DNA of 37,177 nucleotides, from positions 1 through 37,177 of the forward strand of contig WGND01000017.1 in NCBI GenBank assembly GCA_016124805.1, given 5' to 3'. This document shows, in pieces, positions 1-37,177 of this stretch. Positions within the stretch are counted from its first letter, which is position 1, and each line of letters starts with the position of its first letter. The translations under genes and the position numbers were made by a program. The notes beneath the pieces were generated by a model. The model made no database searches, had not been told where the DNA came from, and saw only the letters and a list, made by a program, of their open reading frames with translations. Source of the stretch: Hyphomicrobiales bacterium. GTDB taxonomy: Bacteria; Pseudomonadota; Alphaproteobacteria; Parvibaculales; Parvibaculaceae.

Positions 1-141
1 CCCCGATTAATTCCGGGGTCTACTCACAAAAGCTGGGTCCCGGCACAAGGCCGGGATGACATCAGCGAACAATGCAGGCAAACAGCCCCAGCCCCACACC
101 CTCTCCCCCGTCATGGCCCGACTTGTTCGGGCCATCCACGT
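1..141. other. Host flanking DNA with REP-like dyads
   Basis: This stretch lies left of the prophage and I see no gene in it. It holds three dyads: CCCCG/CGGGG (1-5 with 14-18), TCCCGG/CCGGGA (38-43 with 51-56) and GGCCCGA/TCGGGCC (115-121 with 127-133). The last two resemble dispersed intergenic repeats common in alphaproteobacterial genomes; that is recognition from memory, not a search. The prophage sits three bases after the third dyad. Joining position 141 to 37042 restores a continuous intergenic sequence. Confidence 0.6.
137..141. repeat. 5-bp target-site duplication, left copy (CACGT)
   Basis: CACGT directly precedes the terminal TGT of the element and recurs at 37037-37041 directly after the terminal ACA. 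Mu-family transposases generate 5-bp duplications, so the length fits. Confidence 0.85.
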
Positions 142-154
142 TGTAGCGCGGCAT

Positions 155-213
155 TTGCTTCCGGAGTCGTCGCCACTAGGTTTCGGAGCATGTGACTTTT
201 AGCGGAATCACCC
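155..213 (+). promoter_or_regulatory. Candidate transposase binding sites R1-R3 (phage right end)
   Basis: Three related sequences face inward from the terminus: R1 with TTCCGGAGT at 159-167, R2 with TTTCGGAGC at 181-189, and R3 with CGGAATCACCC at 203-213. The CGGA cores are spaced 22 and 19 bp apart. R1 shares TTCCGGAGT with a site at the other end, and R3 shares its whole 11-mer with another site there, in inverted orientation. Mu likewise has three transposase sites near each end. The role as MuA-type binding sites is inferred from position and symmetry. Confidence 0.6.
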
Positions 214-274
214 TTTAGCGCGCCGGTTTCTCATAGCCGTCTCGAAGCGCTCTAAGAGTGCCCTCAGAGGCCTC

Positions 275-718
275 TCAGGGTGTCAGCGCCTTAACGTAGA
301 AATATGAGACCCTGCCGCCTTCACCGGCGTAGGCGGCGACCTCCCGAAGCCCCGAAAGACCCTCCCACCGCATCTGATCGCCAGTATCGACATCGGGGTC
401 AACGGCATTGGGTAAGCCAAGCTGGCTCAGGCTGGCCCGCGTCATCATTGCCGTGGACGGGTAGATCGTGAACCAGTCCGCTGCCCCGGCGATGAAAACG
501 ACCTCCACAGCCCCTTCCATATATGTACAGCGCAACCCGTATTTGCCCTCGTCGCAGCTCTCAGGCGCGCCCAGGGTCGCCCTCAAAACGGCGGTTGAGC
601 CGCCCGCAAGGCTGGCCACCGGGATCACCTTGTCGGTCGTTGCCAACACGATGCTGCTGGCTATGGCGCTGACGGGGCTGAGAAGCAGAATGATGAGCGC
701 GACGGCGAAACGGGTCAT
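275..718 (-). CDS. Predicted secreted protein of the accessory end region
   Basis: This 147-residue protein starts with a clear Sec signal peptide: MTR, a hydrophobic stretch at residues 4-18, then an AxA-type cleavage region near AIASS (18-22). It is therefore likely to be periplasmic. The mature part has two cysteines nine residues apart (CDEGKYGLRC) that could form a disulphide. The segment TAVLRATLGAPES followed by beta-rich sequence is loosely like SmpA/BamE or BLIP-like folds, but I cannot assign a family. The start overlaps the stop of the upstream 82-residue gene by ATGA. It is the last gene before the phage right end, a place where Mu-like phages carry host-modifying cargo. A role in envelope modification or superinfection exclusion is only a guess. 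Confidence 0.7.
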   Translation of the reverse strand: MTRFAVALIILLLSPVSAIASSIVLATTDKVIPVASLAGGSTAVLRATLGAPESCDEGKYGLRCTYMEGAVEVVFIAGAADWFTIYPSTAMMTRASLSQLGLPNAVDPDVDTGDQMRWEGLSGLREVAAYAGEGGRVSYFYVKALTP

Positions 719-963
719 AGCGGGCTCCTTGGGTCAATCGGGCTGTATTCGGGCAGGGTCGTTGAAGGAGCCACAGCAGGCGGCTTTACACGCTGAAGCT
801 CAAACCCACATTGCTTGAAATGGGCGAGGAGGCCCCGCGCAACACGCGTCGCCGCCTGCCCATCGGTCGGGTGCTTTTTTGCCAGCTCAGCCAGCTCCCG
901 CTTGTGACGGCTCAAGGCGAACGCGATCATGCTATCGAAATCGGCCTCACGCTCTGTGCTCAT
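715..963 (-). CDS. Small hypothetical protein
   Basis: The 82-residue product is charged and mostly helical in its first 45 residues (SRHKRELAELAKKHP), with a proline-rich tail. It has no signal peptide or membrane segment. I do not recognise a family. It lies 33 bp after the primase-polymerase gene and overlaps the secreted protein gene by ATGA. That spacing suggests one transcript for methylase, primase-polymerase, this gene and the secreted protein. Confidence 0.6.
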   Translation of the reverse strand: MSTEREADFDSMIAFALSRHKRELAELAKKHPTDGQAATRVARGLLAHFKQCGFELQRVKPPAVAPSTTLPEYSPIDPRSPL

Positions 964-996
964 GTTTCTGGCAGCTCCTATCGGTTTTGAGCAAGC

Positions 997-1830
997 CTAG
1001 CGGCCCTGACGCGGTTGGGAAAGCCCTGCCGCAAAGCCCGACCGGATCGTCGGTTCCGATTCACCTGCCGTCAAACCAATTGCGAGCGCCGCCGCCAGCA
1101 AGCGCGACGCCGCCGCGTCCTCACTGATGCAGTCCTGAGCGGCGAACTGACCGAAGACGAAGGCGGCTTTGTTGAGCGCGTAATTGCGGGTGCCTGGCCG
1201 CGCTCGTCGCAGCTCAGCTTCCTCCATATCGATAATGGTGTGCGGCTTTGCCGGTGCCGATAATTGCCGGACCTGAGGCCGTGGCAGCTTCTCGGCTGAG
1301 GCTTTCATCTTCAGCCAGTATGGCATCGGCGCGGGTGTCACCAGCCCGTCTAGGCAGAACCGAGAGGGCGAGTTGACCCACTCGTAACGCCGCCCGGACT
1401 TGTGCATGGATGGCGGCGCTATGATTGACCCGCCCGCGCTTCGAATGTCGAGGCCTGGCGCAATGTGCCCGGCCCGGTTTTTCAACGTCACGTCGGGCTG
1501 GATGAAATAATAGTGGCGGCCACCGCTAGGTGTCGCCACTTCAATGGTGTCGCCGAAGGGTTCAAAGCCGCTGGCGAAGATCTGGCGCAGGCTCTCCACG
1601 CCAGCCGGGAAGTCGACATCGAGGACCGCGATCCCGTTTGCACCGCCACAGGCCAGCCCGACATTTGCCCAGGGAAAGGCCTCTGCCCATTCTTCAATCT
1701 GGTCAGGCATCGTGCTGGCCGCATGGCAGCCGCCCTTGATCAACGGCATCTTGTTGCGGGAAACCGGAAAGATTGCCCAGCCCCACTCCTCCAGAAAGGG
1801 CTTTGCCATTTCGGCAAAGGTGAAACTCAT
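997..1830 (-). CDS. Stand-alone primase-polymerase (Prim-Pol, AEP superfamily)
   Basis: The 277-residue protein matches the bifunctional DNA primase/polymerase N-terminal domain of plasmids and phages, which belongs to the archaeo-eukaryotic primase superfamily and makes primers and extends them on single-stranded DNA. The family motifs are present: an N-terminal GWAIFPV segment (17-23), the catalytic pair in VLDVDFP (D71, D73), TPSGGRHYYF (100-109, with H106), the third acidic residue in GLDIR (D128), and a following GGSIIAPPS (133-141). The active site therefore looks complete. The usual C-terminal helicase (D5/VirE or RepA type) is absent, and only about 125 residues without recognisable motif follow. 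The start overlaps the methylase stop by ATGA. Mu-like phages normally rely on host priming, so a primase gene downstream of the tail genes is unexpected. Confidence 0.85.
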   Translation of the reverse strand: MSFTFAEMAKPFLEEWGWAIFPVSRNKMPLIKGGCHAASTMPDQIEEWAEAFPWANVGLACGGANGIAVLDVDFPAGVESLRQIFASGFEPFGDTIEVATPSGGRHYYFIQPDVTLKNRAGHIAPGLDIRSAGGSIIAPPSMHKSGRRYEWVNSPSRFCLDGLVTPAPMPYWLKMKASAEKLPRPQVRQLSAPAKPHTIIDMEEAELRRARPGTRNYALNKAAFVFGQFAAQDCISEDAAASRLLAAALAIGLTAGESEPTIRSGFAAGLSQPRQGR

Positions 1831-2651
1831 CTGCCACCACCCGTTATAATCAGCTCGCCTGTTGGCTTCGTGAGCTTGCCGCCTCCCACGGAGTAGCGAG
1901 TTTCGACCGACTTGATCCTGAAGCCCTTGAAGACCTCACGCGCACCTGGTGTGTCGTTGATCGACAAAATGAACCGCCCAGCTATCCCCCGAAGCTGATC
2001 GGCCAGCAGGGCGAAGTCATCGCGGTTGAACATCTCCTTGCCGTAATAGCCCTCTGAGCCCCAATAAGGCGGGTCCAGATAGAGAAGCGTGGCTGGTTTG
2101 TCATAGCGCTTGATAAACTCGCGATAGGGAAGGCATTCAATCACCACACCCGCCAGTCGCTCATGCAGAGCTTCAAGGCGCGGCACCAGCGTGTTGAGAT
2201 TGAAGCTGGCATCTCGCGCCGTTTGCGTGCCAAAGGTTCGGCCAGCCACCTTGCCGCCATAGGACAGCCGCTGCAGATAGAGGAAACGCGCCGACCGTTC
2301 CAGATCGGTCAAGGTCTCGGGTGGTGTGGCGCAGAGCCGTTCGAAGGCGGTGCGGCTTGTGATCTGGAATTTCAGGGTCTCGATGAATTGCGGATAATGA
2401 CGCTGGAGGATTCGAAAAAAGATGGCCACATCATGCGAAAAATCATTGATGACCTCAGCTCTCGGCACCCTTTCCCGCCGCAGGAAGACGCCGCCCATCC
2501 CGCAAAACGGCTCTGCGTAAGTGTCGTGAGGCGTGGCCTCGATGAGCTTGACCAGACGGCTGGCAAGTAACCTTTTGCCCCCGACATAGGCCGAAGCAGG
2601 CGACACGGGCTTGACGGACCGCGAAGGACGACTTTTAGGCATGGACTCCAT
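1827..2651 (-). CDS. DNA adenine methylase, D12 class (Dam-like)
   Basis: This 274-residue enzyme should transfer a methyl group from S-adenosylmethionine to N6 of adenine. AYVGGKRLLASRL (21-33) and FCGMGG (49-54) form the SAM-binding motif I, and DPPY (193-196) is the catalytic motif IV in the alpha-class order of D12 enzymes. Length is normal for Dam (about 270). The target site cannot be read from sequence; GATC is the family default. A second ATG at 2642 is a possible start, but neither start has a well-spaced ribosome site. The gene sits where Mu carries mom, a DNA modification gene, so protection from host restriction is the likely role. It is translationally coupled to the primase-polymerase gene. 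Confidence 0.9.
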   Translation of the reverse strand: MESMPKSRPSRSVKPVSPASAYVGGKRLLASRLVKLIEATPHDTYAEPFCGMGGVFLRRERVPRAEVINDFSHDVAIFFRILQRHYPQFIETLKFQITSRTAFERLCATPPETLTDLERSARFLYLQRLSYGGKVAGRTFGTQTARDASFNLNTLVPRLEALHERLAGVVIECLPYREFIKRYDKPATLLYLDPPYWGSEGYYGKEMFNRDDFALLADQLRGIAGRFILSINDTPGAREVFKGFRIKSVETRYSVGGGKLTKPTGELIITGGGR

Positions 2652-2801
2652 GAATTCTACCGTGCATGAGTCCCACCGTCAGGCCGGACCTGACAGGCGG
2701 GAGTGGAAGCAAGACCTAGGCTTGCGGACATGCGCGGTCTCTGCCGCGTGGCTCTGGCGTTGGCGCGCCATCCCCCGCCGATTTCCGGCGGCGGTCTCAA
2801 A
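2652..2801 (-). promoter_or_regulatory. Leader upstream of the methylase gene with two dyads
   Basis: This gap between the fibre-assembly gene and the methylase contains two perfect 6-bp dyads: CCGCCG/CGGCGG (2775-2780 with 2789-2794) and GTCAGG/CCTGAC (2678-2683 with 2689-2694). Neither is followed by a T run on the minus strand. It corresponds in place to the Mu mom promoter region, so separate control of the accessory block is possible. I could not identify a convincing -10/-35 pair. Confidence 0.35.
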
Positions 2802-3407
2802 TCATTCGGGCGGCGTCGGCCAGTTAATCGAGGCTGGATAGCCCGGCTGCGTGGTCACATCCGCCAGCGCCTGCACATAGGCATCAAGTTCGGTGATGTC
2901 GTCGCTCGAAGCGAGCCCGAGACGGTTCTGGCGGGCGTAACGCTCATAGCGCCACTGGATGTCATCGATCAACCGATCCCGTTTCCTGCGGGCGGCGACG
3001 TCAAGTTCCTCATTCGTCAAGGGCGGCGGCTCGGCGGCGACCGGATAGCCCTTCTTGTTGGCAACAATAATCTTGCCGGACGCCTGAGCAATCATGAGGG
3101 CCTTGTGCTCGGCTGCCGGAACTTCCACACCGTCTTCAGGCAACCTGCAATCCGGGTTGTCGACCTCAATCATGTCCGGCTCTGCGGCAGGGTCAGGCAC
3201 CTTAATCATGGGACAAACCCAATCAGGGTCCGGCATCTCAACTGCACCGTCGTTGAAGGACACCATCGGATGGATTGCCGCCTCATCCGGCACCTCGATT
3301 TCAGGACAAACCCATGCAGGGTCCTGCACGATCAGCTTGCGCGGCCCAAAGCTCAAATCGTCAAAAAAGCCGCGTTGTGATGCGCTGTAATAAAATTTCG
3401 GTGTCAT
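2802..3407 (-). CDS. Tail fibre assembly protein (Tfa-like)
   Basis: The 201-residue product begins FYYSASQRGFF, an N-terminus typical of tail fibre assembly proteins. It ends with a helical region with RKRDRLIDDIQWRYER and a final QPGYPASINWPTPPE, as in the C-terminal domain of Tfa/gpG-type chaperones. Such proteins help the fibre fold or cap its tip. Between the two lies an odd repeated segment: DPAWVCPEIEVPDEA (29-43) and DPDWVCPMIKVPDPA (60-74), with a degenerate third copy around NPDCRLPEDGVEVPAA. It overlaps the fibre gene by ATGA, as expected for a fibre/chaperone pair. Confidence 0.8.
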   Translation of the reverse strand: MTPKFYYSASQRGFFDDLSFGPRKLIVQDPAWVCPEIEVPDEAAIHPMVSFNDGAVEMPDPDWVCPMIKVPDPAAEPDMIEVDNPDCRLPEDGVEVPAAEHKALMIAQASGKIIVANKKGYPVAAEPPPLTNEELDVAARRKRDRLIDDIQWRYERYARQNRLGLASSDDITELDAYVQALADVTTQPGYPASINWPTPPE

Positions 3408-4129
3408 TGACCTGTCGCCTCCCAGTTAACGCCGTCCACGTCGCGCAGAATTTTGATTGTGGTCAAAGATGCGCCGTCCTTTGCACCACCAGCTGAGTCA
3501 TTGTCTATATTCGTGATGCCGTCGCGCGAGGTGTAAACCGCGTAGACTTCGGTGGTGAAGGCAATCGGAAGCGTGATCGTCTGGACGCCCGTCGTCCCGG
3601 ATGGCACATAGCCCCATTGCCGGATTTTACCACCCGGCATTCTTTCATATCCCGTGACACCATAAGAGTGGGCGAACATGTAGCCAAGGTTTGAGGCCGT
3701 CACGGCGCGGGTGGCATCCGTCATGGCATCCGCTTCGGTATCCGTCGTGAATTCCGCCAGGCCACGCCGCGCTGTCGTGGCCGTCAAAGATGCAAGCCCG
3801 GCAGATGTGACGGCGGCAAGGTCGTCAACACCGGCGATGACCAGCGCACTGGTCGCAAGCTTCACAATCCCCTTGACGGTGGCGGAGGCGTCGTCAGGCA
3901 ACGTAATGCCAGCGGCGATCTGCGCGGCAACATAGGCAACGATCTGCTCGCCTAGCTGGTCCCAGGCTTCATTGCTTGGGGCGCCACCCAGCATCGTGAT
4001 GGCGTTCACGATCTCCGTCATCACGGCGTCGAAGCCGAGGGCGTTGGGATAAGACCCCTCTTCAGTCGGTGTGCCGTTGCGATAAGCCTCCCCCGGCGCA
4101 GCGGCGTTCAACGCATCATATCTATCCAT
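3404..4129 (-). CDS. Tail fibre / receptor-binding protein
   Basis: I place the start at the ATG encoding MDRYDALN, which overlaps the end of the gp48 gene by 8 bp. The product is 241 residues. The N-terminal part (to about residue 60) has the short attachment sequence seen after DUF2313 proteins. The middle is rich in A, T and V, typical of fibre shafts. The end GYERMPGGKIRQWGY (about 162-176) plus a beta-rich tail resembles the gp53-like C-terminal tip domain of small fibres. It probably binds the host surface at the baseplate. At this size it is much shorter than Mu gp49 (S), and there is no invertible alternate fibre cassette here. Confidence 0.82.
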   Translation of the reverse strand: MDRYDALNAAAPGEAYRNGTPTEEGSYPNALGFDAVMTEIVNAITMLGGAPSNEAWDQLGEQIVAYVAAQIAAGITLPDDASATVKGIVKLATSALVIAGVDDLAAVTSAGLASLTATTARRGLAEFTTDTEADAMTDATRAVTASNLGYMFAHSYGVTGYERMPGGKIRQWGYVPSGTTGVQTITLPIAFTTEVYAVYTSRDGITNIDNDSAGGAKDGASLTTIKILRDVDGVNWEATGQ

Positions 4130-4733
4130 GGTCAGGCTCCTGATAGGCAAATTGAAGAGTGACGTGGCTGTGAACCACGGTGTTAAGTCGGCACTCAAGG
4201 TCTTCGGCCCGCGCGATGCGAACCATCGGGTCACCAAAGGCCGAAAGGCCGAATTCGAAGGGCGTGAGGCGGGGGCCTGGTACTGACACCCGCATGCGCG
4301 AACGGATCGATGCCGGTCCACATTCCTGGCCGCCACCAAAATAGGAGCGGCCAAATTCGAACGGACGGAACTTTTCAATCAAGACTTCATAGCCGAGCTT
4401 GTTCGCAAGCCGCTGATAGCGGTCCGGGCAGGACCCGCCGATATCTGTCAGCCGGGCCTCGAGCGCCTGAAGTCGCTCGCGACGTGTTTGGGCCAGCGGG
4501 TTGCAGGGGTCAGGCAGGCCTGCGAAGTCTTCCCAGGCGGGCAGCAGCTCGTCGGTTGTGTTGGGCAAGGCTTCAAGCAATAGCTTTTCAACCCGCGCGT
4601 GGATGCGCGAAAACTCCATGCCGAGCGCTTCACCGAGACGTCGCAGAACACTTGTCGTCGCGCGCGTCCAGGCCCGTCCTCGCGGCATAAGCTGCAGCCA
4701 TTGCGTGGCGTATTGTCCAGACCGTTCTGCCAT
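4122..4733 (-). CDS. Baseplate protein gp48 family (DUF2313)
   Basis: The ATG encoding MAERSGQYA shares one base with the stop of the gp47 gene (TGATG), giving 203 residues. The opening segment YATQWLQLMPRGRAWTR followed by LEALPNTTDELLPAWEDFAGLPDPC is diagnostic of DUF2313, the Mu gp48 / P2 gpI-like baseplate wedge family. It links the baseplate periphery to the fibre. The order gp46-gp47-gp48-fibre-Tfa is that of Mu. Confidence 0.92.
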   Translation of the reverse strand: MAERSGQYATQWLQLMPRGRAWTRATTSVLRRLGEALGMEFSRIHARVEKLLLEALPNTTDELLPAWEDFAGLPDPCNPLAQTRRERLQALEARLTDIGGSCPDRYQRLANKLGYEVLIEKFRPFEFGRSYFGGGQECGPASIRSRMRVSVPGPRLTPFEFGLSAFGDPMVRIARAEDLECRLNTVVHSHVTLQFAYQEPDHG

Positions 4734-5797
4734 CAGGCCCCCCATGTCACGTCACCCAAAACGGGCATATGACCGGCGGCGGCCGTAATTGTTTCTGCAG
4801 GTGAATTCAGCGTGTGATAGTCCTCGCCAGCGGCGATGGAGATGGCCTCCCCAATCCGGCTCAGCCGCAATGTGCCACCCGGCTTGGCGTCACGGCGCAG
4901 GAAGTCCTTCAACTCGGCAATCACCGCCGCCCGGATGCTTTCCGTATCCGGTGTGAGCGTAATGTCCGGGTCGATAGGGTCTGGCACCGGCGCAAAGGCG
5001 ATGATGTCTGCCGTAGAAGGGCCTCGGGACGGCGCTTCGAGATAGGCCTGCATGTCGGCAACATCTTGCTCCGTCGGAATGATGTCTGCACGGTCGTCAT
5101 AGACGAAGGCAATGCCAACAGTTCCCGCTCCAAGCCAGGCGCGATAAATCCATGCGCGCGTCACACCTGGCCGTTCCAGCGCCCAGCGTTCATAGTCATG
5201 GTCGGCACCGCCTTCGGGCGGGTTCTGAACGCGCTGCAAGAGCCGCGTGAGAAGGCTCTCAGGCGTCTCGTCATCGGCACCACCTGATAGAGTGCCCGCC
5301 CCGACCGTTGCTGTGCCCTGCACACCGGCAATCGGCGAGACCAGGCTAAGCGTAGCGGCGGCTGCTGTGTTGCCATCAGCACCAGCCTCAGAGGCCGTCA
5401 CAGCAATGGTAGCCGTACCGCCTGCAATCACGCCGTCTTCATCAGTTGTGAATTCCACGCCATCGGCGCGCTGCAGAAGCGTGCCGCTGGCGATGGGGCT
5501 GCCATCGGTGCCTGTAAATACGGCAGCACCATGGGCCTTGGCCCGCGCCTTCCAAACCACACCCCAAAAAGAAGCCCACAACTTCAGATAGGTCAGATTG
5601 GCTGTTGTGGGAATAATCTGTTTGGCCGCGAAAGCGATAAAGCCATAGAGGCCATGGGCGATGCCCGCCATGACGCGCGCCAAGGCGATGAGCACCATTC
5701 GCCGGAGACGGCTTGAGCCGCTCGGAAACTTGGCCGTGATGTCGGCTTCGATGCGCGCAACGAGTTCGCTGTAAGTAGGTCTGGAAAAGTCATCCAT
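4733..5797 (-). CDS. Baseplate J-like protein (Mu gp47)
   Basis: The 354-residue protein starts MDDFSRPTYSELVARIEAD, as baseplate J proteins do, and its ATG overlaps the gp46 stop (TGATG). A helical segment around ARVMAGIAHGLYGFIAFAAKQ is followed by TGTDGSPIASGTLLQRADGVEFTT and a GGADDETPESLLTRLL block, both hallmarks of the Baseplate_J family. It forms the wedge that builds the baseplate ring of the contractile tail. Confidence 0.95.
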   Translation of the reverse strand: MDDFSRPTYSELVARIEADITAKFPSGSSRLRRMVLIALARVMAGIAHGLYGFIAFAAKQIIPTTANLTYLKLWASFWGVVWKARAKAHGAAVFTGTDGSPIASGTLLQRADGVEFTTDEDGVIAGGTATIAVTASEAGADGNTAAAATLSLVSPIAGVQGTATVGAGTLSGGADDETPESLLTRLLQRVQNPPEGGADHDYERWALERPGVTRAWIYRAWLGAGTVGIAFVYDDRADIIPTEQDVADMQAYLEAPSRGPSTADIIAFAPVPDPIDPDITLTPDTESIRAAVIAELKDFLRRDAKPGGTLRLSRIGEAISIAAGEDYHTLNSPAETITAAAGHMPVLGDVTWGA

Positions 5798-6255
5798 CAG
5801 TTCGTTTCCTTCAGCGTTGCCTGCCATTCCACGTCAAACCGCGTGCCATCGATCTTCGTGATCCGTGCGCGCCAGGCGACGAGCCCGATGCCGACAAACT
5901 GGACCGTGACGTCGATTGCCTTGGCGACCTGGTCTTCAATCATCCAGGCAAGCGAGGCACTGATCATGTCGCGGGCGATCCGCCGGTTTTCTTCCGTCTG
6001 CTTGGCACGCGTCAGCAACCAGAGAAGCGACCCCGTGTTGTCGCCTTCCGTGACCGGCGCGATGGTGTCCCACCAGACACCGCGCGCGTCTTCGCCCGCT
6101 CGATTGAAGCGCTTGAGGTCGTCCTCGCTGGCTCGTGCATCTGTCAGCACCGAAATCAGGACCGCCGTGCGCAGGCCTTCATCCGTGATGAAATCGCCGT
6201 CGAATGCAATGTCGGCTGAAAGGCCATCCTGAAGGATCAATGCAAGATCGGTCAT
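5797..6255 (-). CDS. Baseplate wedge protein gp46 family
   Basis: The 152-residue product (MTDLALILQDGLSADIAFDGDFITDEGLRTAV...) matches the Mu gp46 family, related to the gp25-like wedge proteins. The motif ARGVWWDTIAP and the length are typical. It overlaps the spike gene by ATGA and the gp47 gene by one base, so translation of the baseplate set is likely coupled. Confidence 0.92.
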   Translation of the reverse strand: MTDLALILQDGLSADIAFDGDFITDEGLRTAVLISVLTDARASEDDLKRFNRAGEDARGVWWDTIAPVTEGDNTGSLLWLLTRAKQTEENRRIARDMISASLAWMIEDQVAKAIDVTVQFVGIGLVAWRARITKIDGTRFDVEWQATLKETN

Positions 6256-6842
6256 GCGACGGGACCTCCCGACGTGCCAGGCCCGTTTTCAACATTGGTG
6301 TGATGGTGGCCCGTCAAGCTGATATCACCGACGCTGACCTCTTCATCGGCAACAATTGACTGGTCAGCATGAAGATTGCCGTCAAGCTGTATGTCGCCCG
6401 TGAAACGCGCCTGCGCCGCGTCGACGGTGAGCAAGGGCGTCGTCACCGTTACCGCCAAAGGCGAGATGATCTCGATGCCGGTCTCACGCAGATAAACCAG
6501 CTGGCCGCGATTATCAAAAATGCAGACTTCCCCTGGCTTCAGTCCCTTGGGATTGAAACGGGCATCAGTGGTACCCAGCAGGAAGCTCTGATTGCGCGAA
6601 CCGAACAGCGCACCGATAAAGCCGGAAGCGCCGGGCAAGGGCACGGACCTGAAGCCATAATGCTGTGGATATTGAGCGCCGCCAAGAACCTCCCCCTTGA
6701 GGCCTTTGACCTGAACTGACTGGATTTCGCGGGACGCGTCGCTGAGCGCAATCGTGCAGCGCGTCATCATCATGCGGACACTCCGCGCCACTGGTGACAC
6801 CATTTTTTCGACGATGCGGCGAACTTCCGACTGGCGCATCAT
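6252..6842 (-). CDS. Baseplate spike protein gp45 (gpV-like)
   Basis: The 196-residue protein is the central membrane-piercing spike. An OB-fold-like N-terminal half (residues 35-120, with GFRSVPLPGASGFIGALFGSRNQSFLLG) precedes a beta-helix of alternating short strands (ITVTTPLL-type repeats, 125-175). The tip has GHHHTNVENGPGTSGG; this H-x-H motif binds an iron ion in characterised spikes of the P2 gpV type. It overlaps the hub gene by ATGA. Confidence 0.93.
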   Translation of the reverse strand: MMRQSEVRRIVEKMVSPVARSVRMMMTRCTIALSDASREIQSVQVKGLKGEVLGGAQYPQHYGFRSVPLPGASGFIGALFGSRNQSFLLGTTDARFNPKGLKPGEVCIFDNRGQLVYLRETGIEIISPLAVTVTTPLLTVDAAQARFTGDIQLDGNLHADQSIVADEEVSVGDISLTGHHHTNVENGPGTSGGPVA

Positions 6843-7966
6843 CGGCCCTCTTTCACAAGTTCGGAGCCGACATATTTTGGCGTGCCGATCAGCGCGTCGC
6901 TTGCACCGCCAGTGCCACCCTTTTTCTGGGTTTCATCGATGGCGACAAGGTTGAAGCTTTGCGGATCAGCAAGGCTCAAAACAGTAACTGTGCCCTCGTC
7001 CTCACTCAGCCGATGCCGGACGGTGGTGATCAGCATGTCCTGATCGACAAAGATCGTGGGCGCATGGACAGGAACAATGGTGTTTGGCGCCCAAAGTTTG
7101 CCCGTGCTGTTGCGCCACCCAGAGACCGTAATCTCCGCGCGACGCGACTGGCCTGCGCGAACACTGACTTCCCACAAGGCGCGTTCGTTCAGGGTCAGGC
7201 CGTCATTCTCATTGTCGGCTACAATAATGAGAGGACGATATCTTTTGACGGTCGGATCAGAGGCTGTGCCACTTGGCTCTGAAGCCTCGTCTGGCGTCAT
7301 GCCGTCAAGCTGCGGCTGCTGGCCTTTAACAGTCACTTGAGAATAGCGGTCTATCATCGAAAAGAAGCCGCTCGCCCTTTCGATATTCTCGCCTTCGATA
7401 AGCGGTGCATCGATGCGCGGGGCCTCTTTGCCAGAACGCATGAGAACAAGCCCGCCCTGGGCATCAGAGACTGGCAACAACGCGCGGGCCTTGCAGATGC
7501 GATCAATGGCTTCGAAAGCTGTCTCGCCTTCCTGCAACTTGAAGCTGGCAAAGGCCTTGCCGGTGTCAGCCGTCGCCGACACGTTGATGCTGAATTTCAC
7601 ACAAAGTGCAGAGACGATCTGCAAAGCAGTCCGATCGCGCCACTCGCCCGGCGAATGAACGGCAGAACAATCGACAAGGTCACCTGTCGCGTCGCGTCCG
7701 GTCGCCTGAATGCTGTGGGCGTCCGGGGCGATATCTGGATTGTGCGTGTCGAGATAGCCAGTAATGACAACATCATCACCAATCTTGACGCGACAGGCGT
7801 CGCCGTCAAAGAAGGGCGTGTTCGAAGCGCCAGGTCTTTGGGTGAGCTGCAAGTCAAAATCACCCGCGATGACTTCAATCGACCGTGTGATCGTCACATC
7901 CTGCCAGCCGCTGAATTCAAGGCCACCGACGCCAAGGCTGACTTTATTCTGCTGGCTGTCAGGCAT
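6839..7966 (-). CDS. Baseplate hub protein gpP (Mu gp44)
   Basis: I start at the ATG of MPDSQQNKVSLGVGG, which overlaps the end of the upstream gene by 8 bp, giving 375 residues. The sequence has the gpD/gp27-like hub pattern: FSGWQDVTITRSIEVIAGDF near the start, then GYLDTHNPDIAPDAHSIQATGRD, then KARALLPVSDAQGGLVLMRSG. It forms the hub between the tail tube and spike. Confidence 0.93.
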   Translation of the reverse strand: MPDSQQNKVSLGVGGLEFSGWQDVTITRSIEVIAGDFDLQLTQRPGASNTPFFDGDACRVKIGDDVVITGYLDTHNPDIAPDAHSIQATGRDATGDLVDCSAVHSPGEWRDRTALQIVSALCVKFSINVSATADTGKAFASFKLQEGETAFEAIDRICKARALLPVSDAQGGLVLMRSGKEAPRIDAPLIEGENIERASGFFSMIDRYSQVTVKGQQPQLDGMTPDEASEPSGTASDPTVKRYRPLIIVADNENDGLTLNERALWEVSVRAGQSRRAEITVSGWRNSTGKLWAPNTIVPVHAPTIFVDQDMLITTVRHRLSEDEGTVTVLSLADPQSFNLVAIDETQKKGGTGGASDALIGTPKYVGSELVKEGR

Positions 7967-9188
7967 CGAGCAAGACCTCCAGTGCCACACCGCCTGGAAC
8001 AAAGCCCGGATGTATGATGTTGTTGCGGGCAACAATCTCATCCGCACGGCTGGCATCCCCATAGAGCTGATAGGCAATCAGGAAGGCAGGCATCGTCACG
8101 TCCGGCGTGAAGGTGCCGAGGCGCGAGAGCACGGCTCCACGCGCCGTGATGTCCTCCATCATGGCCGTCCGGACAAGCGCCAAGGCATCAAAGGCAGCAT
8201 CGTCGCCTGCGTCACCGGCCAGCACGATTTCATTTTCAAAGAGCTCTGAAAGCTCATCACGCACCGAGACGGCGTCGTCATAGCTCGTAAAGTCGATATC
8301 GGCGGCGGCGCGCGCGGCGGCAACAATGCCAGCGCGACGGACCAGCGATGTCAGCGCGGTCTGGTTCTGCGCTTGTGTGGCGCGTGAAGGGGTTGTCTCG
8401 GAGACAGCGGCCAGATCCTCGCCAAAGCTTGTCAGCGCCACTGCCGAGCGCATCGGAGCGCGATAGGGCTGTGATGTTGTGTCATCGGTGTCGTTGAGTA
8501 GCAGAAGGCCACCGATAGAGCCGATCAGCTTTTGTGCAAGCGTCTCAGGCGCACGCACAAGCCTCGCGACAGAGCTTTCCATCTCCTCGATGAGCCCGAC
8601 AAAGCGTGTCATCTCGCTGCCCGCCGAAATGATGGAGCTGGCCGCATCGTTGATCGTATCAATCGCTTCGCTCAGGACCGCCGATGCTTCCGTCGCGACA
8701 AAATCCGCTGACTTAAGGACATCAAAGGCGGCGGCGAATGATGCCGCAAGAGTGCTTTCAGCGAGAGTGGCCTCGCTCGCAACGCTCCGGCGCGTATCGC
8801 TGATCGCGGTGGGGTAAGTCTTCTCGTCACTCTCAACAAAGCGGATGTTGAAGGTCGCCATGCCACCGTTGCGGGTCGATTGGGCGATGCGAACACGTCC
8901 ATCCACGGCGAGCTGGAGCGTGCCCCAATAAGGGTGGACCAGCTCGCCGAGCCCCGGCTGCAACAGGGCCTCGCGCAGCCTGTCACGGGCCACCATGTAG
9001 TCGTTTCCGATGACAAAAGCATCGAGGGTATATTCGGAGGCATCCTTGCCGAGGTCCTCCTGCCAGGCTGTGTCGCGCTGAACATATTTATGCAACGAGG
9101 TTTTGCGCCCGACCACATCGTCCGCCCGCTCGACATAAAATGAAACGCCGCGCCATGAGGCTGGCCGCAAATCCTCGCGCCAGCTCAT
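7959..9188 (-). CDS. DNA circularisation / tail protein gpN (Mu gp43)
   Basis: The 409-residue product begins MSWREDLRPASWRGVSFYVERAD and continues with LHKYVQRDTAWQEDLGKDASEYTLDAFVIGNDY, the conserved N-terminal domain of the DNA circularisation protein family. In Mu this gene (N) encodes a tail/baseplate hub component required for infection. The rest is helical and A-rich. It overlaps the tape measure stop by ATGA. Confidence 0.93.
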   Translation of the reverse strand: MSWREDLRPASWRGVSFYVERADDVVGRKTSLHKYVQRDTAWQEDLGKDASEYTLDAFVIGNDYMVARDRLREALLQPGLGELVHPYWGTLQLAVDGRVRIAQSTRNGGMATFNIRFVESDEKTYPTAISDTRRSVASEATLAESTLAASFAAAFDVLKSADFVATEASAVLSEAIDTINDAASSIISAGSEMTRFVGLIEEMESSVARLVRAPETLAQKLIGSIGGLLLLNDTDDTTSQPYRAPMRSAVALTSFGEDLAAVSETTPSRATQAQNQTALTSLVRRAGIVAAARAAADIDFTSYDDAVSVRDELSELFENEIVLAGDAGDDAAFDALALVRTAMMEDITARGAVLSRLGTFTPDVTMPAFLIAYQLYGDASRADEIVARNNIIHPGFVPGGVALEVLLDA

Positions 9189-10969
9189 GAGGCACCTGCC
9201 GTGTTCAGACCGGAGTGAACCGAAAGGTCCATGCGCGGGTTATTGCTGCGCCCACGCTTCACCACCGCCTGGCCATCGCTTGTCACATGGATGTCAAGGC
9301 GTCCACCGACATCAACCTGCCCGCCACCCGCGCCCTTGGCAAAGATGGATGGCGAAGCGCCAGCGCCGGGCGGGGGGGCATCACCTGGCCTTCGTGGCGG
9401 AGCGCCAATTGAAGAGGCAACGGACGATATCACCTGGACGCCAAGCCCGAGCGGCGACCAGTTCATCACCGCCCAAATCTTCTCGACTATCGGTGATATA
9501 TAGGCCCAGCCCTTTTCGAAGGCGCTGACGATACCGTCCCAGACGCCGCTAAAAAAATCGGCAATCGGCGACCAGTTTTTGTAGATCAGAAAGGCCGCGC
9601 CAGCCAGTGCTGTAAGGCCAACTACAACAGCGCCAATCGGGTTTGCGGCCAGCACAAGATTAAAAGCCGCAACCACGCCATAGCCTGCCCGCAAGGCGGT
9701 GATGAAATTGCCAATGGCGGCAATGGCAGGGCCGAAAGTCAGAAGACCGATCTTGGCAAACATCCCCGACGACGCCACGCCGAGCAGCGTCAGCGACAGT
9801 GTGAGGCTGCCAATGCCCGCAATCAGCGGCCCGGCAATAATCGCTGCCGACACAATGCCAATGAAACGGCCCCAGCCGCCGAACAGGTCAACAACCGGCT
9901 GCAGCGTCTTTTCGATTTCCTCCAGCTTGCGGGGGAGCGTCTCCAGAAGGCCGGGCATATGAAGCGTTTTGCCCTTCGAACCGAGAACGTCGAAGCCGAA
10001 AATCAGCCGGTCGACACCATTGATGATGCGCAGAAATACCCCTGCCCATTGCTCGGCGAGACGGTCCAGCGCCCCGCTATCTGCCATGGCGTTGACGCGA
10101 TCAAGAAGATTGGCAAGGCGCGCCTTGATCGCATCGAACGGGCCGCGCGACATCACGTTATTAGTGAAGCGGGTATATTGGTCCATCATGTTGGACCAAA
10201 GGCCGTCCCAGGTGGTGGACAGCTTGTCCATGGCACCGGCATATTTTTCATTGAAGATCGCTGAGAGAACCGCCTGAATTTGCTCGCGGCTGTTTTTCGC
10301 CGCGACCGCCGTCATCGTTTTGCCGTCCTGGCTGTATTCATAGACGATGTTCTTACCGATCTGGCGCGCCTTGATGCCAAACTCTTTCAAACGCTCATTC
10401 TCACCCGTCACAGCGTCAGCGATGGCCTCGACAGCATCCATCAGCTGCTTACCCATAGCAGCCGATGTGTCGCCCAGCGTCCGCAGCAGGCCATTCGTGG
10501 GGTCCATGCCGTAAGCCCGAAGCCGCACGAAAGCTTCCATCACGCCGTCCAGCTCGTAGGGTGTCTTTGCAGCAAAAGTTGAAACCCAATCCATCGCCTT
10601 CTTCGCGCCAGCACTGGAGCGCTCAAGCGTGCCCAGGATCGTCTCGAAGCGCTCGAATTTGGCAGCGGTGTCCAGAAACATGCGCTTGAAGGCATAGATG
10701 CCTGCGCCAACGCCCGCCGTGATGATGGCTGTTGTTCGCAGCATGCGCTGTTGCAGACTTGACCAGGCGTCGCCAACGCCTTTCATGCGGCGGCTGATTG
10801 TCTCGAAGCTCGAACTCATCGCCCACTGCCGGAAAACCGCACCAGCCTGCCTCACGCGCCTGGTCGTTGCCTCGACGGTCGAGTTGAGGCGGCGCAGGGC
10901 AGAGCTGGCACGGTCTTCAGCATTGATGATGAGTTTAAGGTTTAGCAAAAAGCCTCCTGGCTTGGTCAT
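9185..10969 (-). CDS. Tail tape measure protein (Mu gp42)
   Basis: This 594-residue helical protein has the expected tape-measure layout: an N-terminal DRASSALRRLNSTVEATTRRVRQ segment, a TMP core (AKFERFETILGTLERSSAGAKKAMDWVSTFAAKTPYELD), and hydrophobic stretches around 365-460. Tail length should scale with it. The annotated ATG lies inside the end of the frameshift extension of the upstream chaperone. A TTG at 10948, four bases after a perfect AGGAGG (10953-10958), would give MLNLKLIINAEDR and is an attractive alternative start. Confidence 0.93.
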   Translation of the reverse strand: MTKPGGFLLNLKLIINAEDRASSALRRLNSTVEATTRRVRQAGAVFRQWAMSSSFETISRRMKGVGDAWSSLQQRMLRTTAIITAGVGAGIYAFKRMFLDTAAKFERFETILGTLERSSAGAKKAMDWVSTFAAKTPYELDGVMEAFVRLRAYGMDPTNGLLRTLGDTSAAMGKQLMDAVEAIADAVTGENERLKEFGIKARQIGKNIVYEYSQDGKTMTAVAAKNSREQIQAVLSAIFNEKYAGAMDKLSTTWDGLWSNMMDQYTRFTNNVMSRGPFDAIKARLANLLDRVNAMADSGALDRLAEQWAGVFLRIINGVDRLIFGFDVLGSKGKTLHMPGLLETLPRKLEEIEKTLQPVVDLFGGWGRFIGIVSAAIIAGPLIAGIGSLTLSLTLLGVASSGMFAKIGLLTFGPAIAAIGNFITALRAGYGVVAAFNLVLAANPIGAVVVGLTALAGAAFLIYKNWSPIADFFSGVWDGIVSAFEKGWAYISPIVEKIWAVMNWSPLGLGVQVISSVASSIGAPPRRPGDAPPPGAGASPSIFAKGAGGGQVDVGGRLDIHVTSDGQAVVKRGRSNNPRMDLSVHSGLNTAGAS

Positions 10970-11083
10970 GCCACATTTGGAGTTCCGAGGTCGTCAGGCC
11001 GTTAAGTTCAGACGGCTGGAAGTGAAAGGCGACAGCTAGGTCGCCGAAGATGTCTTGCCAGCCTTCTGGAATTTCTCCGTAAA
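10935..11083 (-). CDS. Tail chaperone -1 frameshift extension (P2 GpE-like)
   Basis: In the -1 frame relative to the chaperone gene an open stretch runs from 11114 to a TAA at 10935-10937. It contains no ATG, GTG or TTG before the conserved part. It encodes FGDLAVAFHFQPSELNGL followed by TSELQMWHDQARRLF, which is the GpE pattern (aDlA.iFhw.PSel..m...eL..W...A). The chaperone gene has a run of five T (11081-11085, codons GTT TTT ACG) where a tRNA-Phe could slip back one base. Slippage there gives a fusion of about 163 residues. Many tailed phages make the long form of the tail assembly chaperone this way; P2 E/E' is the classic case. Confidence 0.7.
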
Positions 11084-11425
11084 AACTTCGATGAGTGCCT
11101 CCACCTCCGCGAAATCATCCGGGTCAATGTCATGGACGGCTGCTTCGGGAAGCCTTGTGAGCTTGCCGACCAGCCAGTACAGACCCTGATGATTGCTTTT
11201 CATGCCTGCGGAATCTGTCAGCTCTTTCATTTTCGGGCGGCGCACCATCAGTGTCGTGATAGCCCGCTCTTCGGTTTGACTGCCTTCGACTTTGAAGCTG
11301 GCGGTGAAAGGGTAGCTAAGTGGCACTGGGTAAGGACCCGGTCCTTTGACACGCGCCTTGGCGCGGTCCTCAAGGCTCATGGCCCGCAGCTCTTCTTCGT
11401 TCGGGACTTCAAATTCGTCGGGCAT
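11036..11425 (-). CDS. Tail assembly chaperone (Mu gp41 type)
   Basis: The 129-residue protein has the layout of tail assembly chaperones of Mu and P2: a YPVPLSYPFTASFKVEGSQTEERAI-like middle followed by LMVRRPKMKELTDSAG and an acidic helical end. It coats the tape measure during tail assembly. The reading frame ends in TAG just before a -1 frame GpE-like extension, so both a short and a long form are expected. It sits between the tube and tape measure genes, the standard place. Confidence 0.88.
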   Translation of the reverse strand: MPDEFEVPNEEELRAMSLEDRAKARVKGPGPYPVPLSYPFTASFKVEGSQTEERAITTLMVRRPKMKELTDSAGMKSNHQGLYWLVGKLTRLPEAAVHDIDPDDFAEVEALIEVFTEKFQKAGKTSSAT

Positions 11426-11449
11426 TCACAATCTCCTGATAGGTGTTTT

Positions 11450-11472
11450 GGGCGACGCCTTATGCGCCGCCC
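11450..11472. other. mRNA hairpin between tube and chaperone genes
   Basis: GGGCGaCGC at 11450-11458 pairs with GCGcCGCCC at 11464-11472 around a 5-base loop, in a 62-bp gap of an otherwise tightly packed operon. There is no T run on the minus strand, so it is not an ordinary terminator. A role in stabilising the tube message, which is needed in large amounts, is possible. Confidence 0.45.
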
Positions 11473-11487
11473 TGGTTAACTGTCAGC

Positions 11488-11850
11488 TCATTCGCTCTCG
11501 ATAGCGGGCGGGCCTTTGAACATCAGCGGGATTGAACCGCCGTCCTTAGCCGTCGCCTTGGGTGGGTTGAGCGAAAAGGCGTTGTTGACGACATATCGCT
11601 GGCCGGTGTCGCAGGCGAAGCTGATCGTCACATCATCCCAGTCCCGCATCGCGGCAAGCCGGGTGTTTTTGTCCATGGTGATCGTGCATTCGACAGCGCT
11701 GGGCGTTGGCTCCTCGCTGAAGCCGACAGTGCCATTGTCGAGCACGACCTCTGTCCGCTTGGGGCCACCGATATCAATGGTGGCACCGGGCATCGAAGGC
11801 AGCTCGATGCCATCAACCGTGATGACGGCGCGGCCCAAAAATTTCGCCAT
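11488..11850 (-). CDS. Tail tube protein (Mu gpM)
   Basis: The 120-residue product starts MAKFLGRAVITVDGIELPSMPGATIDIGG and has the PKRTEVVLDNGTVGFSEEPTPSAVECTITM pattern of the Mu-type tube protein family. It polymerises into the inner tube inside the sheath. It lies directly after the sheath gene with a 12-bp gap. Confidence 0.94.
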   Translation of the reverse strand: MAKFLGRAVITVDGIELPSMPGATIDIGGPKRTEVVLDNGTVGFSEEPTPSAVECTITMDKNTRLAAMRDWDDVTISFACDTGQRYVVNNAFSLNPPKATAKDGGSIPLMFKGPPAIESE

Positions 11851-11862
11851 GAGGAAGCCTCC

Positions 11863-13338
11863 CTAAAGAATGAACTGGATCTGGCCACCGAAGATTCGGA
11901 AGCCGTTGATGACATTGGCCGGAATGCGCGCATTGAGCCGCTCGGTATCTGTTGTCGACCGCTGGACAAGCAGGTTCTTGCGGAAGCTCTCCAAGTCCTC
12001 AATGAGACCGGCTTCAGCCCAGCCCACAGCACGGGCGAGAATTTGGTCACGCACGATATCGGGCGTTGCCACACCCTTGCCGCGCGACCCGTTATCTCCC
12101 AGCTTCGACCGCGGGAACTTCTGCGCCATCATCGCGTGAAGGTCATAGCGGATATAGAAAATGATCCGCATGGTTTCGCTATCGAGATAGCTGTCATCGG
12201 CAAAGCCGAGAAGATTGGCGCGGTAATGCGTGATGGCGCGGCGGATTTCAACCTTGCCAGCTTCATTCACAGCGCCGACGGCGATACCGTCATGCAGCAG
12301 CAGCTCGCGATCATCGTGATCGGAGCGGTCAGCTTCTGCGGGCGCATGCTGACCGGGCAGCTCGACATATTGGATGGGTGAGGCCGGATCGATGCGCGCC
12401 TGATAGGCGCAGGCCGTGCCATAGGCGGCGGCGCGCTCCCAGGGTGTGTCGACCATGCCTGCTTCGCCAAAGGTTGTGGCGGCGTTGTTGTTGCGGCTGA
12501 GACCGAAGGTCGCCAGCGCTCCGACGCTGCCGCGCATCGCGCCATAGGCAAGCCCGTCAAGCTTGCGGACCGGGCCAATACGCGACGCCATATCTTCCGC
12601 GAGCAGGTTGCGGTTGGCGGTGTCGTTCCAGGGCATGATGATGGTGTGAAACTGCTTGGCGCTGATCGCGGCCAGAGCATCCGTCATATCGGGATTGCCC
12701 GTGCCACCGCTCATTGGCGTCACCACAACCGTGATGCCCGCTGGAAGGCGCTCGCCATCATAATAGTTGAAGCGAATGTCGATATTGTTGCCCTCTTCGC
12801 CCTTGTGCCGGGCGGTGATAACGGCTTTCTCATCGACAACGCCGTCGACCGCTGCGGTCACCTGCACGTCCAGATCAGCGGTGATGGCGCCCACACAGGC
12901 GAGGGCAACCTCATCGGCTGTCGCCCCCAAAGGAATGGCGAAGCGAACGCGGCGACCGCCGATCATAATTGAACCAAGCCCGGCTTCCGTTGCTGTGCCG
13001 CCAAAGGTGCAGGCACCGGCAGCCTGAGTGCCCGCGACGAGGTCCAGAACGGGCAATGCCCAACGCTGTGTTGAGGTGTCGACCTTGCGACCGGCTGCCC
13101 ACATGGACGCAAGCATCGAGCCGCGACCGAACAGGGCTTTTGCCTCGTCGTCGCCACCAAAAATCCGGACAGGCACAAGCGGAGTTGCTGTGCCGGAGGC
13201 AAGCATCTGACCGGGGAAAAGCATGTCATGCGGCTGGATGGTCAGGCCGGGCCGGGCATTGCGATTGTCGAACTCGGTATATTGGCCGGGGTCACGCAGG
13301 TCGTTCGGGACTTGCAGAAAGTCAATATCATCAGCCAT
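11863..13338 (-). CDS. Tail sheath protein (Mu gpL)
   Basis: This 491-residue protein is a contractile sheath subunit. It opens MADDIDFLQVPNDLRDPGQYTEFDN and contains PVRIFGGDDEAKALFGRGSMLASM, a sheath N-terminal motif. It ends with the conserved C-terminal domain (NLLVQRSTTDTERLNARIPANVINGFRIFGGQIQFIL). Its presence shows the phage is a myovirus. Its start overlaps the DUF2635 gene by 8 bp. Confidence 0.96.
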   Translation of the reverse strand: MADDIDFLQVPNDLRDPGQYTEFDNRNARPGLTIQPHDMLFPGQMLASGTATPLVPVRIFGGDDEAKALFGRGSMLASMWAAGRKVDTSTQRWALPVLDLVAGTQAAGACTFGGTATEAGLGSIMIGGRRVRFAIPLGATADEVALACVGAITADLDVQVTAAVDGVVDEKAVITARHKGEEGNNIDIRFNYYDGERLPAGITVVVTPMSGGTGNPDMTDALAAISAKQFHTIIMPWNDTANRNLLAEDMASRIGPVRKLDGLAYGAMRGSVGALATFGLSRNNNAATTFGEAGMVDTPWERAAAYGTACAYQARIDPASPIQYVELPGQHAPAEADRSDHDDRELLLHDGIAVGAVNEAGKVEIRRAITHYRANLLGFADDSYLDSETMRIIFYIRYDLHAMMAQKFPRSKLGDNGSRGKGVATPDIVRDQILARAVGWAEAGLIEDLESFRKNLLVQRSTTDTERLNARIPANVINGFRIFGGQIQFIL

Positions 13339-13537
13339 TGGCGTTATCCTTCTTCACGGCTTTGGTGGCACCGGGGGCGGCAGGCTTGCTGCCATAGGAA
13401 CCGTCATGGGCGTTGACCCTCCGTCGCCAGTAAATGCTGTCCTCAACTTCCATGCCTTCGGCGGGCACGATCTTGCGCGTATTCGGGTCGCGCACAGTGC
13501 AGCCCTCAGCTGGAATGAACCATTTCTTCTCGGCCAT
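13331..13537 (-). CDS. DUF2635 small protein (Mu gp38)
   Basis: The 68-residue protein (MAEKKWFIPAEGCTVRDPNTRKIVPAEG...) matches DUF2635, found just upstream of the sheath gene in Mu-like phages. The W-F-I-P-AEG opening and the repeated VPAEG are typical. Function is unknown, probably tail-related. It overlaps the sheath start. Confidence 0.9.
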   Translation of the reverse strand: MAEKKWFIPAEGCTVRDPNTRKIVPAEGMEVEDSIYWRRRVNAHDGSYGSKPAAPGATKAVKKDNANG

Positions 13538-13539
13538 GA

Positions 13540-14163
13540 TCAGGCCTCCTCTTCTTTGAATGTTTGCGTGGATGTGGCGTCTGCGTTTTCGTCGTCTGGC
13601 AATTCATTCGCAGGGGCGACATTGCCGAGTGGCGGCAGATCCCAATTAACGTGGAAGGTGGAGAAGTCATCGAGCTCTTCGATCTGCGCATCGATGTCCG
13701 GCGCGTCGCTATAGATCGTTGTGAACTCCACGGCGAAAACCGATATGCGCCGCGTCTCCAGCTTGCCGCTGAAAAGCGGACGTACCGGCCCCAGGGAAAG
13801 CCCACTGATGTCGAGGCCAAAATCCTGCCGCTTGAGCAACCCCTGGGCGTCGATGATCATCTGATAGACGCCTACCTCGCCTGCCGCGCCATGGCGCGTT
13901 GCCGCTTCATTGCGGACATTCTGCGAAGCGAGCATCACCGCAAAACGCGCGGTCTGCTGGTCATAGGCACCCGTTTCGCCAGAGGGCGTGCTGCCGAGAT
14001 AGGCGACATAGGCCGCAGGATACTGGATCAGCTTGTTGAGCTGGTCATCGTCCGCAAACTGCCCACCCCAGCTCTCAAGGGCTCGGTACTTGTAGCCCAG
14101 CACACCCGCGTCGCTGGCTGCCTTCATGCGGGCGAGAATGGCATTTTCGACAAGGCCGATCAT
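13540..14163 (-). CDS. DUF1834 protein, tail terminator-like (Mu gp37)
   Basis: The 207-residue product begins MIGLVENAILARMKAASDAGVLGYKYRALESWGGQF, the standard start of DUF1834. Members lie between gpG and DUF2635 and are thought to act at the head-tail joint or tail end. The C-terminal 45 residues are acidic. The start overlaps the upstream gene by ATGA. Confidence 0.9.
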   Translation of the reverse strand: MIGLVENAILARMKAASDAGVLGYKYRALESWGGQFADDDQLNKLIQYPAAYVAYLGSTPSGETGAYDQQTARFAVMLASQNVRNEAATRHGAAGEVGVYQMIIDAQGLLKRQDFGLDISGLSLGPVRPLFSGKLETRRISVFAVEFTTIYSDAPDIDAQIEELDDFSTFHVNWDLPPLGNVAPANELPDDENADATSTQTFKEEEA

Positions 14164-14714
14164 TGGAAGGCCCCCATCACATAATCATCCACGATGCGCA
14201 TGATCTCGCCCTCATCCTTGGCGTTAATGCCAAGGATGGGGCGGGCGGGCATCTCGAATTCATAGGCACCGACATCATGGTCGCTGGCGAAGTTGCTTTT
14301 CGAGCGTTTCACAAAGCGATTGCCCAGGGCACCCGACGCGTCGACCTTTCGGTAGATGGTCTGGCGGCGCGCCTGGCGTTTGACGGTGCCACCAAAATGC
14401 ATCATCGCCGCATAGATGACATTGGTGCCCTCTTCGACGCTCGTGTCTGTGGCATGAGGCTGGAAGCTGGAAAAGAGGCGCGCGGTCAGGGTGAGCGTTT
14501 TGCCGCCTTCGCGGCGCGCGCGCTTTGACTGCTTCCAGGGCAGGCCGTCCGGGCCGGTCTCGGTGATAAAGCGCTGATGCGTTGAAAAATCCACATAGCC
14601 GCCGATGGCCTCCATCAGGGGGCGCATATGCGTGACACGCGCCAGCGCATTGTTGAGCTTCTTCTGCAGAGCCCCCGCGCCGTCCAGGTTGATTTCGATG
14701 GCAATGCCGGTCAT
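14160..14714 (-). CDS. Phage virion morphogenesis protein (Mu gpG family)
   Basis: The 184-residue protein has the family pattern: an N-terminal beta-helical start (MTGIAIEINLDGAGALQKKLNNAL), then FSTHQRFITETGPDGLPWKQSKRARREGGKTLTLTARL, and ARPILGINAKDEGEI near the end. In Mu, gene G lies between F and I in the head cluster; here it has moved to the connector cluster next to DUF1320, as in many non-enterobacterial Mu-like phages. The start shares a base with the DUF1320 stop. Confidence 0.93.
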   Translation of the reverse strand: MTGIAIEINLDGAGALQKKLNNALARVTHMRPLMEAIGGYVDFSTHQRFITETGPDGLPWKQSKRARREGGKTLTLTARLFSSFQPHATDTSVEEGTNVIYAAMMHFGGTVKRQARRQTIYRKVDASGALGNRFVKRSKSNFASDHDVGAYEFEMPARPILGINAKDEGEIMRIVDDYVMGAFQ

Positions 14715-15136
14715 CAGAGCCCCCGCAGCCCGTCGCGCGACATGATGCGCTGGCCGACATCCGCATAGACCTGGTCGTCCCGGCTTTCAGGTTCGCGGCC
14801 TGCGATATCGAGGACAGCCTCGCCTTTTGAGATGGCCTTGAGACGCGCGATCGCATCCTCATACCGGGTGCGCACTTCCTCTGTGGCACCGGAGTCATAA
14901 AGCTTGAAGCGGGCGATGTCGCATTCGAGGTCGACAAGCAGATCGGGCACCGACGCCAGAGGCAGGTCGTAGCGCGCGGCAATATAGGAATTGATGATGT
15001 TGGCGGCTTCCGTCAGCGCTTGCGCCATGCGGGCCGCATCGATAAGGCCAGTGGGCTCGTCGGCCCGGTCGGTCAACTGGACCAGCTCGCGCTCGGAAAA
15101 CTTCGTCAGCATGATAGCCTGAGATGCATAGCTCAT
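14714..15136 (-). CDS. DUF1320 head-tail connector protein (Mu gp36)
   Basis: The 140-residue product matches DUF1320: MLTKFSERELVQLTDRADEPTGLIDAARMAQALTEA, then INSYIAARYDLPL, then DLECDIARFKLY. The family is the Mu gp36 head-tail adaptor. The start overlaps the stop of the acyl carrier protein gene by ATGA, so the two are translationally coupled. Confidence 0.94.
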   Translation of the reverse strand: MSYASQAIMLTKFSERELVQLTDRADEPTGLIDAARMAQALTEAANIINSYIAARYDLPLASVPDLLVDLECDIARFKLYDSGATEEVRTRYEDAIARLKAISKGEAVLDIAGREPESRDDQVYADVGQRIMSRDGLRGL

Positions 15137-15381
15137 GCACTCACCCGCCCATCGATATAGGTGACGATATCGCCGACGCTTTCGAACTGGTCGATGACCT
15201 CGTCATCAATCCGCAATTCGAACTTTTCTTCCAGCGTCATCGCCATCTCAATCCTGTCCAGGCTGTCGCAGCCCAGATCAGCAACCAGCGTCATTTCATG
15301 CGTCATCTCTTCAGGCGCGACCGGGCAGCCTGTGATGCATTCAGCGATGATTTCGCGGAGCTGAAGTGAAAGCTTGGACAT
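15133..15381 (-). CDS. Acyl carrier protein (phosphopantetheine-binding)
   Basis: The ATG of MSKLSLQLREIIAEC has a good ribosome site (AGAGG about 6 bases upstream) and gives 82 residues, near the 78 of E. coli AcpP. The protein follows ACP from end to end: helix 1 (LREIIAECITG), LVADLGCDSLDRIEM with the D-S-L attachment site (S40), the acidic recognition helix (IEMAMTLEEKFELRIDDE), and a final SVGDIVTYIDGRV. Holo-ACP synthase of the host could therefore add 4'-phosphopantetheine to S40. It lies between the HI1506-like gene and DUF1320 and is coupled to the latter by an ATGA overlap. No fatty acid or polyketide enzyme gene is present in the phage. Its role is unknown; options are a structural or chaperone use, acylation of a virion part, or competition with host ACP partners. 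Confidence 0.93.
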   Translation of the reverse strand: MSKLSLQLREIIAECITGCPVAPEEMTHEMTLVADLGCDSLDRIEMAMTLEEKFELRIDDEVIDQFESVGDIVTYIDGRVSA

Positions 15382-15457
15382 GAACCTCTGACCTCTTTGT
15401 GAGTTGCCGACCGGGCTGTCAGGTCCCGGTCGGCGCACGGCTACAGTTGCCGTGAGA

Positions 15458-16024
15458 CTATTTCTTGCCGGTCGCCTTGCCGGTGGCGGGCGGTGCTTTG
15501 CCCTTCTCCTTGTCAGGCCCGGGCGGCGGCGGTGTTTTGCCCTTCTCCTTGTCAGACTCGGACGGCGGCGGTGTTTCGTCATCTGTGGTGGTGGCCGGCT
15601 CACCTGGTCCGGATGCTCTGGTGATGGCGCGCTGCTGATCTGTCACAGCGTCATTGAGTACCGGCTGGAGATGTTCCGCGCGTTCGGCATCCGAAAGCAG
15701 GTTCCAGTCAGCCACAGTCAGCTTGCTCTGATGCAGCGCAATGGCGACCAGCTCTGCCAGCTTGATCGACTTCTCGCCACCCAGCGGGATCTGCAGCAGG
15801 CCGCTCGCAAGCGCGGAGATCGGCCCTGTTGCTTTGCCCTGGATGATCGGGGCCATTTCGTCGGCATCGATTTTTTCGATGGTCAGCATCGGCTCGTCTT
15901 CAATAAGCCGCAGTTGTTCCTTTGTGAAAAAATCGAGCGGATAATTGGTTGGCCCGATGGGGTGCGCGATACCGGCCCGGCGAAAGCCGGGCCGTGCGCT
16001 GGTGATTGAATAAACCTTCACCAT
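15458..16024 (-). CDS. HI1506/FluMu gp35-like head protein
   Basis: I start at MVKVYSITSARPGFRRAGIAHP, three bases after the major head gene, for 188 residues. PGFRRAGIAHP followed by DFFTKEQLRLIEDEPMLTIEKI is the conserved N-terminal segment of HI1506/FluMu-type proteins that follow the major head gene. The middle is helical. The last 45 residues are low-complexity and charged, with a 13-residue near-repeat (SDKEKGKTPPPPGPDKEKGK...) encoded by a 39-bp tandem repeat at about 15497-15574. Function is unknown. The 76-bp gap to the ACP gene holds only its ribosome site. Confidence 0.82.
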   Translation of the reverse strand: MVKVYSITSARPGFRRAGIAHPIGPTNYPLDFFTKEQLRLIEDEPMLTIEKIDADEMAPIIQGKATGPISALASGLLQIPLGGEKSIKLAELVAIALHQSKLTVADWNLLSDAERAEHLQPVLNDAVTDQQRAITRASGPGEPATTTDDETPPPSESDKEKGKTPPPPGPDKEKGKAPPATGKATGKK

Positions 16025-16026
16025 GA

Positions 16027-16920
16027 TCAGGCGAGCCACGGCACGACGAGCAGCTCGGCTGTGCCTGCATAGACGTTGTCTGCACCGGCTGCGTTGCGCT
16101 GCGCCTTCAGGACTTCCAGGCCCGCCTTTTCATGAGACGGCGGCACGACCAGAAGATTGGGCGTGATGCCCAGCGGACGGCCTTCGTCGCCCTTGAGCTC
16201 GCCCATGGCAGCACGGGCTGCCGCATAGGTGTCAACATCGAGCGCTTGTTTGGAGCCATAGGCCAGCTGCGGCAGGCCGAACCCGGCATTGCTGCGTCCG
16301 TCCACGCCGAAGACGAACTCATCGGTCATGAAGACGCGCTGGTCGTTGAGGTCCGTCATCGACCTGAAGCTATAGTCACGGCGCTTCTGGCGGATGAGCG
16401 GCTTCACGGCGCGCGATGTATCGAGCAAATACCAGGGCGTGCCTGCACCGCCACCATAGTTTGACCAGGAGCCCTGCGTACCGTCGGCCAGAACGACCGG
16501 ATGATCAGTGTCGAAGAAATACTGGCCATCATAGCAAGTCTTGGCAAAGCCGGTCTTTAGCAGCCCGAAGATCAGCTCGTCAGGATGCACAGCCGAGAGG
16601 CGTCCCATTTCAGAGACCATCGGCGTGAAGACGCCATATGTGTCGTCTTCAATGTGATCGCGATTGACCGCGATACTGCTTTCGAACTTCTTGTTCTTGA
16701 TCGTGTAGTCATGCTGCTTCAGGTTCTTGATGACACGCTCACCAATCCATTCACGAAAGCCGGGCATCTGGCCAAGCCAGCCATAGACTTCCTGTGAGGT
16801 TGTTGAGGGCACATCCATTGCCAGCTTGTTCCACACAGGCTTGACGCCTGTGAAAGCCATATTGAAGGCTGTGTTAAAGCCGGTATAGAGACCGGTGACA
16901 TTAGCGCGATTTACTTCCAT
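16027..16920 (-). CDS. Major head protein (Mu gpT)
   Basis: The 297-residue protein is the Mu-like major head subunit: MEVNRANVTGLYTGFNTAFNMAF at the start, then LKQHDYTIKNKKFESSIAVNRDHIEDD, then GQYFFDTDHPV, and a final NLLVVPPSHEKAGLEVLKAQR. It has an HK97-like fold by family. It follows the protease and decoration genes as in Mu-like phages. Confidence 0.96.
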   Translation of the reverse strand: MEVNRANVTGLYTGFNTAFNMAFTGVKPVWNKLAMDVPSTTSQEVYGWLGQMPGFREWIGERVIKNLKQHDYTIKNKKFESSIAVNRDHIEDDTYGVFTPMVSEMGRLSAVHPDELIFGLLKTGFAKTCYDGQYFFDTDHPVVLADGTQGSWSNYGGGAGTPWYLLDTSRAVKPLIRQKRRDYSFRSMTDLNDQRVFMTDEFVFGVDGRSNAGFGLPQLAYGSKQALDVDTYAAARAAMGELKGDEGRPLGITPNLLVVPPSHEKAGLEVLKAQRNAAGADNVYAGTAELLVVPWLA

Positions 16921-16935
16921 GGGAGCTTTCTCCAG

Positions 16936-17340
16936 TTAGCGGATTTCGACCCAGACACCGGCAGCATCGAGGTCGATGATCTTGCCTGCAGCTGAGAGTG
17001 TGCCGGTGCCATCGGTCGCAGCGACGGTTTCGTCATCCTGGACATAGGCGGTGGCGCCGATGTCACTGCGGTCGATGGCATCGGTGCCCGAGTTCTTGAA
17101 GCGGAAAACACCGCGTTTGATCTGGATGGTCAGGTCGCCATTCGCGCCTGCGCTGTTGTCGACGCGCTCTTCAGCGCGCCCAACGGCCTTGAGGGTGGTG
17201 GCCGCGCTGCCAGGCACGGCCCAGCCAGCGGCATCAAGGCAAACAAGTGCGCCTGCGAAAATTTTGGTGGCGGCTTTCACCGGGTGGCTGACACCAGAGC
17301 CCTCGCGGGCAGCTGTGTCGCGATCAGCTGTCAATGGCAT
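16936..17340 (-). CDS. Head decoration / capsid cement protein (DUF2190-like)
   Basis: The 134-residue product is rich in G, A and T and beta-structured. The segment THPVKAATKIFAGALVCLDAAGWAVP-like (here SHPVKAATKIFAGALV) and a late IGATAYVQDDETVAATDGTGT are typical of small capsid stabilising proteins placed between protease and major head protein. The N-terminal MPLTADRDTAAREGSG is common in Mu-like members. It probably trims the capsid surface. Confidence 0.82.
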   Translation of the reverse strand: MPLTADRDTAAREGSGVSHPVKAATKIFAGALVCLDAAGWAVPGSAATTLKAVGRAEERVDNSAGANGDLTIQIKRGVFRFKNSGTDAIDRSDIGATAYVQDDETVAATDGTGTLSAAGKIIDLDAAGVWVEIR

Positions 17341-17342
17341 GC

Positions 17343-17990
17343 TTAAGCCTCCTTCGGCTTGTTTTTGATGTAGTCGGCGGCGGCGATGCCGAGCTGCGAA
17401 CAGATCGCGCGCTCGTCCTCTGTCAGGCCGTCCTCGCCCGCGCCGGAAACGGCGAGCAAGTCGCTCGTGCCAGGCTTCAGCACGACCGGCGCAGCCTTGA
17501 CGAAAGCGTCGAACTCAGCCGGGCTCACCGCGTGAAGCGACAATCCCCAGGCGCGCAGCGCAGGCACAAGTTTGCCGGACTGGATAGCCAGATCGACGGC
17601 AGCCTCAGCTTTGTCAGAGTTCACACTCGCCTTCAGCTCATTAAGCTGTGACTGCAGAGCGGCGACCTGGTCGGCGGGAACGAATTTGGCCGGGTCAATG
17701 ACACCGGCAATCTGGGCGTTGATGGCAACGACCAGCTGCTCGGGCTTGTCTTCCGGCTTCAGGCCAGCTGCTTTAGCCGCTTCATCAAAGCCTTTGACCT
17801 TCGAGCCGATCTTTGCGGCAGCGGCTGTGATGGTCTCCTGCTTGTCATCAAGCTTGAGTGCGGCGGCAGTGGCCAATGCCACAAAACTCGTCGAGTGGAG
17901 CTGGCTCAGGCTGGCATGTGCCAGCACCTCAGCCTCACTGGCGGTTTCCGGCAGGCCCAATGCCTTCCGGAGTTTTGCAATAAAATCCAT
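17343..17990 (-). CDS. Internal in-frame scaffold protein (Mu gpZ-like)
   Basis: Within the protease gene an ATG at 17990 is preceded by GAGG with a 5-base spacer. It would start MDFIAKLRKALGLPET, giving a 215-residue helical product identical to the C-terminal part of the protease. In Mu the scaffold gpZ is made from an internal start in gene I in the same way. The match in layout is clear; use of the start is inferred. Confidence 0.55.
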   Translation of the reverse strand: MDFIAKLRKALGLPETASEAEVLAHASLSQLHSTSFVALATAAALKLDDKQETITAAAAKIGSKVKGFDEAAKAAGLKPEDKPEQLVVAINAQIAGVIDPAKFVPADQVAALQSQLNELKASVNSDKAEAAVDLAIQSGKLVPALRAWGLSLHAVSPAEFDAFVKAAPVVLKPGTSDLLAVSGAGEDGLTEDERAICSQLGIAAADYIKNKPKEA

Positions 17991-18464
17991 ATCATCCTCG
18001 TGCGGGTTGTTGAGCGCGGCAGCAACCGCCGCGATTTCGAGATTGGGGTTGTTGGTGAGGCCCGCCCGCAAAACTAGCGAGACCGAGCCGGTCGGCGCAT
18101 GCAGGTAGACCGGCGAGATGTAGCGATATTCCTTGGCGTTGAGCTTCGCCTTTGCAGCCTCTGTCCACTCGATGCGGCCATAGATGCCGTCGTCGCGAGC
18201 CTGCAACTCCTTTATCCACCCTGCGGCTGGCGCATTTCCGCCAACACCGGCAACGGCGGCGAGGTCCGTCTGGTGGTCGTAATCGACAACCAGGTCCATG
18301 CCAGCGGCCCGCGCCAGAGAAGCGGTGATCACTTTTTCCGCATCGGGTTTGGAAGCAATCTTGTACGGGCCGCGACCGTCCCGGCCATGAAAGACGCCTA
18401 GGGGCATCAGCTGCACCCACTCAGCTGCCCCGTTGGGCAACTCAAAAGAATGCATCGCGAGCAT
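17343..18464 (-). CDS. Head maturation protease with scaffold domain (Mu gpI)
   Basis: I choose the ATG at 18464 (MLAMHSFELP); a second ATG three codons on (18455) is possible. The open frame extends further upstream but that part looks non-coding. WVQLMPLGVFHGRDGRGPYK and DLVVDYDHQTDLAAVAG, with YRYISPVYLH, are hallmarks of the Mu gp32 prohead protease family; the Asp/His-containing YDHQT segment is likely catalytic. From about residue 160 the chain is helical and charged like a scaffold. A well-placed internal start (17990) suggests a separately made scaffold. Upstream lies a 486-bp gap holding regulatory signals. Confidence 0.92.
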   Translation of the reverse strand: MLAMHSFELPNGAAEWVQLMPLGVFHGRDGRGPYKIASKPDAEKVITASLARAAGMDLVVDYDHQTDLAAVAGVGGNAPAAGWIKELQARDDGIYGRIEWTEAAKAKLNAKEYRYISPVYLHAPTGSVSLVLRAGLTNNPNLEIAAVAAALNNPHEDDMDFIAKLRKALGLPETASEAEVLAHASLSQLHSTSFVALATAAALKLDDKQETITAAAAKIGSKVKGFDEAAKAAGLKPEDKPEQLVVAINAQIAGVIDPAKFVPADQVAALQSQLNELKASVNSDKAEAAVDLAIQSGKLVPALRAWGLSLHAVSPAEFDAFVKAAPVVLKPGTSDLLAVSGAGEDGLTEDERAICSQLGIAAADYIKNKPKEA

Positions 18465-18829
18465 TTTCTCGCTGCCCGAATGGGCGACGATGATTAGTCC
18501 ATGATCATGATGAAACTCCCGCAAGCCTTGGCCCTCAAAACGGCAAGCCCCTCCAAAGCGGGGCTGCATGTGTGAGGTGAAAGGTGCCGGATGACGCCTG
18601 AGGGGATAAGGCTGAAGGGCTTCAGGGCGAGATGCTGAGGGGGCGGTTTCGGCTGACCATGAGGGCGCTCGCAAGGCGAGGCTCAAAACCGGGGCGCTGG
18701 CGCGCGCTTTGCCCTGGGATGGCCTTGCGGCCCTCTTTGTCCGGGATGGCCCCTGAAAGCCCTCTTAAACCCTCTTAAGGCCTAGATGAAGGCCCTGTCG
18801 AGCCTGCATTGTCAACCAGGCGGCAGGGA

Positions 18830-18859
18830 GTGACAAGTTTGGGTGTTTTTTGCTATGGT
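18830..18859 (+). promoter_or_regulatory. Candidate sigma-70 promoter for the small RNA
   Basis: GTGACA (18830-18835) and TATGGT (18854-18859) are separated by 18 bp and point into an 80-base segment that ends in a terminator. The sequence around the -10 (GCTATGGT) fits alphaproteobacterial housekeeping promoters. No open frame of useful size follows. Confidence 0.5.
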
Positions 18860-18865
18860 TTTGAT

Positions 18866-18947
18866 GGTCTTCCAGCGTCGCCGGTCCGCGCCGCTTCACA
18901 GAGCTGGAGGATGGCCCGCTTCGCGAGAAGGCGGGCTTTTTCTTTTT
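18866..18947 (+). ncRNA. Candidate phage small RNA, about 80 nt
   Basis: The segment between the promoter and T run can fold into two hairpins. The first pairs TCTTCCAGC (18868-18876) with GCTGGAGGA (18903-18911), nine pairs including one G-U, around a 26-base loop. The second is the terminator stem GCCCGC/GCGGGC (18914-18919 with 18931-18936) and T-rich tail. It is on the strand opposite to the flanking head genes and convergent with gp30, whose stop codon lies only 4 bases beyond the T run. The start point is estimated from the -10. Family and target are unknown; regulation of head genes or host messages is possible. Confidence 0.5.
18914..18947 (+). terminator. Rho-independent terminator (plus strand)
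   Basis: GCCCGC (18914-18919) pairs with GCGGGC (18931-18936) and is followed by TTTTTCTTTTT (18937-18947). The T run is on the plus strand only, so it ends plus-strand transcription, not the late operon. Confidence 0.75.
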
Positions 18948-18950
18948 GAG

Positions 18951-20225
18951 CTATTTGGAGCGCCGATAGGCCAGCGTGCCACGCCGCTGATTGAGCAGAT
19001 AGTTCGTACGCTCGGCATTAAAGCCGGTGACGCCGGACCAGCCGTGCATGGCAACATCGAAAAGCATGAAGACCGGCACCTCCTGCCCTTCTATAACGAA
19101 GCGCGCCATATAACGGCGGAAGAGCGTGTAGTCATTCGTGCGCGGGCTCTTTTCCCAGGTCCACCAGATTTCGTCCGGGTCCTTGATCGTGTCAGCCATC
19201 AAAAGAAGCGCCGTTTCCCGGCCCCGCTTGGTTACCTTGAGCCGCCCGTCAGGCCGCTCGAACAGCGCGCGGCTGATTACAAGCGGGTCGCCAATCACAT
19301 CAGTGAAGATCTGCGGCGTCTCGGCGGACGCCCCGAACTCGCCCAGGAACTCATCGATATAGACCTCATCCGACAGGCCGGTCGGCAGCAACCGGCTGGC
19401 CGGTGCCGGGCGTGGTGGCGGCATGGGCAGATCAGCAGGCGGGTTGAGTGCAGGCGTTCCGAGAGGTCCGTCAATCGGCGGTGGCGTCACGCCCTTCATA
19501 TGAGCGCGACCTGCATTATAGGAAAAGCCCGGATCGATGCCCGCCGGGACCTTTGTAACTTCGCCGGTCCGGTTGTTGCGAAATTCCGATGTGTTGCTGA
19601 GGAAGTCCTCGATGTCGGCATCCGACGAAACCCCCAGCCCCATATTCTCAAGATCACGCTGAGAGAGCTGCAGCACCTGGCACCGGCACTTCCAACCGTT
19701 TGGAGGGTAATGCGTCTCCCAAAAAGGATGATCGACCGGCAGGATGATGGCATTCCAGGCGCGATGCTGGGGCCGCGTGCGGCCATCGAGCACAGCGACA
19801 TACATCAGGTAGGGGCGTGCCGCCTTTGTCTTCTGGATACGCTCCCAATGCCCCGCCGCATAGCTGGTTCGCATATTGGTGTCGAAGATGATGCCGAGGC
19901 GGCGGGTGGAGCCGAGCTGGACATTGCGCTCTTCGCCGGTCAGTGGATCTGCAACGAGAGCGCGGCCCCACCAGCCTTTCTCCTGAAGCACCGGCGTCAA
20001 TCTTTTCTTGAAGTCTTCGAACGTGGTGCCATCGCGAATGGCGGCATCCATCGCCTGGCGAATATCCTGCAGAATGTCGTAGCGCATCGCCTTGGCTACG
20101 GTGAAGGCGCGGGCATGCTCTTCCTGCCAGGTGTCCTGCCACGAATAGCCGAGCTTGTAGCCCTTGCCCTCGAAATACTTGATGGCTTCAGCGGGCGGCA
20201 GATTCTTCAGCTGGACAGCGGTCAC
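18951..20225 (-). CDS. Head morphogenesis protein gp30 (gpF-like) with C-terminal PBECR-type nuclease domain
   Basis: The 424-residue protein starts at a GTG sharing its first base with the upstream stop. Residues 1-240 are the minor head/SPP1 gp7-type domain: FDTNMRTSYAAGHWERIQ (114-131), RTRPQHRAWNAIILPVDHPFW (149-169) and NGWKCRCQVLQLS (176-188). After a proline-rich linker (245-280) comes a second domain (about 282-424) with DPDEIWWTWEKS, a central YMARFVIEG strand, GWSGVTGF and RRGTLAYRR. These match the phage Barnase-EndoU-ColicinE5/D-RelE-like (PBECR) nuclease fold often fused to head proteins. Such a domain may be injected with the DNA. Confidence 0.88.
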   Translation of the reverse strand: MTAVQLKNLPPAEAIKYFEGKGYKLGYSWQDTWQEEHARAFTVAKAMRYDILQDIRQAMDAAIRDGTTFEDFKKRLTPVLQEKGWWGRALVADPLTGEERNVQLGSTRRLGIIFDTNMRTSYAAGHWERIQKTKAARPYLMYVAVLDGRTRPQHRAWNAIILPVDHPFWETHYPPNGWKCRCQVLQLSQRDLENMGLGVSSDADIEDFLSNTSEFRNNRTGEVTKVPAGIDPGFSYNAGRAHMKGVTPPPIDGPLGTPALNPPADLPMPPPRPAPASRLLPTGLSDEVYIDEFLGEFGASAETPQIFTDVIGDPLVISRALFERPDGRLKVTKRGRETALLLMADTIKDPDEIWWTWEKSPRTNDYTLFRRYMARFVIEGQEVPVFMLFDVAMHGWSGVTGFNAERTNYLLNQRRGTLAYRRSK

Positions 20226-20587
20226 TATGCAAACACCCGTCGCGCGGTGGCAGGGGCATCACCTGCCATCAAAACCCATTTCAGGGTCGGGTCTGTGATA
20301 GCCGCATCTTCGCGCGACGTGCCGGTCCAGCCATCGGCACCCTCCAAAGCGGCATCGCGCATCGCTGTCAGGATGTTGACGTGATAGCCTGTCAGATAGG
20401 TGGCAGGCGTGACCAGCTCGCCCGCCTCATCAAAGACGGCCGTCGCGTCCACAATCGGGAACCCCGCGTCAACGCCTTCGCGCCAACAGGCCGCGCCCTG
20501 ATCATCGAACCCGCGCCAAGCGCCCAGCGCGGCAATGGCAGCGGCTTCATCAACAAAACTGAAAAACACCGTGTGCCGCGCCATCAT
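20225..20587 (-). CDS. Hypothetical protein between head-fibre gene and gp30
   Basis: The 120-residue product (MMARHTVFFSFVDEAAAIAALGAWRGF...) is acidic, A-rich and has no signal peptide or membrane helix. I do not recognise a family. Start ATG at 20587 overlaps the stop of the fibre-like gene; a second ATG follows immediately. It belongs to a three-gene insert between portal and gp30, where Mu has none, so it may be a partner or chaperone of the fibre-like protein. Confidence 0.7.
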   Translation of the reverse strand: MMARHTVFFSFVDEAAAIAALGAWRGFDDQGAACWREGVDAGFPIVDATAVFDEAGELVTPATYLTGYHVNILTAMRDAALEGADGWTGTSREDAAITDPTLKWVLMAGDAPATARRVFA

Positions 20588-21936
20588 GCCACCATCGCGG
20601 CCAGCGCGTCATTCGGACGGCGCGACCCCCAGACGGTGATTTTCGACATTGCAATGTCGGCATTCGGCGGCAGATGTGAAAGCCGACCTAGTTGCAGCGT
20701 GGTTGGCGTGACGAGCGGCAGGGCCGGGGTGGCCGTGCGAAGGGTGCCGCCGCCGCCGAGTGCTGCCATATCATTGGATGCGAAGGCACCCGCGAGTTTC
20801 TTACCCGACGCGTCCCCAATGGCAATATCAAGCGATGAGAGGGTGACGGTGCTTGCGCTGTTTGAGACACTTCGTCCGGTCAGACGGCCCGCGAAACCGG
20901 ACGCGTTGTCGGCCATCAGCGACCAATAATTGCTGGAGCTTGCAACAAGTTGCGCGAGACAACCCGATGCATTTGGTGCCGCCACGCCTTTGTCAGGCCA
21001 GCTAAATTCGACATCTATTGTCGCGCCAGCGGCCAGCGAGAACCAGTCTTCCAGCGTGTGCGCGACATTGTGGGTAAGGCGTGTCACCTGAGCGCTTGTT
21101 GTGGGGATGTAAGCGCTGAGACTAGCGCCCTTCTGAAAGTTCGCACCCCATGCAAGCCCGCCTGACACCCCGTCGCCTGTGAAATTCGTAAAGCCGTCCG
21201 CTGGCCCCACGGCGAAATAAACCGGAACGCTGGTTGTTGCGGTTGCAGTGGCGATCATGAAACAGCGCCACCACCCGTCCGCGTAAGGCACCATGCCGTA
21301 GTGAACCGGACTTCCGACAAGACTACCTATCGTGCCATTTGAAAGATTGAAGTAAGCCGCCTGTGAACCAACAGTGCTGTGATAGCCGATCTTTGCCCAG
21401 CTATATTCCTGCGCTTTGAACCAGCGAGACGCCACGTAGGCGTCACCGTTCGTGTAGGAAACTGTTTGAAGTTGTTGGGCGCTACTGGACGGTCCTGCTC
21501 CCACCACCATCTTGTCAGCCGTCAGAGTAGCGTCCGGCGCGGTCGCGACATTCGGTGCATAAGACGAACCGCCTTGCTTCGACCACCAGACACTATCAGC
21601 TTCCTGAGAGTAAATAAGCTGCTCTGTTCTCTCAGCGCCAAGTAGCGCCCCGCGCTGCCCTGCAATATACGGTTTTTGGTTCGCGACGGTGTAGCCAATC
21701 GTGCCGTCTGATTTTGTGTAGGTCATGACCGGCGTTGAAAGGCTCGCGGCCCACAACTGCTCAAATGTCATCACGTAAAAAATGCCATTCAAGTACACGC
21801 CATGACGGTCATTCACCATGTCGCTGAACAGCGAGGCAGGCACGCCATAGGTGTCGCGAGGCCACCAGCCAGGCAGCATCGAAATCGATCCACTCCGTGC
21901 TCTCATTCCTGCAAGTGGGAAGCCGAGACCAATCAT
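20584..21936 (-). CDS. Head fibre/spike-like protein with carbohydrate-binding-type domain
   Basis: The 450-residue protein starts MIGLGFPLAGMRARSG. Residues about 100-300 have the 'phage head spike fibre' pattern: ERTEQLIYSQEADSVWW, DATLTADKMV, a strand pair near SRWFKAQEYSWAKIGY, PYADGWWRCFMIAT, then GLAWGANFQKGASLSAYIPTTSAQVTR. This jelly-roll, CBM-like module occurs in decoration and fibre proteins. The C-terminal part (300-450) resembles the LamG-like/concanavalin fold seen in such proteins. It lies in the head cluster, so it may coat the capsid and bind surface sugars. The neighbours of 114 and 120 residues are probably part of the same module. Confidence 0.75.
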   Translation of the reverse strand: MIGLGFPLAGMRARSGSISMLPGWWPRDTYGVPASLFSDMVNDRHGVYLNGIFYVMTFEQLWAASLSTPVMTYTKSDGTIGYTVANQKPYIAGQRGALLGAERTEQLIYSQEADSVWWSKQGGSSYAPNVATAPDATLTADKMVVGAGPSSSAQQLQTVSYTNGDAYVASRWFKAQEYSWAKIGYHSTVGSQAAYFNLSNGTIGSLVGSPVHYGMVPYADGWWRCFMIATATATTSVPVYFAVGPADGFTNFTGDGVSGGLAWGANFQKGASLSAYIPTTSAQVTRLTHNVAHTLEDWFSLAAGATIDVEFSWPDKGVAAPNASGCLAQLVASSSNYWSLMADNASGFAGRLTGRSVSNSASTVTLSSLDIAIGDASGKKLAGAFASNDMAALGGGGTLRTATPALPLVTPTTLQLGRLSHLPPNADIAMSKITVWGSRRPNDALAAMVA

Positions 21937-22277
21937 TCTAATTCCGTCACCTCCAGCGTGCCATCCGTCGCGCCGACGCGAATGATGGAAATATGTGTGT
22001 GCCGGTCAGTGTCATTGGCTCCCAGGCTCCGAACCAGTCGTTCACCCACCTCAATGAAATGCCCATTCGCGTCAGCCACCACCGTCCCGTCGCCAGTCTG
22101 GTAGCGCAAGGCAGCCGTGCGGCAGGCAATTTCGATAGCCAGTGTGCCCGCGCCGAACGGGCCGATCAGAACAGCACCGGCACCCGCCGTTGTGCTCTTA
22201 CGCGCACCACCGTCGCGCGCCCTCAGGACTGGCACGGCATTGTTGTTCTGATCGCGTGGCATCTTCGTTCCGCTCAT
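21933..22277 (-). CDS. Small beta-rich head protein, unknown
   Basis: I start at the ATG of MSGTKMPRDQNN, which has AAGGAAAG just upstream; this gives 114 residues. The frame is also open back to a TTG at 22292. The protein is beta-rich (GAGAVLIGPFGAGTLAIEIAC, then THISIIRVGATDGTLEVTELE) and lacks membrane or signal segments. It follows the portal gene and overlaps the fibre-like gene by ATGA. It could be the base or adaptor of the fibre-like protein. Confidence 0.7.
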   Translation of the reverse strand: MSGTKMPRDQNNNAVPVLRARDGGARKSTTAGAGAVLIGPFGAGTLAIEIACRTAALRYQTGDGTVVADANGHFIEVGERLVRSLGANDTDRHTHISIIRVGATDGTLEVTELE

Positions 22278-22288
22278 CTTCTTTCCTT

Positions 22289-23878
22289 TCAATCATCCAC
22301 AAGCTTGAGGCCGAGCTGCCCGGCGACACTGGCACTGAAGCCAGCACGGGCGAGTGTCTCGGTCAGTTTTCCGACGTCCATATTTTCCAGCGCCGCCGCG
22401 AGGCGGTCGCGCGCTTCCTCGATTGTCTGCGCGCCATTGAGCAGCTGCTCAATTCCGTCAGCCGATCCCGCTACAAGCGGTTGCCAGTCATTCATCACTT
22501 CGGTGACGAGGTGGTCGATAATGTCATCCTGTGTCGCCGTCTGGCTGGCGGCATGGGCGATGCCGTGCACTGGACATATGCCCGTCTGGTGTTGCTGGGC
22601 TGACGATGGCACCTGCGCCGCTGGCGATGTTGGCGGTGCGAGAATTTCCGCGTCATCATCGGGATCACTGAAGCCGATCTTGTCGCGCACCTCTGACATC
22701 TGGACCCGCAACCCGAGCGGCACAAGCTTTTCAAGAGCATTCGACATCACCGTAATATCGACCTGCTCACGCTGACCGATGCAGATCCGTGGATAGAGTT
22801 TCTGCGCACCCTTATTTAGGTCGATCATCGGGCGAACGAGGCCGCGGTTCAGTGTCCCCGCGAGCAGCTTGGCATCGGCGCGCTTGATATCGCCACGCAC
22901 CAGATCATGCTCCTTCCCAACGGCATGACCACCCGCAATGGCATCTGTCGTCGCCGTCTGGCCCAGCACGCCTTTTGAGACCTGCTGGTCAAGATAGGCC
23001 GCCAGCGTTTCATAGACTTCGCCACCGCCGCCGCCGACACCGCCACCGCGCTTGCCGTCAATAAAATCAATATCCATCGACTTGGGGATGACGGCGGCGG
23101 CGTCGCTGCTCAGGCTGGCGACAGCGCGGCGCAGGGTACGAATGTCGGCTTCGCTCGCGCCTGCCTGATATCTGCCAAGCCGCAACGGCATGCCATAGAC
23201 CTCTGCAAAAATCACCCAATCCTTGACCGCGTAGTTTTTGAACATCCACGACCAGGCAGCGCAACGCGCCAGACCACCACGGATCGGCAGGCCAGATTTC
23301 GCCTTATGAAAATGCGAGATATATTTGAACGGTGAGAGCGGCTCCAGCCCGGCCTCTGTTCGCAGCAAGGGTGTGCGACGGTCCGTCTGGGCGAAGTCGA
23401 AGAAGCGCGGGTCGCGCCATTCTAGCCGCGTCGGCCACCACTGCTTGGCGCTGAAGTCCCATATAATTTCGGTATGAGAGAACCCCTTGCCGACGGCATC
23501 CATGATGTCGAAGAGGTCATCTTCAAGCTCATCGCGCTTGAGCCACTCCCGAACGAAGTCAGCATTCTCCACATCGACCTTGTCGTCAGAAGCCGCTTCG
23601 ACCGTAATTTCAAGCTGAGCGACCGCGCGCTTTCGCGTGCCAAGCACTGAAAGATAGTGGAGGTCCTTTTCCTCCATATCCTCAGCCAGTTCCAGATAGC
23701 GCATCGGGTCGCTGCTTTCAGACTCCCTGAGTATCGCGGCAAGGCGTTGCGGCGTCAGCCCGTTTGAAGGGTGGTCGCCATAGGGCGTACGCACGCCCAT
23801 GAGATGCGCGGCTGCTTGTTCCTCGCGCAGCTTTTCAAAGTCGATGGGGCGGCCGTATTGGTCCACAAGTGGCGGCAT
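22289..23878 (-). CDS. Portal protein (DUF935, Mu gp29)
   Basis: The 529-residue product matches the DUF935 portal family: LVDQYGRPIDFEKLREEQAAA at the start, DPMRYLELAEDMEEKDLHYLSVLGTRKRAV, DAVGKGFSHTEIIWDF and FAEVYGMPLRLGRYQAG. The portal ring is the DNA entry gate of the head. It shares a base with the terminase stop. The C-terminal region carries one CPVHGIAH segment. Confidence 0.95.
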   Translation of the reverse strand: MPPLVDQYGRPIDFEKLREEQAAAHLMGVRTPYGDHPSNGLTPQRLAAILRESESSDPMRYLELAEDMEEKDLHYLSVLGTRKRAVAQLEITVEAASDDKVDVENADFVREWLKRDELEDDLFDIMDAVGKGFSHTEIIWDFSAKQWWPTRLEWRDPRFFDFAQTDRRTPLLRTEAGLEPLSPFKYISHFHKAKSGLPIRGGLARCAAWSWMFKNYAVKDWVIFAEVYGMPLRLGRYQAGASEADIRTLRRAVASLSSDAAAVIPKSMDIDFIDGKRGGGVGGGGGEVYETLAAYLDQQVSKGVLGQTATTDAIAGGHAVGKEHDLVRGDIKRADAKLLAGTLNRGLVRPMIDLNKGAQKLYPRICIGQREQVDITVMSNALEKLVPLGLRVQMSEVRDKIGFSDPDDDAEILAPPTSPAAQVPSSAQQHQTGICPVHGIAHAASQTATQDDIIDHLVTEVMNDWQPLVAGSADGIEQLLNGAQTIEEARDRLAAALENMDVGKLTETLARAGFSASVAGQLGLKLVDD

Positions 23879-25518
23879 CAGAAAGCTCCATTTCCGAGCA
23901 GGCCACGCATCGAGACGTCGCCTGCATCATCGTCATCATCGTCGTAGCTCGTGCCAAGTGCCATGGGTGAGCGTGGCGTCACCGAGTGATAGGCGAACTC
24001 AACGGGCTCTGAACTGGCGGCAGCAACAGCGAGGCAATAGGCGACAGCAGCGTCGCCGTGGCGCTTCCCGCCGTTTTGCGCAATCGTTCGGTCGTCACGA
24101 GCGATTTTGGGAACGCCGTTGATCTGTTTGATTTTCCGGAGATCATCTCTGATCTCGGTTTTCTTCGGCAGGACAATTGTCCGGTCCTGAATATGCGCCT
24201 TGAAGGGCGGCATGTTCGCCAGATACCAGCTGTCGGAAAGCATCACCGCTTCGAAGGCGGCACCATATTTCTGGACAGCCCTCTCGCCTAGGTAAAGACC
24301 GTTGCCGGTCGCGTCGATCTTGCCCGCGACAAATCGGGGCAGCCCATCCACTATGAACTTGAGAATTTTCTCCTGCTCGCGGAAGGGCACATTGTTCAGC
24401 TCAACAACAAAGGGCGTGCGCAATGTCATATCGCGTTGCTCTTGAAGTGGCGTGATTACAGAAAGGTCGACGAGCCGCCCGAAGTCCTGCCCGTAGAATG
24501 TGGCGAGGTCCCTATCCATCGCCTTGAGGAGAGGGTCGATATTCTCCTCAAGCCACGCGGCGACGAAACTGTCACGCGCCTCATCGCTGCCCTGCTCGAA
24601 GCCCTTTGGGCAAGACAGGCTGATGACCGGGATGCAGTCTTCCATGCAAGCCGTTATTTGGGCCTGTGTGAGATAGACGCCGGTGCCCTGGGACGGGATG
24701 CAGTCAAGTTCCTCAGCCGCGTCGTCGCCATAGGATGCCCTGATTTCGGCGCGCCACTTTGCTTCAGCCTCCGGCGACCACGTTTTGCCGGTCACCAGGC
24801 AAATTCGTTGATAGAGCCCTTGTTCAATCGCTTCGTCAAAAGTGCAGCGGACAACATTGCCAGGGCGACGCTTCTGCCGGATTTCCTCAATCAACTCATT
24901 AAACGGATTGTCAGCGCCATTATGCGTGGAGATGACGAGGACCTTGCCACCCCAAATAAGCAGCGCCATAGCTGCCTTGAGAAGGCCAGCGGCGTCATCA
25001 TGGAATGCAAACTCATCGAGAATGACGAAGCCCTGCCGCCCACGAAGCGAGCGCGGCCTGGACGAGAGCGCGACGATTTCAAACCCGCTGGCAAAAGAAA
25101 TACGGAAGGCTTTGATGGCGCGCTCAGTGCCCTTCTCGCCTTCCTCCAGGAAGAGATATTCCGAGACCTCCGAGCAAGCAGGCATGAAAGCCTTTGCCCA
25201 CATCGCACAAGTGTCGATGAACTCACGCGCCATGTCGAGATTGTAGCCGATGTAGAGCGTGTCCATTCCGCCCGCTGATTTTTGCGCGCCGGAAGTCAGA
25301 ACCGCGTCGGACCCGACGCCCCAGGTGAAACCGATGCGACGGCTTTTGTCAGACACTGTCAGCGAGTAGATGGCGGTGGATTGAAGAAGCCGCTTTTGAT
25401 ATGGCAAAAGCACGTCAGGAATTGAGCCGCCCATTAGTTGGAGCGGCATGCTTTGCATCATCAACTGTCGGTGAGCGGCCCAGTCCTCTTCAGAGACCGG
25501 GCCTTCATGCTCGGTCAT
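23878..25518 (-). CDS. Terminase large subunit (Mu gp28)
   Basis: The 546-residue protein is the DNA packaging ATPase/nuclease. SDKSRRIGFTWGVGSDA (56-72) sits at the Walker A-like position of Mu gp28 terminases, GFVILDEFAFHDD (163-175) is Walker B with the catalytic Glu, and VLVISTHNGADNPFN is the coupling motif. FYGQDFGRLVDLSVI starts the RNase H-like nuclease. A run of six aspartates (DDDDDD) near residue 526 in the C-terminal tail is unusual. It overlaps gp27 by ATGA. Confidence 0.95.
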   Translation of the reverse strand: MTEHEGPVSEEDWAAHRQLMMQSMPLQLMGGSIPDVLLPYQKRLLQSTAIYSLTVSDKSRRIGFTWGVGSDAVLTSGAQKSAGGMDTLYIGYNLDMAREFIDTCAMWAKAFMPACSEVSEYLFLEEGEKGTERAIKAFRISFASGFEIVALSSRPRSLRGRQGFVILDEFAFHDDAAGLLKAAMALLIWGGKVLVISTHNGADNPFNELIEEIRQKRRPGNVVRCTFDEAIEQGLYQRICLVTGKTWSPEAEAKWRAEIRASYGDDAAEELDCIPSQGTGVYLTQAQITACMEDCIPVISLSCPKGFEQGSDEARDSFVAAWLEENIDPLLKAMDRDLATFYGQDFGRLVDLSVITPLQEQRDMTLRTPFVVELNNVPFREQEKILKFIVDGLPRFVAGKIDATGNGLYLGERAVQKYGAAFEAVMLSDSWYLANMPPFKAHIQDRTIVLPKKTEIRDDLRKIKQINGVPKIARDDRTIAQNGGKRHGDAAVAYCLAVAAASSEPVEFAYHSVTPRSPMALGTSYDDDDDDAGDVSMRGLLGNGAF

Positions 25519-26057
25519 TTCGCGATCCCCAAAATCTCTGCCTTGATGGCACTGATCGTTTCATTCGTGAAGCCCGCTGCTTTGCCCTGCTTTTCAACGG
25601 TCTTAGCCGCCTCTTTGGCAACCTCCATCCTGATCTTCAGCTCACGGTCCTGGTCAGTCTTTGCCGCCGATGCCAAATCCTTGAGCGCACCTGCTAGAAA
25701 CATGGCGTTTTTGGCGTCAAGCTGGATCGCATCGCCGTCATCATCTTCGGCAGAGAGGAGGGCCATAAGGTTGGAATGCATCAACTCGATGTTGAGACGC
25801 GCCGTGCGATTATCTGTGCTTGCGCCCAAACGGTCGATGACGGCTTCGGCGACGGCTCTGCTTTCCCGCAACCGTTTGCCGATGGTGTCGATTCTCTGGA
25901 CGTGCCGCCCGAGCCCGCTGCGGGACACATCGATGTCGGGGTCCAGCTCCTGCAGCTTGGCAAAAATCTCGTCAATCGAGCGCCCCCGCTCGCGCAGTCG
26001 CCCGATGACGTCCTTCAGCTCACTCGGCAGCTTGTCGATTTTGGAGGGACGACCCAT
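25515..26057 (-). CDS. DUF3486 protein, small terminase-like (Mu gp27)
   Basis: I start at MGRPSKIDKLPSELKDVIG, 4 bp after the upstream stop, for 180 residues. The start GRPSKIDKLP, an HTH-like region and a helical end are typical of DUF3486, the Mu gp27 family that precedes the large terminase and probably recognises phage DNA for packaging. Confidence 0.93.
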   Translation of the reverse strand: MGRPSKIDKLPSELKDVIGRLRERGRSIDEIFAKLQELDPDIDVSRSGLGRHVQRIDTIGKRLRESRAVAEAVIDRLGASTDNRTARLNIELMHSNLMALLSAEDDDGDAIQLDAKNAMFLAGALKDLASAAKTDQDRELKIRMEVAKEAAKTVEKQGKAAGFTNETISAIKAEILGIAK

Positions 26058-26061
26058 CACA

Positions 26062-26364
26062 TCACTCCAGATCGAGATGAAGCGGGTGCTTGACACCGGG
26101 CATGATATTGCGACCTTCAACAATATCGAGGCCGGGCTGCAGCAGCATCGCCTGACGGGTCTCGCCTGTCGTTTTCATTTCGACCAGGCCTTGAGTTGCA
26201 AGCCAGCCGATGGCACTGCGGGTCTGGTCTAGCGAAGGGCCGAAACCGACCTTGTCGAGCGCACGCATGAGGGTGCCATCGCCCACCCAATAGCCACCTC
26301 CTTCAGAGGCGAGCAGCTTCATCAGCGCCCAGCGGAGATAGGGCAGGTCATCTGCAAGTATCAT
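26062..26364 (-). CDS. VpaChn25_0724-like phage protein (winged helix)
   Basis: The 100-residue protein (MILADDLPYLRWALMKLLASEGGGYWVGDGTLMRALDKVGF...) has a winged-helix look, with GYWVGDGTLMRAL as a turn and recognition helix and IGWLATQGLVEMKTTGE as wing. It matches a small family always found between DUF2730 and DUF3486 in Mu-like phages. Role is unknown; packaging or late control is possible. Confidence 0.8.
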   Translation of the reverse strand: MILADDLPYLRWALMKLLASEGGGYWVGDGTLMRALDKVGFGPSLDQTRSAIGWLATQGLVEMKTTGETRQAMLLQPGLDIVEGRNIMPGVKHPLHLDLE

Positions 26365-26759
26365 GTTTTCCCCCGAGCTGCGCCGCGACCACGAGAGAGC
26401 GCGTCGTCAAAAATTTGGGTAAGGCGGTTCTCGTGAGACCGGAGAATATCGCTGAGACTCTCAAGCCGACCGTCCAGACCGGCGATGATCGCTTCCGCCT
26501 TGCTCAGCTCGACGCGCAGCGCGTTCATTTGCTGCGCCGACGGTATGTGCTGGAGAGCCCCTTCAAGATGGCTGAGACGTTCGCCGAGCTTGCGCTCGGT
26601 CTCTGCCCTGGCACTCTCAACGGTGTCAATTGTTTCGGCTAGTGCCCGGAACTTGCCGGACCTGTCCAGCTGCAGGAGGCGGTAGAACGCAAGCACACTG
26701 ATCACCAGCGACGAACCGGCGATGGCGACAGACAGAACATTTAGCAGAATAGGACTCAT
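26361..26759 (-). CDS. DUF2730 membrane-anchored coiled-coil protein
   Basis: The 132-residue protein has one N-terminal membrane segment (about 6-28) and a long coiled coil after it (35-115), the layout of DUF2730. Its place next to holin and endolysin genes suggests a spanin-like or lysis accessory role, which is inferred. Both ends overlap neighbours by ATGA. Confidence 0.85.
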   Translation of the reverse strand: MSPILLNVLSVAIAGSSLVISVLAFYRLLQLDRSGKFRALAETIDTVESARAETERKLGERLSHLEGALQHIPSAQQMNALRVELSKAEAIIAGLDGRLESLSDILRSHENRLTQIFDDALSRGRGAARGKT

Positions 26760-26995
26760 CGACGCTTCAATCTCCGTCTCGCTTGGCGGCGCGCCTGCTC
26801 GCGGCGCTGTTCACATTCGATGCACCGGCGCGCGCTCGGCATCACTGCGCGACGCTCGGGTTCAATTTCGTCGTCACACTCGATGCAGTTTTCGACGATA
26901 ACCAAAGGTGCATTTAGCTTTGCCTGCAGGGCAGCGACGGCAACGTTCCGCTGCCGCAGCTCAAGCTCCTGAGCCCGATCAACCTCATCTGCCAT
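26756..26995 (-). CDS. DksA/TraR-type C4 zinc finger protein
   Basis: The ATG of MADEVDRAQELELRQ overlaps the holin stop by 11 bp and gives 79 residues. C37-x2-C40 and C58-x2-C61 form the zinc site of the DksA/TraR family, with a helical N-terminus and a basic tail (RRQARRRLKRR). Such small TraR-like proteins can bind RNA polymerase through the secondary channel. They are common beside lysis genes in Mu-like phages, with unknown role there. Confidence 0.88.
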   Translation of the reverse strand: MADEVDRAQELELRQRNVAVAALQAKLNAPLVIVENCIECDDEIEPERRAVMPSARRCIECEQRREQARRQARRRLKRR

Positions 26996-27533
26996 TCGTG
27001 GTCCCCGTCGGCGACATGATGCGGTCAAGCATCTTTGTTTTCGTCGCGGAGCCTGAAGACGAGCCATAGAAATAATTGGCGATCTGGGAAACCAGCGCGC
27101 CGAGCGCACCGAGCATAATCATCAGCGGGTCCTTCGCCGAGGATGGCATCTCCACAAACATCAGGGCCGTGAGAATGCCGAAGAAACCGACAAAGACACC
27201 CAGCGCGAGAAGCCCCGGCATCTTGTCCTTTGTCTGGATTTCGCGATTGCGGGCACTGTCACGGTCGGCGCTGGCGATGCGCTCCAGATCGACATCAAGC
27301 TCCGCCATCTTTTCCTTAAAGGCGAAGTCAGCCTTTTTCAGCTCAAGAAGCTGGTCAGGCGTTGCCCGTGTGACAGCATCGGCAATGTCAGCCTCACTGG
27401 CATTCTCGTCACCCAAAAGGATAGACGCCAATTGGCGGGCAGCCATGCCGCCCAGGGGGCCGCCTAGTGCTGTGCCGAGCGTCGGCGCGACAGCGGAAAG
27501 GATGCTTTTTGCTTTTTGCCAGACATCGCTCAT
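26985..27533 (-). CDS. Holin, 3-TM GTA-type
   Basis: The 182-residue protein matches the 3-TM holin family named for gene-transfer-agent release: a hydrophobic N-terminal region with APTLGTALGGPLGGMAARQLAS, a helical charged middle (DFAFKEKMAELDVDLERIASADRDSARNREI), and two membrane segments at about 110-130 (GLLALGVFVGFFGILTALMFV) and 140-160. It should permeabilise the inner membrane so the endolysin can act. It overlaps the endolysin stop by ATGA. Confidence 0.9.
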   Translation of the reverse strand: MSDVWQKAKSILSAVAPTLGTALGGPLGGMAARQLASILLGDENASEADIADAVTRATPDQLLELKKADFAFKEKMAELDVDLERIASADRDSARNREIQTKDKMPGLLALGVFVGFFGILTALMFVEMPSSAKDPLMIMLGALGALVSQIANYFYGSSSGSATKTKMLDRIMSPTGTTNGR

Positions 27534-28096
27534 GCGTAAGCCCTGTTTAGCCAGCCGTTCAGAAAGACCGTCAGATTTGGTTTGGTCGCTGCCAGCAAGC
27601 GATAAAAGCCTGCCGCCTCAGAGCGCATCGCAATGGCAAGCGCTGCTGGCGTGATTTGATTTACTGCTGCCATGGTCTTCGGCCCAAGGATGCCGTCATC
27701 GAGAAGGGGATGGCCGCATGCACGGCAGGCCCGCTGCAGAATTTTATGAGCCTGATGGCTTCCCATATTCACAGCAAGGTCAAACACCTTGATTCCAACA
27801 GTGAGATGCAGCTGACCGTAGCCATATTTGTCCCACCAGAAACGACGATAGAAGCCGCCCGCTGTTTCCCGTGTCAGCAGCTTGATGTCTTCGATATCGA
27901 TATGGCCATCAAGATTGAGGTCGCCATCCGGAGACCCGTCGGCATCAAGATCAAGCTTTCCGTTCTCTTTCAGCCATCGCAGTGAGATGCCAAAATCAGT
28001 CGCGCCGCCTGGGTCGTTCGGATTGTTAGAGAAGCCGCCCTCATGTGCGAGGACGACGCCTAGAGCGCGTTCGAAGAGTGGGTCGATTTCAGGCAT
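27530..28096 (-). CDS. Endolysin, GH108 muramidase with EF-hand insertion
   Basis: I start at the ATG of MPEIDPLFERAL, which has GAGGGA 7 bases upstream; an ATG 15 bases earlier is less well placed. The 188-residue enzyme should cleave peptidoglycan glycan strands. HEGGF (18-22, catalytic E19) and NDPGGATDFGI (27-37) are the GH108 motifs, and LLDDGILGPKTMAAVNQ is the C-terminal PG-binding domain. Between them (residues 49-70) sits an insertion with DxNxDGxIDxxD spacing (D59, N61, D63, D67, D70), a canonical EF-hand loop, preceded by DLDADG. Calcium could stabilise or control the enzyme. There is no signal peptide, so release needs the holin. Confidence 0.92.
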   Translation of the reverse strand: MPEIDPLFERALGVVLAHEGGFSNNPNDPGGATDFGISLRWLKENGKLDLDADGSPDGDLNLDGHIDIEDIKLLTRETAGGFYRRFWWDKYGYGQLHLTVGIKVFDLAVNMGSHQAHKILQRACRACGHPLLDDGILGPKTMAAVNQITPAALAIAMRSEAAGFYRLLAATKPNLTVFLNGWLNRAYA

Positions 28097-28126
28097 AAAA
28101 AAATCCCTCATGATGGGCTGAGGGAT
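28097..28126 (-). terminator. Early-operon terminator abutting the endolysin start
   Basis: On the minus strand ATCCCTCA (28126-28119) pairs perfectly with TGAGGGAT (28110-28103) and is followed by a run of T ending at 28097, directly before the endolysin ATG (28096). The 3' arm also contains the endolysin ribosome site. It should stop early transcripts after the Mor-type gene. A late transcript starting inside the hairpin would lack the 5' arm and escape. An AAATAT -10-like hexamer (28130-28125) would allow that. Confidence 0.75.
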
Positions 28127-28167
28127 ATTTGAGCCTTATTCGTGGGGAGGGCCGCCCCTGAACATCT

Positions 28168-28542
28168 TCAGCCCTTATGGCTAAACAAATCGTCCTGGCG
28201 GGCATCGGATGAATTGTCGGCCAACACGTAATAGACATGACGCTCCGTGCAAAGCAAAGCCTTTGCAATGTCTGCCACACTGATTTTTTCAGCCCGCATG
28301 GCGATGATGCGCGCGCGTTTGCCTGGCGCGAGAGGAATATCAAGGCGTGCGCTGCCAAACTCGCGCGCGATGTGACGTGCGGCCTCTAGCCCAACAGCAG
28401 CAGCCAGTGGGTGATGCGGTCCGGGATTGCGCGGCACATATAGGCGACGCCCACCAAAGACAGCCGAAAGCTTCGCTGCAGTCTCTGCCCCCACAAGATT
28501 TCTAATCTCGTCAAAGGGCGCGATTTCGTCCGGTGATTTCAT
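28168..28542 (-). CDS. Mor-type transcription activator
   Basis: The 124-residue protein has the Mor/C pattern: an N-terminal helical dimer part (FDEIRNLVGAETAAKLSAVFGGRRLYVPRNPG, with the family's GG..LY.P turn) and a C-terminal HTH (ARIIAMRAEKISVADIAKALLCTERHVYYVLAD). In Mu, Mor switches on the middle promoter and C the late ones; here one gene is seen and it is the last before the lysis/head genes, so it probably activates the late promoter in the gap that follows. Confidence 0.9.
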   Translation of the reverse strand: MKSPDEIAPFDEIRNLVGAETAAKLSAVFGGRRLYVPRNPGPHHPLAAAVGLEAARHIAREFGSARLDIPLAPGKRARIIAMRAEKISVADIAKALLCTERHVYYVLADNSSDARQDDLFSHKG

Positions 28543-28841
28543 GGCCGGACCCCGATGCTGAGATAGACCTTGCTGGAGATATTGCGCTGGGTGCGCAACA
28601 TCGTGACCAGGCAGCGCAACCGGGTGTCATAGACAACCCAATAATAGCGGCCTTCGATGATCATCATGACGCGATAGCGCGAAACACCCGGCAGCTCAAA
28701 GACCGGGCGCATTCTCTCCACGCTCCTTTCCAGACGCCAGAGCCCCTTTACCGTCAGAGGGAGGCCCCTCGAACGAGCGCGGCGCAGCATGTGAAGGCGG
28801 CAGTGACGCCTGTGCATCCGGCTGGTCTGGAGGGCGCTCAC
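28539..28841 (-). CDS. Hypothetical protein between GemA and Mor genes
   Basis: A GTG at 28841 overlaps the GemA stop (GTGA), giving 100 residues; an ATG at 28817 is an alternative. The product is very basic (MHRRHCRLHMLRRARSRG, then LERSVERMRPVFELPG) with a beta-rich end (YRVMMIIEGRYYWVVYD). I do not recognise a family. The basic charge would suit nucleic acid binding. It overlaps the Mor gene by ATGA. Confidence 0.65.
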   Translation of the reverse strand: MSALQTSRMHRRHCRLHMLRRARSRGLPLTVKGLWRLERSVERMRPVFELPGVSRYRVMMIIEGRYYWVVYDTRLRCLVTMLRTQRNISSKVYLSIGVRP

Positions 28842-29506
28842 AACAGCACCGCCTTGGCTTTGCGGATCTGTGCGCCCTGGTCCCGAATGATCTTGTCGGC
28901 GTCGGTCGCGGTAAGCCGGAGGACCTCGACAAACCTGAATTTCTGGCCTTGACGGTGCATGATCCGCCACTGTGCTTCGATCACACGCGCGCGGTCGTTG
29001 TTACCAATGACATTGCCCGCTCGGTCTTTGTATGGAAGCCAGGAGACACCTCCTTCCCGCTGCGCCCAGCTTTTGAGGGCTTCAATGACCTTGTTGCTGG
29101 CACCCTCATCAAGCCACTGAAGCGCGTCAATGCCTGTTGCTTTGCCGCCGCTCACGCGCTTTGCAAAGGCCGTCAGCGCCTTCTCAGAGGCGTCTGAGAT
29201 GACACCAAGGTGGTAGAGAGAAAGCCAGAGTGCTCGAATTTTCCCGTGCAGCGCGCTGCCCGCTGGCCTTGCGGACGGACGCCAGGCGTTCCCCTTTTTG
29301 ACCGGCTTGAAACCAAGGCTTTTGAAGTGTTCAACCAGTTCCGTGAGCTGCGCATCTGTAAGGTCCGCGCTGCTCCTTTTGCCGTAGCGCGTGTCGAGAA
29401 TGAGACGATAGGTCTCGTCATCAAGCGCCAGGGCCTTTTTGGCGACATGCACCTTGCTGGTGAGAGCCCGGCGGACTGTCGATGTCTTTGCGCTCGTCGT
29501 TTTCAT
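28838..29506 (-). CDS. gemA: GemA regulatory protein (DUF1018)
   Basis: The 222-residue protein matches the GemA family of Mu: KVHVAKKALALDDETYRLILDTRYGKRSSADLTDAQL, then LVEHFKSLGFKP and KIRALWLSLYHLGVISDASEKALTAFAKRVSG. In Mu, GemA affects host gene expression and DNA supercoiling. It lies in its usual place near the end of the early operon. Start overlaps the DnaA-like gene by ATGA. Confidence 0.92.
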   Translation of the reverse strand: MKTTSAKTSTVRRALTSKVHVAKKALALDDETYRLILDTRYGKRSSADLTDAQLTELVEHFKSLGFKPVKKGNAWRPSARPAGSALHGKIRALWLSLYHLGVISDASEKALTAFAKRVSGGKATGIDALQWLDEGASNKVIEALKSWAQREGGVSWLPYKDRAGNVIGNNDRARVIEAQWRIMHRQGQKFRFVEVLRLTATDADKIIRDQGAQIRKAKAVLL

Positions 29507-29928
29507 GACGGCTCTACCTTCACGTCAACAAGCTTGGCTTCCAGCATCACGCGCAAGGCAGCCAAACGAGCGGACCGCGCATCACGGCGCGCCTGCCATT
29601 CACGGCAACGCTTGATGGCGTAACCGACTGTGGTGTGATCGCGCCAATAGAAGTGGCTAACCTGCGCCTGCGTGTAGCCCGTAAGTTCTGTCGAGAGATA
29701 CATCGCCATCTGCCGAGTCTCAGTCAGCGGACGGTGTCGCTGTAAGCCTCTGAGCTGCTGCACAGTGAAGCCGCTTTCGTGCGCGATGTTTTCGACGATG
29801 ACCGTCAGCGGCCCCGGACGGTAGTTGCGTTTGATCTGATCGCGAATCTGCGTTGTGAGAAGCGCAATTTGCGTGTTCATCACTTCAAGATGAGCCGCCA
29901 TCTCTTCAAGTGTTGCAACATCTGTCAT
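29503..29928 (-). CDS. Stand-alone DnaA domain IV-like protein
   Basis: Residues about 40-112 of this 141-residue protein match the DNA-binding domain IV of DnaA: VIVENIAHESGFTVQQLRG, then the diagnostic TRQMAMYLSTELTG (71-84) and YWRDHTTVGYAIKRC (94-108). The DHTTV residues contact the DnaA box in known structures. The AAA+ domain is missing; instead there is a short helical N-terminus. It could bind DnaA boxes on host or phage DNA and so affect initiation or local transcription. It is coupled to the gene upstream and to gemA by ATGA overlaps. Confidence 0.85.
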   Translation of the reverse strand: MTDVATLEEMAAHLEVMNTQIALLTTQIRDQIKRNYRPGPLTVIVENIAHESGFTVQQLRGLQRHRPLTETRQMAMYLSTELTGYTQAQVSHFYWRDHTTVGYAIKRCREWQARRDARSARLAALRVMLEAKLVDVKVEPS

Positions 29929-30251
29929 CTACCCGGCCCCTTACGTTTCAGCGCTCTGAGCGACCTGCGCAGCGCGGTGCGGCTTTGAGCGACTTCGCGC
30001 AGGCTCAGTTTCTTGCCCTCGACCGCCCATTTGATGAAGCGGTCGACAGCCTTCTCCGCATCGAAAGCCGAGGCGGCTTCCGGAACACCAGGTACGAGAA
30101 GCGTCCTGCCGTCGTAGGCTAGACGGCATTTTGTTTCGAAAGTGGCGCGTCTTTCCGCGTCAAGGTTGCACGCAAGAAGGCGAGCGCCTTTCGGGATGAC
30201 AACCCCAAATTCGACAAGGCCGCTGCGCCAGCAAAAAGCATTTACTGTCAT
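29925..30251 (-). CDS. Early hypothetical protein
   Basis: The 108-residue product (MTVNAFCWRSGLVEFGVVIPKGARLLACNLDA...) is of a type common in early regions of Mu-like phages but I cannot name a family. It has a beta-rich N-terminal half and a basic helical C-terminus (REVAQSRTALRRSLRALKRK). It follows DUF3164 by 9 bp with a GAGGTG ribosome site. Confidence 0.75.
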   Translation of the reverse strand: MTVNAFCWRSGLVEFGVVIPKGARLLACNLDAERRATFETKCRLAYDGRTLLVPGVPEAASAFDAEKAVDRFIKWAVEGKKLSLREVAQSRTALRRSLRALKRKGPGR

Positions 30252-30260
30252 AGTGGCACC

Positions 30261-30905
30261 TCACAGCTTTGCGATATCGAGCGGCACAGCCCGCCACTGG
30301 TCCGTGTCGCCAATCCGCACATGGAACCGGACATAGGAGGCTGTGCTGTATTCGGTGATACTGTCGGCGATGGCTTCCATCGCGCGCGTCCATTTCGGCT
30401 CATCAATGTTGGACTTGCGCAATGTCATCAGACGACCGACAGAGAAGTTGCCTTCGCGGTCCACCTGAAATGCCTGGTTGACCAGCTGCACCAGTGAGGC
30501 ATCCGATTCCTTTGACCATTCGAGAATGCACTCATCAATGAGTGCCTTTGCCGCCTGGATGCCTTCGTCAATTCGCGTGATAGGTTGAACAGATCGTGTG
30601 ATTTTGAAGCGGCCATCAAAGGACAGCAGTGTGACATTTCCCTTCTTGCCGCCCAGCTGAACATCGTAGCGCTCCGCTGAAAGCGCGACGAAGGCTTCGA
30701 TATCAGCAAAGGCTTCACGCTTGAAAGCCTTCATCAGCTCGCTGAGTGCAACCGCTTTCTCGAAATACTCTCTCACAAGCTCGTCACGGGCTTTGTCAAT
30801 TGGCTTCACCCGCTCAATCGGCATCAGTGCGCCGCGCCCGTCACGCATATAACCTTCGGGAACTGGTTCAATCATGCTGTCAATATCCTTCTGCTTTGGA
30901 GGCAT
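30261..30905 (-). CDS. DUF3164 early protein
   Basis: The 214-residue protein matches DUF3164: GYMRDGRGALMPIERVKPIDKARDELVREYFEKA, then ERYDVQLGGKKGNVTLLSFDGRFKITRSVQ and DEPKWTRAMEAIADSI. The family is frequent in Mu-like phages next to MuB; function unknown. The ATG has an AGGAG ribosome site inside the end of the preceding 59-codon ORF. Confidence 0.92.
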   Translation of the reverse strand: MPPKQKDIDSMIEPVPEGYMRDGRGALMPIERVKPIDKARDELVREYFEKAVALSELMKAFKREAFADIEAFVALSAERYDVQLGGKKGNVTLLSFDGRFKITRSVQPITRIDEGIQAAKALIDECILEWSKESDASLVQLVNQAFQVDREGNFSVGRLMTLRKSNIDEPKWTRAMEAIADSITEYSTASYVRFHVRIGDTDQWRAVPLDIAKL

Positions 30906-30909
30906 AGTG

Positions 30910-31089
30910 CTATCTCCTCTTTTTCAAAGTTGTCTGTTCGATATGGGCGCGCATGACGAGCTGTTGGCGAAACTGTCGCTCTGTCCGTCTCAGTCTCGCC
31001 TGCCGCGCGACAGTGCTTTCCCTGATTTCAAATTGGGGAAGGAAGCGGTCGACATATTTCTGAAGGAAGCCGGGCCGGATCAGGCTCAT
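30910..31089 (-). CDS. Small basic early protein, 59 residues
   Basis: This ORF starts MSLIRPGFLQKYVDRF and ends KKRR. Its ATG overlaps the upstream stop by ATGA and it ends just before the ribosome site of DUF3164, so it fills the gap exactly. The product is very basic with a long helix (VARQARLRRTERQFRQQ). I know no family. The coupling on the upstream side is the main evidence that it is real. Confidence 0.65.
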   Translation of the reverse strand: MSLIRPGFLQKYVDRFLPQFEIRESTVARQARLRRTERQFRQQLVMRAHIEQTTLKKRR

Positions 31090-31286
31090 GATTTGCCTCC
31101 TTTCAGCACAACAAGGCCGAGTGCTGTCTTGCGTGGAACGGATGCGTCTTCCAACGCGGCGGCATCTTCGGCAGCTGCCTCCAACACGCTCACGAGCGAG
31201 CTGACGGCCTGATGGGAAAGCTCCAAACCTGAATGCCGATATTCAGAAAGGCGCGTGACTAGCGCCCTGAGGTCTTCGCTGAGCAT
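31086..31286 (-). CDS. Small early hypothetical protein
   Basis: The 66-residue product (MLSEDLRALVTRLSEYRHSGLELSHQAVSSLV...) is helical and acidic. It lies 12 bp after MuB and overlaps the next small ORF by ATGA. No family is recognised. Helical length and heptad-like spacing could allow coiled-coil pairing. Confidence 0.65.
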   Translation of the reverse strand: MLSEDLRALVTRLSEYRHSGLELSHQAVSSLVSVLEAAAEDAAALEDASVPRKTALGLVVLKGGKS

Positions 31287-31298
31287 GGCACCACCTCC

Positions 31299-32267
31299 TC
31301 AGGCCGCATCAACTTGGGCGGAAGATGTCAAACGCTCCCATGCCGCTTTGTAGTGCTTGATGCCTCGCTCTTCGTCCGCCCCCGCAGCAACCATGGACGC
31401 GAGCTTGAGCACCTTTGTCAGAACACGCAGTGCGCCGGGCTTTTGTGCAATCGCCTTGAGGTACCGAAGCTCTTCTTTCTCCGTGACACCCCATGCCGCA
31501 AGCAAAGCACAGACGTCGCCGGGCTTTGAACGTGGCTGTGTCATCCGCATACCAATTCGGCTAAAGAGCTGCGCGAAGCCGGACTTTCTTCCTTCACCTT
31601 CAAGACGCGAATAGACGGTTTCATTGCCGAGAAGGGCAATGCCAATGCCCGCAAGATCATGGAGCGAGCGCAGCTGGTCCAGGGACGCCGAAGAGAGATG
31701 CTGCGCTTCGTCAATAATCAGCAGGCCACCCGACCCGCGAACGCGGCGCTGGATAGAGGCAGAAAATTTTGTCGGGCTGCGTTCCTGAATGTCGATAGCT
31801 TCGCAGATTTGGCCCAGCATCGTGTTAATGCTGGCCGTCGACGGCTCCATTGTGACAATCCAGCAGTTTGGATTTTTGGACGCGTAGTAGTTGGCCGTAC
31901 TGGTTTTGCCGATACCCGCACCACCTGCAATCACGGTGATATCCGGCATCGCCTGGGCAAAGCGCAGAGAGTTGATCATGTTGGTCGCTGAAGGCGTCAC
32001 GATAAAGTCGGGTGTCTTCGGAACGATGCTTGCTGTCTGTGCTTTTTCTTTCCGGGATGACAGCCAGATCTGGATGTCGGAAGCAGGCTTGTCGTTATTG
32101 CCTTGGTAGCTGTTGTTCAAAAAGGCCGAAAATGTCGAATAGGCGACACCGGCCTGACGGGCGGCTTCGGACTGGCTAAGGCGCTCTGTATCGAGGATCG
32201 CGCGAACCTCTGTCCGAATATCTTCGAGGTCTTCCGGCGAAAAATTTGTGGTGGTGGTGGCATTCAT
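31299..32267 (-). CDS. MuB-like AAA+ ATPase, target DNA activator
   Basis: I start at MNATTTTNFSPEDLEDIR (AAGGA 9 bases upstream), giving 322 residues, near the 312 of Mu B. The N-terminus has an HTH (SQSEAARQAGVAYSTFSAFLNN, 31-52), GGAGIGKTST (115-124) is Walker A and GLLIIDEAQHLS (181-192) Walker B. The C-terminal part has the helical MuB_C pattern. MuB forms filaments on DNA, picks the target and stimulates the transposase, and gives target immunity. It follows the transposase by 61 bp. Confidence 0.94.
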   Translation of the reverse strand: MNATTTTNFSPEDLEDIRTEVRAILDTERLSQSEAARQAGVAYSTFSAFLNNSYQGNNDKPASDIQIWLSSRKEKAQTASIVPKTPDFIVTPSATNMINSLRFAQAMPDITVIAGGAGIGKTSTANYYASKNPNCWIVTMEPSTASINTMLGQICEAIDIQERSPTKFSASIQRRVRGSGGLLIIDEAQHLSSASLDQLRSLHDLAGIGIALLGNETVYSRLEGEGRKSGFAQLFSRIGMRMTQPRSKPGDVCALLAAWGVTEKEELRYLKAIAQKPGALRVLTKVLKLASMVAAGADEERGIKHYKAAWERLTSSAQVDAA

Positions 32268-32328
32268 TGGGTAGTTTCCTTCTCGCTTGTTAAGAGGGTG
32301 CGGGATTGCTTGTCGGTGACCCGCGCCC

Positions 32329-34281
32329 TCACTCGTCTCGACCGCCCTGCAGCAATCGCAGGCCAGCCTCGAAATTCTGTTCAAACTCAATTGTCTCAGC
32401 GGCAGCGTCGGCACCAGCGGCAGCTGATGCTTTGGCAGCAAGGTTGCCGACGGTCACCAGTCGGGTGAGCTTGCTGTCTGGCACCGGCGCTTCTTCGATG
32501 TCGGGAAGGAGCCGCAGCAGGTCATCATTCGAGAGCTGCAGCTCAAGATTGGCAGCTGTCTTGATCGCTTTTCGGAAGGCGTTCCGCTTGCTGGCATGTT
32601 CGCGCGCTGCGGTCGTATCAGCGAAGCCGACGGCTTCGACACACTCAGCGAAGCCGAGATAAACCCCGTCGAGGCGATAGAGATGAATGCCTGCCTGCAG
32701 GTCATCCGGGTCGAACCTTGCGCTGAGGGGCTTGCCCATGTGTTCAAGAAGCAGCTCGCTCCAGTAGCGATTGCCCGCAACACGCACTGACCCATTGATT
32801 TTGTCAGGCCTCAGATTTTCCACGGCAAGGAAACACATGCGCAACTGCTCAGCTGTCGCCTTGCGGATCACGGCCTTCGAATAGCTCTCGGAAAACGCCT
32901 GGTCGAAACTCCTCACACCAGCGCAGACGCGCGTCCTGCGCCCGGCCTTCGCATTGTGGAGTGCGATGCCCTGGCCGACGACCGCCAGGAAGGTATCGAG
33001 GGGCACAGCCTTCGAGCCGTAATTCTCCGGTTTGGCGGTGGGATTGTTGCCTGTATAGGCCCCCTCAAAAGCGGGATGCTTTGCGATGCTGTCGCAGAGA
33101 CTTCTCCAGGCGCGCTCGATAGGCTTGCTTTGACCGCTGTATGGCAATGTCCAATGGACCTCCACACCGAGCGACACCAGAACGCCGGTAGGCTCTTCTT
33201 CCTTCACCTTGAAGCGGTAGCGGTTAGCGGTCCCGCCCGTAATGAGCTTTGCGGCGAAGCCACGACCATTGTCCATCCAGCAATGATCTGGAATGCCGTA
33301 GTCCGCAAATACATCGGCAAAAGCCAGGCGGATCAGATCAACATTCTCGGTTTTATCGACCCGCCATCCGAGAAGCTTGTTGGAGTATAGGTCTTGAATG
33401 CCAACCATCATCGGCCTTGAAATCGTGCCGTCCGGCCATTTGACAAAGACGTCCCACTTGTGACCGTCGACATTGACCGCCTCCAGCGCGTGGAACATGG
33501 TCCGGTCTCGCTCCTGCGAAGGGTAGAGGCGCTTGAGAGCATCCGGCCCCTGTCTCAGATAGACCGCGACAGCCTTGGGAATATCCCGCTCCATTCGGCG
33601 CGCCAGTGTCCGCTCGCTCGGGATAGTCCAGCCATGCTCGGCAGCCGCTAAAGTCAGACGGCCATAGCATGTTGAGAAACTCGGCTTCGACTGGCGCAGA
33701 TAGTCGGCCTTAATAAATTCCCACGCCTCATGAGAGCATTCGACGGTCGCGGTGCGGCCCGCAAATCTCGGCGCCAGATATGGAAGCCAGTCCGCGCGGT
33801 CCACAGCGGCAACCAGGTCGAACCATGCATAGATGGAGCTTTTACCGACACCATTGGCGCGGGCGACTTCATTGACGGCGATATCTTTCTGAAGGCCACC
33901 ACGCTGCAGGTCGTTGACGGCTTCAAGCATCGCCATGCGATTGGCGGCTGTTTCTTTGCGCCGCGAAGGAAGCCCCTCATACCAGTCCCACATTTCGCTG
34001 CGGCCCTTCGGCGCGGCTTTCGTGTCGCCAGCTTCGGCCTTGCGTCTAGCACTCACATTCTCGGCGACAAGCCGTGTCTGTGCGAGCGTCGGGAACACAG
34101 AGAAGTGATATTCATAACCGCCTCCCCTCCCTTGGCGCTTACGCGCGAGAAGTGCACCGGCGGCGTTTCGCCTTTCTGTCCAGCCCTCCCGCTTGGCGAC
34201 GAGATTGACGCCGCGCAGTGTTGTCGGCAGCGATGGAAGCGCGAGCTTTGCAATTTCGGATGCTGTGAACCACTCCTTCAT
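32329..34281 (-). CDS. MuA-type DDE transposase
   Basis: The 650-residue enzyme cuts and joins the phage ends to target DNA. An N-terminal Mu-type DNA-binding domain (WFTASEIAKLALPSLPTTLRGVNLVAKREGW) is followed by HTH-like segments (about 128-155, 205-230). The catalytic core has VNVDGHKWDVFV (D272), CWMDNGRGF (D337) and PIERAWRSL (E389), close to D269, D336 and E392 of MuA. A Mu-transposase C-terminal beta domain follows. The helical end (TIEFEQNFEAGLRLL) may contact MuB. Start overlaps the upstream gene by ATGA. Confidence 0.96.
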   Translation of the reverse strand: MKEWFTASEIAKLALPSLPTTLRGVNLVAKREGWTERRNAAGALLARKRQGRGGGYEYHFSVFPTLAQTRLVAENVSARRKAEAGDTKAAPKGRSEMWDWYEGLPSRRKETAANRMAMLEAVNDLQRGGLQKDIAVNEVARANGVGKSSIYAWFDLVAAVDRADWLPYLAPRFAGRTATVECSHEAWEFIKADYLRQSKPSFSTCYGRLTLAAAEHGWTIPSERTLARRMERDIPKAVAVYLRQGPDALKRLYPSQERDRTMFHALEAVNVDGHKWDVFVKWPDGTISRPMMVGIQDLYSNKLLGWRVDKTENVDLIRLAFADVFADYGIPDHCWMDNGRGFAAKLITGGTANRYRFKVKEEEPTGVLVSLGVEVHWTLPYSGQSKPIERAWRSLCDSIAKHPAFEGAYTGNNPTAKPENYGSKAVPLDTFLAVVGQGIALHNAKAGRRTRVCAGVRSFDQAFSESYSKAVIRKATAEQLRMCFLAVENLRPDKINGSVRVAGNRYWSELLLEHMGKPLSARFDPDDLQAGIHLYRLDGVYLGFAECVEAVGFADTTAAREHASKRNAFRKAIKTAANLELQLSNDDLLRLLPDIEEAPVPDSKLTRLVTVGNLAAKASAAAGADAAAETIEFEQNFEAGLRLLQGGRDE

Positions 34282-34742
34282 CGCATCGCCTTTCTGGCAT
34301 AGCGACGGGTGGCATCGAAGGCGCGATCAATCTCGTCTTTCTTGTCAGCAAGCTGACCGACCTCAACCCATGGCAGATAGCGGTCAGAGATGACGCTGTG
34401 ACCGATCAGCTCAGACCCGAGTTGCAAAAGGCGCGGGTCCTGCGTGACAGTGACCAGAGCGAGCAGACGAAGGTAGGAGATTGAATGCTCGCTGCGGCTT
34501 TCGCTGGCATAGGCGTTGAGCATGTTGGCAGTGACGCTTTCGCCAAGCCAGTCAGACATGCGTTTGGCAATTTCCTTGCGCTCCAGAGCGGCGTCATTCA
34601 GCGTGACAGCAACACCCTTGGCGATGCGTGAACGCATGCTGGCGGCTCTGACATTCACGTCTTCAAAGCGCTCAATGACTTCGTCGCGCTCCCATGACAA
34701 CAGGTCCAGTTGGGCGGGCTTTTTCTTATGACGCTTGGTCAT
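34278..34742 (-). CDS. Conserved early protein upstream of transposase
   Basis: The 154-residue product starts MTKRHKKKPAQLDLLSWERD and then is helical. The part VTLNDAALERKEIAKRMSDWLGESVTANMLNAYASES reads like a DNA-binding helix-turn-helix, but that is an impression. Genes of this type often sit before the transposase in Mu-like phages of alphaproteobacteria; I know no function. It is coupled to both neighbours by ATGA. Confidence 0.78.
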   Translation of the reverse strand: MTKRHKKKPAQLDLLSWERDEVIERFEDVNVRAASMRSRIAKGVAVTLNDAALERKEIAKRMSDWLGESVTANMLNAYASESRSEHSISYLRLLALVTVTQDPRLLQLGSELIGHSVISDRYLPWVEVGQLADKKDEIDRAFDATRRYARKAMR

Positions 34743-35557
34743 TGGGCCGCGTCCTTCTTTTCGATGGATTTCAGGAAGGCGCGCCGCGCCTTGGCGCTGG
34801 CGCGGTTCCAGGCATCAAGCAGTTTCTTGAGCTGGGCCTCGTCAGGATCGACGCTAATCGCATGTCCTGATGCGATGGCGATGGCGGCTCGGACCGATTG
34901 GGCTGGGTCCTTTGCGCGCGTCATCAGCGAGAGGACTTTCGACTGCTCTTTATGCGAAAGGCGCGAGAGGGCGTATAACTCGCCCTCCCGATGCACCAGA
35001 TCGCAAGAGGCGATTTTCGTCCGAATGTCCGGCGACAATTTGCTGTAAATCTGGACAGCGCGCTGAATGGTTTTAGGCGAAAGATTGGTACGGGTCGCGG
35101 CGTCTTCAGCAAAGCTAAACATTAGACTTGCTGAACCTTGACGAGCCTTGCCGCCAGCCACACCGGCTTTCGTTTCAGGGTTCAAAGTCTCATAGACGAT
35201 TTTGCGCTCAGCCAGAAAGGCAGCGCGGTCAAGGGCGTTCAGTTCATGCCTGATGAGGTTTTCATCAATCTCAAAGAGCCGGGCTTCAAGCTCATTCATC
35301 GGTGCGACGACGGCATCAATATGCGTCTCGCCAATCAATAGAGCGGCGGCTGTCCGGTGCCCGCCTGTGACGAGGGAGAACTCATACTTTCCGTGCTTAT
35401 CCGGGCGAATATCGACCGGCGTCGTTTGGCCCTTCTCCTTCATCGACGCGGCGATGACTTCGACCCATGCAGGGTCCAGCTGGCGCAGGCGATTTGATTG
35501 GTCGATTTTGGAGATTTCAACCCGAACCGGGACGCGTGTTGCCTCGCCCTTTGTCAT
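34739..35557 (-). CDS. ParB-like DNA-binding protein
   Basis: The ATG at 35557 has GGGGAG six bases upstream, giving 272 residues (a TTG one codon earlier is open). ParB/Spo0J motifs are present: an N-terminal PVRVEISKID, LVTGGHRTAAALL (the GERR-type box), ENLIRHELNALDRAAFLAE, and an HTH region (TRTNLSPKTIQRAVQIYSKL). There is no ParA partner, so plasmid-like partition is unlikely; early regulation or CTP-dependent DNA spreading near the transposition genes is possible. Confidence 0.88.
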   Translation of the reverse strand: MTKGEATRVPVRVEISKIDQSNRLRQLDPAWVEVIAASMKEKGQTTPVDIRPDKHGKYEFSLVTGGHRTAAALLIGETHIDAVVAPMNELEARLFEIDENLIRHELNALDRAAFLAERKIVYETLNPETKAGVAGGKARQGSASLMFSFAEDAATRTNLSPKTIQRAVQIYSKLSPDIRTKIASCDLVHREGELYALSRLSHKEQSKVLSLMTRAKDPAQSVRAAIAIASGHAISVDPDEAQLKKLLDAWNRASAKARRAFLKSIEKKDAAQ

Positions 35558-35643
35558 CAAAAGCTCCCCTTATTGATGGATTTTTTTGAGAAATCTGCGT
35601 TTTTTTGGTGGGCCTGTTCCGGGGGCACATGGATACTGTTCAT
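35557..35643 (-). CDS. 28-codon ORF between Ner-like and ParB-like genes
   Basis: This tiny ORF (MNSIHVPPEQAH...KGSF) begins with an ATGA overlap with the Ner-like stop, after an AAGGGG site, and ends with a TGATG overlap with the ParB-like start. It is thus coupled on both sides like the rest of the operon. The product is polar and unlike anything I know. It may simply carry ribosomes to the next gene. Confidence 0.5.
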   Translation of the reverse strand: MNSIHVPPEQAHQKNADFSKKSINKGSF

Positions 35644-35933
35644 GCGGCGCGCCCCTTTAGACAGTGACCACCATGTGCCCTGCTGCTAATCTTTCGGCGT
35701 GTTCGGTAAAGACGTTTCCCTTCGGCGTCGTACCATTCAGGCCAAATGTCATGCAGTGAGCGGTCAAGGCATTTCGCGATAATGCGGTTGCCGGTAGGTT
35801 GCGGGCGAATCAGAGCAGAACGAATGACAGAGGTTGAGACGCCCTCTTGTCGTGCCAGCTCTGCGAGGGACCCGACTTTCTTGCGTACTGCCGCCTTAAT
35901 GTCTTCGGGATGGCTCTTGCGGAGTTTCTGCAC
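35640..35933 (-). CDS. ner: Ner-like DNA-binding protein
   Basis: The start is a GTG with AAGGA upstream; 97 residues. HPEDIKAAVRKKVGSLAELARQEGVSTSVIRSALIRPQPTGNRIIAKCLDR, followed by IWPEWYDAEGKRLY, is the Ner/Nlp winged-helix pattern. In Mu, Ner turns down the early promoter and repressor promoter after infection. As in Mu it is the first gene of the early operon and diverges from the repressor. Confidence 0.92.
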   Translation of the reverse strand: MQKLRKSHPEDIKAAVRKKVGSLAELARQEGVSTSVIRSALIRPQPTGNRIIAKCLDRSLHDIWPEWYDAEGKRLYRTRRKISSRAHGGHCLKGRAA

Positions 35934-36109
35934 CCGCCGTTCCTTCTAGGAAGCCGACCCCAGGGTCGGTTTTTATGGGATGTAATATGTCACGAACGGG
36001 ACAAACGTACCGACAAATATCGTCTTCGACAAGATAAAAAGCGGTTCCATGTTGGTGGACGACCGATTTTCATCGGTAATCATAATTTAATGAGTGAAAA
36101 CATATAGTT
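35934..36109. promoter_or_regulatory. Divergent early/repressor control region with operator-like dyads
   Basis: This 176-bp gap separates the Ner-like and repressor genes. An imperfect 16-bp palindrome TGTCaCGaaCGgGACA lies at 35988-36003. On the minus strand TTGTC recurs three times in the same orientation (near 36035, 36019 and 36007). A second dyad ACCGA/TCGGT lies at 36062-36077. TTGTCG plus TACGTT with 17 bp between is a possible early promoter on the minus strand. These fit operators of the repressor and Ner; which protein binds which site is unknown. Confidence 0.6.
35953..35975 (+). terminator. Hairpin with T run at start of early operon (plus-strand terminator)
   Basis: CCGACC pairs with GGTCGG (about 35954-35969) and is followed by TTTTT on the plus strand. 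It would stop plus-strand transcripts running out of the early operon before they reach the repressor gene. On the minus strand the same hairpin lies in the leader of the early mRNA just before the Ner-like ribosome site and has no T run. Confidence 0.55.
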
Positions 36110-36817
36110 ATGCCGAAGGTGGAACGCCAAAAAGTACAAGAAGGCACAGTTCCCGGTTGGACGCCGGAACTCGGAAGACGACTTTCGTCGGCTATCGATT
36201 CTCTTGGAGGGCTTAAATCGACCGGCAAGATCGCGGGTTATACCGACGAGCAGGTCGGGAAGTGGCGGGACGGCAAGGCAAAGATGCCGTTCGCAGCGGC
36301 GATTGCGATTGCTGAACAGGCCGGGCGCAGCCTCGATTGGCTGGCAGGGCTTGGGAATACAGCCGCGCGGGCGCAGCATTCGGCCACCGGGATGGTTGCG
36401 ATCCCGATCTTAAATGTGGCCGCATCAGCCGGGCCGGGCTTGGTGGCACTTGACGAAAACCCTGTCGACCATCTTTGGTTCAATGCCGCCTGGCTTCGGC
36501 AGACCTATGGCGTAAACCCTAGTGATCTCAAGATGTTACCTTCTACCGGCGATAGTATGGTGCCGACGATACCAACCGGCGCGATGCTGATGGTCAACAC
36601 TGGCAAAGCTGCGCGCTTGCCAGGCGACGGCATTTTTGTGGTTCGGCTGGAAGGCGATATTCTGGTGAAGCGCCTGCAGCGTGTCCCAGGCGGGAAAATC
36701 AAGGTCAGCTCTGATAATCCAGCCTACGACCCGTTTCACATCAACTTGGACGATGGAGGCGTCGATTTCGCCTTGCTGGGTAGGGTTGTCGTCGCCATCG
36801 ATCTTAAGAGGCTCTGA
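36110..36817 (+). CDS. LexA/cI-type phage repressor (S24 peptidase)
   Basis: The 235-residue protein has an N-terminal HTH (about 20-70, with LKSTGKIAGYTDEQVGKWRDGKAKMPFAAAIAIAEQ) and a C-terminal S24 peptidase domain. GDSMVPTIPTGAML places the nucleophile at S149, and GDILVKRL the lysine at K187. A107-G108 in NVAASAGPG is a likely self-cleavage bond. Mu c repressor lacks this domain, so this phage is probably induced through RecA after DNA damage, like lambda. The ribosome site is weak, so low expression or leaderless-like translation is possible. It is the only phage gene on this strand. Confidence 0.93.
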   Translation: MPKVERQKVQEGTVPGWTPELGRRLSSAIDSLGGLKSTGKIAGYTDEQVGKWRDGKAKMPFAAAIAIAEQAGRSLDWLAGLGNTAARAQHSATGMVAIPILNVAASAGPGLVALDENPVDHLWFNAAWLRQTYGVNPSDLKMLPSTGDSMVPTIPTGAMLMVNTGKAARLPGDGIFVVRLEGDILVKRLQRVPGGKIKVSSDNPAYDPFHINLDDGGVDFALLGRVVVAIDLKRL

Positions 36818-36947
36818 CAGCCCGCTGAGAGCTGACTTAGGGCTCAATGAGAATAGGCTGGCCCGCTTTGGTTTCTAGTGTCAGATTGGCCCAAGAAGCG
36901 GGGCACTCCGGAACCATCGGGTGATTCCGGCGAGTTTCGGCCCAGCG

Positions 36948-36969
36948 AAAAAAGCCCTGATTTCTGGGC
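36948..36969 (-). terminator. Weak minus-strand terminator at phage left end
   Basis: GCCC and GGGC (36969-36966 with 36957-36954, minus strand) form a 4-bp stem followed by six T. It points into the phage and could stop host transcription from entering antisense to the repressor. The stem is short. Confidence 0.4.
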
Positions 36970-36970
36970 G

Positions 36971-37010
36971 TATCCCGCGAGGTCCCGCAATATCCCGCCT
37001 AATCCCGCCT
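36971..37010. repeat. Four 10-bp phased repeats (consensus TATCCCGCNN)
   Basis: The four decamers TATCCCGCGA, GGTCCCGCAA, TATCCCGCCT and AATCCCGCCT run head to tail without interruption. The ATCCCGC core recurs every 10 bp, so all copies face the same side of the helix. They lie between L1 and L2. Confidence 0.85.
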
Positions 37011-37036
37011 TCTCCAGTTGTAAGTGTCAACAAACA

Positions 37037-37041
37037 CACGT
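37037..37041. repeat. 5-bp target-site duplication, right copy (CACGT)
   Basis: CACGT follows the terminal ACA of the element and matches 137-141. Confidence 0.85.
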
Positions 37042-37125
37042 CTTCTGTGCAGGGCATCACCCCCGCCTGTGGCACCTGCAATCGGAACCGGCTACCCTGC
37101 GCCTTAGAGCCTCAGGAGCCCCACC

Positions 37126-37177
37126 ATGTCAGCCCCGAAAACATCAGCAAACGTCACAGCCATCAGCCGCAGCGCCG
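37126..37177 (+). CDS. Start of a host gene, partial
   Basis: An ATG with AGGAG seven bases upstream (37114-37118) opens a frame coding MSAPKTSANVTAISRSA to the window edge. The piece is too short to assign. The prophage inserted about 85 bp upstream of this start, so it may affect the gene's promoter. Confidence 0.6.
   Translation, partial: MSAPKTSANVTAISRSA

What the first reader, a model, noticed from the sequence alone, without database searches (positions are those of the whole stretch)
15133..15381. Complete acyl carrier protein gene inside the head/connector operon of a Mu-like phage
The 82-residue product has every mark of a functional ACP: the DSL phosphopantetheine site (S40), the acidic recognition helix and normal length. 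It is coupled to the DUF1320 gene by an ATGA overlap, so it is made with virion proteins, late and probably in quantity. No fatty acid or polyketide enzyme accompanies it. Possible roles: a virion component or assembly chaperone, donor for acylation of a capsid or baseplate part, a sink for holo-ACP synthase or CoA, or a mimic that binds host ACP partners such as SpoT or LpxA. Sequence shows the ACP; the role is inference.
Basis: partly seen in the sequence, partly recalled or inferred. Interest (0 to 1): 0.82.

Follow-up and report, generated by a model that had tools for sequence, protein, structure and literature searches.

The report
Acyl carrier gene in phage cargo slot
A small bacterial virus related to phage Mu carries an intact-looking acyl carrier protein gene between its head genes, in a spot where some related viruses keep other optional genes, a few of them resembling shields against bacterial immunity, so the protein is more likely a tool used inside the infected cell than a part of the virus particle.

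Summary
On the minus strand, 15133-15381 encodes an 82-residue ACP (PF00550, E 1.2e-10), with S40 in DSLD, a confident predicted ACP fold (pLDDT 92.7) and an ATGA overlap with the gp36 (DUF1320) gene of a Mu-like phage. It is not the host AcpP (28% identity). No lipid-synthesis enzyme was found in 48 window ORFs. One other phage, L003, has the same gene in the same slot (ACP 60%, gp36 81%, capsid 82% identical; S40 kept; pN/pS 0.53). Of 74 locus clusters with capsid and gp36 visible, 2 carry an ACP there. Four others hold Acb2/Tad1-hairpin proteins (PF24729, anti-CBASS/anti-Thoeris sponge family); a few hold other small genes. A perfect 10-bp hairpin precedes the ACP gene in both phages; perfect stems precede cargo in four other loci. 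The gene is best read as optional cargo. I infer a late-made holo-ACP that engages host ACP-dependent proteins; lipid supply and counter-defence decoy both remain open, and a dispensable virion role is not excluded. 'In quantity' is unsupported. Phage ACPs are already known; I found no account of one in this slot.

The parts
15133..15381 (-). acyl carrier protein gene, 82 aa, DSLD with S40
   Evidence: AlphaFold pLDDT 92.7 with helices 3-15, 40-54, 60-65, 69-81; 50 best PDB matches TM 0.76-0.84 by query length
15406..15434 (-). perfect 10-bp GC-rich stem with 9-nt loop upstream of the ACP ribosome-binding site
   Evidence: stem identical in L003 with a changed loop
15436..15454 (-). second, 6-bp stem-loop directly upstream of the first
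   Evidence: stem identical in L003
14714..15136 (-). gp36 (DUF1320) head-tail adaptor gene, start overlaps the ACP stop (ATGA)
   Evidence: PF07030 1.5e-33; phrog_195 head-tail adaptor
15458..16039 (-). gp35-like gene (FluMu_N domain), upstream border of the slot
   Evidence: PF17891 9e-8
16027..16920 (-). major head subunit gpT
   Evidence: PF10124 2.6e-125
14160..14714 (-). tail completion / virion morphogenesis protein, next gene downstream of gp36
   Evidence: PF05069 3.5e-23

Best explanation
The gene is optional cargo (a moron-like insert) in a slot between gp35 and gp36 of the late operon of Mu-like phages. Shown: ACP sequence with the recognition residues and serine kept, a predicted ACP fold, purifying selection, the same slot in two diverged phages, no ACP in the slot of the other relatives surveyed, and a conserved hairpin in front. 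Inferred: it is expressed with the late genes, converted to holo-ACP by the host AcpS, and acts inside the infected cell by engaging host ACP-dependent proteins, most simply by adding to or redirecting the acyl-ACP pool in the last phase of infection, rather than as a virion part. The hairpin probably sets expression relative to the capsid genes (attenuation or mRNA end protection).
For: ACP identity and predicted fold; residues of the recognition face kept (that they contact AcpS is recalled). Same slot and ATGA coupling in L003, a contig that the gp36 and gpT searches also found on their own. pN/pS 0.53, bootstrap 0.33-0.80. ACP in 2 of 74 locus clusters; Mu has nothing in the slot. Other cargo between gp35 and gp36: PF24729 in 4 clusters, DUF7220 in L150, short hydrophobic ORFs in L049 and L050. 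Perfect stems of at least 9 bp lie directly before the cargo in 6 of the 11 clusters labelled as cargo-bearing: window, L003, L033, L105, L139, L142. The two ACPs form a clade apart from host AcpP (100/97).
Against: Only two phages carry it, so rarity or loss could mimic cargo status. No expression, phosphopantetheine or phenotype data. No partner enzyme is encoded, so redirecting acyl flux rests on host proteins alone. No sigma-70-like promoter at 14600-16100, unlike a classical moron. The four PF24729 loci have another capsid family (MCP_b3) than the ACP loci (gpT), so the slots are equated by gp36 and position only. An optional head-module gene can still be a virion part: gene h of PaMx73 (PMC4378225, passages). 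In two other phages the ACP gene lies near structural genes: upstream of an annotated major capsid gene in ctuI7215, and before an Rz-like spanin and a structural protein in CBB. Most surveyed loci show only about 1.5 kb each side of gp36, so an ACP elsewhere in those phages is not excluded. Constraint is weaker than in gp36 (0.22) and gpT (0.21), though its interval overlaps those of gp35 (0.42) and the G gene (0.40).
Confidence: 0.48

Rival explanations
1. Counter-defence decoy or sponge: the ACP binds, through its acidic helix II with or without its prosthetic arm, a host immune or stress protein that uses or senses ACP, and thereby blunts abortive infection.
For: The same slot carries Acb2/Tad1-hairpin proteins in RcapMu, L033, L036 (27.7 bits, cut-off 27) and L139, and the one PF24729 gene found in 98 related genomes sits in this slot. 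Four of 18 other phage or viral-contig ACP-like proteins aligned have lost the serine yet keep most of the acidic face.
Against: The window ACP keeps S40. No defence system that senses ACP is known to me. PADLOC, a library of defence proteins and not of anti-defence ones, gives no match. The PF24729 loci belong to another capsid type. One paper search for ACP with anti-defense and phage found nothing.
Confidence: 0.2
2. Auxiliary metabolic gene for lipid synthesis that benefits the lysogen or membrane fluidity, as proposed for roseobacter prophage acpP genes.
For: PMC8224337 (passages) reports acpP in 8 roseobacter phages, two of them named among those that increase at higher latitude, and interprets it as lipid metabolism.
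Against: The gene lies inside the late structural operon, normally silent in a lysogen (Mu biology, recalled). No fab gene was found in the window ORFs scanned. Whether the roseobacter prophages named are Mu-like, or have acpP in this slot, was not in the passages seen.
Confidence: 0.15
3. Virion component, assembly chaperone, or acyl donor for a head or connector protein.
For: Position between gp35 and gp36 and translational overlap. Optional head-module genes of Mu-like phages can encode virion proteins (gene h of PaMx73, PMC4378225, passages). ACP genes near structural genes in ctuI7215 and CBB.
Against: No ACP in the slot of 72 of 74 locus clusters with a comparable head region, nor in Mu; no acyltransferase among the 48 window ORF translations scanned with Pfam.
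Confidence: 0.12
4. Recent capture of a host acpP copy, or a neutral passenger without function.
For: GC is lower than in neighbouring genes in the window (0.538 against 0.577-0.627), though not in L003; constraint weaker than in gp36 and gpT.
Against: 28% identity to host AcpP, separate clade, pN/pS below 1 with the recognition residues kept, and the same gene in a second phage.
Confidence: 0.05

Closest known systems
Bacterial type II acyl carrier protein AcpP (PF00550; TIGR00517)
   Same: length, DSLD site, acidic helix II, predicted fold
   Different: below the TIGR00517 equivalog cut-off; loop I longer by 3 residues in the alignments; R43, K53 and R57 in or near helix II; no fab neighbours
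Phage-encoded ACPs of other, mostly larger phages (phrog_5934, phrog_4154; e.g. Lu11, CcrMagneto, Serratia 3M, eugene, HMSP1-Susan)
   Same: ACP domain carried by a phage, function unclear (PMC5463345 passages)
   Different: no annotated gp36 neighbour in the 13 records opened (in some only 600 bases each side were seen); two of those proteins (Lu11, 3M) lack the serine
Roseobacter prophage acpP genes (PMC8224337)
   Same: ACP gene in alphaproteobacterial prophages, in at least one the only metabolic gene (passages)
   Different: three of them carry fabG-acpP-fabF; slot and phage type of the lone acpP cases not seen
Acb2/Tad1-hairpin proteins in the same slot (RcapMu44)
   Same: small gene between gp35 and gp36 with an overlap to gp36 and a GC-rich hairpin in front
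   Different: different protein family; capsid of another family
Accessory genes in regions of genomic plasticity of Pseudomonas Mu-like phages (PMC4378225)
   Same: short optional genes at fixed sites among core genes, including anti-CRISPR genes and a virion protein gene (passages)
   Different: the passages seen do not describe the gp35-gp36 site or an ACP

Membership tests
ACP superfamily (PF00550) | score above the curated PF00550 cut-off | tested here: met
   42 bits against 20.8
ACP superfamily (PF00550) | phosphopantetheine serine in a DSL motif | tested here: met
   D39-S40-L41, aligned with E. coli S36
ACP superfamily (PF00550) | ACP helical fold with the serine at the start of helix II | tested here: met
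   by prediction only: helix 40-54, pLDDT 92.7; best PDB matches are ACPs, TM 0.76-0.84
ACP superfamily (PF00550) | 4'-phosphopantetheine on the protein | not testable with these tools
   needs mass spectrometry
AcpP of fatty acid synthesis (TIGR00517 equivalog) | score above the equivalog cut-off | tested here: not met
   61.5 bits against 70.45, so it is not filed as an AcpP equivalog
AcpP of fatty acid synthesis (TIGR00517 equivalog) | close kinship with the host AcpP | tested here: not met
   28% identity; separate clade
Accessory (moron-like) gene of Mu-like phages | present in some and absent from other related phages at a fixed site between conserved genes | tested here: met
   2 of 74 locus clusters have ACP in the slot, others have other cargo or none
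Accessory (moron-like) gene of Mu-like phages | base composition unlike the neighbours | tested here: inconclusive
   0.538 against 0.577-0.627 in the window, but 0.578 against 0.575-0.636 in L003
Accessory (moron-like) gene of Mu-like phages | own promoter | tested here: not met
   no sigma-70-like site at 14600-16100, 0.4 expected by chance; other promoter types not covered
Acb2/Tad1 nucleotide sponges (PF24729) | match to the PF24729 profile | tested here: not met
   at E<=0.001 P0001 matches only PF00550 and PF14573 in Pfam; no PF24729 match in the own genome

The most novel reading that the evidence does not exclude
The gp35-gp36 gap of Mu-like phages is a hairpin-marked counter-defence slot, and the ACP in it is an immune-evasion protein: a carrier-protein decoy that ties up a host factor which monitors or uses ACP. 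That would make phage ACPs, including the serine-less ones in other phages, a class of mimics rather than metabolic genes.
Probability: 0.17. Interest if true: 0.85.

Novelty: new member of a known kind. Interest (0 to 1): 0.5.

Why it matters
Phage-encoded ACPs are known from many phages and, in the paper passage seen, their function is called unclear (PMC5463345). A small transposable phage with a single ACP cassette, no partner enzyme found and a slot that relatives fill with immune-evasion-type genes is a tractable system for asking what a phage gains from an ACP. The slot itself is a place to look for unknown counter-defence genes.

Tried and rejected
Recent host capture: rejected (28% identity to host AcpP; tree). 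Intrinsic terminator: the window hairpin has no T-run after it and was not called by the scan, so I call it attenuator-like only. Known RNA family: no Rfam match reaches its gathering score at 15350-15500. Hairpin as a host repeat: of 98 genomes only G000 has an exact copy, in the window; 19 of 98 have a match with up to 2 mismatches against 9 of 98 for the backward control. The excess comes largely from one related stem with an ATTTCCAT-type loop in nine genomes of the same genus, which I did not follow up.

More members: the two-row profile in 40 genomes of the order at E<=1e-12 gave one besides G000, not placed in a phage by the queries used (L011, same gene); in 398 genomes of the phylum at E<=1e-13 it gave 15 besides G000. 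None of these 15 loci matches a phage query other than ACP, and 8 of the 15 have a FabF-like motif beside the ACP. DNA motifs for DLGCDSLD in viral contigs gave 28 stretches; the only one with Mu-like head genes was the L003 contig again. Plasmids: 68 records match; the one opened for context, a Rhizobium plasmid, is not a phage region by its annotation. GenBank phages: 57 records match the ACP and 204 match gp36; none of the 57 is among the 60 of the 204 that were listed. Of the 'Bacteriophage sp.' faecal hits three were fetched and two read for context; both look like bacterial chromosome by eye and were not counted as phage ACPs. Of the four hits, L005 and L008 lie among bacterial genes by eye; L006 and L007 were not read for context.

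A mended reading: I first took the Bise hairpin (L109) as one before cargo. It lies after the PF13876 gene and before a 68-aa ORF that may be gp35-like, and PF13876 lies in the capsid-to-gp36 interval rather than surely between gp35 and gp36. It is now left out of the hairpin count, 6 of 11 instead of 7. Odds changed with the facts told against my reading (optional virion gene h; ACPs near structural genes): best explanation 0.50 to 0.48, virion rival 0.10 to 0.12.

Rows dropped and limits: of 99 loci given to the slot survey, L079 and L100 showed no gp36 and L060, L063 and L151 no capsid gene, leaving 94. L202-L206, fetched later, are not in the 74 clusters. The cargo labels were set by me; that of L142 rests on short ORFs without a family match to the one tested. 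L044, L095, L096 and L134 have long slots that I read as gp35-like or fused frames and did not label. Related-loci scans by short peptide patterns and can miss relatives. Genome searches saw samples only: 385 genomes of the class, 40 of the family and 398 of the phylum for gp36, 398 of the phylum for gpT.

Full report
What is there. The window carries a Mu-like phage on the minus strand: Mu-type transposase, MuB and GemA, portal, gpF and protease, gpT capsid, gp36 and gp37, sheath, tape measure and a terminase-like protein, and baseplate genes. The 82-codon gene at 15133-15381 lies between the gp35-like gene and gp36, and its stop overlaps the gp36 start as ATGA. It is an acyl carrier protein by Pfam, PHROGs, NCBIfam and PDB sequence search. 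It falls below the TIGR00517 equivalog cut-off, so I file it as a member of the ACP superfamily and not as AcpP.

Does it look functional? The serine and the acidic face (positions aligned with E. coli AcpP D35, S36, L37, D38, E41, M44, E47, E48, F50, I54, D56) are kept in the window and in L003; that host enzymes read this face is recalled. AlphaFold with a 10-row alignment gives mean pLDDT 92.7 and a helix II that begins at S40. The 50 best Foldseek matches in the PDB have TM 0.76-0.84 by query length, and their titles are of ACPs or ACP complexes. Between the two phages the gene is under purifying selection, pN/pS 0.53 (0.33-0.80). That is weaker than in gp36 (0.22) and gpT (0.21); the interval overlaps those of gp35 (0.42) and the G gene (0.40).

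Where it comes from. Host AcpP is only 28% identical. In a tree of 56 rows the two Mu-phage ACPs are a pair (100/97) and the host AcpP groups with its genus relatives; 81 columns, long branches and an unsettled bootstrap resolve little beyond that. The donor is unknown.

Who else has it. Searches of viral contigs by protein, two-row profile, gp36, gpT and DNA motif gave one further carrier recognisable as Mu-like in the stretches seen, the contig of L003, with ACP 60%, gp36 81% and gpT 82% identical. The gp36 and gpT searches found that contig without help of the ACP. The next-nearest viral-contig capsids (49-60% identity) lack the ACP in all seven of eight loci where gp36 is visible. Of 99 loci surveyed, 94 show capsid and gp36; these form 74 clusters, of which 2 carry an ACP in the slot. 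Phage Mu has gp35 running directly into gp36.

The slot. In other loci the same gap holds other small genes. PF24729 (Acb2/Tad1 hairpin) is in RcapMu44 (E 3.5e-13), L033 (4.1e-17), L036 (3e-6, 27.7 bits against a cut-off of 27) and L139 (2.1e-18). RcapMu44 is annotated as similar to a cyclic-nucleotide binding domain and, like the ACP, its end overlaps the gp36 start. L150 has a DUF7220 protein, and L049 and L050 have short hydrophobic ORFs, without a Pfam match in the two tested. Bise has a PF13876 protein somewhere between capsid and gp36. In 98 related genomes one PF24729 gene was found, and it is the one in this slot. A caution: the four PF24729 loci have the other capsid family, so the slots are equated by gp36 and position only. 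That Acb2 and Tad1 are sponges against CBASS and Thoeris is from abstracts in the listing, and recalled.

The hairpin. Between gp35 and the ACP gene lie two stem-loops: a 6-bp stem at 15436-15454 and a perfect 10-bp stem at 15406-15434. Fold z-scores are -3.0 in the window and -4.6 in L003. Counted by hand, after two leading gap columns, 72 of 81 aligned columns are identical; none of the 9 changes falls in a stem, and 6 fall in the two loops. There are no compensatory changes. Perfect stems of at least 9 bp lie directly before the cargo in the window, L003, L033, L105, L139 and L142, that is 6 of 11 clusters labelled cargo-bearing; L036 has no gap to hold one. RC1 (L106) has such a stem between gp35 and gp36 without cargo, which suggests that the stem can come before the cargo. 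Several other loci have stems just after the capsid gene instead. None of the stems before cargo is followed by a clear T-run; the one in Bise is, but it lies elsewhere in the interval. I read the element as an attenuator or mRNA end protector after the capsid genes; this is inference, and it weakens the claim that the ACP is made in quantity.

Function. Shown: a complete ACP gene in an optional position. Inferred: late expression, holo-form made by host AcpS, action inside the cell. The most economical step is that it joins the host acyl-ACP network late in infection. The rival decoy reading rests on the neighbours of the slot and on a side observation: of 18 other ACP-like proteins from phages or viral contigs aligned, four (Lu11, Serratia 3M, L004, L073) have lost the serine while keeping most of the acidic face, so some phage ACP-like proteins cannot carry an acyl chain in the usual way. 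The window protein keeps its serine. Against my preference for action in the cell: an optional head-module gene of Pseudomonas Mu-like phages encodes a virion protein (PMC4378225, passages), and in ctuI7215 and CBB the ACP gene lies near structural or lysis genes.

Literature. PMC8224337 (passages) reports acpP in roseobacter prophages and suggests lipid roles; the phage type and gene position of the lone cases were not in the passages seen. PMC5463345 (passages) states that phage ACP homologues are known and their function unclear. PMC4378225 (passages) describes short optional genes at fixed sites in Pseudomonas Mu-like phages, including anti-CRISPR genes. Searches for 'phage-encoded acyl carrier protein' (0 papers), for acyl carrier protein with anti-defense and phage (0), and with Mu-like and prophage (3 papers, of which only PMC8224337 was opened) gave no account that I saw of an ACP in this slot. 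Further searches are. The library holds open-licence PMC papers only.

Verdict. The gene is best seen as optional cargo, a new member of the known but unexplained class of phage ACPs, with an informative context.

Noticed in passing
L156 (Lu11), L158 (Serratia phage 3M), L004 7917-8150, L073 3102-3338: ACP-like proteins of phages or viral contigs that keep most of the acidic helix II but have D, E, D and Q in place of the phosphopantetheine serine: possible carrier-protein mimics that cannot be charged.
   Followed up: partly
L087 2542-4499 (ctuI7215) and L163 376-1389 (CBB): ACP genes close to late genes in unrelated phages: upstream of an annotated major capsid gene, and before an Rz-like spanin and a structural protein.
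   Followed up: no
window 18951-20225: gpF-like head protein has a C-terminal PBECR2 nuclease-toxin-like domain (E 1.5e-27).
   Followed up: no
L105 2211-2501 (RcapMu44): Gene noted as similar to a cyclic-nucleotide binding domain is a PF24729 Acb2/Tad1-hairpin protein; RcWaterboi has a gene of the same length and position, not scanned.
   Followed up: partly
L031 1285-1311 and L033 1072-1098, counted on the gp36 strand: Nearly the same GC-rich hairpin in two genomes of the host family; L033 has a PF24729 gene after it, while I saw none in L031: possibly decayed cargo.
   Followed up: no
G002, G005, G008, G009, G010, G017, G021, G023, G025: A stem related to the window's (GCCG.CCGGG with an ATTTCCAT-type loop) occurs in nine genomes of the host genus.
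   Followed up: no
L084, L085 (MT835512, MT835553): GenBank 'Bacteriophage sp.' faecal scaffolds whose ACP neighbours read like bacterial chromosome (PlsX-, RNase III-, SMC- and FabD/H/F-like, judged by eye).
   Followed up: partly
window 997-2651: D12-class adenine methyltransferase and a Prim-Pol protein near one end of a transposable phage.
   Followed up: no
window 29503-29928 and 26756-27109: DnaA C-terminal HTH domain protein and a DksA/TraR-type zinc-finger protein.
   Followed up: no
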